Assembly: GCA_902594605.1 (NCBI GenBank)
Contig: CACJMR010000001.1
Span: 1-64,000 of the forward strand
Source: an uncultured Pelagibacteraceae bacterium
GTDB lineage: Bacteria > Pseudomonadota > Alphaproteobacteria > Pelagibacterales > Pelagibacteraceae
Reading direction: 5' to 3'
Length of the DNA stretch: 64,000 nucleotides
The notes below the pieces were generated by a model that did not search any database, was not told where the DNA came from, and worked only from the letters and a program-made list of their open reading frames with translations. Positions within the stretch are counted from its first letter, which is position 1. Every line of letters starts with the position of its first letter. This document shows positions 1 through 64,000 of the stretch, one piece after another. Position numbers and translations under genes: made by a program.

Positions 1-613
1 ATATATTCTTTCAAATAATCATAAAAATAAGATTACTGATGAAGCAACATTATTCATTGAAAACAATTTTAAAGTTAAATTTATTAAAGGAGAAAATTTA
101 AATAATAAAATTACATTTAAAGAAGATATCGAAACTAATAAAACTTATTTTGGTATAGGTTTTGATATTCATAGATTAAAAAGAGGAAAAAAACTTTTTT
201 TGGGTGGTACAAAAATTCCTTATCACTCAGGACTTAAAGGACATTCAGATGGAGATGTGGTTATTCATTCAATAATCGATTCTCTCCTTGGGGCCATGAG
301 AAAAAAAGATATTGGTACTTTTTTTCCAGATAATCAAAAAAAATATAAAAATATTAGATCTCCTAAAATGCTGAAGCCTATTGTTGAGATATTAAATAAT
401 AATGACCTTTATATAAATAATTTAGATATAAATTTAATATGTGAACAACCAAAAGTTTCAAAATATCGTGATAAAATAATCAAATCTCTATCTAGTTTGT
501 TAAGTATTGATAAAGAATTAATTAACTTAAAAGGTAAAACAGTAGAAAAACTTGGATTAATTGGAAAGGAAAAAGCAATTGCTTGTGAAGTCATTTGCTC
601 AATTACACAATGA
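1..613 (+). CDS. ispDF: Bifunctional IspD/IspF (C-terminal part; truncated at window edge): 2-C-methyl-D-erythritol 2,4-cyclodiphosphate synthase domain
   Basis: Frame is open from base 2; upstream of the listed ORF it reads DEATLFIENNFKVKFIKGE...KTYFGIGFDIHRLKRGKKLFLGG then HSDGDVVIHSIIDSLLGA, i.e. an IspD tail followed by the IspF GxGFDxHR and HSDGDVxxH motifs. Confidence 0.93.
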   Translation, partial: YILSNNHKNKITDEATLFIENNFKVKFIKGENLNNKITFKEDIETNKTYFGIGFDIHRLKRGKKLFLGGTKIPYHSGLKGHSDGDVVIHSIIDSLLGAMRKKDIGTFFPDNQKKYKNIRSPKMLKPIVEILNNNDLYINNLDINLICEQPKVSKYRDKIIKSLSSLLSIDKELINLKGKTVEKLGLIGKEKAIACEVICSITQ

Positions 614-1101
614 AAAAAATAAATATTTTGTTATCCACTTTCTTTGGTTATGGATATTTAACCAAAATTCCTGGAACTGTAACCTCTGCTGTAACAGTTG
701 TTTTCATTTATATTGCTTATGAAATTCTAGGTTATACAGATCTTAAGTTTTCAATTATTTTTTTTATACTTTTATTCTTTTATTCATTTTATGCAGTAAA
801 AGATTCTGAGTCTGAATTTAAAAATAAAGATCCAAGACAAATTGTAATCGATGAGGTTTTGGGTCAATCCATGCCTTTAATTTTTTTAATGTATTTAAAT
901 CAAACTAATCAAATAAGTATTTCGATTGAAATTTATTATATTTTATCTTTTATTTTTTTTAGATTTTTTGACATCCTAAAACCTTTTCCAGTAAGTTACT
1001 TTGATAAAAACCATAAAAACTACTTTGGAATAATTATGGATGATATAATGGCTGGGTTATATTCAATGATATTAATATACTTAATAAGTCTTAATTTCTA
1101 A
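610..1101 (+). CDS. pgpA: Phosphatidylglycerophosphatase A
   Basis: GYLTKIPGTVTSA...IVIDEVLGQ...RFFDILKPFPVSYFDK...GIIMDDIMAGLYS; ATG at 610 overlaps the ispDF stop (ATGA). Confidence 0.9.
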   Translation: MKKINILLSTFFGYGYLTKIPGTVTSAVTVVFIYIAYEILGYTDLKFSIIFFILLFFYSFYAVKDSESEFKNKDPRQIVIDEVLGQSMPLIFLMYLNQTNQISISIEIYYILSFIFFRFFDILKPFPVSYFDKNHKNYFGIIMDDIMAGLYSMILIYLISLNF

Positions 1102-1565
1102 TGAGTATTCAATCACTTCACAAAAAATTAATTAAAAAAAAATTATCTATATCTGTAGCTGAGTCTTGTACAGGTGGATTATTAGCTCATAATTTGACTA
1201 AATTAGCTAATTCATCAAAATACTTTCAAATGGGTCTAACCACTTACTCTAATCAAGCTAAAATCAAGGTATTAAAGGTTAATAAAAATATTATTAGAAA
1301 ATATGGTGCGGTAAGCCAAGAGTGTTGTAAGGCAATGGTTCAAAATTTATCTAAAATTTCAAAGAGTAAAATCAACATCTCAATTACAGGAATTGCTGGG
1401 CCAGGCGGTGGATCAAAAGAAAAACCAGTTGGTCTTGTTTATATTGGCATCAAAAAAGGTAAAACTTTGCTTATTAAAGAAAATAAATTTAAATCAAAAA
1501 ATCGAAATTCAATTCAAAAATCGACAGTACGTAACGTAATTAATATAATCAGTAAAATTATTTGA
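1101..1565 (+). CDS. pncC: CinA C-terminal domain protein (nicotinamide-nucleotide amidase)
   Basis: SVAESCTGGLLAHNLT...GLTTYSNQAK...SITGIAGPGGGSKEKPVGLVYIG motifs; stand-alone C-terminal domain. Confidence 0.9.
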   Translation: MSIQSLHKKLIKKKLSISVAESCTGGLLAHNLTKLANSSKYFQMGLTTYSNQAKIKVLKVNKNIIRKYGAVSQECCKAMVQNLSKISKSKINISITGIAGPGGGSKEKPVGLVYIGIKKGKTLLIKENKFKSKNRNSIQKSTVRNVINIISKII

Positions 1566-2013
1566 TACTTTCAGCTCTTTTTTGAAACGCGTCTGCTATC
1601 TTTTCCAAACCAAATTGAAAAGATTTGGTCATTAAAATATTTAAAAATTTATTTTCAATTTCAAAATCAATGTCAAATAGAACTTCTGTCTTGTAACCGT
1701 CTGTATCATTTCCTACCTCAATAAATTTCCAATTATTTTCTAAGTGATTTAATGGTCCACCTAAATTCACAACATGAATATGATCATTTTTTTTATTTAA
1801 TTTAACGTCACTTTTAAATGTATCCTTAAACGGCCCCTTACCTATTGTAAGATCTGCTATAATATTTATTGTATCGCCTTTATCAGTTCTCTCATAAACT
1901 TTTGAATTATCGCAGAAAGGAATAAATTCTGGGTATTTTTCAATATCTAAAACAAAATCAATTAGCTTATCTTTTCTGTTATCAATTAATCGCTTAACTG
2001 ATGCTTTTGGCAT
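1558..2013 (-). CDS. Coenzyme Q-binding protein COQ10 / RatA-like START-domain protein
   Basis: [42 protein letters not shown]: polyketide cyclase/COQ10 family N-terminus; next to lipA as is usual in alphaproteobacteria. Confidence 0.85.
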   Translation of the reverse strand: MPKASVKRLIDNRKDKLIDFVLDIEKYPEFIPFCDNSKVYERTDKGDTINIIADLTIGKGPFKDTFKSDVKLNKKNDHIHVVNLGGPLNHLENNWKFIEVGNDTDGYKTEVLFDIDFEIENKFLNILMTKSFQFGLEKIADAFQKRAESIK

Positions 2014-2933
2014 TAATTATTTTTTAATCTATTTTGTTGAAGTTTGGCAAAATCTTCATCCGCATGATATGAAGATCTGGTTAAAGGGGATGAAGATACT
2101 AACAAAAATCCTTTAGCTTTTGCAATTGTTCCTAAATCTTCAAATTCTTTTGGTGAATAATATCGGTCTAATGGATAATGTTTAGTTGAAGGTTGTAAAT
2201 ATTGACCAATCGTTATGAAATCAACATCTGCAGCTCTTAAATCATCCATGACTTGTAAAATTTCATCTCTTGTCTCACCTAGGCCAACCATTATTCCTGA
2301 TTTAGTAAAAATGTTTTTATTAACTTTTTTTGCATTTTTTAAAAGCTCTAAAGATGCAAAATATCTAGATCCAGGTCGAACTTTTAAATAAAGACTAGGG
2401 ACAGTTTCAATATTATGATTAAAAACATCTGGTTTAGCATCTAAGACTTTTTTATAAGCATCTCCTTTTCTTAAAAAATCAGGTGTAAGAACTTCAATAG
2501 TAGTATTTGGATTTGATTTTCTAGTTTGATTAATCACTTCAAAAAAATGTTCTGACCCTCCATCATCCAAATCATCTCTGTCCACTGAGGTAATTACAAC
2601 ATGTTTTAAATTTAATTTTTTTACTGCTTCAGCAATCTTAACTGGTTCAAGTTGATCTAATTTTCCTGGTACGCCAGTTTTAACATCACAAAAAGCACAA
2701 GCTCTTGTACAAGTGTCTCCCATAATCATAAAAGTTGCATGTCGCTTACTCCAACATTCAGTTATATTAGGACAGTTTGCTTCCTGACAAACAGTTACAA
2801 GATTATTGTTATTTACTATTGTTTTAGTTAAAAAAAATTCCTTACTATTTGTAAGTTTTGATCTAATCCATTCTGGTTTTTTTTTAATTGGATTAACCGG
2901 TTTGTTTTCTTTTTCTGGATGTCTACTTTTCAT
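2013..2933 (-). CDS. lipA: Lipoyl synthase
   Basis: Radical-SAM [37 protein letters not shown] motifs. Confidence 0.97.
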
Positions 2934-3225
2934 CTTTTTTAATTATATAAATTGTCTCATTTTTTTTACCAAATAAAAATCTTTCTCTAATTAAAGTCTC
3001 AATATAATCAAGATCCAAATTAGTACTTAGAAGTGAATTTTTATGATCCATATCTTCTATTTTATTAGTTAGGGTTAATTCTTCTTTTTTCAAGTTAGAC
3101 AAAAGTTCCTTCTTTTCTACATACGAAAAAAGGCCTCTTTCTCCAGACACTAAATTAAAACCAAAATAAAAAATAAGAAAAACAGATATTAATAAAAAAT
3201 AATTTCTTTTTATTAATCGAAGCAT
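2923..3225 (-). CDS. ftsB: Septum formation initiator family protein (FtsB/DivIC-like)
   Basis: Short N-terminal TM segment, coiled coil, [18 protein letters not shown]; located between eno and lipA. Confidence 0.78.
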
Positions 3226-4482
3226 TAATTGATCTTATTCATCCTCGCTTTTTTTCCAAGTTCTTCTTCAATACGGATTAATTGATTATATTTTGCAACC
3301 CTTTCAGATCTAGCTAGGGATCCAGTTTTAATTTGATTTGAATTAGTGCCTACTGCTAAATCAGCAATAAACGTATCCTCACTATCACCTGATCGATGAG
3401 ATATAATTGTTTTATATCCAATTGTTTGAGCAAATTTAATTACATCTAACGTTTCTGAAACAGTGCCAATTTGATTTAGCTTGATCAAGATAGAATTTGA
3501 AGAAATATTCAAGAAACCTTTCTTTAATCTTTCAAGATTTGTTACATACAAATCATCTCCAACAATCTGAACTTTTTTTATTGATTTCATTAATTTATTC
3601 CATGCTAACCAATCATTTTCACCAAATGGATCTTCAATAGACTTAATTTTATATTTTTTTATAATTTTTTGATATTCTTTAATGGATTTGTCTACTGAAA
3701 TATAACTTTTAGAATGAATAGAGTATTTTTTTTTTTTTATATAATTCATTAGCAGCCACATCAAGACAAATAGAAACATCTTTACCATTAACAAATCCCG
3801 ATTTTTTAATTGCACTAACAATTAAATCTAAAGCTTGATTATTACTACTGATCATGGGTGCAAACCCACCTTCATCACCTACTGAAGTTGATAAACCTTT
3901 ATCTTTAATTAATTTACTTAAGTTTTTAATGACAACAAAACAAATCCGCATCGCCTCAGAAAAACTTTTTGCTCGATCAGGTCTGATCATAAACTCCTGA
4001 ATTCTAAGACCATTATTTGCATGTGCTCCACCATTAATTATGTTCATTAATGGATAAGGTAATTGGAAGTTATTTTTTTGAGAAAAAGTTTTATACAAAG
4101 GTAATTTTTTTGCTTTTGCAGACAATTTTTTAACAGCCATAGAAACAGCTAACATCGCATTAGCTCCTAAATTAGTTTTTTGTCTTGTACCATCTAAGTT
4201 AATTAACAAAGCATCAATTCTTTCTTGGTTGTGAATACTTTGTCCTTTTAATTTTTTTGAAATCTTTGTGTTGACTAAGTTAACTGCACTTAAAACACTC
4301 TTTCCTAAATACCGTTTGTTATTTTTATCTCTTTTTTCAAAAGCTTCAAAAGTTCCAGTGGAAGCACCTGAAGGACAAATAGCGGATGCATTATTATTTT
4401 TTATATAAACCTCAGCCTCTACTGTTGGATTTCCTCTACTGTCAAAAACTTGACGTGCTTTTACTTTTAAAATTTTGCTCAC
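3225..4482 (-). CDS. eno: Enolase, reading frame interrupted by one extra A in a 13-A run (ORFs 3709..4482 and 3225..3821)
   Basis: N-part [27 protein letters not shown]...[10 protein letters not shown]...[15 protein letters not shown]-part continues [14 protein letters not shown]...[11 protein letters not shown]...[49 protein letters not shown]. Together a full-length enolase if the run were A12. Confidence 0.95.
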
Positions 4483-5306
4483 TATTTTTTAATTAGATTA
4501 TCTATATCGTTTAATTGTTTTAATAGATTCTCTAATTTATTCAATGGTACCATGTTTGGTCCATCAGACGGAGCATTGTCAGGATCTTGATGCGTTTCAA
4601 TAAATACACCAGCAACTCCAACCGCAACTGCAGCTCTTGCTAAATATTCAACAAATTCTCTTTGACCACCAGAGGATTCTCCTTGGCCACCTGGTTGTTG
4701 AACAGAATGAGTTGCATCAAAAATTACTGGATAACCATTCTTTGCCATTATAGGTAATGATCTCATGTCAGAGACTAAAGTGTTGTATCCAAAACTTGCA
4801 CCTCTTTCTGTGACCAGGATGTTTTTATTTCCAGAGTCTGAAATTTTTTTAGTTACATTCACCATATCCCAAGGTGCTAGGAACTGACCTTTTTTTACAT
4901 TAATAATTTTATTTGTTTTAGCCGCAGCAATTAATAAGTCTGTTTGTCGACATAGAAAAGCTGGGATTTGTAAAACATCAACATGTTTTGAAACAATTTC
5001 ACATTGTTCAGCATTGTGTATGTCTGTTAAAATAGGAACTTTCAGCTCCTTTTTAATTTTATCAAATACAGGAAGTGATGCATCTAACCCTGCTCCTCTT
5101 TTGCCTTTTAAACTAGTTCTGTTCGCTTTATCAAATGAGGTTTTGTAAATAAATCCGAGGCCAAATTTTGAAGTAATTTCCTTAATTTTTCCAGCCATAT
5201 CCATTGCATGTTGGTCTGTCTCTAACTGACAAGGACCTGCAATAATACAAATCTTATTGTTGTTTGAAATTTCTATATTTTCACAATTTACTTTAATCAC
5301 ACTCAT
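4482..5306 (-). CDS. kdsA: 3-deoxy-8-phosphooctulonate synthase
   Basis: CIIAGPCQLE...FKTSFDKANRTS-type motif, DVLQIPAFLCRQTDL, VIFDATHSVQQPGG. Confidence 0.96.
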   Translation of the reverse strand: MSVIKVNCENIEISNNNKICIIAGPCQLETDQHAMDMAGKIKEITSKFGLGFIYKTSFDKANRTSLKGKRGAGLDASLPVFDKIKKELKVPILTDIHNAEQCEIVSKHVDVLQIPAFLCRQTDLLIAAAKTNKIINVKKGQFLAPWDMVNVTKKISDSGNKNILVTERGASFGYNTLVSDMRSLPIMAKNGYPVIFDATHSVQQPGGQGESSGGQREFVEYLARAAVAVGVAGVFIETHQDPDNAPSDGPNMVPLNKLENLLKQLNDIDNLIKK

Positions 5307-6919
5307 CTATGATTTTTCGCTGCTTTGATAAAAGAAGAGAATAAAGGATGTGGGTTCAAAGGTCTAGATTTAAATTCAGGATGAAACTGAACTCCTATGA
5401 ACCATGGATGATTTTTAAGTTCAATTATCTCTGGAAGCTTATGATCTGGAGATAAGCCTGAAAATATTAATCCTTTCTTCTCAAATTTTTCTTTATATGA
5501 AATATCCACTTCATATCTATGTCTATGTCTCTCTTTAATTAATCTAGATTTATAAATATCTCTAATTTTAGACTTATCTTTTAAGATTGCATCATAAGAA
5601 CCAAGTCTCATGGTGCCACCTAAGTCTTTATTAGTCCCTTTAATTTTTCTGCCACTTTTTTCCCATTCATGCATCAAGCCAATAATATGAACACCGCCTT
5701 TGTCAAATTCAGAAGAGGTTGCTTTTTTTATTTTTAATTGATTTCTAGCAAATTCAATTATTGCCATTTGCATACCATAACAAATTCCAAGGAATGGAAT
5801 ATTATTTGTTCTTGCATACCTTATTGCTTCAATTTTACCCTCGGTTCCTCTTTTACCAAATCCACCTGGAATTAAAATTCCTGAAACATTTTTAAGTTTA
5901 TTTTTTATTTCTGAAACTTTTAATTTTTCAGAATCTATTCTAATTAAATTTACTTTAAGATTATTAGATATTCCTCCATGAGTAAGTGCTTCATCTAAAG
6001 ATTTGTACGCATCTTTTAATTCAACGTATTTACCAATAATTGCAATGTTAACATACCTTTTAGTATTAAGAGTAATTTTAGTTATTTTTTTCCAAGGTGT
6101 TAAATTATTTGATTTTTTAGATTTTATTTTAAAATAATTTAAAACTTGAACATCTAATTTTTCCTTAGCAAAACTAATCGGTGCCTCGTAAATAGTCTTA
6201 ACATCAACAGTTTCAATTACATTTTTAATATCAACATTACAAAACAAGGATATTTTTTTTCTATGCTCTAAAGGTATAGGTCTTTCTGATCTACAAATTA
6301 TTATATCTGGTTGAATACCAATGCTTCTTAATTCTTTAACTGAGTGTTGAGTTGGTTTTGTTTTTATTTCATCTGATGCTTTTAAATAAGGAACTAAAGT
6401 TAAATGAATAAATAATGCATTCTTTTTACCAATATCATTAGAAAATTGTCTTATTGCTTCTACAAATGGTAAGCTTTCTATATCTCCTACTATTCCACCA
6501 ATTTCACAAATTACAAAATCTTCTTTAGAAGTGTCGTGTTTTATAAATTCTTTAATTCTATCTGTGATATGAGGAATAACTTGAACTGTTTTACCTAAAT
6601 ACTGACCTTTTCTCTCTTTTCTAAGAACATCGCTATAGATTTTTCCTGTTGTAATGTTATCGGTTTTCTTTGCAGTTACTCCTGAAAATCTTTCATAGTG
6701 ACCTAAATCTAAATCTGTTTCAGCACCATCATCAGTTACAAAAACTTCTCCATGTTGAAAGGGACTCATTGTTCCTGGATCCACGTTTAAATAAGGATCT
6801 AATTTTCTTAAACGAACTTTGTAACCTCTTGACTGTAATAAATATGCTAGAGATGCTGATGAGAGACCTTTACCAAGGGAAGAAACCACGCCGCCAGTGA
6901 CAAAAATATATCGCGCCAT
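5303..6919 (-). CDS. pyrG: CTP synthase
   Basis: MARYIFVTGGVVSSLGKGLSSASLAYLLQSRGYKV; GATase GICYGMQ and GVQFHPEF motifs. Confidence 0.98.
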   Translation of the reverse strand: MARYIFVTGGVVSSLGKGLSSASLAYLLQSRGYKVRLRKLDPYLNVDPGTMSPFQHGEVFVTDDGAETDLDLGHYERFSGVTAKKTDNITTGKIYSDVLRKERKGQYLGKTVQVIPHITDRIKEFIKHDTSKEDFVICEIGGIVGDIESLPFVEAIRQFSNDIGKKNALFIHLTLVPYLKASDEIKTKPTQHSVKELRSIGIQPDIIICRSERPIPLEHRKKISLFCNVDIKNVIETVDVKTIYEAPISFAKEKLDVQVLNYFKIKSKKSNNLTPWKKITKITLNTKRYVNIAIIGKYVELKDAYKSLDEALTHGGISNNLKVNLIRIDSEKLKVSEIKNKLKNVSGILIPGGFGKRGTEGKIEAIRYARTNNIPFLGICYGMQMAIIEFARNQLKIKKATSSEFDKGGVHIIGLMHEWEKSGRKIKGTNKDLGGTMRLGSYDAILKDKSKIRDIYKSRLIKERHRHRYEVDISYKEKFEKKGLIFSGLSPDHKLPEIIELKNHPWFIGVQFHPEFKSRPLNPHPLFSSFIKAAKNHR

Positions 6920-6963
6920 GGAAGTATCTTATAGCGAATAAAAAATGAATTGAAAAGGATTAA

Positions 6964-7263
6964 TTAATTATTTTCTGGAATTGAAGGTGTGTCTTCGGTT
7001 TTTTCCTCAACTGTATCCAATACCGACCCCGTAGGAGTAAGCTCTGCTCTAGAAATTATTGTTAGAGCAAGACTGCAAATAATAAATAGTGTTGCTACGA
7101 TTGCAGTGGCTTTTGTCATGAAGCTACCTGCTGATCTGGATAACATAAAATTTTCTTGGGAAACTCCAATACCAAGAGCGCCTCCTTCTGATTTTTGCAA
7201 TAAAACCAAAAGAACTAAAATTACTGCAAGTATGATGTTGATTACTAATAATAAAGTTTCCAT
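6964..7263 (-). CDS. secG: Preprotein translocase subunit SecG
   Basis: Two TM segments with VLLVLLQKSEGGALGIG; between pyrG and tpiA. Confidence 0.9.
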   Translation of the reverse strand: METLLLVINIILAVILVLLVLLQKSEGGALGIGVSQENFMLSRSAGSFMTKATAIVATLFIICSLALTIISRAELTPTGSVLDTVEEKTEDTPSIPENN

Positions 7264-7269
7264 GTGGGT

Positions 7270-8010
7270 CTAATTAATGGTTTTTTTAATTATATCAATA
7301 AATTTTTTTGGAATTTGTGATGCGCCTCCTATCAAAAAACCATCAATGTTGGGAATTTTTTTTAAAATACTTACGTTATTAGTATTTACAGAACCGCCAT
7401 ATAAAATTTTAGGATATTTTTTTATAAATCTACTTTTAATAAATAAAATAGTTTTGTTTAAATCAGCTTCTTTTGGAATTACACCTGTGCCGATAGACCA
7501 TACCGGTTCATAGGCTATAATAATTTTGGATTTATTCTTTATCGATTTTAATCCTTTTTCAATTTGTCTTTTTAAAATTTGATTAGTTTTTTTTTGTCTT
7601 CTTTCTTTCAAGGTTTCACCTATACAAAATATAATTTTGAGACCTGATTTAATTGCACTTTTTAATTTTAAATTAATTAAATTATCTGTCTCACCTAGTT
7701 GTCTATTTTCTGAGTGTCCCAAAATAACATACTTTGCTCCAACATTTTTAAGCATAGTAGAATTTACTTGGCCAGTGTACGCACCGTAGTCAAAGCTGTG
7801 ATGACAGTTTTGGGCACCAACCTCTATTTTTGTTTTTTTTAGTCTTCTCGATAATGGACGAATTAATGTATTTGGTGGGCAGTAAACTATTTTTAACTTA
7901 TTTTTTTTGTAATTTTTTGAAAACTTTATTACTTTATCAAGTGAATTTAGAGTTCTTAAATCACCAAACATTTTCCAATTAGCTACAAAATACATATATT
8001 TATTTGTCAT
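7270..8010 (-). CDS. tpiA: Triosephosphate isomerase
   Basis: FVANWKMFG, ILGHSENRQLGE, IAYEPVWSIGTG, ILYGGSVN, GFLIGGAS. Confidence 0.97.
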   Translation of the reverse strand: MTNKYMYFVANWKMFGDLRTLNSLDKVIKFSKNYKKNKLKIVYCPPNTLIRPLSRRLKKTKIEVGAQNCHHSFDYGAYTGQVNSTMLKNVGAKYVILGHSENRQLGETDNLINLKLKSAIKSGLKIIFCIGETLKERRQKKTNQILKRQIEKGLKSIKNKSKIIIAYEPVWSIGTGVIPKEADLNKTILFIKSRFIKKYPKILYGGSVNTNNVSILKKIPNIDGFLIGGASQIPKKFIDIIKKTIN

Positions 8011-8066
8011 AATTGACTTTTTAATCTATAGATTTGTTTTTTACAGATCAATAAATTTATAACGCT

Positions 8067-9485
8067 ATGATTGAAAAATTAAAAAACTTAGGCTGGAAAC
8101 AATTTGGTGGATTGGTGTTAATTGTCATAATCATCATCGCTTTTGGCTTTGGTGGTTTTGGTGGTGGGTTTAGTACAAATAATCAAAACAATATTGCAAA
8201 AATAAATAAAACAAATGTAACAACTCAGGATTTTATTGACTATGTGAATCAAAGTGGAATTTCACAAGAAGCTATTCGAGATAATTTAGACAAAAATATT
8301 ATTGAAGAATTATTATCAGGATTAATTTCAACTACATTGATTGATTTAGAAATTAAAGATTTTGATCTTTCAATTAACGAAAAAACTATACTTAAAAACA
8401 TTAAAGAAAATAAAAATTTCCATGATGAAAATGGTGCTTTTCAAAGAATTAAATATGAAAAATTTTTACTCTCCAACAACTTGTCAGCTGCAATGTTTGA
8501 ATTACAATTAAAAAATAGAGAATTACAGAAGCACTTATTTGATTTTATTGGTGCTGGAACAATAACACCAAATTTTTTAATAGAAAATAAGTTTGAAGAA
8601 AATAATAAATCCTTGAATATCGAGTATTTTGATATGGAAAATCTATATAAAACAAAAGATGATTACACTGCAATTGAAATTCAAGAATTTATTAATGAAA
8701 ATAAAGAGCAATTAAAAAGAGAATATATAGATTTCAAGTATGTGATTTTAAATCCAAAAAATCTAATTGGCATAGAAGAATTTAATCAAGATTTTTTTGA
8801 TGAAATTGACTCAATTGAAAATAAAATTTCTCAAGGAAGTACATTTGACACTATATTAGCAGATATTAATGTTGACATTATTGAGGTAAATCAGTTTGCA
8901 CCTAGCTCTAATAAACAGGTTAATGAAGATCTAATTTATTCTAAGAAAGCATCTAAAATAGATTTGATAGAAAACGGTGATAACTTTTTACTTTACAATA
9001 TTGATAATCAATATGATCGAGCTCCAGATTTAAATGATGAAATCATTAAAGGAGAAATAGTTGAGTTAATATATCAAAAAGGTAAATTTGATTACAATAG
9101 AAAAATTATAGAAGAAATTCAAAAAAAGAAATTTGATAATTCAAAATTTGAAGAACTGGCAGGATCAAATAAGGAATATTCTTCTATTAATTCTATAGAA
9201 GATGACAAACTCATTGATATTAATTCAGTAAAAATGCTTTATGCGTTACCTGTTGATTCTTTTGCTCTAGTAAATAAAGAAGATAAAATTTATTTAGTAA
9301 AAATTACTGGAACAAATAAAAATTCATTTAACAAAACTGATGAAAAATATCTTAAATTTGTAAATAGCCAAAATACAAATAATAGAAAAAGCATCTTACA
9401 ATCGTATGATCAATTACTTAATGATAAATATCAAGTTCAATTAAATCAAAAAACTATTGATAGAGTTAAAAATTATTTCAAATGA
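8067..9485 (+). CDS. SurA N-terminal/PpiD-like inner-membrane chaperone, parvulin domain degenerate or absent
   Basis: N-terminal TM anchor with Gly-rich stretch then SurA_N-like helical region; position between tpiA and trpE matches alphaproteobacterial ppiD-like genes. Confidence 0.7.
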   Translation: MIEKLKNLGWKQFGGLVLIVIIIIAFGFGGFGGGFSTNNQNNIAKINKTNVTTQDFIDYVNQSGISQEAIRDNLDKNIIEELLSGLISTTLIDLEIKDFDLSINEKTILKNIKENKNFHDENGAFQRIKYEKFLLSNNLSAAMFELQLKNRELQKHLFDFIGAGTITPNFLIENKFEENNKSLNIEYFDMENLYKTKDDYTAIEIQEFINENKEQLKREYIDFKYVILNPKNLIGIEEFNQDFFDEIDSIENKISQGSTFDTILADINVDIIEVNQFAPSSNKQVNEDLIYSKKASKIDLIENGDNFLLYNIDNQYDRAPDLNDEIIKGEIVELIYQKGKFDYNRKIIEEIQKKKFDNSKFEELAGSNKEYSSINSIEDDKLIDINSVKMLYALPVDSFALVNKEDKIYLVKITGTNKNSFNKTDEKYLKFVNSQNTNNRKSILQSYDQLLNDKYQVQLNQKTIDRVKNYFK

Positions 9486-10942
9486 TTATTAATCGAAGCT
9501 TCAAAGATTTTAAGTTTCGACACAGAAGCAAAAAAAATCAAATCATCTTTACTAAAAAGAAAGTAAAAAATGATGAGGAAGTATTAAATTTAATTGATAA
9601 TTTTCTAGAGGAAAAAAATAGTTTTATATTTGAGTCTGTAGAAAAAGGTAAAATCAAGGGCAGATATACAATATTTGGTAAAAATCCTGATAAAATTTGG
9701 GAATTTAATAATAATAATTCTTATCTAATTCAAAGAAATAAAAAAAGAAAATTAAATGATAAACCAGATAAATTAATTGAAAAAATAATTGAAGATTTCA
9801 AGTTTCAAACTCCCAAAAATTTACCTAATATTTGCTCATTAATTTCTGGGTATTTTTCTTATGATTCAATCAGATACATAGAAAAAATTCCAAATAACTG
9901 TAAAAATGATCTCAATTTACCCGATGTTAGACTTCTACGTCCAAGAACTTTAGTCATTCATGACAATTTAAAAAAAGAAATATTTTACATATCTAATATT
10001 TTTAAAGATGAAAAAATTAAAAACTATAAAAATAAATATGAAGAAGTTAAATCTGATTTGTTTAAATTACTCATTCAGTCATCAATTAAGAATATTGATA
10101 AAAAAATAATTCAAAAGTCAAAAAATATAAAAGTGAAATCTAACACTTCAAAAAATAAATTTTTATCAATGGTTAATAAGGCAAAAAAATATATTAAATT
10201 AGGAGATATTTTTCAGGTTGTTTTAAGCCAAAGATTTGAGGCAAAATTAACAAAAAAACCATTAGACATTTATAAAAAACTAAGAGTAACAAACCCCTCT
10301 CCTTTTATGTTTTTCTTCAATTTTGAGGATTTTCAAATAATTGGTGCTAGTCCTGAAATACTTGTGAGACTTAGGGATAATAAAATTACTGTAAGACCAA
10401 TTGCAGGAACTAGACCAAGGGGTAAAACTAAAAAAGAAGATCTATTTTATGAAAGAGACCTACTTAAAGATAAAAAAGAACTTTCAGAGCATTTGATGTT
10501 GCTTGATTTAGGTAGAAATGATGCTGGTAAAGTCTCAAAGATAAATTCGGTAAAAGTCACAGAAAGCTTCATTATTGAAAGATATTCCCATGTTATGCAT
10601 ATAGTTTCAAATGTAGTTGGGGAATATAATCAAAAATTTTCAAAATTTAAATCGCTCCTAGCTGGTTTTCCAGCAGGTACTGTTTCTGGAGCTCCAAAAA
10701 TTAGAGCTATGGAAATTATAGATGAATTAGAAACAACAAAAAGAAAAGTTTATGCAGGCGGAATTGGATATTTTTCTGCAAATGGGGAATTTGATACATG
10801 CATAGCCTTAAGAACTGCTGTTGCTAAAAATAAAAAATTTTATGTTCAAGCAGGTGCAGGTATAGTTGCAGATAGTAAACCTAAAAATGAATATGAGGAA
10901 ACAGTTAATAAAGCGAAAGCTTTAATTAATGCTTTAAGATAA
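9482..10942 (+). CDS. trpE: Anthranilate synthase component I
   Basis: GDIFQVVLSQRFEAKL, NPSPFMFFF, PIAGTRPRGKT, DLGRNDAGKVS, GFPAGTVSGAPKIRAMEIID. Confidence 0.97.
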   Translation: MIINRSFKDFKFRHRSKKNQIIFTKKKVKNDEEVLNLIDNFLEEKNSFIFESVEKGKIKGRYTIFGKNPDKIWEFNNNNSYLIQRNKKRKLNDKPDKLIEKIIEDFKFQTPKNLPNICSLISGYFSYDSIRYIEKIPNNCKNDLNLPDVRLLRPRTLVIHDNLKKEIFYISNIFKDEKIKNYKNKYEEVKSDLFKLLIQSSIKNIDKKIIQKSKNIKVKSNTSKNKFLSMVNKAKKYIKLGDIFQVVLSQRFEAKLTKKPLDIYKKLRVTNPSPFMFFFNFEDFQIIGASPEILVRLRDNKITVRPIAGTRPRGKTKKEDLFYERDLLKDKKELSEHLMLLDLGRNDAGKVSKINSVKVTESFIIERYSHVMHIVSNVVGEYNQKFSKFKSLLAGFPAGTVSGAPKIRAMEIIDELETTKRKVYAGGIGYFSANGEFDTCIALRTAVAKNKKFYVQAGAGIVADSKPKNEYEETVNKAKALINALR

Positions 10943-11508
10943 TGAGAGTATTGTTGATAGATAATTACGATAGTTTTACTTTTAATTTGTATCACTATAT
11001 CTCCTCATTAAATGTTAAAGTTGATGTAGTTAGAAATGATAAAATTAATTCTAAAGAAATCATTAAAAAGAAATATGATAAAATTGTTATTTCACCAGGA
11101 CCAGGCAACCCAAATCAATCAGGCAATTGTATTAAAATATTGAAATCATTATACAAAGAATTACCTTTTTTAGGAGTATGTTTAGGTCATCAGATAATTG
11201 GACAAGTTTTTGGATCAAAAATTGTTCAAGCTAGAAAGTTAATGCACGGCAAAACAAGTAAAATCAAATCAAAAAAAATTGGTATTTTAAAAAACCTCCC
11301 AAATACATTTGAAGCTACCAGATACCATAGTTTGATAATTGATAAAAAAACGTTATCAAAAGAGCTAGAGATTACAGCAGAGACAGAAGATGGGATTATA
11401 ATGGGTGTTCAACATAAAAAATTTAATATTCATGGTGTACAATTCCATCCTGAAAGTATTAAAACAAACTTTGGAATGAAAATTCTTAAAAACTTTATTA
11501 ACAATTAA
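10942..11508 (+). CDS. trpG: Anthranilate synthase component II (glutamine amidotransferase)
   Basis: LLIDNYDSFTFNLYHY, ISPGPGNP, GVCLGHQ, GVQFHPESI. Confidence 0.96.
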   Translation: MRVLLIDNYDSFTFNLYHYISSLNVKVDVVRNDKINSKEIIKKKYDKIVISPGPGNPNQSGNCIKILKSLYKELPFLGVCLGHQIIGQVFGSKIVQARKLMHGKTSKIKSKKIGILKNLPNTFEATRYHSLIIDKKTLSKELEITAETEDGIIMGVQHKKFNIHGVQFHPESIKTNFGMKILKNFINN

Positions 11509-11512
11509 TTTT

Positions 11513-12505
11513 ATGGATCAAATTTTAGAAAAACTTAAAAATAAACAAGATTTAACTTTTGAAGAAAGTAAAACTGCTTTTGAAATATTAATGTCAGGAA
11601 AAGCCAGTGATGATGAAATTTTTGACTTTTTAACTTTGCTATCTGAAAAAGGTGAAGTTTCAGATGAAATAGCTGGTGGAGTTTTTGTTCTTAGAGAAAA
11701 GTCAAAAAGAGTAAATGTAAGTGATTGTATTGATACTTGTGGTACTGGCGGTGATGGCATGAATACCCTTAACATTTCAACTGCTTCTGCCCTACTTTTA
11801 GCAAGCATGGGAACAAAAGTTGCTAAACATGGCAATAAAGCTGTTTCTTCAAAATGTGGGTCTGGTGATGTTTTAGAAGCTCTTAAAATTAAAATTGATT
11901 TAGAGCCTGAGGATATTGAAAAAGAAATTAATACTAATAATTTTGGTTTTATGTTTGCACCAAATTATCATAGTGCAATGAAATTTGTAGGACCTGTAAG
12001 AAAAAAAATTAGAAAAAGAACTATTTTTAATATGATTGGTCCATTAAGTAATCCAGCTCTTGTAGAGAGACAAGTTGTGGGTGTGTTTGATAAAAAATTA
12101 TTAAAAATATTTGCAGAGGGACTTAAAAATTTAAATTTAAAATTTGCTTGGATAGTAAATAGCGAGGATGGATTGGATGAAATATCTCCTTATGCAATCA
12201 CTAATGTTACTCAATTAAAAGATGGTCAAATATCTGAATTAAAAATAGATCCAAATGCTTTAGGAGTTAATGCGGATAATTTTAAAAATTTAGTAGGTGA
12301 TGATGCTAAATTTAATGCTGATAAGATGATTGAAATATTTAAAGGTGAAGATAATGATTTTTCAAAAGCAGTTTGTTTAAATGCTGCGGCGGGTTTAATT
12401 GTTGGAGAAAAATTTTCTGAATTTTCTGAAGCATATAATCACACAAGAGAATTTATCCTTTCTGGAAAAACCTTTTTAAATCTAGAAAAAATTCAAAATG
12501 TCTGA
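11513..12505 (+). CDS. trpD: Anthranilate phosphoribosyltransferase
   Basis: DTCGTGGDGMNTLNISTASALL, KHGNKAVSSKCGSGDVLEAL, FNMIGPLSNPA. Confidence 0.97.
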   Translation: MDQILEKLKNKQDLTFEESKTAFEILMSGKASDDEIFDFLTLLSEKGEVSDEIAGGVFVLREKSKRVNVSDCIDTCGTGGDGMNTLNISTASALLLASMGTKVAKHGNKAVSSKCGSGDVLEALKIKIDLEPEDIEKEINTNNFGFMFAPNYHSAMKFVGPVRKKIRKRTIFNMIGPLSNPALVERQVVGVFDKKLLKIFAEGLKNLNLKFAWIVNSEDGLDEISPYAITNVTQLKDGQISELKIDPNALGVNADNFKNLVGDDAKFNADKMIEIFKGEDNDFSKAVCLNAAAGLIVGEKFSEFSEAYNHTREFILSGKTFLNLEKIQNV

Positions 12506-13289
12506 AAATGTACTTCAAAATATCATTCAAAAGAAAATTGAAAAAGTTGATAAATTAAAAAAATCCTTAGATCTTAAAACTTTGGATGAATTAATAAATA
12601 AAAACAACAGCTATATTAATTTTAAAGAGAAAATAGAAAGTAATATAAAAAATAATAAAACCTCAATTATTGCTGAAATTAAAAAAGCAAGTCCTTCAGC
12701 GGGTATAATAATTAATGATTATAATCCTGTAGATATTGCTCAAATTTATTTGAATAATAAAGCAACTTGTCTTTCAGTTTTAACTGAAGAAGATTATTTT
12801 TTAGGAAATTTAATTCACATAAGCAAAATAAAAGATAAAATAAATTTGCCTGTATTGTGTAAGGATTTTTTTATCGATAAATTTCAAATACCTTTGGCAA
12901 AAAGTTATGGTGCTGATGCTATTTTAATTATTTTAGCTGGGGTTTCGGATGATCTTGCTTCTGAATTATATGATGAAGCTTTGAAATATAATATGTCGGT
13001 TATTGTTGAAGTTCATACAGTAGAAGAAGCAAAAAAAGCTTTGAATTTTAAAGATGCATTAATTGGAATAAACAATAGAAATTTAAAAACACTTAAAACT
13101 GATATAAATACAACTTATGATATTTATGATGTTGTAAAAAATCACAAAGGTCCTTTAATATCTGAAAGTGGAATTAAAAATAAAGAAGAGCTATTAGAGC
13201 TAAACAACAAAACATCAATTAACACTTTTTTGATTGGTGAATCACTTTTAAAAAACTTAGATAAGAATTCTATTTTTTCAATTTTATAG
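12498..13289 (+). CDS. trpC: Indole-3-glycerol phosphate synthase
   Basis: IIAEIKKASPSAGII, CLSVLTEEDYFLG, PVLCKDFFID, IGINNRNLKT, ISESGI. Confidence 0.97.
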   Translation: MSENVLQNIIQKKIEKVDKLKKSLDLKTLDELINKNNSYINFKEKIESNIKNNKTSIIAEIKKASPSAGIIINDYNPVDIAQIYLNNKATCLSVLTEEDYFLGNLIHISKIKDKINLPVLCKDFFIDKFQIPLAKSYGADAILIILAGVSDDLASELYDEALKYNMSVIVEVHTVEEAKKALNFKDALIGINNRNLKTLKTDINTTYDIYDVVKNHKGPLISESGIKNKEELLELNNKTSINTFLIGESLLKNLDKNSIFSIL

Positions 13290-13339
13290 TCAAATAAAGC
13301 CCTATTTTACTAGTTTTTTTTAGTATTGTTAATTTAAAA

Positions 13340-13376
13340 GAACTTTTATAGAACATTATTTGTACGATATTTGTTC
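13340..13376. promoter_or_regulatory. LexA operator array (alphaproteobacterial SOS boxes, GTTC-N7-GTTC type)
   Basis: GAAC(13340)-N7-GAAC(13351)-N7-GTAC(13362)-N7-GTTC(13373), immediately before the lexA ATG (13379). The first pair is a perfect GTTC-N7-GTTC on the minus strand. Confidence 0.78.
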
Positions 13377-13378
13377 TT

Positions 13379-14056
13379 ATGCTAACAAAAAAACAAAAAA
13401 ACTTGCTTTTATTTATCAACAAGAAGTTGAGAAGTTCAGGTGTATCTCCTTCTTATGAGGAGATGAAACAATCTCTTAATTTAAAATCTAAATCAGGAAT
13501 TCACAGGTTGATTAGTGCTTTAGAAGAACGAGGTTTTATAAAAAGATTAGCTCACAAAGCAAGAGCTTTAGAGGTAATTAAATTACCAGAGACAGCTTCT
13601 GCCAATGATATTTATAATAGCTTTTCACCTAGTGTCATTAAAGGTGGACTAGATGAAGAACAAACTGATTCTGATGAAGTAGAAGTACCAGTACTTGGAA
13701 AAATTGCTGCAGGAACACCTGTTGAAGCAATACAAAATGAGGTTTCTAGAATTCCACTACCAAATAATTTAGAAAAAAACGGTGATTACTTTGGATTAAA
13801 AGTTCAAGGTGACTCTATGATAGACGCAGGTATTCATGAAGGAGATACTGTTATTATTAAAAGAACTGATACTGCTGATAATGGTAAAATCGTAGTTGCT
13901 TTAATAGATGAGCATGAAGCGATGTTAAAAAGAATTCGGAAAAAAGGTAAAGTTGTAGCGCTTGAAAGTGCTAATAGAAACTATGAAACTAAGATTTTTG
14001 GACCTGATAGAGTAAAAGTTCAAGGAGTTTTAGTATCTTTATATAGAAACTTCTAA
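13379..14056 (+). CDS. lexA: LexA repressor
   Basis: MLTKKQKNLLLFINKKLRSSGVSPSYEEMKQSLNLKSKSGIHRLISALEERGFI; Ala-Gly cleavage region GKIAAGTPVEA; Ser GDSMIDAGIHEGD and Lys dyad region. Confidence 0.97.
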   Translation: MLTKKQKNLLLFINKKLRSSGVSPSYEEMKQSLNLKSKSGIHRLISALEERGFIKRLAHKARALEVIKLPETASANDIYNSFSPSVIKGGLDEEQTDSDEVEVPVLGKIAAGTPVEAIQNEVSRIPLPNNLEKNGDYFGLKVQGDSMIDAGIHEGDTVIIKRTDTADNGKIVVALIDEHEAMLKRIRKKGKVVALESANRNYETKIFGPDRVKVQGVLVSLYRNF

Positions 14057-14078
14057 AAAAATAGTCTAAACAACATTG

Positions 14079-15479
14079 ATGTCTAAAGTAGCAACACGTT
14101 TTGCTCCATCCCCTACTGGAGCTCTGCATATTGGAGGGGTTAGAACTGCCTTATTTAATTGGTTGTTCTCTAAAAATCAAAAGGGAACTTTTCATCTTAG
14201 AATTGAAGATACTGACAAAGAAAGATCAAAAGAGGAACACAAAATACAAATTATTAAATCATTAAAGTGGATAGGGATTGAACATGATGGTGAAGAATAT
14301 ATTCAGTCACAAAAAATAGAAGATCATATTAAAATTGCTAATCAATTATTAAAAAAAGGCAACGCATATAAATGCTACTGCTCTGCTGAAGAGATAGAGG
14401 AACAAAAAAAAAGAGCTAGGCAAAAAAAGATGCCATATATTTATAATAGAAAATGGAGAGATGCTGATGAAAAAGATGCTCCTAAAGATATTAAACCTGT
14501 AATTAGATTTAAAAGTAAAATAGAGGGAAATTCTAAACTTAATGATTTAGTTCAAGGAGATGTTGAAATTGAAAATAATACAATAGAAGATTTTATAATT
14601 TTAAGAAATGATGGGACACCAACTTATAATCTTTCAGCAACTGTTGACGATTTTCAGATGGGAATAACACATATAATTAGAGGAGATGATCATAAGATAA
14701 ATACTTTTAAACAAATACAAATATATCAAGCAATGGGTTGGGATATTCCAGAATTTGCGCACATTCCATTAATTCATACTATTGAAGGTAAAAAACTGTC
14801 AAAAAGAGATAATGCCTCGACTTTGGATGATTACTCAAAAATAGGTATTATGCCTGATGCATTAAGAAATTATTTGCTTCGACTTGGATGGTCATATCAG
14901 GACAAAGAAATATTTACTTTGGATGAGAGCATTGAATACTTTAATTTAGAAGGTATTGGCAAATCACCATCAAAACTAGATGTTAGCAGAATTTTATCAC
15001 TGAATGAGCACTATATAAAGACGATCAACGAAAACGATCTTTATCAAAACTTATTAGAATATTGCAAAATTTATAAAGAAGAAATTAAAAATGATAAAGA
15101 AACAAAAATTAAATCTTCATTATCTTTTTTAAAAAATAAAGCCAAAACCTTAGAAGATATTTACAATAATGCAAAATATATCATTAATGATAAAATTAAA
15201 TTCAATGAGGATGATTTAAAATTGATTGATGATAAAGCAAAAAAAATTATTTCAGAATTTATTAAAGAATTATCATCTAAATCAAATATAAATAAGGAGA
15301 ATTTAGAGCCTGTAGTAAATAATTTGATTAAAACAAATGATACAAATTTTAAAGGAGTTGGTCAGCCTATACGAATTGCTTTAACAGGTTCAAAATTTGG
15401 TCCTGGCTTATATGATATTGTAATTTCGTTAGGAAAAGACGAGGTGATAAAAAGATTACAAAAACAAATAGCTATTTAA
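14079..15479 (+). CDS. gltX: Glutamyl-tRNA synthetase
   Basis: TRFAPSPTGALHIGGVRTALFNWLFS; KLSKRDNASTL. ATG at 14079 preferred to the listed TTG at 14076. Confidence 0.96.
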   Translation: MSKVATRFAPSPTGALHIGGVRTALFNWLFSKNQKGTFHLRIEDTDKERSKEEHKIQIIKSLKWIGIEHDGEEYIQSQKIEDHIKIANQLLKKGNAYKCYCSAEEIEEQKKRARQKKMPYIYNRKWRDADEKDAPKDIKPVIRFKSKIEGNSKLNDLVQGDVEIENNTIEDFIILRNDGTPTYNLSATVDDFQMGITHIIRGDDHKINTFKQIQIYQAMGWDIPEFAHIPLIHTIEGKKLSKRDNASTLDDYSKIGIMPDALRNYLLRLGWSYQDKEIFTLDESIEYFNLEGIGKSPSKLDVSRILSLNEHYIKTINENDLYQNLLEYCKIYKEEIKNDKETKIKSSLSFLKNKAKTLEDIYNNAKYIINDKIKFNEDDLKLIDDKAKKIISEFIKELSSKSNINKENLEPVVNNLIKTNDTNFKGVGQPIRIALTGSKFGPGLYDIVISLGKDEVIKRLQKQIAI

Positions 15480-16592
15480 TATTTTACTAGCTTCCAAAGA
15501 GGAAGAGCTTTCAGACTTAATGCCATTCAATGTCTCAGAGCAAATTTTAACCTGATCGTGCATTGCTTTAGGATTATTTAAAAAATACACTACAGATTTA
15601 TAAATTTCATTAGGATTACATTCACCTTGTAACAATTCAGGTATAATTTCTTTTTTATTTATTATGTTAATAATATTAGCATACTTCACTTTAACTAGTA
15701 ATTTCATAATAAAATAATTTATAAAGTTTATTTTATAAATTATTATCGATGGAATTTTAAAATTACAAATTTCCAAAGAAATAGTTCCGGACTTTGCAAC
15801 TGCAAAAATTGAATTAACTAAAATTTTATTTTTAATATTTTCATCAGATATAACTTGAATATTATCAATATGTAATTTTTTTACATAATCATTTATATGA
15901 TTTTTATTTTCACTGGTTGCGTGAAATACGAAGGAAAAATTATTAAACTTTTTATTCATTAATTTAACAAAATCACTCAGTATAGGTAATAAAACCTTAA
16001 TTTCAGACTCCCTACTTCCTGGAAATATTGAAATTATTTTTGTTTTTACTGCAAATAAATTTGATAATTCTACTTTTTCATTATTTTCTTTCTCTAACAA
16101 TGGATGACCTACAAAAGTATTTTTAATATTCTCTTTATCAAAATATTTCTTTTCAAAATCAAAAAGTAAAAGTACATGATCAAGAAATTTTTGAAGTTTT
16201 TTTACTCTATTTTCTCTCCAGATCCATACCTGTGGAGCAACATAATGAATTGTTTTAATCAAAGGGTTTATTTTTTTTACTTTTTCTGCAACACGTAAGG
16301 TAAATTCTGGGCTGTCTATAGTAAATAAGATATCAGGATTAAATTTAATTATTTCTTCTATTGTGAAATTTATTTTTTTTTTAATTTTAAAAACATTTAA
16401 TAATATACTAGTAAAACCAATATAAGTTATTTCTTTAAGATTAAATATCGATTTGACTCCTTGTTTTTCTAAATTTACTCCACCTACACATAAATATTGA
16501 ATATTGGGGTTGATTTCTTTTAGTTTTAAAATTACTTTTGAAGCTAATTTATCACCTGACGGCTCTCCTGTAACAATAAATATTCTTTTCAT
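15456..16592 (-). CDS. lpxB: Lipid-A-disaccharide synthase
   Basis: IFIVTGEPSGDKLASKVI, YVAPQVWIWRENRVKKL, FVGHPLLE, FPGSRESEIK. Confidence 0.96.
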   Translation of the reverse strand: MKRIFIVTGEPSGDKLASKVILKLKEINPNIQYLCVGGVNLEKQGVKSIFNLKEITYIGFTSILLNVFKIKKKINFTIEEIIKFNPDILFTIDSPEFTLRVAEKVKKINPLIKTIHYVAPQVWIWRENRVKKLQKFLDHVLLLFDFEKKYFDKENIKNTFVGHPLLEKENNEKVELSNLFAVKTKIISIFPGSRESEIKVLLPILSDFVKLMNKKFNNFSFVFHATSENKNHINDYVKKLHIDNIQVISDENIKNKILVNSIFAVAKSGTISLEICNFKIPSIIIYKINFINYFIMKLLVKVKYANIINIINKKEIIPELLQGECNPNEIYKSVVYFLNNPKAMHDQVKICSETLNGIKSESSSSLEASKILNSYLFL

Positions 16593-17380
16593 AAAATGTG
16601 TATAAAAATTTTATTTTTATTAGCAAAATAGATTGATTTTTTTTGATCTAAAAAAATATTTTCTTTAGATTTTAATACAATTCCTTTTAAATTAGCCTTT
16701 TTACAATCCATTAATGTATCAAAACCAATTGTGGGTAAATCAGCTCTTAAATCTTGTTTTTTTTTAGGAAATTTAATAAGTATTCCATTTTTTTTTTCAT
16801 TTCTTATTGTTTTTTCAATCATTTTTTTTGTTCCTCTTGATGTTTCTTTTTTAATTACTTTATTGTTTCTAACAATTACAGCTTGTATGTGGTTATAAGG
16901 GCTTAATTTTTTTAAATATTTTAAACCTAAAGCTATTTCTTTCAAATCATTTAAAGCTGGTTTAAGTTTTGTAAGTGTCCCTTTATTTAAAGTTAATTCT
17001 GGATTAAAAAAATTAGATTTTATAACTTTAATTTTATTTTCATCTAAAATTTTAATAAGCTCTTTTAGAATAGCCGCATCTCCTAGTTTAAATGCTTTAA
17101 TAATTCTAGGTAAATAATAAAAACCTTTAAAGTCTAATTTAAGATTTGATATTTTTGGTTTTTCTATTTTTCCAGCAAAAAGAACTTTTTTACATTTTTT
17201 ATCATGAATTAATTTTAAAATTTCTCCAAATTTACCGATACTTATAAAATAACTATTTTTATATTTTTTAAACAAATTTTTTTTGGTCAAATCTATAATA
17301 AAATATCTTTCTCTTTTTTTTTTAAGTTTTTTTAAAATTAATGATGGAAAATCTGTACCACCTAAAAAAAGTCCAATCAT
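16589..17380 (-). CDS. lpxI: LpxI family UDP-2,3-diacylglucosamine diphosphatase
   Basis: GLFLGGTDFPSLI..., LGDAAILKELIKILDENKIKVI, KFPKKKQDLRADLPTIGFDTL; between lpxA and lpxB. Confidence 0.9.
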   Translation of the reverse strand: MIGLFLGGTDFPSLILKKLKKKRERYFIIDLTKKNLFKKYKNSYFISIGKFGEILKLIHDKKCKKVLFAGKIEKPKISNLKLDFKGFYYLPRIIKAFKLGDAAILKELIKILDENKIKVIKSNFFNPELTLNKGTLTKLKPALNDLKEIALGLKYLKKLSPYNHIQAVIVRNNKVIKKETSRGTKKMIEKTIRNEKKNGILIKFPKKKQDLRADLPTIGFDTLMDCKKANLKGIVLKSKENIFLDQKKSIYFANKNKIFIHIL

Positions 17381-17381
17381 T

Positions 17382-18164
17382 TTATTTTATATCTGGAGTA
17401 CAAATAGGTCTCTTTTTATCTTTGTTTATAAATTCTATTATTTCATTAACCAATTCATTTCTTTTAAACTCAATATTTAAATTTTTTAAATTTTCACTTA
17501 GATTTTCTGTTTTAAATATATCCTTGTAAGCTTCTGTTAGACAAATTATATCTTTATTTGATTTATTTATTCTTCTTAAACCGACTATATTAATACCATT
17601 TAAAATATTTCTATTACCTGTAGATAAACCATATGGTATTATATCTCTTGATACACCAGTCATGCCACCAATCATCGCCATTTTACCTATTCTTGTAAAT
17701 TGATGTACCCCACAGTTTCCTCCAAGAATAACATTATCATCAATTACAGCATGTCCAGCTATAGCTGCATTGTTTGCAATTACAATTTTATTTCCTAATC
17801 TACAATCATGAGCTATGTGTGATCCTATCATTAATAAATTGTAATTACCTACAATTGTAGTCCCTCCTCCTTGGACTGTACCTGGATTAATAGTTACGTA
17901 TTCTCTAATGATATTGTTGTTTCCAATAATTAAACTCGTTTTTTCTCCTTTATATTTCATATCCTGAGGATCGTTTCCAATCGAGGCGAATGGGTAAATT
18001 TTATTATTTGTACCAATTTTTGTATGACCTACTATGCTAACATGAGATTGGATTTCTGTATTATCTCCAATTACTACTTCAGGTCCAATAATTGAATAAG
18101 CTCCAATTTTAACATTCTTTGAAATAATTGCTTTTGGATCTATTATTGCGGTTTGATGAATCAT
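17382..18164 (-). CDS. lpxA: UDP-N-acetylglucosamine acyltransferase
   Basis: Hexapeptide repeats; IHQTAIIDPKA, FASIGNDPQDMKYKGE, REYVTINPGTVQGGG, HIAHDCRLGN, HQFTRIG. Confidence 0.97.
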   Translation of the reverse strand: MIHQTAIIDPKAIISKNVKIGAYSIIGPEVVIGDNTEIQSHVSIVGHTKIGTNNKIYPFASIGNDPQDMKYKGEKTSLIIGNNNIIREYVTINPGTVQGGGTTIVGNYNLLMIGSHIAHDCRLGNKIVIANNAAIAGHAVIDDNVILGGNCGVHQFTRIGKMAMIGGMTGVSRDIIPYGLSTGNRNILNGINIVGLRRINKSNKDIICLTEAYKDIFKTENLSENLKNLNIEFKRNELVNEIIEFINKDKKRPICTPDIK

Positions 18165-19141
18165 TTAATTTTCCTTAAAAAATCTCTAATATTTTTTGCT
18201 GGATAACCCATTACTTTTGAATTATCTGGGATATCTTTGATTACTCCGCTACCTCCACCAATTTCTACATTACTTCCAATTTTTAAATGACCTGATATAC
18301 CCGCTTGGCCACCTATTTTTACATTATCGCCAATTATAGAACTTCCAGCAATACCTACTTGACCTGCGATAATTGTATTTTCTCCTATCCTCACATTATG
18401 AGCAATATGAATTTGATTATCTAAAAATGAATTTTTTCCAATTATTGTGTTGGACATTGAGCCTCTATCTATAGTAGAGCCACAACCGACTTCACAGTTA
18501 TCTTCAATTATAACTATACCAATATGAGGATATCTCAAATTTTTAATTTTGTTTGGAAAAAAACCAAATCCATGTTTACCTATAACGCAACTATCTAAAA
18601 TATTTACATTATTTTTAATAAATGTGTTTCTAATTATAACATTGGATCCAATAGAGCAACTGTGTCCAATTATTACATTTTTTTCTATAATTGTGTTGTG
18701 TCCTATAAAACAATTAGAGCCTATTGAAACATTTTCTCCAACTAAAACATTTTTTCCAAAAGTCACATTATCCTTAAACTTGGTTTCACTTATGTTTTTT
18801 ACTGTGTTATCAAAATTATCATTAATAGAATTTGGATAAAATTTTGAGGTTATTTGTGCAATAGAAACCAACACATTTTTCACAATTATTGGTAAACAAG
18901 TATTTGGTAATTTGTGTTTTAAATTTGCTGTGGTTACACAAAATGATGCTTTTGTATCATTTGCAATTTTTTCATATTTTTTTGAGTGAAAAAAAGTAAG
19001 ATCATTATTTTGAGCAGATATTAAATCTTTAACATCATTGATTTGGTGATCTGTGAAATTTTTTTTATCATTTATGTTTAAGGTATTCAATATTTCAGAT
19101 AATTTAAATGGTCCTTTATTTTGAAAAAAAATATTTTTCAT
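18161..19141 (-). CDS. lpxD: UDP-3-O-acylglucosamine N-acyltransferase
   Basis: Hexapeptide repeats; GFGFFPN, CEVGCGSTIDRGSMSNTIIG, IHIAHNVRIGENTIIAGQVGIAGS. Confidence 0.95.
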   Translation of the reverse strand: MKNIFFQNKGPFKLSEILNTLNINDKKNFTDHQINDVKDLISAQNNDLTFFHSKKYEKIANDTKASFCVTTANLKHKLPNTCLPIIVKNVLVSIAQITSKFYPNSINDNFDNTVKNISETKFKDNVTFGKNVLVGENVSIGSNCFIGHNTIIEKNVIIGHSCSIGSNVIIRNTFIKNNVNILDSCVIGKHGFGFFPNKIKNLRYPHIGIVIIEDNCEVGCGSTIDRGSMSNTIIGKNSFLDNQIHIAHNVRIGENTIIAGQVGIAGSSIIGDNVKIGGQAGISGHLKIGSNVEIGGGSGVIKDIPDNSKVMGYPAKNIRDFLRKIK

Positions 19142-19193
19142 TAATGCTTTTTAACAAAGCAAATTTAAATAAGTTATCAACAATTATTGCTAT

Positions 19194-19640
19194 TTATTTC
19201 TTATCAACAATCGTAGCAGACCAAATTGCATCAGCCATTTTTTTACTATTTACGAACGCTTCACCTTTATATTTCCAAACTCTACCATGCGATCTAATAG
19301 CTTCAATCTTTAATTCTAATTCACAATCAGGTATTACCGGATTTCTAAATCTTGCTTTTTCAACTCCCATTAAAAAAACTAACTTATCCTCATATGTTGA
19401 TTTATCTAAACCATGAGCAGTTAATGCGGCAGCAGCTTGACCAAAAGATTCGACAATTAAAACACCAGGCATAACAGGATTATCAGGAAAATGACCTTGA
19501 ACAAAAAAACTGTTCTTTCTTACTTTTACTAATGCTGTTGCAGAAAATAATTTTTTTATATCATACAGCTCGTCAATTAATAACATTGGTTCTCTATGAG
19601 GTAATAGTTCTCTTATTTGAGATTTATCGAGTTTTATCAT
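19194..19640 (-). CDS. fabZ: 3-hydroxyacyl-[ACP] dehydratase
   Basis: LLPHREPMLLIDEL, FFVQGHFPDNPVMPGVLIVESFGQAAA. Confidence 0.96.
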   Translation of the reverse strand: MIKLDKSQIRELLPHREPMLLIDELYDIKKLFSATALVKVRKNSFFVQGHFPDNPVMPGVLIVESFGQAAAALTAHGLDKSTYEDKLVFLMGVEKARFRNPVIPDCELELKIEAIRSHGRVWKYKGEAFVNSKKMADAIWSATIVDKK

Positions 19641-20144
19641 TTACTTTATATTTGAATTAACTATTTCTAAAATATCCTGTGTTATATCATAACTATTTTT
19701 TCCAATTAATATATTTTTTTTATCCAAAACAATATTTATGGATTTTTCTTCAACATAATTTGATATTAATGGATTAATTAATTGCAATAATGATGCTATT
19801 TCTTTTTTTTTAAATTTATTAAATTCATTTGTTAATTGATTTTTTTCATTTCTGAATTTTAATATTTTATCTTGTAACACTTTAATTTTATTATTTAACT
19901 CAGTTTTAGAAAGAATATTTTTTTTATTTTCAATTTCTGTTTCTAGTTTTTTAAGTTCTTTTTCTTTATTTTGAAGAAGTAAAATATTATCTTTATTTAT
20001 TTTATCTAATTCTTTAATTAAAATTTTTCCTTGATTAGAATTTGATAAGATATAATCAATATCTAGGAAAGCAATTTTGTCATTAGCAAAAACAAATTGA
20101 GGAATTATTAATAAAATAATGCATATTTTAAAAGCTGATTTCAT
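19641..20144 (-). CDS. OmpH/Skp-family periplasmic chaperone
   Basis: Signal peptide, KIAFLDIDYILSNSNQGK, long coiled coil; between fabZ and bamA. Confidence 0.82.
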   Translation of the reverse strand: MKSAFKICIILLIIPQFVFANDKIAFLDIDYILSNSNQGKILIKELDKINKDNILLLQNKEKELKKLETEIENKKNILSKTELNNKIKVLQDKILKFRNEKNQLTNEFNKFKKKEIASLLQLINPLISNYVEEKSINIVLDKKNILIGKNSYDITQDILEIVNSNIK

Positions 20145-20151
20145 TAACTTA

Positions 20152-22398
20152 TTAAAAAGTTGTTCCTAAATTAAATCTAAAACTTTCAGTAACATCCTCG
20201 GTAGCCTTGCTAAGCGGATGAGCTAATGAAAAATTTAAAGGCCCAACCGGTGTGTACCAATCAATACCTACACCAATTGAGCTTCTAACTTTAGAATTAT
20301 CTAATGCTGAGTTATAATCAACTCCCCATACATTTGCGATATCAAGAAAAAAGACAAAATCAGCGTTCTGATAGTTTGGTAAAATTTGTGGCAATGTTGA
20401 GTTAATATTAATTGCAGATAAAAAATTTCCACCTACATAATCATTTCCATCTTTAGGCCCAACTTTAGCAAACTCGAAACCTCTTAAATAGCTTGAGGGC
20501 ACAAATAATCGCTCTGAAAGTTTAACATCATTATCTTTTAACGAATTAGCTGACTTTAACAAAACAGATATAGAAGAAATATTATCATCATAAAGTTCAG
20601 TAAAAAATTTATAATTATAACTATTTGTCAAAGTATAATTTTCACTTACTACCGGTAATTCTATGGAGTAAATACTTCTAAAACCATCTGATGTTTGAAA
20701 TCTCTGATTTCTTTTGTCATAATCAAAATTAAGTTTTAAAAATCCATCAAAATAATTTCCTTCTTGAGTTTTTTGTCTAGCAGATGCAGTACTATCGGTC
20801 TCTAGTTTTTCATACGAGATTGAGCTTCCTAAAAATAAATACAAATCATCATAATATTCAAATCTTGTTCCAAATGATAAGCCTGTTTTATTTGTTTTGT
20901 AACCTGAATTAGTTAATCTATTGGTTTCAGTGGCTAAAATATCAAGATTTACTGATTTATTTGAATTTTTATAATTTGGATTAACAACTGAAAATTTTCC
21001 TTTTATAGTTTCAGCACTTAAATTTAAATTTGCATCTAGACCAATACCATTACCTAAAAAATTATTTTCTTTTACACCAAATAATAATGAACCACCAGAG
21101 GTTCCAAATCCTGCTCCAGCCATTATTTCTCCTGTAGGTTTTTCTTCAACAGATATATTTATTATTTTGGTATTACTATCTGATCCAGGAAGTATTTCGC
21201 TCTCCACCTTTCTAAAAAAATTTAAACTCTTAATATTATTTATTGATTTAGTTTCTAAAATTTTATTAAAAGGATCACCTTCATCAATGAGTAATTGATT
21301 TCTTATTACATTTTCAGATGTAACATTGTTTCCTAAAATATTTATTTTTTCTATAAATATTTTAGTATCTTCAAAAATATTAAAAGATAAATTTAGTGAA
21401 TTGGAAACTAAATTTTCTTCGACCGCAGCATTAATTGATTCAAACTGCTCACTTAGTACTACTTTATCAATTTTTTCTAAAATATTTTCAATTTTTTTTA
21501 TAGAGTAAACTTCACCATTTAAATTATTTAATTCATTTTGAATATCTTTAAAATTATTTTCATCATAATCGTTTGGTAAATTTAAATCTAAATCACCAAA
21601 AAAAATTTTAGGTCCTGAATTTATATTATAAATGAGCTCAAATTCATTTTCATTAATCAATTTAGCAAAAGAAGAATTAATTTTTACTGAGTAATATCCT
21701 TTATTCAAATAAAAATTTTTAAGTAATCTTTTATCAATATTTATAATTTCTTCATTTAGATATTTTTTTCCTGATAAAAATTTCCAAAATTTAAATTCTT
21801 CACTTACTATTATGTTTAATAGTTTTTTATTTTTAAATTTCTTATCTCCAATAAATGAGATTTTTTTAATTTTTGACTTTTCTCCTAAAACTACATCTAT
21901 AATTACATCAATTCTATTATCAGAAAGATCTTTCTTATAAATATCAACTTTAGAGAAAAAATAACCCATTTTTCTTAGTGTGGATGTAATTTCTAACTTA
22001 TCTTGGATTAAATATATTTCATTATAAGGAGTTCTTTCCTTCAATTTTAATGATTTAAGTAATGACTTTTTTATTGTATCAGATTTAAGTCCCTTAAATT
22101 TTACATTATAAACTAATGGGTTTTCAATTACATTAATATTTAAAACATTGTTATTTATTGATACGTTAATAGTACTAAAATAATCTGTATCATATAAATT
22201 TTTCAATACTTCATTAATTGTATTTTCATTAACATCATCGTTAACATTTACCTTTGAGAATAATTTGATTGTTTCTGTTGGTATTCTATCATTGCCAGTT
22301 ATATTAATTTTTTTAACTACTTCAGAATAAACAGAGGTAAATAAAAATAGTGAAAAAAATAATGATATGAAAAACTGTTGAAGTATTTGCTTAAACAT
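20152..22398 (-). CDS. bamA: Outer membrane protein assembly factor BamA
   Basis: POTRA repeats (KINITGNDRIPTETI..., EKINILGNNVTSENVIRNQLLIDEGDPFN), C-terminal barrel with GVGIDWYTPVGPLNFSLAHPL and terminal F. Confidence 0.95.
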   Translation of the reverse strand: MFKQILQQFFISLFFSLFLFTSVYSEVVKKINITGNDRIPTETIKLFSKVNVNDDVNENTINEVLKNLYDTDYFSTINVSINNNVLNINVIENPLVYNVKFKGLKSDTIKKSLLKSLKLKERTPYNEIYLIQDKLEITSTLRKMGYFFSKVDIYKKDLSDNRIDVIIDVVLGEKSKIKKISFIGDKKFKNKKLLNIIVSEEFKFWKFLSGKKYLNEEIINIDKRLLKNFYLNKGYYSVKINSSFAKLINENEFELIYNINSGPKIFFGDLDLNLPNDYDENNFKDIQNELNNLNGEVYSIKKIENILEKIDKVVLSEQFESINAAVEENLVSNSLNLSFNIFEDTKIFIEKINILGNNVTSENVIRNQLLIDEGDPFNKILETKSINNIKSLNFFRKVESEILPGSDSNTKIINISVEEKPTGEIMAGAGFGTSGGSLLFGVKENNFLGNGIGLDANLNLSAETIKGKFSVVNPNYKNSNKSVNLDILATETNRLTNSGYKTNKTGLSFGTRFEYYDDLYLFLGSSISYEKLETDSTASARQKTQEGNYFDGFLKLNFDYDKRNQRFQTSDGFRSIYSIELPVVSENYTLTNSYNYKFFTELYDDNISSISVLLKSANSLKDNDVKLSERLFVPSSYLRGFEFAKVGPKDGNDYVGGNFLSAININSTLPQILPNYQNADFVFFLDIANVWGVDYNSALDNSKVRSSIGVGIDWYTPVGPLNFSLAHPLSKATEDVTESFRFNLGTTF

Positions 22399-22404
22399 AT
22401 TGTC

Positions 22405-23568
22405 TTATATACTTAAAGTATTTAATTTTAAACGAACATATTTACTTAATTCAATAATATCCTGAATTTTATTCGGTTTTATACTCTTATATTTTTGAAA
22501 TTCTTTAGTTTTAAGTAATTTCATAATTTTTGGAGTAATTTGATTAAATTCAATTTTTTTATTTAAAAATCGTTTAACTAATTCATCATTTAAGGTGACC
22601 AATATAGTTTCAAATAGAGATGTCATTTCAGGTAACTGATTTAAAATTCTGATTGAGGGAAATTTTTTTGAACTAATTAATTTTAATTCTAGGTTATTTA
22701 GTTTTTTGAAATTTATTAATCTAGAAGAAATTGTTTTGTTTGTTGAATTGTATAAAGTATTAAAAATAGGGATTTTCATAGATGTATCGTGTGCCAGAAT
22801 TTTAATAATTCCATTTTTAAATTTAATTATAGCATGGATGTATGATTTAGGATGAATTAAAATTGATATTTTTTTATACGAAATATTAAAGATATTTTTA
22901 GTCTCTATAACCTCAAAAACCTTATTCATCATTGTAGCTGAATCAATTGAAATTTTTTTTCCCATTTTCCAATTTGGATGTTTTAACGCATGTTTAATTT
23001 TTACATTTTTAATTTCATTTTTTGTCTTCTTTAAAAATGGGCCACCAGATGCTGTGATATAAATTTTTTCTATTTTACTATTAAATTTAGAATTTAAAAT
23101 CTCCCAAATAGAGAAATGTTCTGAGTCTACAGGTATAAAAATAGTTTTATGCTTTAAAATTTCTTTTTTAATTAAATTCCAGCCACAAATTATCGCTTCT
23201 TTATTAGCTATAGCAATTTTTTTTGTGAATTTAATAACCTTAATTGTTGGTAACAATCCTTCAAGACCAACAATTGAGGACATAGTATAATCTATCTTGG
23301 TTTTTAAAATCTTATCAAGACAATTAAAATCATTGTAAATTCTAATAGAATTTTTTCTACATAAATTTTTCGCTTTTAAGTAATTATCAAAATCATTAAT
23401 TATAATATTTTTAACGTTGAATTTTTTTGCTTGCTTAATTACAAGTTTGTAATTTTTATTTGCTGTAAGAAGTTTAATTTCAAAAGTTTTTGTATCTTTT
23501 TCAATAATTTTTAATAATGTTTTTCCTATTGAGCCAGTTGATCCTAAAATAACAACCTTTTTTTTCAT
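22405..23568 (-). CDS. dxr: 1-deoxy-D-xylulose 5-phosphate reductoisomerase
   Basis: VILGSTGSIGKTLLKII, IANKEAIICGW, PVDSEHFSIWE, TASGGPF, HPNWKMGKKISIDSATMMNK. Confidence 0.96.
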   Translation of the reverse strand: MKKKVVILGSTGSIGKTLLKIIEKDTKTFEIKLLTANKNYKLVIKQAKKFNVKNIIINDFDNYLKAKNLCRKNSIRIYNDFNCLDKILKTKIDYTMSSIVGLEGLLPTIKVIKFTKKIAIANKEAIICGWNLIKKEILKHKTIFIPVDSEHFSIWEILNSKFNSKIEKIYITASGGPFLKKTKNEIKNVKIKHALKHPNWKMGKKISIDSATMMNKVFEVIETKNIFNISYKKISILIHPKSYIHAIIKFKNGIIKILAHDTSMKIPIFNTLYNSTNKTISSRLINFKKLNNLELKLISSKKFPSIRILNQLPEMTSLFETILVTLNDELVKRFLNKKIEFNQITPKIMKLLKTKEFQKYKSIKPNKIQDIIELSKYVRLKLNTLSI

Positions 23569-24251
23569 AAACTATAACCTGATATCAAGATGTGATATGT
23601 AAAAAATCCAAATGGAATCGCAAATATTATACCATCAACTCTATCTAAAATACCGCCGTGACCTGGCAGTATATTTCCAGTATCTTTAACTTTTGCCTTT
23701 CTTTTTAAGTACGAAACTAATAGATCTCCTATTTGACAGAATACTGACATCATAATTAACCAAATAAATATTGTGAAGTAGTTTTCAAATGAAACTAAAT
23801 ATTTATCTGTTTTTAAAAAAAATAATGCAAATAAAGATGAACCTATAATTGTAAAAATAATTGAGCCTATAGATCCCGATATTGTTTTGTTTGGACTTAT
23901 TTTGGTTAATTTTGGGCCACCTACTAATTTACCAAAAACATAACCACCAATATCTGAACAAAAACATGTTACAAAAAAAATTAAAACTATTTCTTCACCG
24001 TGTTCAAGTCTTATTCGTATTAAAAGAAAATAAAGAAAATATAAATATAAAGCTATCAAAATGTTTAGATTTAACTTTATAACTTTGTTATTATAAGCCT
24101 TATCTAAAAGATTATAAAATTCAAAAAAACATAATAGTGAAAGAATTATAACTAAAATTTTCCAGCTATTTTCATTATAAAAAAGACCTAAACATAATAT
24201 TATAATTAATACTGATGAGGTTATTGATCTCTTTATTAAATTACCAAACAT
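23565..24251 (-). CDS. cdsA: Phosphatidate cytidylyltransferase
   Basis: CSDIGGYVFGKLVGGPKLTKISPNKTISGSIGS; ILPGHGGILDRVDGIIFA. Confidence 0.94.
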   Translation of the reverse strand: MFGNLIKRSITSSVLIIILCLGLFYNENSWKILVIILSLLCFFEFYNLLDKAYNNKVIKLNLNILIALYLYFLYFLLIRIRLEHGEEIVLIFFVTCFCSDIGGYVFGKLVGGPKLTKISPNKTISGSIGSIIFTIIGSSLFALFFLKTDKYLVSFENYFTIFIWLIMMSVFCQIGDLLVSYLKRKAKVKDTGNILPGHGGILDRVDGIIFAIPFGFFTYHILISGYSL

Positions 24252-24925
24252 TAAATATTTCCAAAGTTTCTTTTTATTGATTTGAATTTATCCAAAATTT
24301 TATAATAATCGTTTTTATTAAAATCTGGCCATAACTTCTTTTCAAAAAAAATTTCAGAATATGCTAACTGCCACAACAAAAAATTACTTAATCTATTAGT
24401 GTTACCAGTTCTTATAAGTAGATCGGGATCTGGTATATTTTTTGTTTGCAAATGTTTGATAAAATTGCGTTCGTTTACTTTTGCTTTTGTTTTTTGCATA
24501 CCCTTAAAGGCTTCTAATAATTCAATCTTTGAACCGTAGTTTAAAGCTAAATTAATTTGCAAATTTTCATTATTTAAAGTTTTTTTCTCAGCTAAATTTA
24601 ATAGTTTATTTAAATTTTTAGAAAAATTTCTACTACCAATAAATTTTAGTTTAATATTTCGTTTATGTAAACTTTCTAACTGGTTTTTAAGAAAATCTTC
24701 TAACAAATTAAATAGATATACAACCTCTTTTTTTGGTCTCTTCCAATTTTCTGTAGAAAAAGCAAACAAAGTAAGAAACTTTATTTTTTTTTTCATAGAA
24801 GCTTTAATTATTTTTTCTACAGTTTTTAATCCAGCCTTATGTCCAGCATTTCTTGATTTTTTATTTTTTAAACCCCATCTCCCATTACCGTCCATGATAA
24901 TGGCTACATGATTTATTGGGTTCAT
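24251..24925 (-). CDS. uppS: Undecaprenyl diphosphate synthase
   Basis: HVAIIMDGNGRWGLKNKKSRNAGHKAG; LTLFAFSTENWKRPKKEV; PDLLIRTGNTNRLSNFLLWQLAYSEIFF. Confidence 0.97.
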   Translation of the reverse strand: MNPINHVAIIMDGNGRWGLKNKKSRNAGHKAGLKTVEKIIKASMKKKIKFLTLFAFSTENWKRPKKEVVYLFNLLEDFLKNQLESLHKRNIKLKFIGSRNFSKNLNKLLNLAEKKTLNNENLQINLALNYGSKIELLEAFKGMQKTKAKVNERNFIKHLQTKNIPDPDLLIRTGNTNRLSNFLLWQLAYSEIFFEKKLWPDFNKNDYYKILDKFKSIKRNFGNI

Positions 24926-25473
24926 ATTGTCATTATTTCTTTTTCTTTAGAAGAAACTTTATCTTCAACTAGCTTTATGTGTTCATCAGTAATTAATTGA
25001 ATTTTTTTTTCATGAATTTTTTCATCATCTTCACCAATTTCTTTAGATTTTAATAACTTTTTTAGATCCTCATTTGCTTCTCTACGTATATTTCGAATTG
25101 AAACTTTACACTTTTCACCAATTGATTTAATCAGTTTTTTTAATTCTGCTCTACGCTCCTCATTTAATTCTGGCACAGGCAATCTTATTAATTGTCCGTC
25201 TACTTGTGGATTTAATCCTAAGTCTGACTTTTGAATAGCTGCATCAACCAATGGCACATTGTTAGCATCCCATACCTGAATGTTAATCATTCTTGGTTCG
25301 GGTGTAGTAATACTTCCCACTTGATTAATGGGCATCTGCTGTCCATATACCTCAACTTTAATAAGATCAAGCATAGAAGCATTAGCTCTTCCAGTTCTAA
25401 GAGAAGATAGCTCCTTAGAGAAGACCTCTATGGCTTTATCCATTTTGAGGCTGTATGATTTTTCATCAAACAT
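24922..25473 (-). CDS. frr: Ribosome recycling factor
   Basis: LRTGRANASMLDLIKVEVYGQQMPINQVGSITTPEPRMI; KVSIRNIRREAN. Confidence 0.97.
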   Translation of the reverse strand: MFDEKSYSLKMDKAIEVFSKELSSLRTGRANASMLDLIKVEVYGQQMPINQVGSITTPEPRMINIQVWDANNVPLVDAAIQKSDLGLNPQVDGQLIRLPVPELNEERRAELKKLIKSIGEKCKVSIRNIRREANEDLKKLLKSKEIGEDDEKIHEKKIQLITDEHIKLVEDKVSSKEKEIMTI

Positions 25474-26325
25474 TTATTCTCCTATTTTAATTCTATAGAA
25501 TTCTTTAATTTTTAAGTCTGCTATAGAAAGTTCTTTAATTACATCTTTAACTTTTTTCTTGGGTTCCATCACCCATGCTTGTGTTAAAAGTGCGTTTTCC
25601 TCTTTAAACTTATTCATTTTGCCTAAGCTAATTTTTTTTGCAATATCCTCTGGTTTACCTGAATTTTTTAATTCTTCAGTTACTAATTGCTGTTCTTTAT
25701 CAATAATTTCTTGATCTATTAAATTAGAGTCTAAGGCCAGTGGATTTGATGCTGCAATGTGCATAGACAATTGTTTACCAAAATTTTTAATTGTTTCTGA
25801 GTTATCCTTTGTATCTAAAGATACCATAACAGCTAACTTTGCTACATTATCTTTTACAACAGTATGAAGGTAATGATTATTTATACCATTATTATTTTCT
25901 AATGTCTTCGCTTTTCCAATTGTAATTTTTTCACCAATTTTTGCAATTAATGCAACAAGATTGTCATCAACTGTTTGACCATTTTTCATTTTAGATGATT
26001 TTAGTTCGTCAATGTTTGAATTATTTAGATTGTTTAATTCACTTAACTCTTTTACAAAAGTAATAAAATCATCGTTTTTAGCAACAAAATCTGTTTCACA
26101 ATTTACTTCAATAACTGATGTTTTATTTTCATCTCCAGTAACCACAACAACTCCCTCCTTAGCATCTCTGGACATTTTTTTTGAAGCTTTTGAAATTCCT
26201 TTAACTCTAAGTATCTCTATAGCTTTATCAATATCTCCATTTGACTCTTTTATTGCAAGATTACAATCTTTAAAACCAGCTCCTGTGGCTTCTCTAAGTT
26301 TTTTTACTTTTTCAATATCAGTCAT
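25474..26325 (-). CDS. tsf: Elongation factor Ts
   Basis: [52 protein letters not shown]. Confidence 0.97.
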
Positions 26326-27149
26326 TAATTAAGTTTCTCCTTATCTTTTTCTTTATTGGAAAATTTTTTATCCAATTTTTCTCTATCCAATTCTTGAACT
26401 GTTTTTGTTTTATCATTAGATTTAGTTTCTTTAGTTATATTCTTTTTAATTTCTGACGAAGGTATTGTTTTTTTTGCACTAACAATCGTTTCTTTAATCA
26501 GGTTACAATAAAGATCAATAGCTCTTCTAGCATCATCATTTCCAGGAATAGGATAGTCGATATTATCTGGATTAGAATTACTATCTAAAATAGCAATTAT
26601 TGGTATTCCCAATTTAGCAGACTCAGCTATAGCTAAAGATTCATAATTTGTATCTATAACAAATACTAAATCTGGAACTTTTTTCATTTCTGATATACCA
26701 CCTAAAGATCTTTGTAGCTTATCTTTTTTAACACTCATTTTTAAAAGTTCTTTTTTAGTAAAACCTCTATTTTCTGCAACTAAATCAGTTTCTAACTTTT
26801 TTAATTTTTTGATCGAGTTTGAAATAGTTCCCCAGTTAGTTAACATACCTCCTAGCCATCTATAATTAACAAAATATTGATCTGTTTCTTTTGCTACCTC
26901 AGCTATGGCTTCAGATGCTTGTTTTTTTGTAGATACAAATAAAATTTTTCCATTATTTGATATAGTTTCATAAACTTTTTCTAGAGCTACCTTGGTTAAT
27001 TCTAGGGTTTGAGTTAAGTCTATAATGTGAATTGAGTCTCTTTTTCCAAAAATATATTTTTTCATTTTTGGATTCCATCTCAAAGTTTTATGCCCAAGAT
27101 GAACGCCTGCTTCTAATAATTGTTGTATTGTAACGTTAGGTATTTTCAT
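26325..27149 (-). CDS. rpsB: 30S ribosomal protein S2
   Basis: [59 protein letters not shown]. Confidence 0.98.
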
Positions 27150-27236
27150 ATTTATTCCCGGTTAAGCCACCACAGTAATTTCCTATAAAGGACCGGAGGT
27201 ATAAAACCAAAAACTGTGTGCGTGTTAATTTAATTT
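27150..27236 (-). promoter_or_regulatory. rpsB 5' leader with H-type pseudoknot; candidate ribosomal protein S2 autoregulatory RNA
   Basis: Complementary pairs in interleaved order: ACTGTG/CACAGT (27213-27218 with 27171-27176) and CCGGT/ACCGG (27192-27197 with 27157-27162, including one G.U); the 3' strand of the second helix lies just upstream of the rpsB start. GC-rich against an AT-rich background. Confidence 0.75.
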
Positions 27237-27242
27237 GAGAAG

Positions 27243-27271
27243 TATTTACAAATATTTACTAAATATAACAA
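27243..27271 (-). promoter_or_regulatory. Candidate sigma70-type promoter for rpsB-tsf-frr...
   Basis: Minus strand TTGTTA (27266-27271), 17-nt spacer, TAAATA (27243-27248), placing a start near 27236 upstream of the leader structure. Confidence 0.45.
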
Positions 27272-27279
27272 GCGATTAT

Positions 27280-30200
27280 TTAGTTAATTATTGCCTGAAT
27301 TTCTTGATTTCTTAAAAGATTTAAAGATTTTCTGTCCAATTTACGTGGATTTTTCAATCTAAATTGAAGGATATCATCTCCTTCAACTAAATCAATATTT
27401 ACGACAGTTTTGCCTTCATCTTTCAAGATTGTAGATATTTTTTTTATTTGTTCCTCAGAATTTAGTTTGAATGAAACCTCGTTTATAGGACTATTTAATA
27501 AATTTTTGAGAGAAGCTATTTTTTGGACATTAATTCTAGTAAGTCGGTTTACATCATTAGAAACATTTTTGAATAATGTTAAAATTAGAGAGTTACCCTC
27601 TTTCAAAATTTCTCTGTTTAATTCTAAAATATCTGAGAAAATAAAAAGTTCAAATACACTTGATAAATCTGTTAATTTTAAAACAGCATAAGAATTTCCT
27701 TTTGCTGTTTTTCTTTCTTGTACCTTTAACAATGTTGCAGCAATATTAGAGTCTTTTAAATCTTCTTTTGAAATAAAACTTGAATAATTTGTTATTTTAT
27801 AATCACTAAAAATTTCTTTGAACTGATTTAATGGATGATCTGAAATAAAAAAACCTACTGCTTCAAATTCTTTTGATAATCTCTCTTCAAATTTCCAATC
27901 TTCAGTTTTAATTAAAATATCATCCTGCGAATTTTCATCTTCTGAGAATAAATCAATCTGATTAGTAGATTTATTCTCAAATATATTTTTGCTTTTAGCT
28001 ATCATACCTGGAATTGAGTCATGCAAAGCTTGTCTATTTGAGTTTAAATTATCAAATGCACCAGCTTTAACCAAACCTTCTAATTGAAGTTTATTTATAT
28101 CTTTTGGATTTACTCTATTTATAAAATCATGAACTGACTCAAATTTTCCATTTAAAATTCTTTCCTCAACTATATTTGATATTGCCTCATAACCTACAGC
28201 TTTAATTCCTCCTAAAGCGTAATAAAATTTATTATCAATTGTTCTAAAATCTGCAAAACATTCATTTATATCAGGACGAATAACTTCAACTTTTAATCTT
28301 TTTAATTCCTCATAAAACTCACTTAATTTATTTTGATTTGAAATATCCATAGTCATTGATGCTGCAATGAACTCATTTGGATAATATGTTTTTAAAAATG
28401 CAGTTTGGTAAGAAATAATTGCATATGCAGCAGCGTGACTTTTATTAAAGCCATATTCTGCAAATGGTTCAATTTTTAAAAAAATTCCAGCGGCAACATC
28501 TTTTGCTATTCCGTTTTTAACAGCTCCTGCAATAAACCCTTGTTTCTGTTTTTCAAGTTCTGCTCTTTTCTTTTTACCCATTGCTCTTCTCAAAAGATCA
28601 GCTTGTCCAGCTGTAAATCCAGACAATTTTTGTGCAATTTGCATTACCTGTTCTTGATAAATAATTACGCCATAAGTTGGTTTTAAAATATCTTCTAGAA
28701 GTGGGTGTAAATAATCTGGTTTTTGTTTTCCATGTTTGCAGTCATTATATGTTGGAATATTGCTCATTGGCCCCGGTCTGTATAGAGCAACTAAGGCAAT
28801 AATATCTTCAATATGGTTTGGTTTCATTTGAATTAAGGCTTCTCTCATACCAGCACTCTCAATTTGGAATAAGCCAACTGTTTTACCTGTTGACATTAGA
28901 TCAAAAACTTTTTGATCTTCGTAACTTATTTTTTCTATATTAAAATTTTTAATTTTTTTTCTTACAAGTTTTTGGGTATTGTTAATTACGGTAAGGGTTT
29001 TTAAACCCAAAAAGTCAAATTTTACTAAACCTGCATTTTCCGCAGAGTACATATCAAATTGTGTAGATGGTAATAATAAATCTGCGGAAACATCCTTATA
29101 CAAAGGAACAACTTCAGTAAGTTTTTTATCTGCTATTACTACTCCAGCGGCATGGGTGGCAACATTCCTGTTTAGACCTTCTAATTTTAAAGATAGATCA
29201 GTAAGTTTTTTTACCCTTGGATCATCATTAATAAGTTTTTGTAATCGTGGCTCTCCTGCAATGCACTGAGTTAAATTTTGTGGTCTGGACGGATCAAAAG
29301 GTATCATTTTTGAAATACTATCAACAAATCCATATGCTAGTCCCAAAACTCTTCCAACGTCTCTAATTACCATTCGTGCTTTTAATTTACCAAATGTTAT
29401 AATGTGAGCTACACTGTCTTTATATTTTGTAGTTAGATACTCAAAAACTTGATCTCTTTTATCCTCGCAAAAATCTATATCAAAATCTGGCATTGAAATT
29501 CTATCTGGATTTAAAAATCTTTCAAAAATAAGATTAAATTTTATTGGATCAACATCTGTAATTGATAAACACCAAGCTACTAATGAGCCAGCACCTGAGC
29601 CTCTTCCAGGACCTACAGGGATATCATTATTTTTAGCCCATTTTATGTAGTCAGCGACTATGAGAAAATAACTAGAATATTTCATTTCTATAATGATAGA
29701 AAGTTCATGATTAAGCCTATCTTTATATTCTTTATATGAATTGTTATTTTCCAAATCTTTATCACTTAAATTAAAAATCTTATTGAATTTAACTTTTAAT
29801 CCCTCCATTGAATCTTTTTTTAATATTTCATCTGCATTTCCATCTTTATCACTGCTAATATTAGGCAATATTGGGTTTGAAAATAACGGTCTATAACTAC
29901 ATCTTAATGGAAAATTATAATTATTTTCTAAAGCCTCAGGTAAGTCAACAAATAATTCTGACATCTCTGAGTTAGTTTTTAAATAATGTTGATCTGTTAA
30001 TCTTAATCTGTTTTTTTCATTTACATACGTCTTGTTACCTATACAAATTAAAGCGTCGTGAGCTTCATACATTTCTTTATCTAAGTAAAAAACTTCATTA
30101 GTCGCGATAATTGGTATTTCAAGGTCTAAAGATTTTTTTAAATTAAATTTTTCAAATTCAATTTCATTTGTGTCATTATGTCTTTGAATCTCTATATAAA

Positions 30201-30696
30201 ATCTATCTCTGAAAGTTTTTTTAATTTTACTATAAATCTCATCAATTTCAGTTAACTTTCCTTTATCAAATAATTTACCAAACAAACCAAAAACAGTTCC
30301 TGAAAATACAGCAAATCCCTCAGAATTATTTAATAATAATTCAAAATCTATATGGGGATCTGATAATTCGTCGTTATTTAAATACGAAAAAGATGAAAGT
30401 TCTATTATATTTTTATATCCAACTTCATTGAGGGCAAACAAAGGGAGCAAACCTGTTGTGTCTCCGATTTTAAAGTTAATTTGAGTTCCGATTATTGGTT
30501 GAGTTCCAGACTTTGAAATCTTTTCAGCAAATTCAAGCGCACCACATAAATTTGAAGTGTCACACAAACCAAGCGATTTTATTTTATTTTTCTTCGAATA
30601 TTCTTGTAAATCATCAATTCTAGCTGCTCCTTCACAAATAGAATATTGAGTATGAATTTTAAGATGATTGAAATTTTGTGAGACAGACTCAGACAT
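27280..30696 (-). CDS. dnaE: DNA polymerase III subunit alpha
   Basis: HLKIHTQYSICEGAARIDDL, PVGPGRGSGAGSLVAW, PDFDIDFCEDKRDQVFEY, YGVIIYQEQVMQIAQ, FNKSHAAAYAIISYQTAFLK. Confidence 0.98.
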   Translation of the reverse strand: MSESVSQNFNHLKIHTQYSICEGAARIDDLQEYSKKNKIKSLGLCDTSNLCGALEFAEKISKSGTQPIIGTQINFKIGDTTGLLPLFALNEVGYKNIIELSSFSYLNNDELSDPHIDFELLLNNSEGFAVFSGTVFGLFGKLFDKGKLTEIDEIYSKIKKTFRDRFYIEIQRHNDTNEIEFEKFNLKKSLDLEIPIIATNEVFYLDKEMYEAHDALICIGNKTYVNEKNRLRLTDQHYLKTNSEMSELFVDLPEALENNYNFPLRCSYRPLFSNPILPNISSDKDGNADEILKKDSMEGLKVKFNKIFNLSDKDLENNNSYKEYKDRLNHELSIIIEMKYSSYFLIVADYIKWAKNNDIPVGPGRGSGAGSLVAWCLSITDVDPIKFNLIFERFLNPDRISMPDFDIDFCEDKRDQVFEYLTTKYKDSVAHIITFGKLKARMVIRDVGRVLGLAYGFVDSISKMIPFDPSRPQNLTQCIAGEPRLQKLINDDPRVKKLTDLSLKLEGLNRNVATHAAGVVIADKKLTEVVPLYKDVSADLLLPSTQFDMYSAENAGLVKFDFLGLKTLTVINNTQKLVRKKIKNFNIEKISYEDQKVFDLMSTGKTVGLFQIESAGMREALIQMKPNHIEDIIALVALYRPGPMSNIPTYNDCKHGKQKPDYLHPLLEDILKPTYGVIIYQEQVMQIAQKLSGFTAGQADLLRRAMGKKKRAELEKQKQGFIAGAVKNGIAKDVAAGIFLKIEPFAEYGFNKSHAAAYAIISYQTAFLKTYYPNEFIAASMTMDISNQNKLSEFYEELKRLKVEVIRPDINECFADFRTIDNKFYYALGGIKAVGYEAISNIVEERILNGKFESVHDFINRVNPKDINKLQLEGLVKAGAFDNLNSNRQALHDSIPGMIAKSKNIFENKSTNQIDLFSEDENSQDDILIKTEDWKFEERLSKEFEAVGFFISDHPLNQFKEIFSDYKITNYSSFISKEDLKDSNIAATLLKVQERKTAKGNSYAVLKLTDLSSVFELFIFSDILELNREILKEGNSLILTLFKNVSNDVNRLTRINVQKIASLKNLLNSPINEVSFKLNSEEQIKKISTILKDEGKTVVNIDLVEGDDILQFRLKNPRKLDRKSLNLLRNQEIQAIIN

Positions 30697-31366
30697 TAGA
30701 CGATTTTATACTACCATCTTTCATCTCCAATAGGCAATCTGCCTTATTAGCAAAGAATCTATTATGAGTTGCAAATATAATAAGTCTATCCGACCTTTTT
30801 TGTTTATATAAAAGTTCAAAAACATCTTTTGCAGTTTCCATATCCAAACTTCCAGTTGGCTCATCCGCTAAGATTATTTCAGGATTATTTACAATTGCTC
30901 TTGCTATAGCAACTCTTTGAGCCTCACCACCTGATAATTGAGACGGAAAGTGATTTGCCCTCTTAGAAAGACCAATTTTTTTGAGTAATTTTTCTGCATT
31001 AGATATTGCTAATTCTTTATTTTCATTAATTGCAAGTGAAGCCAAATAAATATTTTCTAAAGCAGTAAAATCTGGGAGAAGATTATTTTGTTGATAAACG
31101 ATACCAATTTTTTTTGATCTAAAAATATCATTTTTTTCAGATTCATTAAAATTTACAGGAATTTTATCAAAATGGATTGACCCAGATGATGGTCTATCGA
31201 TCAATGAAATTAAATTTAAGAGAGTTGATTTACCTGACCCAGATGGTCCCATTATAGAATAGCTTTTACCTTTATCAAATTTTTGAGAAAGATTTTTTAA
31301 TACTTTAACTGTTTTTTCAGTTTTAAAAGTTTTAAATATTTTTTTTAATTCAAGAAAATTATTCAT
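30689..31366 (-). CDS. lolD: Lipoprotein-releasing ABC transporter ATP-binding protein
   Basis: SIMGPSGSGKSTLLNLI, LSGGEAQRVAIARAIVNNPEIILADEPTGSLD. Confidence 0.94.
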   Translation of the reverse strand: MNNFLELKKIFKTFKTEKTVKVLKNLSQKFDKGKSYSIMGPSGSGKSTLLNLISLIDRPSSGSIHFDKIPVNFNESEKNDIFRSKKIGIVYQQNNLLPDFTALENIYLASLAINENKELAISNAEKLLKKIGLSKRANHFPSQLSGGEAQRVAIARAIVNNPEIILADEPTGSLDMETAKDVFELLYKQKRSDRLIIFATHNRFFANKADCLLEMKDGSIKSSNV

Positions 31367-32591
31367 ATTTTAAAGATTTAATTGGATCCAGTTTGGCTGC
31401 TTTAAAGGCAGGAAAAATTGAAACTATTATTGTTATAATTATTGAACAAATTGATATTAAAAAAATTGATATTGGATCTATTTCTGAAGGCATCTTGCTT
31501 AAAAAATAAATCTCCTCTGGAAATAAACTTATATTAAATGTTGAGCTAAGAAATTCTCTTAAATTCTCTATGTAAAGAGAAAACGTTACACCTAAAAAAA
31601 TTCCGAAAATAGTAGCTGATGTTCCTATTATTACACCTACTAAAAAAAAAATTTTTACAATTGAATTATTTAACACACCGATTGACTTTAAAATTGCGAT
31701 ATCTCTTGTTTTGTTTTTAACTAAAATTGTTAAACCGGAAATTATATTAAAGGCTGCAACAATAATTATTAAAGATAAGATAATAAACATTACATTTCTT
31801 TCTACTTTTAAAGCAGAAAATAATGAACTATTCATATCAGCCCAACTAACAACAAATTCTTCATCAAAAATTTCTTGGACAATAAATTTTTGCTGCTCAA
31901 TATTATTTGGGTTTTTTAAATAAATTTCTAAATTTCTATCCTCTGACTTATAGTCAAAAAAATCCTCAAGAGTACTTAAGTTAATAAATGCTACATTGTT
32001 ATCAAACTCAGCCAAACCACTATTGTAAATTGATGCTACCAAAAAAGTTTTTTGTTTTGGCATACTACCAATAATTGTTTCTACACCTGATGGTGAAAGT
32101 AAAGTTAATTCATCACCTATTTTTAGATCTAAAGAAAAACTTAATTCATTGCCTATAGAAATATAGTTTCTATTTAATTTACCTTTGTTCCCTTTAAATT
32201 TTTCATTTTTGACAACTTGTAAACTTGGAAAGTCATTTGTTTTATATCCACGTAATACTACACCTTTTGATGCATTGTTTTTAAGTATAATAGCTTCACC
32301 AGAATTACTTAAAATAATATTTTCTGAAATTACTTTTAAATTTTTTTTATTTATTTTTTTTTCATCAATTGGATTTCCATAAGTTTTAACAGTTATGTGT
32401 GAATTAAAGCCTACTATTTTATTAATCAGCTCAGTCCTAAATCCATTCATAACTGACATCACAATAATAAGAACTGCAACTCCAAGGCTTATTCCTATAA
32501 AAGAAAAAATAGATATAACATTCAAAAAGCCATCTTTTTTTCTGGCTTTTAAAAATCTAAAAGTAATTTCTTTTTCTAAAGTAGAAATCAA
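31359..32591 (-). CDS. lolC: Lipoprotein-releasing ABC transporter permease (LolC/E family)
   Basis: EITFRFLKARKKDGFLNVISIFSFIGISLGVAVLIIVMSVMNGFR; FtsX-like C-terminal TM domain. Confidence 0.93.
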   Translation of the reverse strand: MISTLEKEITFRFLKARKKDGFLNVISIFSFIGISLGVAVLIIVMSVMNGFRTELINKIVGFNSHITVKTYGNPIDEKKINKKNLKVISENIILSNSGEAIILKNNASKGVVLRGYKTNDFPSLQVVKNEKFKGNKGKLNRNYISIGNELSFSLDLKIGDELTLLSPSGVETIIGSMPKQKTFLVASIYNSGLAEFDNNVAFINLSTLEDFFDYKSEDRNLEIYLKNPNNIEQQKFIVQEIFDEEFVVSWADMNSSLFSALKVERNVMFIILSLIIIVAAFNIISGLTILVKNKTRDIAILKSIGVLNNSIVKIFFLVGVIIGTSATIFGIFLGVTFSLYIENLREFLSSTFNISLFPEEIYFLSKMPSEIDPISIFLISICSIIITIIVSIFPAFKAAKLDPIKSLKYE

Positions 32592-33922
32592 ATTGAATTT
32601 TTTTGTTTAGTTATAATTTCTATAATTTTACTTAGTGATAAATTTTGAGTTTCACCACCAGTTTCCTTGAACTCTAATAAATCACCCTCACTTTTCTTAC
32701 CAATAATAATTTGATATGGGGCACCAATTAAATTCATTTTTTTAATTTTTGATGAGAAATTCTCATCTGTATCATCAATGATTGAATCTATATTATTTTT
32801 GAGTAATTCTATATTGATATTATTTGCTTTATCTAAAGCTGTGGTGTCATTTTTATTTATCATAGGTATTAAAGCAATATCATAAGGAGCAACAGACAAT
32901 GGCCATTTCATGATTTCATTTTTATCATCATATTTTGCCTCAATTATTGCCCCTACTAACCTTGATACACCAATTCCATAAGAACCCATTTTAACAAAAT
33001 CTTTTTTTCCTCCTGGTAAATCAACAGATGCTCCCATTGGTTTTGAATACTTGTCACCAAAATAAAATATATGACCTACTTCAATACCTTTTGTGATCAA
33101 TTGATTTTCCTTAGAAACAATTTTTTCAAACTCTTCTTTATTAAACTTTTCATCAGTTACAGCATAAAACTGTTCATATTTTTTTCTCATACTTTCCAAT
33201 GATACTTTTTCTATTTCAGTATCATCACTATCAAGATCGAATATTCTTTTATCTGTGAAAATTTTACTTTCTCCGGTATCAGCAAGAATAATAAATTCAT
33301 GAGATAAGTTTCCACCTATAGGTCCTGTATCAGCAGCCATGGGTATTGCTGTCAAAGATAATCTTTTAAATGTTCTTAAATAAGAAAGAAAGAATTTATT
33401 ATAAGAATAAAAAGCTTCTTCATCTGATACATCAAATGAATAGGCATCTTTCATATAAAATTCTCTACCACGCATAATTCCAAATCTAGGTCTAATTTCA
33501 TCTCTGAACTTCCATTGAATATGATACATAAGTTGGGGGAGTGATTTATAAGATTTTATTGAAGATCTAAAAATTTCAGTAACTTGCTCTTCATTGGTTG
33601 GTCCATATAACATTTCTCTATTTTGACGGTCGGTTATTCTTAACATCTCTTCACCATAATCGTCATAACGACCACTTTCTTTCCAAATTTCGCTGGATTG
33701 AATTGTTGGCATTAATATTTCTTGAGCTCCAATTTTGTTTTGTTCTTGTCTGACAATGTCTTCTATTTTTTTCATTACCTTAAAACCTAAAGGTAACCAT
33801 GAATAAATTCCTGCTGAGGCTTGCTTAATCATACCTACTCTCAACATCAGTTGATGAGATTTAATTTTTGCTTCTGAGGGATTATTTTTTAATATTGGTA
33901 TAAATGAATTTGATAAAAGCAT
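32588..33922 (-). CDS. proS: Prolyl-tRNA synthetase
   Basis: QLMLRVGMIKQASAGIYSWLPLGFKVMKKIE; GPTNEEQVTEIFR; RPRFGIMRGREFYMKDAYSFD. Confidence 0.96.
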   Translation of the reverse strand: MLLSNSFIPILKNNPSEAKIKSHQLMLRVGMIKQASAGIYSWLPLGFKVMKKIEDIVRQEQNKIGAQEILMPTIQSSEIWKESGRYDDYGEEMLRITDRQNREMLYGPTNEEQVTEIFRSSIKSYKSLPQLMYHIQWKFRDEIRPRFGIMRGREFYMKDAYSFDVSDEEAFYSYNKFFLSYLRTFKRLSLTAIPMAADTGPIGGNLSHEFIILADTGESKIFTDKRIFDLDSDDTEIEKVSLESMRKKYEQFYAVTDEKFNKEEFEKIVSKENQLITKGIEVGHIFYFGDKYSKPMGASVDLPGGKKDFVKMGSYGIGVSRLVGAIIEAKYDDKNEIMKWPLSVAPYDIALIPMINKNDTTALDKANNINIELLKNNIDSIIDDTDENFSSKIKKMNLIGAPYQIIIGKKSEGDLLEFKETGGETQNLSLSKIIEIITKQKNSI

Positions 33923-33923
33923 C

Positions 33924-34169
33924 TTAATTAATCATATTTCTTAAATTTAAATATTCAAATTTAATTAATAAGTAAATTATTGTGAAAATGACAGTAGTAA
34001 TTCCAGTGCAATAAAGGAATTTTTTCAGCATTTTTGGATTTTCAGGTGAGCCAGGATCCTCACCATCAATTTTTACAGTCTTTGTTCGATTCACATCAAT
34101 AGGTAGGATAGCAAAAAAAACTATCCACCATATAATTATATAGATAATAGCTAAGCCTGTTGCGCTCAT
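33924..34169 (-). CDS. DUF1467 family membrane protein
   Basis: Two TM segments; IIIWWIVFFAILPIDVNR...GEDPGSPENPKMLKKFLYCTGITTVIF; between rnj and proS as in other alphaproteobacteria. Confidence 0.85.
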   Translation of the reverse strand: MSATGLAIIYIIIWWIVFFAILPIDVNRTKTVKIDGEDPGSPENPKMLKKFLYCTGITTVIFTIIYLLIKFEYLNLRNMIN

Positions 34170-35827
34170 TAAATTCTTACTAAATTGATATTGGTAAAAG
34201 GTTTTTTCCCTGTTCTCTCTTTAGAAAATTTTCTACAGGCAATTTTTAACGCATCAATAAGATTGTGTTCTTGTTGTTTGTTTCCAATTTTAAAAGTTCT
34301 AGAAGTTTTCTCTATTTCCTCTTCTAATCCATAAACAAAATCATCTCGATCATCTACAGGTAAACCACGAAATGAAAGTATAGGGTTATTATGTATATTT
34401 CCTTTGGGTGTAATCATTATTGTTACCTCAAGATATCCATTAGCACTTAAATTTTTCCTATCTTTTATTGATTGTGAATCTGGATCAACACTTACACTGC
34501 CATCTAAATAAAGTCTGCCGCTCGGAGCCTTGTCATGTACTTCAGGCATTTCGCCTGGATATAACTTAACAATATCACCATTTTCAACTTGAACTGGATG
34601 TGGCACTTGCATTTCTTTTGCAAAATTAATGTGCTCTATCATATGTCTATGTTCACCGTGTACAGGTATTACACATCTAGGTTTTACCCATTGATACATC
34701 TCTTTAAGATCTTCTCTATTTGGATGTCCAGAAACATGAACGAATTCTGTTTCTTCAGATATTACTTCTATTCCATCCTTAACAAGTTGATTGTGAAGTT
34801 TATAAAGTTTTTTTTCATTACCAGGAATAATTTTTGAAGAAAAAATTACTGCATCACCCTTTTCAATAAAAACATCTGGATGAGCATAACTAGAAATTCT
34901 CATCATTGCACCCATGGGTTCGCCTTGACTTCCAGTACATAAATATACAATTTTTTCTCTTGAGAAATTTTTAGCTTCCCTAGGATCAATTGGTTCAATT
35001 GTGTTTTTTAAATATCCACATTGACGTGCAGCTTTATAAATCCGATGCATTGATCTTCCAACTAAAGAGATTTGTCTTCCTGTTTGTTCTGCACAATAAA
35101 AAGCTGTCTCCATTCTAGCTACGTTTGAAGCAAAAGATGTTATGATAACTCTTTTTTTTAATCGAGACATAACGTTTAACATATTTTTTCTTACATCTAA
35201 TTCTGAACCTGATCTACCAGCGCTAAAAACATTTGTTGAATCACAAATCATTGCTAGAACGCCCTCTTCACCAATTTCCTTTAATCTTTTTTCGTTTATA
35301 TTGTCGCCAATTAAAGGATTTGGATCTACCTTCCAATCTCCAGTATGCAAAATAACTCCTGCAGGAGTTTTTATTCTAAGTCCGTTTGGTTCTAATATAG
35401 AATGCGTTAAGGTAATGTATTCAATTTCAAATGGATCTAGAGAAACCTTTCCATTTAACTGAACAATCTGTAAATCATTAGTTATATTGATTTGTTTTTC
35501 CCTAAATTTTTCTTGAATTAATACAGCTGTAAAAGGAGTTGCAAAGATTTTACATTGTAATTTTGGCCATAGATGAGCAATTGCACCAATGTGATCCTCG
35601 TGAGCGTGTGTTAAAACTATTCCTAATAAATTATCTTTTCTTTCTACTATAAATCCAGGATCTGGATAAATTAAGTCAACACCTGGAATAGTATCATCTG
35701 CAAATGTTACCCCTATGTCGACCATAATCCATTTATGATCACTAGGCTTTCCATAGCCGAACAAATTCATATTCATGCCTATTTCGCCTGATCCACCTAA
35801 GGGACAAAATAATAGTTCATCTTTCAT
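34169..35827 (-). CDS. rnj: Ribonuclease J
   Basis: Metallo-beta-lactamase HAHEDHIGAI, GDWKVDPNP, CDSTNVFSAGRSGSE, CTGSQGEPMGAMMRI, HVSGHPNREDL. Confidence 0.95.
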   Translation of the reverse strand: MKDELLFCPLGGSGEIGMNMNLFGYGKPSDHKWIMVDIGVTFADDTIPGVDLIYPDPGFIVERKDNLLGIVLTHAHEDHIGAIAHLWPKLQCKIFATPFTAVLIQEKFREKQINITNDLQIVQLNGKVSLDPFEIEYITLTHSILEPNGLRIKTPAGVILHTGDWKVDPNPLIGDNINEKRLKEIGEEGVLAMICDSTNVFSAGRSGSELDVRKNMLNVMSRLKKRVIITSFASNVARMETAFYCAEQTGRQISLVGRSMHRIYKAARQCGYLKNTIEPIDPREAKNFSREKIVYLCTGSQGEPMGAMMRISSYAHPDVFIEKGDAVIFSSKIIPGNEKKLYKLHNQLVKDGIEVISEETEFVHVSGHPNREDLKEMYQWVKPRCVIPVHGEHRHMIEHINFAKEMQVPHPVQVENGDIVKLYPGEMPEVHDKAPSGRLYLDGSVSVDPDSQSIKDRKNLSANGYLEVTIMITPKGNIHNNPILSFRGLPVDDRDDFVYGLEEEIEKTSRTFKIGNKQQEHNLIDALKIACRKFSKERTGKKPFTNINLVRI

Positions 35828-35831
35828 ATTA

Positions 35832-36575
35832 TTAAATTAATTTTGAAATCTTTATTAAGCCTTTAATTGTAATATCTTGGTTGTGATTTGCTTTCGTTTT
35901 TATTGAGTTTTTAAATAAATTTGAAAATCCGCCAGTAATAATTACTTTAAAAGATTTTCCGGTCTCCTTCTTAATTAAATTAATAATATTGTCAATCAAA
36001 CCCGCATAACCCCAAAAAAAGCCCGATCTAACAGCTGAGATTGTATTGTTGCCAATGACTTTATTAATCTTTTTTAAATCTATTTTTGGAATCAGAGTTG
36101 CTTTGTCAGATAAGGTATTAAGAGATAATCTCAGACCTGGGGCAATAATTCCTCCATAATAAGTATTTTTAATTAGTACATCAAAAGTTGTTGCTGTACC
36201 AAAGTCTAAAATTATAAAATTGTTTTTATTGTCCATTAAACTTATAGCATTAGTAATTCTATCTGAGCCTACCTGTTTATAATTTACTTTAATTTTTATG
36301 AGTGATTTTAAGTTTAATTTTTTAACCTCATAGCAATTTAATTTAACTTTTTTCGATAAAAATTTATTAATTATAGAAAATGTTTTTGGAACAACACTAC
36401 AAAATAATATTTTTTCAATTTTATTTAATTGAATTTTATTTTTTTTAAATAAACTGTTAAGCTGCTTATTGGTTATAGATTTTGATAAAAAAGTAATTTT
36501 TTTTAAAATTTTATTTTTTTTTGAAACAATACATAATTTTGTTTCTGTATTACCAATATCACCGAGAATATACAT
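35832..36575 (-). CDS. coaX: Type III pantothenate kinase
   Basis: GDIGNTETKLCI, VGSDRITNAISLMDN, ILDFGTATTFDVL, GGIIAPGLRLSLNTL. Confidence 0.93.
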   Translation of the reverse strand: MYILGDIGNTETKLCIVSKKNKILKKITFLSKSITNKQLNSLFKKNKIQLNKIEKILFCSVVPKTFSIINKFLSKKVKLNCYEVKKLNLKSLIKIKVNYKQVGSDRITNAISLMDNKNNFIILDFGTATTFDVLIKNTYYGGIIAPGLRLSLNTLSDKATLIPKIDLKKINKVIGNNTISAVRSGFFWGYAGLIDNIINLIKKETGKSFKVIITGGFSNLFKNSIKTKANHNQDITIKGLIKISKLI

Positions 36576-36577
36576 TA

Positions 36578-37111
36578 TTAAATTTTATACAGTTTAGATA
36601 AATTTTTTTCAAAAAGTTGTTTTAATTTATTTTCTACAATTAATTTACTAATACTTTTTTTAGTTACCTCTTGCAAGTTTGTAGCAGGATAATTCCTAAT
36701 AATTGGACTTTTTTTAATATTAATACCTATACCAGTAATTAAAAATTTTTTATCTCTTACAAATATGACTTCTTGTAAAATGCCACTAATTTTTTTTTTT
36801 TCAATTAATAAGTCGTTCGGTTTTTTAAATAAAATTTTTTTACTTGTAAATGATGAGAGTAATTTTTTGACTAAAAGACAATTGATTTTTGTTATAGCAT
36901 TAATCGATAGTTTCGTTTTATTTAATTCATTGAAAAAAGAGATAAATAAATTTCCTTTCGATGATATCCATTTTCTTCCATACTGTCCTCTACCATTTAA
37001 TTGTGTTTCAGCAACAACCATACCTAAGTTGTATTTAGTTTCTTTAATAATTCTTATTGCAGTATTATTTGTGCTTTTAACTTTTTTAAATTTAAATTTT
37101 TTAAATTTCAT
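36578..37111 (-). CDS. birA: Biotin--[acetyl-CoA-carboxylase] ligase, short form
   Basis: KVKSTNNTAIRII, AETQLNGRGQYGRKWISSKGNLFISF, KPNDLLIEKKKISGILQE; lacks HTH and C-terminal domain. Confidence 0.9.
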   Translation of the reverse strand: MKFKKFKFKKVKSTNNTAIRIIKETKYNLGMVVAETQLNGRGQYGRKWISSKGNLFISFFNELNKTKLSINAITKINCLLVKKLLSSFTSKKILFKKPNDLLIEKKKISGILQEVIFVRDKKFLITGIGINIKKSPIIRNYPATNLQEVTKKSISKLIVENKLKQLFEKNLSKLYKI

Positions 37112-38529
37112 TAAATAATATTAATTCTTGAAACAACTTCTACTAACTGACTTGGGAATATGAAGTATAAAAGAATTAATATAGTTGAAACTGTCAGTGA
37201 AAATTTTAGCCATAAGCTATGGTCAGTGTCATATTTATCTTTTTCCTTATCAAAATACATAATTTTTATAATTCTTAGATAATAAAAAGCTGCAACCACA
37301 GTTGATAACAACCCTACTATAGCTAAGAAATACATTGATTGTTCCAATACTGCTTTAAAAACGTAAAATTTTGCGAAGAAACCTGCTAAAGGTGGTATGC
37401 CTGCTAAAGAAAATAGTATTAACAACAAACACAAAGACAACAATGGATGATTTTTTGATAGTCCTGAGAGATCATCAATATTTTCATAATATTGATCTTT
37501 TCTTCTTAACATTAATAGACATGAAAAAAGAGCTAAATTCATAACAACATAAATAGAAATATAAATTATCGAACTTTGAATTCCCTCGTTTGATGCTGTG
37601 GCTAAACCAGCTAATGTATAACCAATGTGTCCTATAGAACTGTATGCAATTAGTCTTTTAATATTAGTTTGGCCTATAGCAGCAACTGCTCCAAAAATCA
37701 TAGAAGCTATAGATAAGAAAACTATTATCATTTGCCACTGATCAATTAAATTTAAAAAAGGAACATATAAAAATCTTATAAATACAGTCAAAGCGGCAAC
37801 CTTTGGCACTATTGTGAAAAACAAAGTTACAGTTGTTGGAGATCCTTCATAAACATCAGGTGCCCACATATGGAATGGAACTGCAGAAATTTTAAATGCT
37901 AAACCAACTAATATAAAGACAATCCCAAAAGTTAAAACATATTCCTCAGAATTTAGTTGATTTGATATTATATCAAAATTGGTGGAACCTGAAAAACCAT
38001 AAACTAAAGAACATCCATATAATAATAATCCTGATGATAATGCGCTTAAAACAAAATATTTCAAACCAGCTTCTGATGATTTTAATTGATCTCTGTTGTA
38101 TGTAGCCAAAACATATAGAGCTAATGACTGTAATTCTAAGCCCATATAAAAAACAATTAAATCATTTGAACTGATCATTACCATCATTCCAAGAATTGAA
38201 CTCAAAATAAGAACCGGGTATTCTATATTATATATTTTAAATGTTTTTAAATAAGTTGACGAAATAACTAAAACTAAAAAACCTCCAATTAGAGTTATAA
38301 TTTTCATCAGCGACGACATGCTGTCAATCACAACGCTTTCATTAAACAAAGTTTCTCTAGTAACAGAGAAAGTTTCATTGAATGTTATTATTGTTGTAAT
38401 TAAAATTGCAAACAAAGATAAATTAAAAGTAATTTTAGAACTGTCATTTTTGAACACACCTAAAATTAGTAAAAACATAATTGATAAAGAAATAAAAATT
38501 TCAGGCAATATTAAATTTAAATTTTCCAT
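37111..38529 (-). CDS. nuoN: NADH-quinone oxidoreductase subunit N
   Basis: Multi-TM proton-translocating subunit; YMGLELQSLALYVLATY, GLKYFVLSALSSGLLLYG, last gene of nuo cluster. Confidence 0.95.
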   Translation of the reverse strand: MENLNLILPEIFISLSIMFLLILGVFKNDSSKITFNLSLFAILITTIITFNETFSVTRETLFNESVVIDSMSSLMKIITLIGGFLVLVISSTYLKTFKIYNIEYPVLILSSILGMMVMISSNDLIVFYMGLELQSLALYVLATYNRDQLKSSEAGLKYFVLSALSSGLLLYGCSLVYGFSGSTNFDIISNQLNSEEYVLTFGIVFILVGLAFKISAVPFHMWAPDVYEGSPTTVTLFFTIVPKVAALTVFIRFLYVPFLNLIDQWQMIIVFLSIASMIFGAVAAIGQTNIKRLIAYSSIGHIGYTLAGLATASNEGIQSSIIYISIYVVMNLALFSCLLMLRRKDQYYENIDDLSGLSKNHPLLSLCLLLILFSLAGIPPLAGFFAKFYVFKAVLEQSMYFLAIVGLLSTVVAAFYYLRIIKIMYFDKEKDKYDTDHSLWLKFSLTVSTILILLYFIFPSQLVEVVSRINII

Positions 38530-38530
38530 A

Positions 38531-40012
38531 TTATTTACTAACTATATTTGTGTTATGCATATTAATTAAATCGGTAACAGAAACTTCAATAGTATTAATT
38601 AATGGATCAGGGTAAAAACCAAAAAATAAGATTGGTGCAGCTAAACAAGATAAAATAAAATATTCAGATCTATTTAAATCTAAAATTTTTTTAAGATCTT
38701 CATTAAGTAATTTTCCAAATACTACTCTTTTATAGAGCCACAACATGTATGCAGCTCCTAAAATTACTCCAATACTTGCTATAACAGCTACTAAAAAATT
38801 ATCCTTGAAAGCTCCCATTAATATTAAAAACTCACCAATAAAACCACTGGTTCCAGGTAAACCAAGTGATGCTAAGGCAAATAACATAAACAATATTGAA
38901 TATTTTGGAATTACAGAAACTAATCCACCATATGTACTTATCAATCTAGAATGCATTCTGTCATAAACTACGCCAACAGTTAAAAATAATGCTGCCGAAA
39001 CTAAGCCATGGCTTATCATTTGAATTATACTTCCTTCAATTCCCTGTTGTTGCAAAGTGAATATACCCAAAGTTACAAAGCCCATATGCGCAACTGAAGA
39101 ATAGGCAATTAACTTTTTCATATCTTCCTGCATTAAAGCTATTAGTGAAGTAAATATGATTGCTATAACACTCAAGGTGTAAATTAATGGTGTAAATACA
39201 TCTGATGCAACCGGGAAAAGACCTAAAGAAAATCTTATAAAACCATATCCAGCCATTTTTAACAAAATTGCGGCTAATAATACAGATCCGGCTGTAGGAG
39301 CCTCAACGTGTGCATCAGGTAACCATGTATGGACTGGCCACATAGGTGTTTTAACTGCAAATGAACTAAAAAATGCTAACCACAATAGATTTTGATATTT
39401 AACATCAATACCAATTTCATATAGTTGAACCACGTCAGTTGTCCCTGTAATCCAATATATTGAAATTATTGCAACTAACATTAAAACAGAACCTAACAAT
39501 GTATATAGAAAGAATTTGAATGCTGAATAAACTCTTCTTGCTCCTCCCCAAATACCAATAATTAAAAACATTGGAATTAATCCAGCTTCAAAAAATAAAT
39601 AAAAAACAACCAAATCAAGCGCAGAGAAAACACCAATCATAAAACTTTCCATAATTAGTATTGCAATTAAAAAATCTCTTAATTTATTTTTAACAGAGTT
39701 GTTTACAGATATAATACATAATGGTGTAATAAATGTTGTTAGTATAATAAACAAAATTGAAATACCATCTACGCCCACTTTGTAATTAATAAAACCTTTA
39801 ATCCATATTCTATCTTCTATAAATTGAAAACTAGAAGTAGATTGATCAAAAGCAATCCATAAGTAAATAGAAATTAAAAAATTTACTACTGTTGTGAATA
39901 AGGCTACATATTTAATCGTAGTATTATTTCCTTCTTTTTCTTTTATAAAAAATAAAAATAAAGCCCCTATTGTTGGCAATAATATTAGAGATGAAAGAAT
40001 AGGAAAATTCAT
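38531..40012 (-). CDS. nuoM: NADH-quinone oxidoreductase subunit M
   Basis: DLVVFYLFFEAGLIPMFLIIGIWGG, PMWPVHTWLPDAHVEAPTAGSVLLAAILLKMAGYG. Confidence 0.96.
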   Translation of the reverse strand: MNFPILSSLILLPTIGALFLFFIKEKEGNNTTIKYVALFTTVVNFLISIYLWIAFDQSTSSFQFIEDRIWIKGFINYKVGVDGISILFIILTTFITPLCIISVNNSVKNKLRDFLIAILIMESFMIGVFSALDLVVFYLFFEAGLIPMFLIIGIWGGARRVYSAFKFFLYTLLGSVLMLVAIISIYWITGTTDVVQLYEIGIDVKYQNLLWLAFFSSFAVKTPMWPVHTWLPDAHVEAPTAGSVLLAAILLKMAGYGFIRFSLGLFPVASDVFTPLIYTLSVIAIIFTSLIALMQEDMKKLIAYSSVAHMGFVTLGIFTLQQQGIEGSIIQMISHGLVSAALFLTVGVVYDRMHSRLISTYGGLVSVIPKYSILFMLFALASLGLPGTSGFIGEFLILMGAFKDNFLVAVIASIGVILGAAYMLWLYKRVVFGKLLNEDLKKILDLNRSEYFILSCLAAPILFFGFYPDPLINTIEVSVTDLINMHNTNIVSK

Positions 40013-41922
40013 TATTTAAGTATTAAAAAAGTTAGTAAAGCAGAAAAACCTAACAACATTACAAATGCATATTGATAAATAAAACCACTTTGAAATTTAG
40101 TTGCTTTAATTGAACATTTTTTTATAAATGAAGAAATTCCATCAGGACCAAAACCATCTATTATAGTTCCATCACAAAATTTCCATAAAAATAATCCTAA
40201 TTTTTTTGACGATTTAATAAATAATACGTCATATAATTCATCAAAATACCATTTGTTCACTAAAAAATTATACAAAGGTTTATTCATAGAAACTATTGAA
40301 TTAGGTAACTCTTTGTTTTTAACAAAAAAGTAATAAGCAATTGGAATAGACAATAAAACCAAACAAGGTGTTATAAGCAAAAACCATAAAGGTGGATGTT
40401 CAGTGCTTAAAGGCTCCAAAAACTTTATAGACTCTGCCCAGAATAAATTATCACCATAACCAATAAAAAGTCCTTTAAATAGAAAACCAGCAAATACTGC
40501 TCCAATTGAAAGGATAAATAAAGGAACAAGCATTACTAATGGAGACTCATGTGTTTCCTCTATCTTGATCACTTTATTGTTATACTCTCCATGGAAAGTT
40601 TTAAAAATTAATCTCCATGAATAAATAGATGTTAGAAATGCTGTAATTATTCCAATCCCAGCTGCATAATAACCAGTAGTATTTCCTTTTAAATAAGCAA
40701 ATTCTATAATTGCATCTTTAGAATAAAATCCTGATAAAAATGGAAAACCTGTTAAAGCAAGTGTTCCTATTATCATTAAAGCATAAGTATATGGTAACTT
40801 TTTCCATACACCTCCCATGTTATTTATATTTTGCTCATCTTTAAATGCATGGATTACTGAACCAGATCCTAAAAATAATAAGGCTTTGAAAAATGCGTGA
40901 GTAAATAAGTGAAACATGGCAACATTGTACGCACCTACTCCAGCTGCAAAAAACATATAACCAAGTTGACTACATGTAGAGTAAGCAATTATTTTTTTAA
41001 TATCTGTTTGAACTAAAGCCACTGTTGCTGCAAAGAATGCTGTAGTCATTCCAACAATGGTAATAAAATTTAGTATTAACGGTGAATATTCATAAATTGG
41101 GGAACATCTTACTACCAGGAAAACTCCAGCTGTAACCATCGTTGCTGCGTGGATTAATGCAGAAACTGGAGTTGGACCCTCCATCGCATCTGGTAACCAA
41201 GTATGTAGCAATATCTGTGCAGATTTACCCATTGCTCCAATAAATAAAAGTAAACAAATTAAATCTATTGCTTTAACTTCAAAACCTAAAAATGATAAAT
41301 TTTTATCTACAACTGTTGGAATTTGTTGAAAAACTTCTGAGTAATTAACAGTTCCAAATAAATAAAAAATTAAGAAAATTCCTAAAGCAAAACCAAAATC
41401 ACCTACTCTGTTTACAACAAATGCTTTTATTGCAGCAGCATTTGCGCTTTCTTTTTTGAACCAAAAACCAATTAAGAAGTAAGAACATAAGCCAACACCT
41501 TCCCAACCAAAAAATAATTGTATGAAATTATCTGAAGTCACAAGCATCAACATCGCAAATGTGAACAATGATAAATAAGCCATAAATCTTGGTTTATGAG
41601 GGTCGTGAGACATGTAACCAATTGAATAAATATGTACTAAAGCAGATACAGAAGTTACAACTACTAACATCACAGCTGATAATGGATCAATTAACATCGA
41701 CCAATTCACATCAAGTGATCCAGAGCTTATCCAGGTTGCTATAACAATATTTTCTTCATACTGATTTACGATTACTTGATAAAGAACAAAAATTGATAAG
41801 AGAGCAGATATTGAAACCAGTACGCTAGTTACTATTTCAGAATTTCTATCACCGATGTATTTTCCAAAAAAACCTGAAATAATTGATGCAATAAGTGGAA
41901 GAAATATAATTGATAGTTCCAT
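40012..41922 (-). CDS. nuoL: NADH-quinone oxidoreductase subunit L
   Basis: FFGWEGVGLCSYFLIGFWF, LLHTWLPDAMEGPTPVSALIHAATMVTAGVFL. Confidence 0.97.
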   Translation of the reverse strand: MELSIIFLPLIASIISGFFGKYIGDRNSEIVTSVLVSISALLSIFVLYQVIVNQYEENIVIATWISSGSLDVNWSMLIDPLSAVMLVVVTSVSALVHIYSIGYMSHDPHKPRFMAYLSLFTFAMLMLVTSDNFIQLFFGWEGVGLCSYFLIGFWFKKESANAAAIKAFVVNRVGDFGFALGIFLIFYLFGTVNYSEVFQQIPTVVDKNLSFLGFEVKAIDLICLLLFIGAMGKSAQILLHTWLPDAMEGPTPVSALIHAATMVTAGVFLVVRCSPIYEYSPLILNFITIVGMTTAFFAATVALVQTDIKKIIAYSTCSQLGYMFFAAGVGAYNVAMFHLFTHAFFKALLFLGSGSVIHAFKDEQNINNMGGVWKKLPYTYALMIIGTLALTGFPFLSGFYSKDAIIEFAYLKGNTTGYYAAGIGIITAFLTSIYSWRLIFKTFHGEYNNKVIKIEETHESPLVMLVPLFILSIGAVFAGFLFKGLFIGYGDNLFWAESIKFLEPLSTEHPPLWFLLITPCLVLLSIPIAYYFFVKNKELPNSIVSMNKPLYNFLVNKWYFDELYDVLFIKSSKKLGLFLWKFCDGTIIDGFGPDGISSFIKKCSIKATKFQSGFIYQYAFVMLLGFSALLTFLILK

Positions 41923-41924
41923 GA

Positions 41925-42236
41925 TTATCCTTTCAACTTATCAATTTCTTCAACTCGTATAGTTCCAGAATTTCTGAAATATACGACTATAATTGCTAAT
42001 CCTATGGCTGCTTCTGCTGCCGCAACTGTAAGAATGAATAAAGTAAATACTTGTCCAGCCAAATCTCCTAAATAAATAGAAAAAGCAACTAAATTAATAT
42101 TCACTGCAAGTAATATCAGTTCAATACTCATTAATATTACAATGATGTTCTTTCTATTAAGAAAAATACCAATTACTCCAATTGAGAATATCACTGCTCC
42201 TAAAGTTAAATAATGTCCTAAACCTATATCAATCAT
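41925..42236 (-). CDS. nuoK: NADH-quinone oxidoreductase subunit K
   Basis: [21 protein letters not shown]...[16 protein letters not shown]. Confidence 0.96.
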
Positions 42237-42861
42237 CTAATTTAACTCCTTTATTACTCTGAACTTCTAGCACCTCTACACCTTCAGCTCTTTCTCTAGA
42301 TATTTGCTTGATATAACTTTGTCTTTTAACACCTGATCTTTGTCTAAATGTTAATACAATAGCCCCAACCATAGCTACTAATAGGATCATTCCACTTATT
42401 TGAAACACATGAATATAATCAGTATATAAAATCTGTCCCAGTGAATGAGTGTTGCTAATGCTTGCTTGACTAATTGAATTATTAATATCAAAAATTTCTG
42501 GTTTATATTTCCAGCCTCCAATTACAATTATTATTTCAAAAAATATAAGCGTGCTAATAATTAATCCTACAGGGATATGTCTGGAACTTTGTTGACCAGT
42601 AAACCATTGGTTTTTTTGTTGGGCTACGTTTAACATCATAACAACAAATAAGAATAAAACAGCTACAGCTCCAACATAAACAATTAGCATTATCATTCCC
42701 AAAAATTCAGCACCTATCATAATGAAAAGACAAGATATACTTATGAAATCAAGAATTAAGAAAAATACTGAGTGAACAGTATTTTTCGAAGCGGTAACCA
42801 TTATCGCTGAAACGACTGCAATTATAGAAAATGTATAAAAGAAAATAGAGTGTGCAATCAT
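42229..42861 (-). CDS. nuoJ: NADH-quinone oxidoreductase subunit J
   Basis: [29 protein letters not shown]; position in nuo cluster. Confidence 0.95.
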
Positions 42862-42863
42862 TT

Positions 42864-43355
42864 TTATCTATGGATATTGTCAGCTTTAATATTAGCCTCC
42901 AAAACATTCTCCCATCTATCTCCATTATCTAATAATTTTTCTTTTGTATAATAAAGTTCTTCTCTTGTTTCTGTTGAAAATTCAAAATTTGGACCTTGTA
43001 CTATTGCATCTACAGGACAAGATTCTTCACACAAACCACAATAAATACATTTCATCATATCAATATCGTAACGTGTAGTTTTTCTACTTCCGTCTTCTCT
43101 TTCAGCTGACTCAATAGTTATTGCTTGTGCAGGACATACTGCTTCACATAATTTACAAGCTATACATCTCTCTTCTCCATTTGGATATCTCCGTAAAGCA
43201 TGTTCACCTCTAAAACGAGGGCTTATTTTACCTTTTTCAAAAGGATAATTAATTGTTTTTTTTGATTTAAATAATTCTTTAATAGCAATAAATAAACCAC
43301 CGATGAAGTCAGTCATCAATATTGTTTTAAAAAATCTTGAAATATTCATAATCAA
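42864..43355 (-). CDS. nuoI: NADH-quinone oxidoreductase subunit I
   Basis: Two 4Fe-4S motifs [16 protein letters not shown] and [17 protein letters not shown]. Confidence 0.97.
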
Positions 43356-44350
43356 TTCACTGGTAAAAGATTAAAATAAAATAAATAACTAGCTGTTAAC
43401 ACTACCCAAATTAAAGAAAGAGGAAGAAATACTTTCCATCCAAGTCTCATTAGTTGATCATATCTGTATCTTGGTACTATCGCCTTAACTAAAGCAAAAA
43501 GAATGAATAAAAGAAGAATTTTTAAAATTAACCAAATTGCACCTGGCACTAATGTAAATGGGTAAACATCAATTGGTGAAATCCAGCCGCCTAAGAATAA
43601 TATTGCTCCCATTGCGCACATTAATAAAATATTTGCATACTCTCCTAACCAAAACATTGCATACATCATTCCTGAATATTCTGTTTGGTAACCAGCAACC
43701 AACTCTGCTTCTGCCTCAGGTAAGTCAAAAGGAGGTCTATTCGTTTCAGCTAAAGCAGAAATAAAAAATATTACAAACATTGGAAATAATGGGATTACAA
43801 ACCACATATTTTGTTGGGCAATAACGATATCGTTTAAATTCAGTGAACCCACACAAAGTAAAACGTTGATAATTATTACCCCAATTGAAACTTCATAAGA
43901 TACCATTTGAGCAGCAGAACGAATTGCTCCTAGAAAAGGATATTTAGAATTGGATGCCCAGCCTCCCATTATAATTCCATAAACACCTAGTGATGAGACA
44001 GCAAATAAATATAGAATTCCAACATTGATATCTGCCAGAACCTGAGTTGCGCTAAATGGAATTACTGCCCATGCTATTAAAGCTAAAGTCATAGTCACTA
44101 TAGGAGCCAATATAAAAATTACTTTATTTGAGCTAGATGGAATAATGATCTCTTTGAATATATATTTTAAAGCATCAGCTAAAGATTGTAATAAACCAAA
44201 CGGACCAACAACGTTTGGTCCTTGTCTTTTTTGAACAAAAGCCCAAACTCTTCTATCTAGCCAAACAATCATTGCTACAGAAACAAGGACAGGAACTAAT
44301 AAGAATAAAATTTTATAAACTTCTTGAAAAACTATGCTCAAGTATTCCAT
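43352..44350 (-). CDS. nuoH: NADH-quinone oxidoreductase subunit H
   Basis: [58 protein letters not shown]. Confidence 0.97.
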
Positions 44351-44351
44351 G

Positions 44352-46379
44352 TTAACCTTCTGTGCCTGTTGATTTAATATTTAATTTTGAATTATTACAT
44401 TCAACCATCGTTTTTGATGACCTTGCGATAACATTTGAAAAATAATAATCTTTTATATTAATTGTTAAATTTTCATTTTGAAATTCTTTAGAAAAATTAT
44501 TTTTGTCATCCACTTGTTTTTCCTTTTGCAAATTTAAATAATTAAACATGCTGCTTTCTAATTCATCTTTGTCGTTAAATAATTTTCTATTATTCATAAA
44601 TTCAGCTAGTTCATTAATTATTTGCCAATCTTCTTTTGCTTCACCTGGTGGATAAGATGCTTTGAAAGCTTTTTGAATTTTTCCTTCTAAATTAGTGAAG
44701 TATCCGTCTTGTTCAGTATAAGCAGCACCTGGTAAAATAATATCAGCAAACTCAGCACCTTTGTCACCATGGCTACCTTGGTAAATTATGAATTCATCTT
44801 TTTTATCAAATTCTAAATTGTCTTGACCTACAAGATAAACAACATCAAATTTGTGTTCTTTTAAATCACTTATTAAGTTATTTTCATTATTAATTATTCC
44901 AAGATCAATATTTCCTACAGTTGCTGCATCAGTCGATAAAATATTTAAAGAGTTCCATTCTTCTGAAATTTTATTATTTTTTGATAAAAATTCTTTAGTT
45001 TTATTAAACAAAAATTCTGAGGACTTTAATCTAAGAAGAGACTCTCCAATAATGATTATTGGTTTTTTTGAATTTATAATTTCTTTAGATACATCATGAT
45101 TTCCATCTAGAATATTATTTAATGTTTGCGTTTGACTATCTAAACTTTGATAAGGATAAGTTAAATCACCAACATCATTAAGTGAAATAATTTTTGTATT
45201 ATTGTTTAAGTAAGCTTTTCTAATTCTAGCATTTAATATAGTTGCTTCATATCTTGGGTTTGCACCTGCTATCAAAATTAAATCTGACTCTTCAATGCCA
45301 TTTATGGAAGAATTAAATAAATAGTTTTCTCTTTTTGAAGTATTTATAAATCTGTTATCAGATCTTGAGTCGTAATTTTTAGTATCAATTGTTCGATCAA
45401 AAAATTCTTTAAAAATATAACTAGTCTCCATATTGGTTAAATCACCCACAAAACCACATATTTTTTCTTTTGATGTGTTTTCAAATTTAGATTTAATTAT
45501 TTTATACACTTCATCCCATGAGGCCTTTTCAAATTTGCCGTTGTATTTGATAAATGGAGTATCTAATCTTTGATACAGAAGACCGTCACAAGCATATCTT
45601 GTTTTGTCTGAGATCCATTCCTCGTTGATATCTTCATTAATAATTGGAAGTATTCTTTTGACTTCCCAATCATATGTATCTACTCTTACATTTGATCCAA
45701 TTGCATCCATTACATCAATTGTTTCCGTTTTCTTTAGTTCCCATGGTCTAGCTTCAAATACATAAGGTTTTGATGTTAAGGCTCCTACAGGACATAAATC
45801 TACAACATTTGCAGACAATTCAGATTGCATTGATTGCTCTAGGTAAGTTGTAATTTGCATATCTTCACCTCTTCCAATAGCACCAAGTTCTGGAACCCCC
45901 GCAACTTCCGTTGCAAATCTTACGCATCTCGTACAGTGAATACATCTTGTCATTTGAGTTTTAATTAATGGTCCCATATTTTTTTCAGGGACTGCTCTTT
46001 TGTTTTCCTTAAATCTTGATTTGTCTACGCCGTAGTACATTGATTGATCTTGAAGATCACATTCACCTCCTTGATCACATACTGGACAATCTAAGGGATG
46101 GTTAGCTAACAAAAATTCCATTACTCCCTTTCGAGCTTTTTCAACAAGAGCAGTATTTGTTTTAATATTCATACCCTCAGCAGCTGGCATAGCACATGAA
46201 GCAATTGGTTTAGGAGATTTTTCCATTTCAACTAAACACATTCTACAATTACCTGCTATCGATAATTTTTCATGGTAACAAAATCGTGGAATTTCTACTC
46301 CAGCTTTTTCACAAGCTTGAAGAACTGTTAAACCCTCTTCAACTTCAACCTCGATTTCATTTACTTTTAATTTAAGCAT
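44352..46379 (-). CDS. nuoG: NADH-quinone oxidoreductase subunit G
   Basis: 2Fe-2[46 protein letters not shown]; molybdopterin-oxidoreductase-like C-terminus. Confidence 0.97.
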
Positions 46380-47703
46380 TTTTTTTATCCAACAGATGTT
46401 GATCTACTAAATATGGAATATTGTTTTTCTTTTGAACAATAGGATCTAAATTGTTTCTTTTCTCAATTTCTTTTTTAAAGTGTCTAAGCAATCCTTGAAC
46501 TGGCCATGATGAGCCTTCTCCAAAAGCACAAATAGTATGTCCTGCAATTTGATTTGTAACATCACCTAACATATCTACCTCATCCTTCGTTGCATCACCT
46601 TTTGCCATTCTCTCAAGCATTCTCCACATCCAACCAGAACCTTCTCTACAAGGTGTACATTGACCACAACTCTCATGTTTGTAAAATCTTGCAATCCTTG
46701 CCATACATTTAATTATGTCCTGATCTTTGTTAATAACCACAATACCTGCTGTACCAAGTCCACTTTTTTCTTCAACACAAGCATCAAAGTCCATTTTTAA
46801 AGTTTCACATCTTTCTTTCGGTATTAGTGGCATTGAAGAACCTCCAGGTATTACAGCCTGCAAATTTTCCCATCCACCAATTACGCCACCAGCATGAACT
46901 TCTATTAATTCTTTTAAAGGAATACTCATTTCTTCTTCAACATTACAAGGATTGTTTACATTTCCAGAAATACAAAAAATTTTGGTTCCAGTATTTTTTT
47001 CTCTTCCTAAAGAAGCAAACCATTTGGCTCCTCTTCTTAAAATAGTAGGAACCACTGCAATTGTTTCAACGTTATTTATTATTGTAGGACATCCATATAG
47101 GCCTATCAAAGCTGGGAAAGGTGGTTTTAATCTAGGTTGACCTTTTTTACCTTCTAAACTTTCAAGTAGTGCAGTCTCTTCACCACAAATATATGCACCA
47201 GCTCCGTAATGAATATAAATATCTAAATCCCATCCTGTACCAGCTGCATTTTTACCTAATAATTTTTTTTCATAAGCTTCATCTATTGCTGCTTGAAGTT
47301 TTTGACCATCAACAAAATATTCTCCTCTTATGTAAATATAACAAACATGTGCTTGCACTGCATAAGATGCTATTAAACAACCTTCTATTAACTTGTGAGG
47401 TTCAAATCTTAAAATATCTCTGTCTTTACAAGTCCCTGGTTCGGACTCGTCACCATTAATAACTAAGTAATGTGGTCTAGATCCAACTTCTTTTGGTGCA
47501 AATGACCATTTTAAACCGGTAGGAAATCCTGCGCCACCTCTACCCCTTAATTGTGAATCTTTAATTTCATTAATTATCCATTCTCGTCCTTTGTCAGTAA
47601 TTTCTTTTGTATTTAGCCAATCACCTCTCTCTTGTGATGAGGATACATCTGAGCCTTTGTCATTATATAAATTTTGAAAAATTCTATCTTGATCTTTAAG
47701 CAT
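46372..47703 (-). CDS. nuoF: NADH-quinone oxidoreductase subunit F
   Basis: [51 protein letters not shown]. Confidence 0.97.
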
Positions 47704-48304
47704 TTTTTAAATCCATTAAGGTTTTCCTGTTATTTTCTGGTTCGTTATTTACTCTTCCTCTATACGAACCAGGTTTTGGAGTTTCTCCATTTAAAATTTT
47801 ATCTAAAATATCTAAAGTTTTTTGTTTGTCTAAATCTTCATAATAGTCATCATTAATTTGCATCATTGGAGCATTTACACATGCTCCTAAACATTCAACT
47901 TCCATCCATGAACAGCTTTTATCATTTGATAATTCACATTCGTTTTCAGAAATTTTTTCCTTACAAGCCTCAACTAATTTATTTGCACCTCTTATCATAC
48001 ATGGAGTTGTAGTGCATACTTGGACAAAGTATTTACCAACAGGAGCTAAATTATACATTGTGTAAAAAGTAGCTACCTCATAAACTTTAATATAAGGCAT
48101 ATCTAAAAATTTAGCGATGTACTTCATTGCAGCTAATGGTATCCAATTATTATTTTGTTTTTGAGCAATATAAAGTAAAGCCATTACAGCGCTTTGCTGT
48201 TTGCCTTCAGGATATTTTGCAACAATAACTTTTGCTGCATCTAATGATGAAGCATTAAATTCAAAACTTTCTGGCTGATCTTTAGCAGGTCTTCTTAAAC
48301 TCAT
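47696..48304 (-). CDS. nuoE: NADH-quinone oxidoreductase subunit E
   Basis: [53 protein letters not shown]. Confidence 0.96.
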
Positions 48305-49476
48305 CTATCTACCTCACCGAAAACAATATCTAAAGAACCTAATACAGCAGGAACATCTGCTAACATATGACCTTTAATTAGATAATCCATTGATTGTAAA
48401 TGTGAAAAACCTGGTGCTCTTATTTTACATTTGTAAGGTTTACTCGATCCATCAGATATTAAATAAACACCAAATTCTCCCTTTGGTGCCTCAACAGCAG
48501 TATAAATTTCATCTTTTGGAACTCTATATCCCTCTGTAAAAAGTTTAAAATGATGTATTAAAGCTTCCATTGATTGTTTAATTTCTGCTTTAGGTGGTGG
48601 GCTAATTTTGCCATCTAATGATTTTATTGGACCTTTTTCCATTTTAGATAGACATTGTTTGATTATTGAAACACTTTCTTTCATTTCTTCAATTCTACAT
48701 AAATATCTATCATAACAATCTCCATTTTTTCCAACTGGAATTTTAAATTCTAAACTTTCATAGCAATCATAAGGTTGGGATTTTCTTAAATCCCATGGAA
48801 CACCAGACCCTCTAATCATAACTCCTGAAAAAGAATAATCTAAAGCGACTTCTTTTGTAACTACACCAATATCAACATTTCTTTGCTTGAAAATTCTATT
48901 GTCAGTTAATAAACTTTCTAAATCATTAATTATATTTGGAAACGTTTCACAAAATTTTAATATATCTTCCTCTAAACCTTTTGGCAGATCTTGATGAACA
49001 CCTCCTGGTCTAAAATAATTTGCATGAAGTCTTGATCCTGAAGCCCTCTCATAAAATGTCATTAATGTTTCTCTTTCCTCAAAACCCCAGAGAGAAGGTG
49101 TAAGAGCACCAACATCTAGAGCTTGAGTTGTAACATTTAAAATATGACTTAATATTCTGCCAATCTCACAAAATATAACTCTTATGTATTGCGCTCTAAT
49201 TGGTACATCTATTTTAAGTATTTTTTCAACAGCTAATGCAAAAGCATGTTCCTGATTCATTGGAGCGACATAATCTAAACGATCAAAATAAGGAACTGCC
49301 TGCATATAAGTTTTATTTTCGATAAGTTTTTCTGTTCCCCTATGAAGTAAACCGATATGAGGATCTGCTTTTTCAACTACTTCACCGTCTAGTTCTAAAA
49401 TTAATCTAAGAACACCATGGGCTGCAGGATGCTGAGGACCAAAATTTAAATTTAAATTTTTAATTTTTTTTGTCAT
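48301..49476 (-). CDS. nuoD: NADH-quinone oxidoreductase subunit D
   Basis: [42 protein letters not shown]; start set at MTKKIKN (49476) rather than the listed 49554, which lies inside nuoC. Confidence 0.95.
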
Positions 49477-50065
49477 TATTTTCAATTTCTTCTTTAATAT
49501 ATTTTGTTCCTTCCCATGGACTTTCGTAATCAAAATTCCTATAATTTTGCTCAAGCTTCACTGGTTCGCTAATCACTTTTTTTTGATCTTCGCTATATCT
49601 GACTTCTGAATGACCAGTTAATGGAAAATCTTTTCTCAATGGGTGACCTTCAAATCCATAATCAGTTAGTATTCTTCTTAGATCTGGATGATCCTTGAAA
49701 GATACTCCGTACATATCAAACACCTCTCTTTCCATCCAATTTGCTGATGGAAATATGCTAGTTAATGATGGAATAACTTCATTTTCAGCAATTGAATATT
49801 TTACAATCAATCTTTGATTAAATTCATGACTCAAAAATAAATAAACTACTTCAAACCTTTGATTTTGTTCAGGGTAATCAACAACTGTTATATCTACAAG
49901 TTGCCTAAATTTAGTATCTTGATTTGTTTTTAAAAATACAACAACATCAATAATGTCTTCTTTGTCTACTTCAATATGAATTTGGTTATGTTTAATTTCT
50001 GTGTTGTTAATTTTGGTAGTTAATTCAGAATTAATTTTTTTTTCTAGATCTTCTAAATTTTTCAT
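49460..50065 (-). CDS. nuoC: NADH-quinone oxidoreductase subunit C
   Basis: [48 protein letters not shown]. Confidence 0.96.
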
Positions 50066-50067
50066 AA

Positions 50068-50583
50068 CTACCTAATAAAAGATCCTTTTTTTCTAATCTT
50101 TTTTTGTAATTGAAGAATTCCATACAACAAAGCCTCTGCTGAAGGCGGGCAACCTGGCACGTAAACATCTACAGGAACAATACGATCGCATCCCCTTACA
50201 ACTGAATATGAATAATGATAATATCCACCACCATTTGCACAGCTACCCATTGAAATTACATATCTCGGTTCTGGCATCTGGTCATAAACTTTTCTTAAAG
50301 CTGGCGCCATTTTGTTTGTTAAAGTTCCCGCAACTATCATAACATCAGATTGTCTTGGAGAACCTCTTGGGGCAGCTCCAAATCTTTCTAAATCATATCT
50401 CGGCATAGCTGTTTGCATCATTTCAACAGCACAACAAGCTAAACCAAAGGTCATCCAATGTAGTGATCCTGATCTTGACCAGTTAATTAAATTATCAAGA
50501 GAGGTTGTTATAAAACCATTCTTACTAAAATCTTCTGCAAGTTGTTTAAATTCCTCAGGAACTTGATCTATTTTATTATTCAT
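50068..50583 (-). CDS. nuoB: NADH-quinone oxidoreductase subunit B
   Basis: [60 protein letters not shown]. Confidence 0.97.
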
Positions 50584-50598
50584 TGTGATTTATAATTT

Positions 50599-50967
50599 TT
50601 ATTCCCAGTCTAAAGCGCCTTTTTTCCATTCATAAATAAAACCTATTGTAAGTATGAACAAAAAAATCATCATTGATGAAAAACCTAATAATCCAATATT
50701 TCCAAGAGATATTGCCCATGGAAATAAAAATGCTATCTCTAAATCAAAAATAATAAATAGAATTGCAACTAAATAAAATCTCACATCAAATTCCATTCTT
50801 GAGTCCTCGAAAGGTTCAAAGCCACACTCATAAGCTGAAAGTTTTTCAGGATCAGGGTTTTTTGGTGATAGAATAAAGTTTACAACTACAAAAGCACAAC
50901 TTAACCCAAGAGCTAATATTAAAAATATTATTATTGGTAAGTAATCTTTTAAAAAATCAGATAACAT
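50599..50967 (-). CDS. nuoA: NADH-quinone oxidoreductase subunit A
   Basis: [44 protein letters not shown]. Confidence 0.97.
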
Positions 50968-51054
50968 GGAAATCTATATATCAGTTTTTATCTGTTGTTG
51001 AAGGGCTGATACGTCACATTTTTATAAATATTAACATTAAAAAATGCGAAAAAG

Positions 51055-51131
51055 TGGCGGGAGTGAAGGGACTCGAACCCTCGACCTATCGCGTGACAGG
51101 CGATCGCTCTAACCAACTGAGCTACACCCCC
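51055..51131 (-). tRNA. tRNA-Asp (GTC), CCA encoded
   Basis: Minus strand GGGGGTGTAGCTCAGTTGGTTAGAGCGATCGCCTGTCACGCGATAGGTCGAGGGTTCGAGTCCCTTCACTCCCGCCA; anticodon loop CTGTCAC; cloverleaf arms pair. Confidence 0.97.
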
Positions 51132-51143
51132 ACTTTATTGTTT

Positions 51144-51219
51144 TGGTGGGCAGTAAAGGACTCGAACCTTTGACCCCCTCGGTGTAAACGAGATGCTCTA
51201 CCAACTGAGCTAACCGCCC
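51144..51219 (-). tRNA. tRNA-Val (TAC), CCA encoded
   Basis: Minus strand GGGCGGTTAGCTCAGTTGGTAGAGCATCTCGTTTACACCGAGGGGGTCAAAGGTTCGAGTCCTTTACTGCCCACCA; anticodon loop TTTACAC. Confidence 0.97.
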
Positions 51220-51268
51220 AAAACAAAGCTTCTTCTTACATCAACACTTAAATAATGTAAATTAGTTA

Positions 51269-53647
51269 TTATTGAATACTAGCTTGAGATTTATCGTCTT
51301 TTTTAGATATATCTACCTCAACCCACTCTGTAGGTTTAAGTTCTTTTGTTAAAGCTATTTTTATAACCTGATCAGCATATTCAACTGGAGTGATCTTAAT
51401 ATCATCTATAATTTTCTTAGGCATATCTACTAGATCTTTTTCGTTTTCTTTAGGAATTAAAACTTCTTTTATTCCAGCTCTATGTGCTGCTAATAATTTT
51501 TCTTTCAAACCACCAATTGGCAATACTTGTCCAGTTAAAGTTACTTCACCAGTCATCGCGACATCTCTTCTTACAGGAATATTTGTTATTGATGAAACAA
51601 TTGAAGTTACCATACCTATACCAGCTGATGGACCATCTTTTGGTGTTGCCCCTTCAGGAACATGGATATGAAAATCTTTTTTCTCAAAAATAGGAGGAAT
51701 AACTCCGTACTCTAAACATTTTGATCTTACAAAAGATTTTGCAGCTTTAACTGACTCTTGCATTACGTCACCTAATTTTCCAGTAATTTGCATTCTTCCT
51801 TTTCCTGGCATTGTAACGGTTTCAATTTTTAAAATTTCTCCACCATACTCAGTCCAAGCAAGTCCTGTTACTATACCCACTCTATTCTCAGTCTCTAATT
51901 CCCCAAACTTAAATTTAGGAACACCTAAAAATTCTGACAAATTTTTGTTGTTTATCCGAACTTCTTTTTCTTCACCTGCTACAATTTTTTTAACAACTTT
52001 TCTTGCTAGTTTAGAAATTTCTCTTTCAAGATTTCTTACACCAGATTCTTTTGTGTATCCCCTAATAACTTCTTTTATAATATCATCATCCAATTTCATT
52101 TCTTTTTCTTTAACACCATTATCTTTGATTTGTTTTGGTAATAAATATTTATTTGCAATACTAATTTTCTCATCTTCTGTGTAACCTGCTAATCTAATTA
52201 CTTCCATTCTGTCTAATAAAGGAGGTAAAATGTTTAAGGTGTTAGCGGTTGTTACAAACATTACATCAGATAAGTCATAATCAACTTCTAAATAATGATC
52301 ATTAAATGTTGTGTTCTGTTCGGGATCTAAAGCCTCTAATAATGCTGAAGATGGATCGCCTCTATAATCATTTCCTATTTTATCTATTTCATCTAGTAAA
52401 ATTAGTGGATTTTTAGTCCCTGCTTTTTTCATCATCTGAATAATTTTACCTGGGAGAGATCCAATATATGTTCTTCTATGTCCTCTTATTTCTGCTTCAT
52501 CTCTCATGCCACCAACTGACATTCTAACAAATTCTCTATTTGTTGCTTTTGCTATTGATTTTCCTAGAGATGTTTTTCCAACTCCTGGTGGGCCCACTAG
52601 ACATAAAATTGGACCTTTGATTTTTTCCATTCTTTTTTGAACTGCTAAAAATTCAATAATTCTCTCTTTTACTTTTTCCAATCCAAAGTGATCTTTGTCA
52701 AGAATATTTAGAGCTTTAGTTAAATCTATATCAACTTCACTTTTTTTGTGCCAAGGAAGTTCTGTCATCCAATCTAAATAATTTCTCACAACTGTTGCTT
52801 CTGCAGACATTGGACTCATATTTTTTAATTTTTTTAATTCCTGAAGACACTTTTTTTCAACCTCTTTTGGCATTTTAGCCTTCGTAATTGCTTTATTTAA
52901 ACTAGTTGTTTCATCCTTGCCGTCTTCAATCTCTCCAAGTTCTTTTTGAATAGCTTTTAATTGCTCATTTAGATAATACTCTCTTTGAGTTTTTTCCATT
53001 TGAGTTTTAACTCTTCCTCTTATTCTTTTTTCGACACCAATAATACTGGTCTCATTTTCCATTATTTTTATAATGGCATTTAATCTTTTCTTTACATCTA
53101 CGGTTTCAAAAATTTGTTGTTTTTCTGAAATCGTAGCAGTTATATGAGATGCAATATTGTCAGCAATCTGAGAAGGGTCTTTTAATTGCTTAATTGTATT
53201 AATTGTTTCAATAGAAATTTTTTTATTTATTGAAGTTAATTTTTCTAATCTTCTTAAAGCCGTAGCAGCTAAAGGAAATAAATCCTCATCCTTAGATAAA
53301 ACGTCGTTATAGAGTGTGTATTCACATGTTATAAACTTTTCATTATCCTTAAAATCTAAAATTTTTACTCTTTTAATACCTTCTACCAAAACTTTAACTG
53401 TGCCATCTGGTAATTTTAACAATTGTAAAATACTTCCTTCACAACCATACATAAATACGTCTGTCTTCTTAGGATCATCAATTTCTGAATTTTTTTGAGT
53501 TACTAAAATAATTTTCTTATCTTTTTTCATCACTTCATTAAGTGCTGAAATAGATTTATCTCTTCCTACAAATAAAGGTATTACCATACTCGGAAAGACC
53601 ACAATGTCTCTTAGAGGAAGTAAGGGTAGTGATATTTTGACGTCCAT
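51269..53647 (-). CDS. lon: ATP-dependent protease Lon
   Basis: LPLLPLRDIVVFPSMVIPLFVGR; GPPGVGKTSLGKSIA; PKDGPSAGIGMVTSI (catalytic Ser), GGLKEKLLAAHRAGIKEVLIPKEN. Confidence 0.98.
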   Translation of the reverse strand: MDVKISLPLLPLRDIVVFPSMVIPLFVGRDKSISALNEVMKKDKKIILVTQKNSEIDDPKKTDVFMYGCEGSILQLLKLPDGTVKVLVEGIKRVKILDFKDNEKFITCEYTLYNDVLSKDEDLFPLAATALRRLEKLTSINKKISIETINTIKQLKDPSQIADNIASHITATISEKQQIFETVDVKKRLNAIIKIMENETSIIGVEKRIRGRVKTQMEKTQREYYLNEQLKAIQKELGEIEDGKDETTSLNKAITKAKMPKEVEKKCLQELKKLKNMSPMSAEATVVRNYLDWMTELPWHKKSEVDIDLTKALNILDKDHFGLEKVKERIIEFLAVQKRMEKIKGPILCLVGPPGVGKTSLGKSIAKATNREFVRMSVGGMRDEAEIRGHRRTYIGSLPGKIIQMMKKAGTKNPLILLDEIDKIGNDYRGDPSSALLEALDPEQNTTFNDHYLEVDYDLSDVMFVTTANTLNILPPLLDRMEVIRLAGYTEDEKISIANKYLLPKQIKDNGVKEKEMKLDDDIIKEVIRGYTKESGVRNLEREISKLARKVVKKIVAGEEKEVRINNKNLSEFLGVPKFKFGELETENRVGIVTGLAWTEYGGEILKIETVTMPGKGRMQITGKLGDVMQESVKAAKSFVRSKCLEYGVIPPIFEKKDFHIHVPEGATPKDGPSAGIGMVTSIVSSITNIPVRRDVAMTGEVTLTGQVLPIGGLKEKLLAAHRAGIKEVLIPKENEKDLVDMPKKIIDDIKITPVEYADQVIKIALTKELKPTEWVEVDISKKDDKSQASIQ

Positions 53648-53707
53648 ATGAACAATATGGATATTATATTTTATAATGCAATAGGTATTTGTTACTTATT
53701 AAGGATA

Positions 53708-54976
53708 TTAAGCCGCTGAGGTCTTGTTTGACTTAGATTTATTGTCGCCTTTAGCATGAACTAAGATTGGTTGTGACTGTCCTTTTGCTGCACCCGCATC
53801 AACAATAACCTCTTCAATATTATCTTGACTCGGAAGATCATACATTGTTTTCAACAAAATATTTTCTAAAATTGATCTCAAACCTCTTGCTCCAGTTTTT
53901 TTGCTAATTGCTTTTTGCGCTATTTCTTTTAGAGCATTTTCTTTAAATATAAGCTTAGCACCATCTAACTTAAACAATTCTTGATATTGTTTTGTTAAAG
54001 AATTTTTTGGTTCTTGTAATATTTTTATTAAAGATTTTTCGTCTAAATCTTCAAGTGTTGCTATCATTGGAAGTCTACCAATAAATTCTGGGATCAATCC
54101 AAATTTTAATAAATCTTCTGGTTCTAAACCTTTCATCCATTCACCAGTTTTCTTATCTTGAGTATTTTTTACATCTGCACCAAAGCCAATTGATGTACCC
54201 TTATCTCTTTGAGAAATAATTTTATCGAGTCCTGCAAAAGCTCCGCCACAAATAAATAAAATATTTGTTGTGTCAACTTGCAAGAATTCTTGTTGAGGAT
54301 GTTTTCTTCCACCTTGAGGAGGGACACTAGCAACAGTTCCTTCCATTATTTTAAGAAGAGCTTGCTGCACACCTTCACCAGATACATCCCTTGTAATAGA
54401 TGGATTTTCAGATTTTCTGCTTATTTTATCAACCTCATCAATATAAACTATTCCTCTTTGAGCTTTTTCAACATTATAGTCAGATGCTTGTAGTAATTTT
54501 AAAATAATATTTTCAACATCTTCTCCAACATAACCTGCTTCTGTAAGGGTAGTTGCATCAGCCATCGTAAATGGAACATCTAGAATTCTAGCTAAGGTTT
54601 GTGCTAGCAATGTTTTTCCACAACCTGTGGGACCCACTAAAAGTATATTTGATTTTGATAGCTCAACATTTTTGCTTGTTTTGTTCTCATAATTTAATCT
54701 TTTATAATGATTGTGTACTGCAACCGATAATACTTTTTTTGCATGCGCTTGACCAATTACGTAATCATCTAACACTGAACAAATTTCTTTTGGAGATGGA
54801 AGACCATCTTGATGTTTTACAAAAGTATCTTTGCTCTCCTCTTTAATAATATCCATACATAGCTCAACACATTCATCGCATATAAAAACAGTTGGGCCAG
54901 CAATCAACTTTCTAACTTCATGTTGACTCTTGCCACAGAAAGAACAGTAAAGAATATTTTTATTATTTGTTGTCAT
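53708..54976 (-). CDS. clpX: ATP-dependent Clp protease ATP-binding subunit ClpX
   Basis: Zinc finger [18 protein letters not shown]...[34 protein letters not shown]. Confidence 0.98.
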
Positions 54977-55068
54977 TTTAAATTTTATAACGAATCAGTT
55001 TAATTACTTTATTATAGAAGACTTGCACTAATCAAGTTTCGATTAATAATGACTCAATATATTGTGTA

Positions 55069-55680
55069 TTAAGATCTTTTTTCTACTACTTCGTCAATAA
55101 GTCCAAAAGATTGTGCGACATCTGCTGTCATAAAATTATCTCTTTCAAGAGCAGATTTAATTTCCTCAACACTTTTTCCAGTATGCTTTGAATAAATTTC
55201 ATTGAGCCTTTTCTTTAAAGACAAAACTTCGTTAGCATGAATTTCAATATCAGTCGCCTGACCTTGAAAACCAGCAGATGGTTGGTGGACCATTATTCTT
55301 GAGTTTGGTAATGAAAATCTTTTTCCTTTTGTGCCAGCTGCAAGCAAAAAAGAACCCATCGAAGCTGCTTGGCCAATACACAAAGTAGAAATGTCTGGTT
55401 TCACATATTGCATTGTATCATAAATACCAAGACCCGCTGTAACTAAACCTCCAGGGCTATTTATGTATAAATAAATTTCTTTTTTTGGATCCTCAGCTTC
55501 TAAAAATAATAATTGAGCAGTAACTAATGACGCAACGTTATCATTAATTTGACCTGTCAAAAAAATAATTCTTTCTTTTAATAGTCTTGAATAAATATCA
55601 TAAGCTCTTTCACCTTTGCTAGATTGCTCGACAACCATTGGTACAAGATTGCTCATATGTTTTGATAATTTTATTGTCAT
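55069..55680 (-). CDS. clpP: ATP-dependent Clp protease proteolytic subunit
   Basis: [57 protein letters not shown]. Confidence 0.98.
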
Positions 55681-55712
55681 AAGTTGATTCGTTCTACTTA
55701 TACAACTTGAGA

Positions 55713-57155
55713 TTACTTTTTGCTAACTTTTTTTGCCTTTTTAATTGCTGGCTTTGATTTTGCCTTTTTAGTTACAGGTTTTTTTTCTTTGATAGATGAT
55801 GTTGAAGATTTTTTCTTAGTTTCTTTTTTTTCTTCACGATGGCTATGGCCATGATCATGGTCGTGCTTATGAGCTTCTTTTAAAATCTTTTCGGCTTCCT
55901 CTTTTGAAATTTCTTTCTTATTCGCTTTGCCTTTTTCTTTGATTAAATTTAAAATTTTCTCTTCATATACGGTTCCTCTTAAACTCGCTAATGCAGATGG
56001 GTTTTTTTGGTAAAAATCCATAACCATTTTTTCTTGTCCAGGCATCATTCTTAGTTGTTTTTGAACTTCAGCCTGAATTTCTTGTTCTGAAACTTTAATT
56101 TGATTTTTTTCACCAAACTCATTTAAAATTAATCCAGTTTTAATTCTTGTTTTTGCTTTTTCTTCAAAATTTTTTTTATTTTTCTTAGATTCTTCTTCAG
56201 ACATACCTTGTGAAAGAACTTTAACTTCTTCCTCAACTAGGTTTTCTGGAACTTCGTCTACCTTAATTTTCTCTATTTCCTTTAAAATTTGGTTTTTAGA
56301 TAATTGATCTAGAGAATTTTTATATTCATCATTAATTTGTTTTGAAATTAATGTTTTTAAATCTTTTAAATCTTTTGCTCCTAAATTTTTTGCAAAATCA
56401 TCATCAATTTTTACTTCTTCTGATTGTTTAACACTTAAAATTTTACAATTAAATTTGGCTTTTTTATTTACTAATTCTTTTTCTGGAAAATTTTCTGGTA
56501 AGGTTGCTTCTACAACTTTTTCATCATCTTTCTTAACTCCAATTAACTGTTCATCGAAACCTTTTAAAAATAAATCTTTACCCAAAGTTAGCTGAGTATT
56601 CTTTCCTTCGCTTCCTTTAAAATCTTTACCGTCAACAGTTGCTTTGTAATCTAAGGATACTAAATCACCCTTTTTAGCTTTTGTATCAGCGCTTACTTCT
56701 TTAAAATTTGGTTGGTTTTTAGCAATTTCTTTAATTCTTTTGTCTGTTTCACTATCATCAATTTTTACAGTGTATTCGTCAAATTTAATATTTTCTAAAG
56801 ATTTAATTTCTACTTTTGGTAACTCTGTAACTGATAAAACATATTCTAAATCTTTGTCTTCACCGTAAGTCTTTAAATCAAGTTTTGGTTGACCTGCAGG
56901 TTTAATCTTTTTTTCTTCTAGCGCTTTAGTTGATGTTTCTTTTAGAACTTTATCTAAGACTTCTCCAAAAACTGCTTTACCAAATTGTCTTTTTAAAATT
57001 TCTTTTGGAACTTTACCTGGTCTAAATCCTTTAAGATTTACACTACCTTTGATCTCTTCATATTTTTCATTCATATAAGAGTTCATTGTCTCTTTATCGA
57101 TAAAAATTTTAAGATCTTTATTTAAACCTTTTTTATTTTCTACTGTAACTTTCAT
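55713..57155 (-). CDS. tig: Trigger factor with His-rich and Lys-rich C-terminal tail
   Basis: [23 protein letters not shown]-like middle domain; next to clpP/clpX; tail [11 protein letters not shown]...[18 protein letters not shown]. Confidence 0.95.
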
Positions 57156-57165
57156 AATATTTTAA

Positions 57166-57250
57166 TGGTAGGGCGAAAAGGACTCGAACCTTCACATGTT
57201 GCCATATTGGTTCCTAAGACCAACGCGTCTACCAATTCCGCCATCGCCCC
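57166..57250 (-). tRNA. tRNA-Leu (TAG), CCA encoded
   Basis: Minus strand GGGGCGATGGCGGAATTGGTAGACGCGTTGGTCTTAGGAACCAATATGGCAACATGTGAAGGTTCGAGTCCTTTTCGCCCTACCA; anticodon loop CTTAGGA; long variable arm. Confidence 0.97.
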
Positions 57251-57351
57251 ACAAATTACGAGGTTTTATATATTATTGAAACTATTTGTCCAATGACAAT
57301 TGTTAAAAAATTATCTATTTATCTAACAAAATTTATACTAATTTATAAAAA

Positions 57352-57603
57352 ATGATTATTTCACCTTGTATAAGTATTTGTAAAACTGATCCATCAACAG
57401 GCTATTGTTATGGTTGTGGAAGAAGTAACGAGGAAAAAAGACTTTGGAAGCTTGAAGAAACAACTGATGATTGGAAAAAAGAAAATATAATTCAAATTGA
57501 AAAAAGGCTTAGTGGTTGGCAGCTTGAAAGTTTTAGGGAATCTTATTCTTATAAAATCAAGAATGGTATGTCTCTTTTCAAGAAAAATTTAATCAAAGAG
57601 TAA
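57352..57603 (+). CDS. DUF1289 domain protein (Cys-rich)
   Basis: SPCISICKTDPSTGYCYGCGRSNEEKRLWK: four-Cys DUF1289 signature. Confidence 0.85.
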   Translation: MIISPCISICKTDPSTGYCYGCGRSNEEKRLWKLEETTDDWKKENIIQIEKRLSGWQLESFRESYSYKIKNGMSLFKKNLIKE

Positions 57604-57611
57604 TATAAATT

Positions 57612-57785
57612 ATGAGTAAAGTTAAAATTATAAGTATTATCTATGCTATAGGTATAATTATTGGTGCTTTATTCTTTGATGTTTGGGGGGCAGATACCAC
57701 TCCAGTAAAAACATTGTCTATATTTGCTTGGACTGTAATATTTATTATAGCTTTATTTTTTGTAGATAAAAATGAGAGAAAATAA
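57612..57785 (+). CDS. Small two-TM membrane protein (57 aa)
   Basis: MSKVKIISIIYAIGIIIGALFFDVWGADTTPVKTLSIFAWTVIFIIALFFVDKNERK; not in the ORF track (below length cutoff); overlaps the next ORF start. Confidence 0.75.
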   Translation: MSKVKIISIIYAIGIIIGALFFDVWGADTTPVKTLSIFAWTVIFIIALFFVDKNERK

Positions 57786-58194
57786 GTTTTTTATATTTTT
57801 TTTATCATTTTTTTTTATATCCTTTAATTCTCACTCAGAAATAATTGTGTTGAGCAAATGTGATCATAAAGAGGACGGTTTTTTAAAAAATGAATATATT
57901 TTAAATCTTAATGAACTAATTATGACACGTAATTATGTTTATAATGAAAAAACTTACCAAAAATATAAGATAACCGATTTAAGCGTTAAAAAGAAGAACT
58001 CCTATGTGAGAAATATTTACGAAGAAGATGGAAAAATACTTACATTAAAACATGGGTATCCTCAGTTTTATACTCAAATTTTATTTGAAAAAGATAGACC
58101 AGAAATATTTATTAAGGCTGTTTTGAATAATGTCGAAAGTTTATCTAAAATTTCAAGTTGTAAAAAAATAGAAAAATTTGATCAAGAAAGTTAG
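57772..58194 (+). CDS. Hypothetical secreted protein
   Basis: N-terminal signal peptide MRENKFFIFFLSFFFISFNSHSE; no recognised domain. Confidence 0.7.
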   Translation: MRENKFFIFFLSFFFISFNSHSEIIVLSKCDHKEDGFLKNEYILNLNELIMTRNYVYNEKTYQKYKITDLSVKKKNSYVRNIYEEDGKILTLKHGYPQFYTQILFEKDRPEIFIKAVLNNVESLSKISSCKKIEKFDQES

Positions 58195-58197
58195 TTT

Positions 58198-58329
58198 TTA
58201 TTTTTTTTTTTCTTCTTTATTTTTGGTAATAAATTTTTTCTTAATTTCAAATCTACTATTTGTAATATTTGAACGATGCTTTGCGTATGCTTGTTTTTGC
58301 GCTTGTCTCATTGCTCTTTTAGATGACAT
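58198..58329 (-). CDS. Small basic protein (43 aa)
   Basis: MSSKRAMRQAQKQAYAKHRSNITNSRFEIKKKFITKNKEEKKK; fits tightly between neighbours; absent from the ORF track due to size. Confidence 0.55.
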   Translation of the reverse strand: MSSKRAMRQAQKQAYAKHRSNITNSRFEIKKKFITKNKEEKKK

Positions 58330-58340
58330 GATAAATTATT

Positions 58341-58898
58341 TTAATATTCAATTTCAAAAGTATCAATAACTTTTAAACGTTTATCCGATATAACGATCTC
58401 TCCAGATGATGGTGCATAATTTAAAATTTCAGATATCACCACATAATGTGTAACAAAAACTAAATTTTGATCTTTATCCCAGGTACTAATAAATTTATCA
58501 AAATCAATAATTTGCTTTTTTTTATTATTGGCAAATTTTGCACTAAAAAATGAATTTAGAAAATTTTGAGTTTCATATTCTTTAAAGGCAATAGATGCTG
58601 TTTCTTTACATCGACACCATTCACTAGAATAAACTTTTCCAATTGAAATTTTATTTTTCTTAAAAAAATTACCAATTTTTTGTGATTGAACTCTACCACT
58701 ATCACTTAAATTTCTTTGAGTTGTACAATCGTTAATATCAAAATTATCTGGATCGCCACCTCCAGGGGCATAAGCATGTCTTATGAAAATTAATTTACCA
58801 CCCTTTTGTAATTCATTAATTAATGTTTGATTTGAATCTGCTTTAACTGCAGAGCTAATAGTTATAAATATTATAAATAAAAATTTTAAAAATTTCAT
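58341..58898 (-). CDS. Secreted histidine phosphatase superfamily protein
   Basis: Signal peptide; LIFIRHAYAPGGGDPDNFDINDCTTQRNLSDSGRVQSQKIGNFF; SSEWCRCKETA; VFVTHYVVISEI. Confidence 0.87.
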   Translation of the reverse strand: MKFLKFLFIIFITISSAVKADSNQTLINELQKGGKLIFIRHAYAPGGGDPDNFDINDCTTQRNLSDSGRVQSQKIGNFFKKNKISIGKVYSSEWCRCKETASIAFKEYETQNFLNSFFSAKFANNKKKQIIDFDKFISTWDKDQNLVFVTHYVVISEILNYAPSSGEIVISDKRLKVIDTFEIEY

Positions 58899-58900
58899 TA

Positions 58901-59575
58901 ATGAACATTAAATTTAAAAAGTTAAATAAAACAATTATTAAATGCAAAAAATGTCCAAGATTAGTAAAGTTTGTAAAAAAAATTTCTACTGAAAAAAGAA
59001 AACAAAACATTAGTGAAAATTATTGGGGCAAGCCATTAACTGGTTTTGGTGAATTTAATTCTAAATTAATGATTCTAGGATTGGCACCTGCTGCTCATGG
59101 AGGAACTAGAACTGGCAGAGCTTTTACTGGAGATAAATCAGGAGATTTTTTATTCAAATGTTTATATGAAACAGGTTTTGCTAATCAACCTATTTCTAAA
59201 AACTTAGATGACGGATTAAAAATTAAATCAACATACATAACAAATATTCTGAAATGTGTTCCACCAGGTGACAAACCATTAAATGAAGAATTAGAAAACT
59301 GTTCAATTTATTTAAATAGTGAAATTAAAAACCTAGAAAAATTAAAAATTATACTAACACTTGGTAAACTTGCTTTTGATAATTGTATTAAATTTTATAA
59401 GAAAAATTATAAGATTGATGGAAAATTTATGTTCAAACATGGTAAAAAGTATTATCTCCCAGATGGCAAATTATTATTTAGCTCTTATCACCCAAGCCCA
59501 AGAAATGTAAATACTGGTATATTAAATCAAGAAAAAATGAAAAAAATATTGATCTCAATTAAAAAATTATTGTAA
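58901..59575 (+). CDS. Uracil-DNA glycosylase, family 5-like (UdgB)
   Basis: CKKCPRLVKF; GFGEFNSKLMILGLAPAAHGGTRTGRAFTGDKSGDFLF; LKCVPPGDKPLNEE; SSYHPSPRNVNTG. Confidence 0.88.
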   Translation: MNIKFKKLNKTIIKCKKCPRLVKFVKKISTEKRKQNISENYWGKPLTGFGEFNSKLMILGLAPAAHGGTRTGRAFTGDKSGDFLFKCLYETGFANQPISKNLDDGLKIKSTYITNILKCVPPGDKPLNEELENCSIYLNSEIKNLEKLKIILTLGKLAFDNCIKFYKKNYKIDGKFMFKHGKKYYLPDGKLLFSSYHPSPRNVNTGILNQEKMKKILISIKKLL

Positions 59576-60682
59576 CCATTTTAATGATTCAACATCATTG
59601 CAAGAAACAATTTCATTGTCTTTTCTACTTTCAAAATTATTCAAAAAAGAATTTGGTGATAGTTTTGTGTTATAAAATTTCTCAAGATTATCCTGTTTTA
59701 TTTTAATCTCTTCATCACTCATATTTAAAGCAGTTAAAATCGACTTATGTAAAGTTTCATAATTGTTAAAATAAATATAATCATTTTCAGATATGAGAGG
59801 TCTATGTAAATTAGCATAATTTGATATTGGAATTGTTCTCATTTTAATCCCTTCAATCAAATGATGACATAAAGGCATATCAGCGCCTGGAGCTGTGAGA
59901 ATGAAATTACTTTTTGAAATCAACTCTAAATGTTGTGTATTACTAAGGTTAGTTTTTGATTTTTTAATTAAACCGTCATTCACTGACAAAATTATAGGTT
60001 TTTTTGAATGATCTACTTTATTTAAATCTTCATAAGAATTTAGAAAAAATATTTTATCATTAAAGTTTTTTATAATAAATTCAATGATCTCAATTCTATT
60101 TAATAGCCTAACTTTTTCTTCTGTAAACCATGTAAATTTACCATAAACTTCATTGTTAGTTGATCCAGAAAAGAAGATTTTAATTGGTTTTAAATTTAAT
60201 TTAAATTTTTCTAAATCCTCATAATTAGAATTGTAAATTTTTGGATACATATAATATGGTAAATATAATTTTTCGTCTTTATATTTATAAAAATAATTTG
60301 TATTAAAATTTAATTCATCTTGGTTTTGACAATTTAAATTAAATTTAATTTTATTTGATTTTTTAACGAAAATATTTGGAGTTGAATTCAAAACAAAATT
60401 CTTAATACCTATTTTTTTTACAAAATTTAAAATTGATAACGAAATACTATATGAAAAATTATATTTAGATTTCAAGCTTTGAAATAAAAAATTTATAAAT
60501 CTGCTGTCTTTATTTTTATAATTTCCAATATCTATATAATTATTTTTTTTAGTATGAAAAAAAATATTTATTACTATAAATATAAATAACCATCCTTTTT
60601 TCAGAATTAATTCAAGACTAATTAAAAATGACTTGAGTTTTGAATAATTTTTAGTTCTTGGATTTTCTAGATCATGTGCCAT
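59567..60682 (-). CDS. Putative glycosyltransferase / exostosin-like protein
   Basis: C-terminal FILTAPGADMPLCHHLIEGIKMRTIPI resembles glycosyltransferase/exostosin-type sugar-nucleotide binding regions; weak assignment. Confidence 0.45.
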   Translation of the reverse strand: MAHDLENPRTKNYSKLKSFLISLELILKKGWLFIFIVINIFFHTKKNNYIDIGNYKNKDSRFINFLFQSLKSKYNFSYSISLSILNFVKKIGIKNFVLNSTPNIFVKKSNKIKFNLNCQNQDELNFNTNYFYKYKDEKLYLPYYMYPKIYNSNYEDLEKFKLNLKPIKIFFSGSTNNEVYGKFTWFTEEKVRLLNRIEIIEFIIKNFNDKIFFLNSYEDLNKVDHSKKPIILSVNDGLIKKSKTNLSNTQHLELISKSNFILTAPGADMPLCHHLIEGIKMRTIPISNYANLHRPLISENDYIYFNNYETLHKSILTALNMSDEEIKIKQDNLEKFYNTKLSPNSFLNNFESRKDNEIVSCNDVESLKWLQ

Positions 60683-60697
60683 TTTAAAAATTCCACA

Positions 60698-61120
60698 TTA
60701 TGTTTTTATTTCATTTTTTACATATGGCATAAAATTTTCTATTATTTCATTTGGTATTTTTTCTGGTTTTCCCTCATTATTTACAAAAACCAAATGTACT
60801 TCTGCATCAGTAATCAATTCTTTTTCGTGCATGATTAATTGTTTCATTATTAAAGATGTTTTTTTTAAAGATATTATGTGAGATACAATATTTAATTCAT
60901 CCTCCAAATGAGCTGATTTTTTATATTCAATATTGCAGGATTTAACAATTATCAGAGCGCCAAATTTATTTTTTATTTGTGTATTGCTCAAACCTATTTT
61001 TGATAAAGCTTCTGATCTTGCTCTCTCAATATATTTTAGATAATTCGCATAATAAACAACTCCCCCAGCATCTGTATCCTCATAATAAACCTTAACTTGG
61101 TGATGAAAATTTTTATGCAT
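60698..61120 (-). CDS. ybgC: YbgC-family acyl-CoA thioesterase
   Basis: HQVKVYYEDTDAGGVVYYANYLKYIERARSEAL hot-dog fold motif; start at MHKNFHH (61120) preferred. Confidence 0.88.
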   Translation of the reverse strand: MHKNFHHQVKVYYEDTDAGGVVYYANYLKYIERARSEALSKIGLSNTQIKNKFGALIIVKSCNIEYKKSAHLEDELNIVSHIISLKKTSLIMKQLIMHEKELITDAEVHLVFVNNEGKPEKIPNEIIENFMPYVKNEIKT

Positions 61121-61176
61121 CCAAAATAATATCAAAAAAAAAGAGAATTTAACACAAACTAAGATATAAGATTCTT

Positions 61177-61317
61177 ATGAAAGTTTATATTATCTGGTTA
61201 ATTGGAGTGATTATATGGAACTTTGGATTTCCAAATGCAATTCCAATCGCGGATGTTATCGCAGCAATTTTATTATCATTTTTAAGTATTGGATTAAAAA
61301 AGTATTTAAAATGGTAA
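61177..61317 (+). CDS. Small membrane protein (46 aa)
   Basis: MKVYIIWLIGVIIWNFGFPNAIPIADVIAAILLSFLSIGLKKYLKW; two hydrophobic segments; stop abuts the convergent DUF3047 stop. Confidence 0.7.
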   Translation: MKVYIIWLIGVIIWNFGFPNAIPIADVIAAILLSFLSIGLKKYLKW

Positions 61318-61968
61318 TTAATCTGCTGAAAAATAAATATTCTGAAAATAAGAAATTGATTTCATTTTAGAATTATCAGTATCTGCCATTATAGCCAGGC
61401 CGTCTAATTCATTTACATCTAAATCATGAAATTTTTTAAAATCTTCTTTCACATTGGCTTTTACTGTCACCCATTCATTTAAGTTGTCTCTGGTGGTTGC
61501 TAATACATTGTCTATAGATTTTTTTGTATAAGGACTGGGTCTATTTTCACCAACATCACTATTACTTGAAAAAACATAATTAATTGCTCTATTTGATAAA
61601 GGTGTGGCTCCAGTTTTTTTAATCGCAAAAACACGGGCGGCATAATCATGTCCTTTTTTCGTATTCTCTTTAATCCCTCGAAGATCCTTCTCTATTTTCC
61701 ATGTAATATTAATAAAAGGTGTTTTATTTAGATCAATTTTGATCTCTTTTCCAAGGCCCGAAGCAGCATTGTCTGCTACTGCTTTTAAAAAATTACCATT
61801 TTCATTTGATCCAACAGTATAAGACGTATTGTTGTCTGCTCCTCTTACTTTACGTATCTCAAGTGCTGACAATTCTTTTTCAGTAAATTCAAAAACTTTA
61901 ACAGTTTCTGAATATGCGGAGCTAAGAAAGATTAATGATGTAATAAAAATATAAAAAATTTTTAACAT
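61318..61968 (-). CDS. DUF3047 domain protein (secreted)
   Basis: Signal peptide; ITWKIEKDLRGIKENTKKGHDYAARVFAIKK...LDGLAIMADTDNSKMKSISYFQNIYFSAD. Confidence 0.82.
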   Translation of the reverse strand: MLKIFYIFITSLIFLSSAYSETVKVFEFTEKELSALEIRKVRGADNNTSYTVGSNENGNFLKAVADNAASGLGKEIKIDLNKTPFINITWKIEKDLRGIKENTKKGHDYAARVFAIKKTGATPLSNRAINYVFSSNSDVGENRPSPYTKKSIDNVLATTRDNLNEWVTVKANVKEDFKKFHDLDVNELDGLAIMADTDNSKMKSISYFQNIYFSAD

Positions 61969-62048
61969 GTTATTCTTATAGATAGATTATTTATAAATTC
62001 AATATTCAGTCACAATTTCAACATTCTAAATTCAAAATTGATTGTTAA

Positions 62049-62198
62049 ATGAATAATGTGAAAATTATATCTGTATTTATACTTTTGGTTTACTGGTCGT
62101 TTATGATATCAGCTCCTGTTGTATCTAAGGAGCTTAAAACAGTGGGATCAAGAGGACTTAACTCAAAAATAGACTTATTTTCTAAGGTAAAAGGATAA
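62049..62198 (+). CDS. Small secreted/membrane-anchored peptide (49 aa)
   Basis: MNNVKIISVFILLVYWSFMISAPVVSKELKTVGSRGLNSKIDLFSKVKG; hydrophobic N-terminus; overlaps convergently with the ADH stop. Confidence 0.55.
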   Translation: MNNVKIISVFILLVYWSFMISAPVVSKELKTVGSRGLNSKIDLFSKVKG

Positions 62199-63186
62199 TT
62201 TTTGGGGCAACACATGTGCCATTGTGTATTTGCTTAAAGGCATCTCCACCACTTTTTAATTCTCTAAACTCAATCCAATCTAGTGATCCAATATCTTTGT
62301 TTGCTAAAATCTTTAGAGTTTGTTCAAAATCTTTATTTGTATAGCAATAAGTGCCAATAACTGTCACTTCTTGTAAGGTCATTTTTCTAAAATTAAAGGT
62401 TCCAGCAGGCTGAGTTAAACCTATGTGAATGATAGTTCCACCTGGTTTGACTACTTCGATTGCCTGTTGTCTTGAGATTTCTAGTCCAACCGTATCAAAA
62501 ACTATATCAAAGTTATTGCTAGCTATTTCCTTGTCATTTGGAGCTACATATTTTGCTTCCAAATATTTGGAACATTCTTTTAGTCTTAATTTATTTGGGT
62601 CAGAAAGAATTATATCTTTGTTGCCTTTAATTTTTGATAATATTAGTCCACATAACAAACCAATCGCACCACCACCTTGAATTAAGGTTTTACATTCAGA
62701 TAAAGATTTGCTCAATGATTGCTCACCCATTAATACCGCATGTAAAGAAACAGCAGTTGGCTCTGCTACAGGAGCCTCATTTTTATCTAAACCTTCTGGA
62801 ATTTCATAAATGTTTTGATCAGGAGTTGATACAAATTCTGCAAAAACTCCTTGTCTTTCAATTGGTTTATTCATGCCCAAAATAATTCTTTTAGGGCAAA
62901 GATGTTCTCTTCCACTTGTGCAGTATTCACATTTACCACAAGTAATTAAAGGATTTAAAACAACATCTTTTCCTTTGAATTTTCCATTCTGAACTTCTCC
63001 ACTTACCTCATGTCCCAATATTAATGGGGGCACTCTTCTTTCATCATGTCCGTGATAAGCATGCATATCCGAGCCACATATCCCTGAGGCATGTATTTTT
63101 AAAATACTTTCTCCTGAAACTTCAATTGGGTTTGGTTCGTCTCTATAAACTAATTCCTGAGTACCTGTATATACTAGAGCTTTCAT
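62182..63186 (-). CDS. Zinc-dependent medium-chain alcohol/polyol dehydrogenase
   Basis: GICGSDMHAYHG, LGHEVSGEV, structural Zn CGKCEYCTSGREHLC, Rossmann LIQGGGAIGLL. Confidence 0.9.
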   Translation of the reverse strand: MKALVYTGTQELVYRDEPNPIEVSGESILKIHASGICGSDMHAYHGHDERRVPPLILGHEVSGEVQNGKFKGKDVVLNPLITCGKCEYCTSGREHLCPKRIILGMNKPIERQGVFAEFVSTPDQNIYEIPEGLDKNEAPVAEPTAVSLHAVLMGEQSLSKSLSECKTLIQGGGAIGLLCGLILSKIKGNKDIILSDPNKLRLKECSKYLEAKYVAPNDKEIASNNFDIVFDTVGLEISRQQAIEVVKPGGTIIHIGLTQPAGTFNFRKMTLQEVTVIGTYCYTNKDFEQTLKILANKDIGSLDWIEFRELKSGGDAFKQIHNGTCVAPKIILLP

Positions 63187-63187
63187 A

Positions 63188-64000
63188 TTACTTTTTTGCT
63201 AATAAGTAATATGTTATCCAAGCAACAAATGCACCTATTATCCAAGCATAAGATTGTAAAAACATTAGATTAGTATTCCAAATTGTTGACGCTGAAAAAA
63301 TAAATCCTAATATTAAAGAATAAATACCTTTTATATGCCAACCACCTGAATAATAATAAGTGCTCTCTTTGTCTGTTGAATATATATCTTTATTACTTAA
63401 TTCTTGATTTTTAATTAAATAATAATCAGCTGCCATCACCCCAAACAAAGGTCCAAAAAAAGCACCAAAGGTATCAACAAAGGATAAAATTCCTATTTGA
63501 CTTAGTATAGTTAGCCAGAATATTGCGACCAACAAACCAAAAAAAGCAATTAAATAACTTGCGCTTTTTAAGCTTAATATTGAAGGAGCAAAATTTATTA
63601 GAGAATATTGAGATGGAATAAAATTGGCAACTAAATTTGTAGAAGCAGAAGCAATTATGATAAAAAACAAAACAATTATTGTTATTTGTAAATTATCATA
63701 TTTACCAATTATATCTGTTGGATTAGTAAAAATTCTTTCCATATCCGAAAATTTTTGATTAAGAAAAACATCAGAACCTATAACTATGAATACAGAAAAA
63801 AAAGAAAAAATAATTAAATTCAAAATTAAACTTAAGTTTCCTTTTTTTAATTCTTGCTCATTTTTTACATACCTAGAAAAATCACCAAAACTAATTATTG
63901 AAATTGAAAAATAGGCAAATATTGTTCCAGCAACTGTGAACAAAGGAGCTAAATTGTTTATATCTAAAAAATTATTAAGATTAAATAGATTTAAAAAAGC
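63188..64000 (-). CDS. NCS1-family nucleobase/allantoin/hydantoin permease (C-terminal part; truncated at window edge)
   Basis: Frame stays open to 64000 (AFLNLFNLNNFLDINNLAPLFTVAG...); SISIISFGDFSRYVK, STNLVANFIPSQYSLINFAPSIL, FGAFFGPLFGVMAADYYLI. Confidence 0.87.
   Translation of the reverse strand, partial: AFLNLFNLNNFLDINNLAPLFTVAGTIFAYFSISIISFGDFSRYVKNEQELKKGNLSLILNLIIFSFFSVFIVIGSDVFLNQKFSDMERIFTNPTDIIGKYDNLQITIIVLFFIIIASASTNLVANFIPSQYSLINFAPSILSLKSASYLIAFFGLLVAIFWLTILSQIGILSFVDTFGAFFGPLFGVMAADYYLIKNQELSNKDIYSTDKESTYYYSGGWHIKGIYSLILGFIFSASTIWNTNLMFLQSYAWIIGAFVAWITYYLLAKK

Follow-up and report, generated by a model that had tools for sequence, protein, structure and literature searches.

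What lies between dnaE and rpsB in this SAR11 (Pelagibacteraceae) bacterium, and could it control the synthesis of ribosomal protein S2? The 64,000 nucleotides analysed here (the window) carry dnaE, a leader, rpsB, tsf and frr in that order on the minus strand. The putatively regulated gene, rpsB (26325–27149, minus strand), encodes the 274-aa uS2 protein (TIGR01011, 318.6 bits against a cut-off of 76.3); its ATG occupies 27147–27149, and the leader lies directly 5′ of it on the same strand. The next gene, tsf (elongation factor Ts; 25474–26325, minus strand; TIGR00116, 248.2 bits), starts at the last base of rpsB. Further along, frr directly follows tsf in an rpsB-tsf-frr-uppS run (24922–26325) from which pyrH is absent. 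In many bacteria pyrH sits between tsf and frr; elsewhere in this genome, which is incomplete (about 56%), the match to a PyrH model is weak and partial.

The first-pass annotation of this DNA proposed that the rpsB leader folds into an H-type pseudoknot and that it is probably an instance of a cis-regulatory RNA class reported for Pelagibacter. Sequence comparison bears this out: the leader has the same gene, the same position between dnaE and rpsB, and the same P1, P2, P3 and pseudoknot layout, and it is the published ribosomal-protein leader known as the “rpsB motif,” with a pseudoknot that is real. The motif and its pseudoknot were first described from “Candidatus Pelagibacter ubique” (Meyer 2009, PMC2704228), so the leader RNA itself is already known and its novelty is low; only the tightly kept spacing to the AUG in Pelagibacteraceae and the gap left by the Rfam threshold, both discussed below, may be new. 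The leader very probably forms the 5′ end of the rpsB-tsf mRNA and acts there in cis as a translational operator, with repression by uS2 as part of that explanation.

Helices of the leader and their covariation

The four strands picked out at first sight lie on the minus strand as CACAGT (27213–27218), TCCGGT (27192–27197), ACTGTG (27171–27176) and ACCGGG (27157–27162); the helices CACAGT/ACTGTG and CCGGT/ACCGG interleave, which defines a pseudoknot, and comparison of leaders confirms both. The region was also correctly described as a GC-rich island (core 45% GC, whole window 28%). In this single sequence by itself the pattern exceeds chance only modestly and is too weak to decide the matter; an equally stable interleaved helix pair occurs in 23 of 1000 dinucleotide shuffles (2.3%) and, among 5114 stretches of 87 nt taken from both strands of the window, in 21. 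Nested folding of the single sequence gives z = −1.04 and a minimum-energy structure that differs from the pseudoknot model.

Related leaders were therefore decisive, and they were collected via the S2 protein, without reference to leader structure. Almost every Pelagibacteraceae locus retrieved has CCTCCGG some 50 nt upstream of the start of S2, within a recognisable copy of the element. The covariation alignment comprises 80 distinct leaders, in which standard pairs fill 98.0% of the pair cells, compared with 27.6–51.7% when the partner strand is slid; changes on both sides of a pair number 53 cells, against 12.2 in shuffles. A long hairpin pairing 27205–27214 with 27154–27163 is both the minimum-energy and the centroid fold of the single sequence and might have been the functional structure, leaving the pseudoknot as a chance pattern. 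We regard this as extremely improbable: only 81.1% of its cells are paired in the same alignment, which equals the shuffled mean, and none of its pairs has changed on both sides, whereas seven pairs of the pseudoknot model have. The hairpin was dropped as a conserved structure, as it lacks covariation support.

Helix P1 is longer than the first-pass annotation had it. Its 5′ strand is CGC-A-CACAGU (27213–27222, minus strand) and its 3′ strand, from the sequence and the 80-leader alignment, ACUGUG-GUG (27168–27176, minus strand), giving 9 bp; beyond a bulged A at 27219, which is invariant in 80 of 80 leaders, an outer CGC/GUG that had been overlooked pairs 27220–27222 with 27168–27170. The inner 6 bp are paired in all 80 leaders, and 98.8% of all P1 cells are paired. 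Six of the nine P1 pairs show changes on both sides (CACAGU/ACUGUG becomes, for example, CACAAU/AUUGUG or CAUAGU/ACUAUG). A further family of the order has AUC/GAU in place of the outer CGC/GUG. The middle outer pair, 27221/27169, is unpaired in nine of the 80 SAR11 leaders and is A-A or A-C in other Alphaproteobacteria; it is not strictly Watson-Crick and is more aptly assigned to an internal loop beside the bulge.

Two small helices fit inside P1. The 3-bp P2, GGU (27206–27208) with ACC (27198–27200), both on the minus strand, was likewise missing from the first-pass annotation; 94.9% of its cells are paired, it shows no covariation among the 80 SAR11 leaders, and it is longer in other Alphaproteobacteria and in leader L111. 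The 2-bp P3 joins CC (27190–27191) to GG (27182–27183), also on the minus strand, with 93.8% of cells paired. A TCC-TTTATA-GGA hairpin had been suggested here, and its CC/GG pairs survive as P3; its T-A pair does not, because the partner of T27192 is A27162, in the pseudoknot.

The pseudoknot joins CCGGU in junction J2-3 (27192–27196) to ACCGG (27158–27162), both on the minus strand. It is the most conserved helix of the leader, with 100% of cells paired (80 of 80 leaders). A sixth pair, U27197-G27157, is possible; this position is U-G in 68, U-A in eight and something else in four of the 80. Within SAR11 one pseudoknot pair has undergone a double change, from G-C to U-A, in two related leaders (L068 and L077), so that the alignment of SAR11 rpsB upstream regions displays covariation in both of the interleaved helices. 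Comparison across classes reaches further. The strands are CCGGU/ACCGG in all 25 parsed alphaproteobacterial leaders and GGGU/ACCC in all 22 parsed gammaproteobacterial leaders, E. coli included; the second pair is thus swapped from C-G to G-C, an independent strand swap, and we take this as stronger evidence than the change within SAR11. Complementarity played no part in locating the gammaproteobacterial strands. A survey of linker lengths, on the other hand, sought the 5′ strand of the pseudoknot by complementarity, and its pairing counts are not independent; the separate strand parsing locates most strands without such a step. In leaders L191 and L192, from another genus of Pelagibacteraceae, P1 is different (CGCACAGAGAAG...CUUCUCUGGAGG) and P2 and P3 are longer, with CCGGU/ACCGG retained.

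Rfam matches and known relatives

The rpsB motif of Meyer (2009, PMC2704228; RF01815) shares with the window leader its gene, its position after dnaE, the helices P1, P2 and P3, and a pseudoknot that links J2-3 with a 3′ extension after P1; the “Cand. P. ubique” example also has a 5-bp pseudoknot, a 3-bp P2 and a 2-bp P3. A search with Rfam covariance models, suggested as a check by the first-pass annotation, gave a divided answer. RF01815 aligns over its full length at 27141–27222 with E = 1.2e-4, and this is its only match in the source genome, but the score of 32.6 bits is below the gathering cut-off of 40; relative to RF01815 the P2 and P3 of the window leader are minimal. Default annotation consequently misses the leader. 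The same holds across the family: the 40-bit cut-off is reached by none of the 99 Pelagibacteraceae genomes searched (the best scores 39.5 bits), although 56 of the 99 have matches at E ≤ 0.001, so automated annotation will omit the leader in SAR11. One of the sub-threshold genomes, G274, has an rpsB start at 873284, abutting the published “P. ubique” intergenic region with the motif, 873155–873283 (Meyer 2009, PMC2704228), and scores 33.3 bits. Since the cut-off is curatorial and the genome with the published coordinates scores only 33.3 bits, we file the window leader under the published rpsB motif and not as an Rfam-thresholded match. The standard Rfam cut-off thus misses the rpsB RNA in the very family where it was first described.

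In Alphaproteobacteria as a whole, RF01815 matches 117 of 190 genomes, with one match per genome, and 48 of these pass the cut-off. A covariance model built from the SAR11 leaders (R1) was rejected as too narrow for class-wide use, as it found 20 of the 190 compared with 117 for RF01815. Other alphaproteobacterial rpsB leaders have the P1 layout and the CCGGU/ACCGG pseudoknot (the 25 parsed leaders above) in common with that of the window, but their P2 and P3 are longer.

The E. coli-type leader model, t44 (RF00127), matches nothing in the window at E values up to 10, nor anything in the genome. The E. coli leader itself (Aseev et al. 2008, as cited in PMC10931766) likewise precedes rpsB-tsf, and shares the P1 layout CNCA-CAC/GUGGNG with its bulged A as well as a pseudoknot in which J2-3 pairs with the strand that follows P1 (GGGGU/ACCCC in the E. 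coli case).

Transcription of the leader and spacing to the start codon

The window has a putative −35 element, TTGTTA (27266–27271, minus strand; preceded by C, giving CTTGTT), and, after a spacing of 17 nt, a putative −10 element, TAAATA (27243–27248, minus strand), and this TTGTTA-N17-TAAATA block comes directly after the dnaE stop. CTTG is conserved upstream of P1: of 93 distinct Pelagibacteraceae leaders, 81 have it 66–36 nt from the helix, and it occurs once elsewhere in the 75 nt that were scanned. A conserved TGTAAATA-like block follows the CTTG block in the leaders of relatives. From the −10 spacing and this conservation we infer a start at about 27236, about 14 nt upstream of P1, which would give rpsB its own promoter after dnaE. 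A generic sigma-70 scan called no promoter at the CTTGTT-TAAATA block. Because this promoter-like element is conserved ahead of P1, transcription should take in the 5′ strands of the helices. No site resembling a terminator turned up, and attenuation by an intrinsic terminator accordingly finds no support.

The placement of the final pseudoknot strand right in front of the S2 start codon had also been pointed out; the strand ends 8 nt away. The linker, GAAUAAAU (27150–27157, minus strand), varies in sequence among relatives, but its length is kept: the pseudoknot ends exactly 8 nt before the AUG in 123 of 133 Pelagibacteraceae leaders. A core Shine-Dalgarno sequence is absent before rpsB in 131 of these 133, and the window leader too has none, only a weak GGGA that overlaps the pseudoknot strand. 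In the window the AUG and the eight A/U-rich nucleotides before it are unpaired, and the end of the pseudoknot falls within the normal footprint of the 30S subunit. By contrast, the pseudoknot of other Alphaproteobacteria usually lies 14–20 nt from the AUG, with a separate Shine-Dalgarno core in 25 of 27 leaders, and in E. coli it ends 24 nt before the AUG with the Shine-Dalgarno sequence between them. (A few values in the linker survey are regular-expression errors; L113, for example, was given 46 nt and by eye has 18.) The linker measures 9–10 nt in a second family of the order, whose leaders L199–L204 and L028–L031 carry a GGAG overlapping the 3′ strand of the pseudoknot (ACCGGAG), a possible case of direct Shine-Dalgarno sequestration. 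In the rpsB operon of the window, tsf (AAGGAG) and frr (AGGAG) have core Shine-Dalgarno sequences and rpsB does not.

Possible modes of action

In E. coli, uS2 represses its own mRNA through the rpsB leader, as determined experimentally in work cited in PMC10931766 and PMC2704228; PMC10931766 adds that bS1 assists and that a conserved bulge matters, reports a ribosome-binding site outside the operator, and describes the mechanism there as unresolved. By analogy, uS2 in SAR11 would bind P1 with its bulge and the junction and repress translation; S2 probably turns off its own synthesis through the leader. Under the scheme that we favor, uS2 present in excess of free 30S subunits would bind P1, the bulge and the junction, possibly together with bS1, and would thereby stabilise the pseudoknot; the stabilised knot, standing inside the 30S footprint, would block translation initiation of rpsB and, by coupling, that of tsf as well. 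Hiding of a Shine-Dalgarno sequence is unlikely to be the mechanism, because a core Shine-Dalgarno sequence precedes only seven of the window's 63 ORF starts; a stabilised knot inside the footprint is likelier. Occlusion of the ribosome-binding region, as first proposed for this locus, is more plausible in SAR11 than in E. coli because of the 8-nt spacing without a Shine-Dalgarno sequence, as opposed to 24 nt, though S2 binding and repression enter this argument as presumed steps.

Two other readings bear on the same spacing. The SAR11 leader could act as that of E. coli does, with uS2 and bS1 binding P1 and its bulge and repressing by a route other than a steric block by the pseudoknot (trapping of the 30S subunit or competition for bS1), and the closeness to the AUG being a by-product of genome streamlining. 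Intergenic regions are indeed short in SAR11, the bulged P1 architecture is common property (the A never varies among the SAR11 leaders, and CACAC...GUGGNGG can be seen in those of Alpha- and Gammaproteobacteria), and the E. coli operator, according to PMC10931766, does not contain the ribosome-binding site and needs bS1. Yet the linker holds its 8-nt length while its sequence drifts, and the pseudoknot is the helix that has changed least; we consider this reading somewhat unlikely. Alternatively, the pseudoknot might mainly support translation initiation, as a platform for the 30S subunit on a gene that has no Shine-Dalgarno sequence, or might serve mRNA stability, regulation being secondary. 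The near-universal lack of that sequence before Pelagibacteraceae rpsB and the adjacency of the structure to the start codon would fit such a role, but Alphaproteobacteria and Gammaproteobacteria whose Shine-Dalgarno sequence is separate retain the same structure, and its E. coli version is known for uS2-dependent repression (PMC10931766), which makes a primarily supportive role quite improbable.

Our proposal of direct occlusion extends to the history of the element, at a confidence that falls just short of even. In Pelagibacteraceae the uS2 operator may have merged with the translation start, the linker going from about 14–20 nt with a Shine-Dalgarno sequence to 8 nt without one; the result would be a lineage-specific form that occludes initiation directly, unlike the E. 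coli version, which reportedly represses while leaving its ribosome-binding site uncovered. With covariation as its evidence, the comparison of leaders confirms a regulatory RNA already published from one of the most abundant groups of bacteria, and because the knot abuts the start codon there, SAR11 may be the easiest lineage in which to test how uS2 represses its own mRNA.
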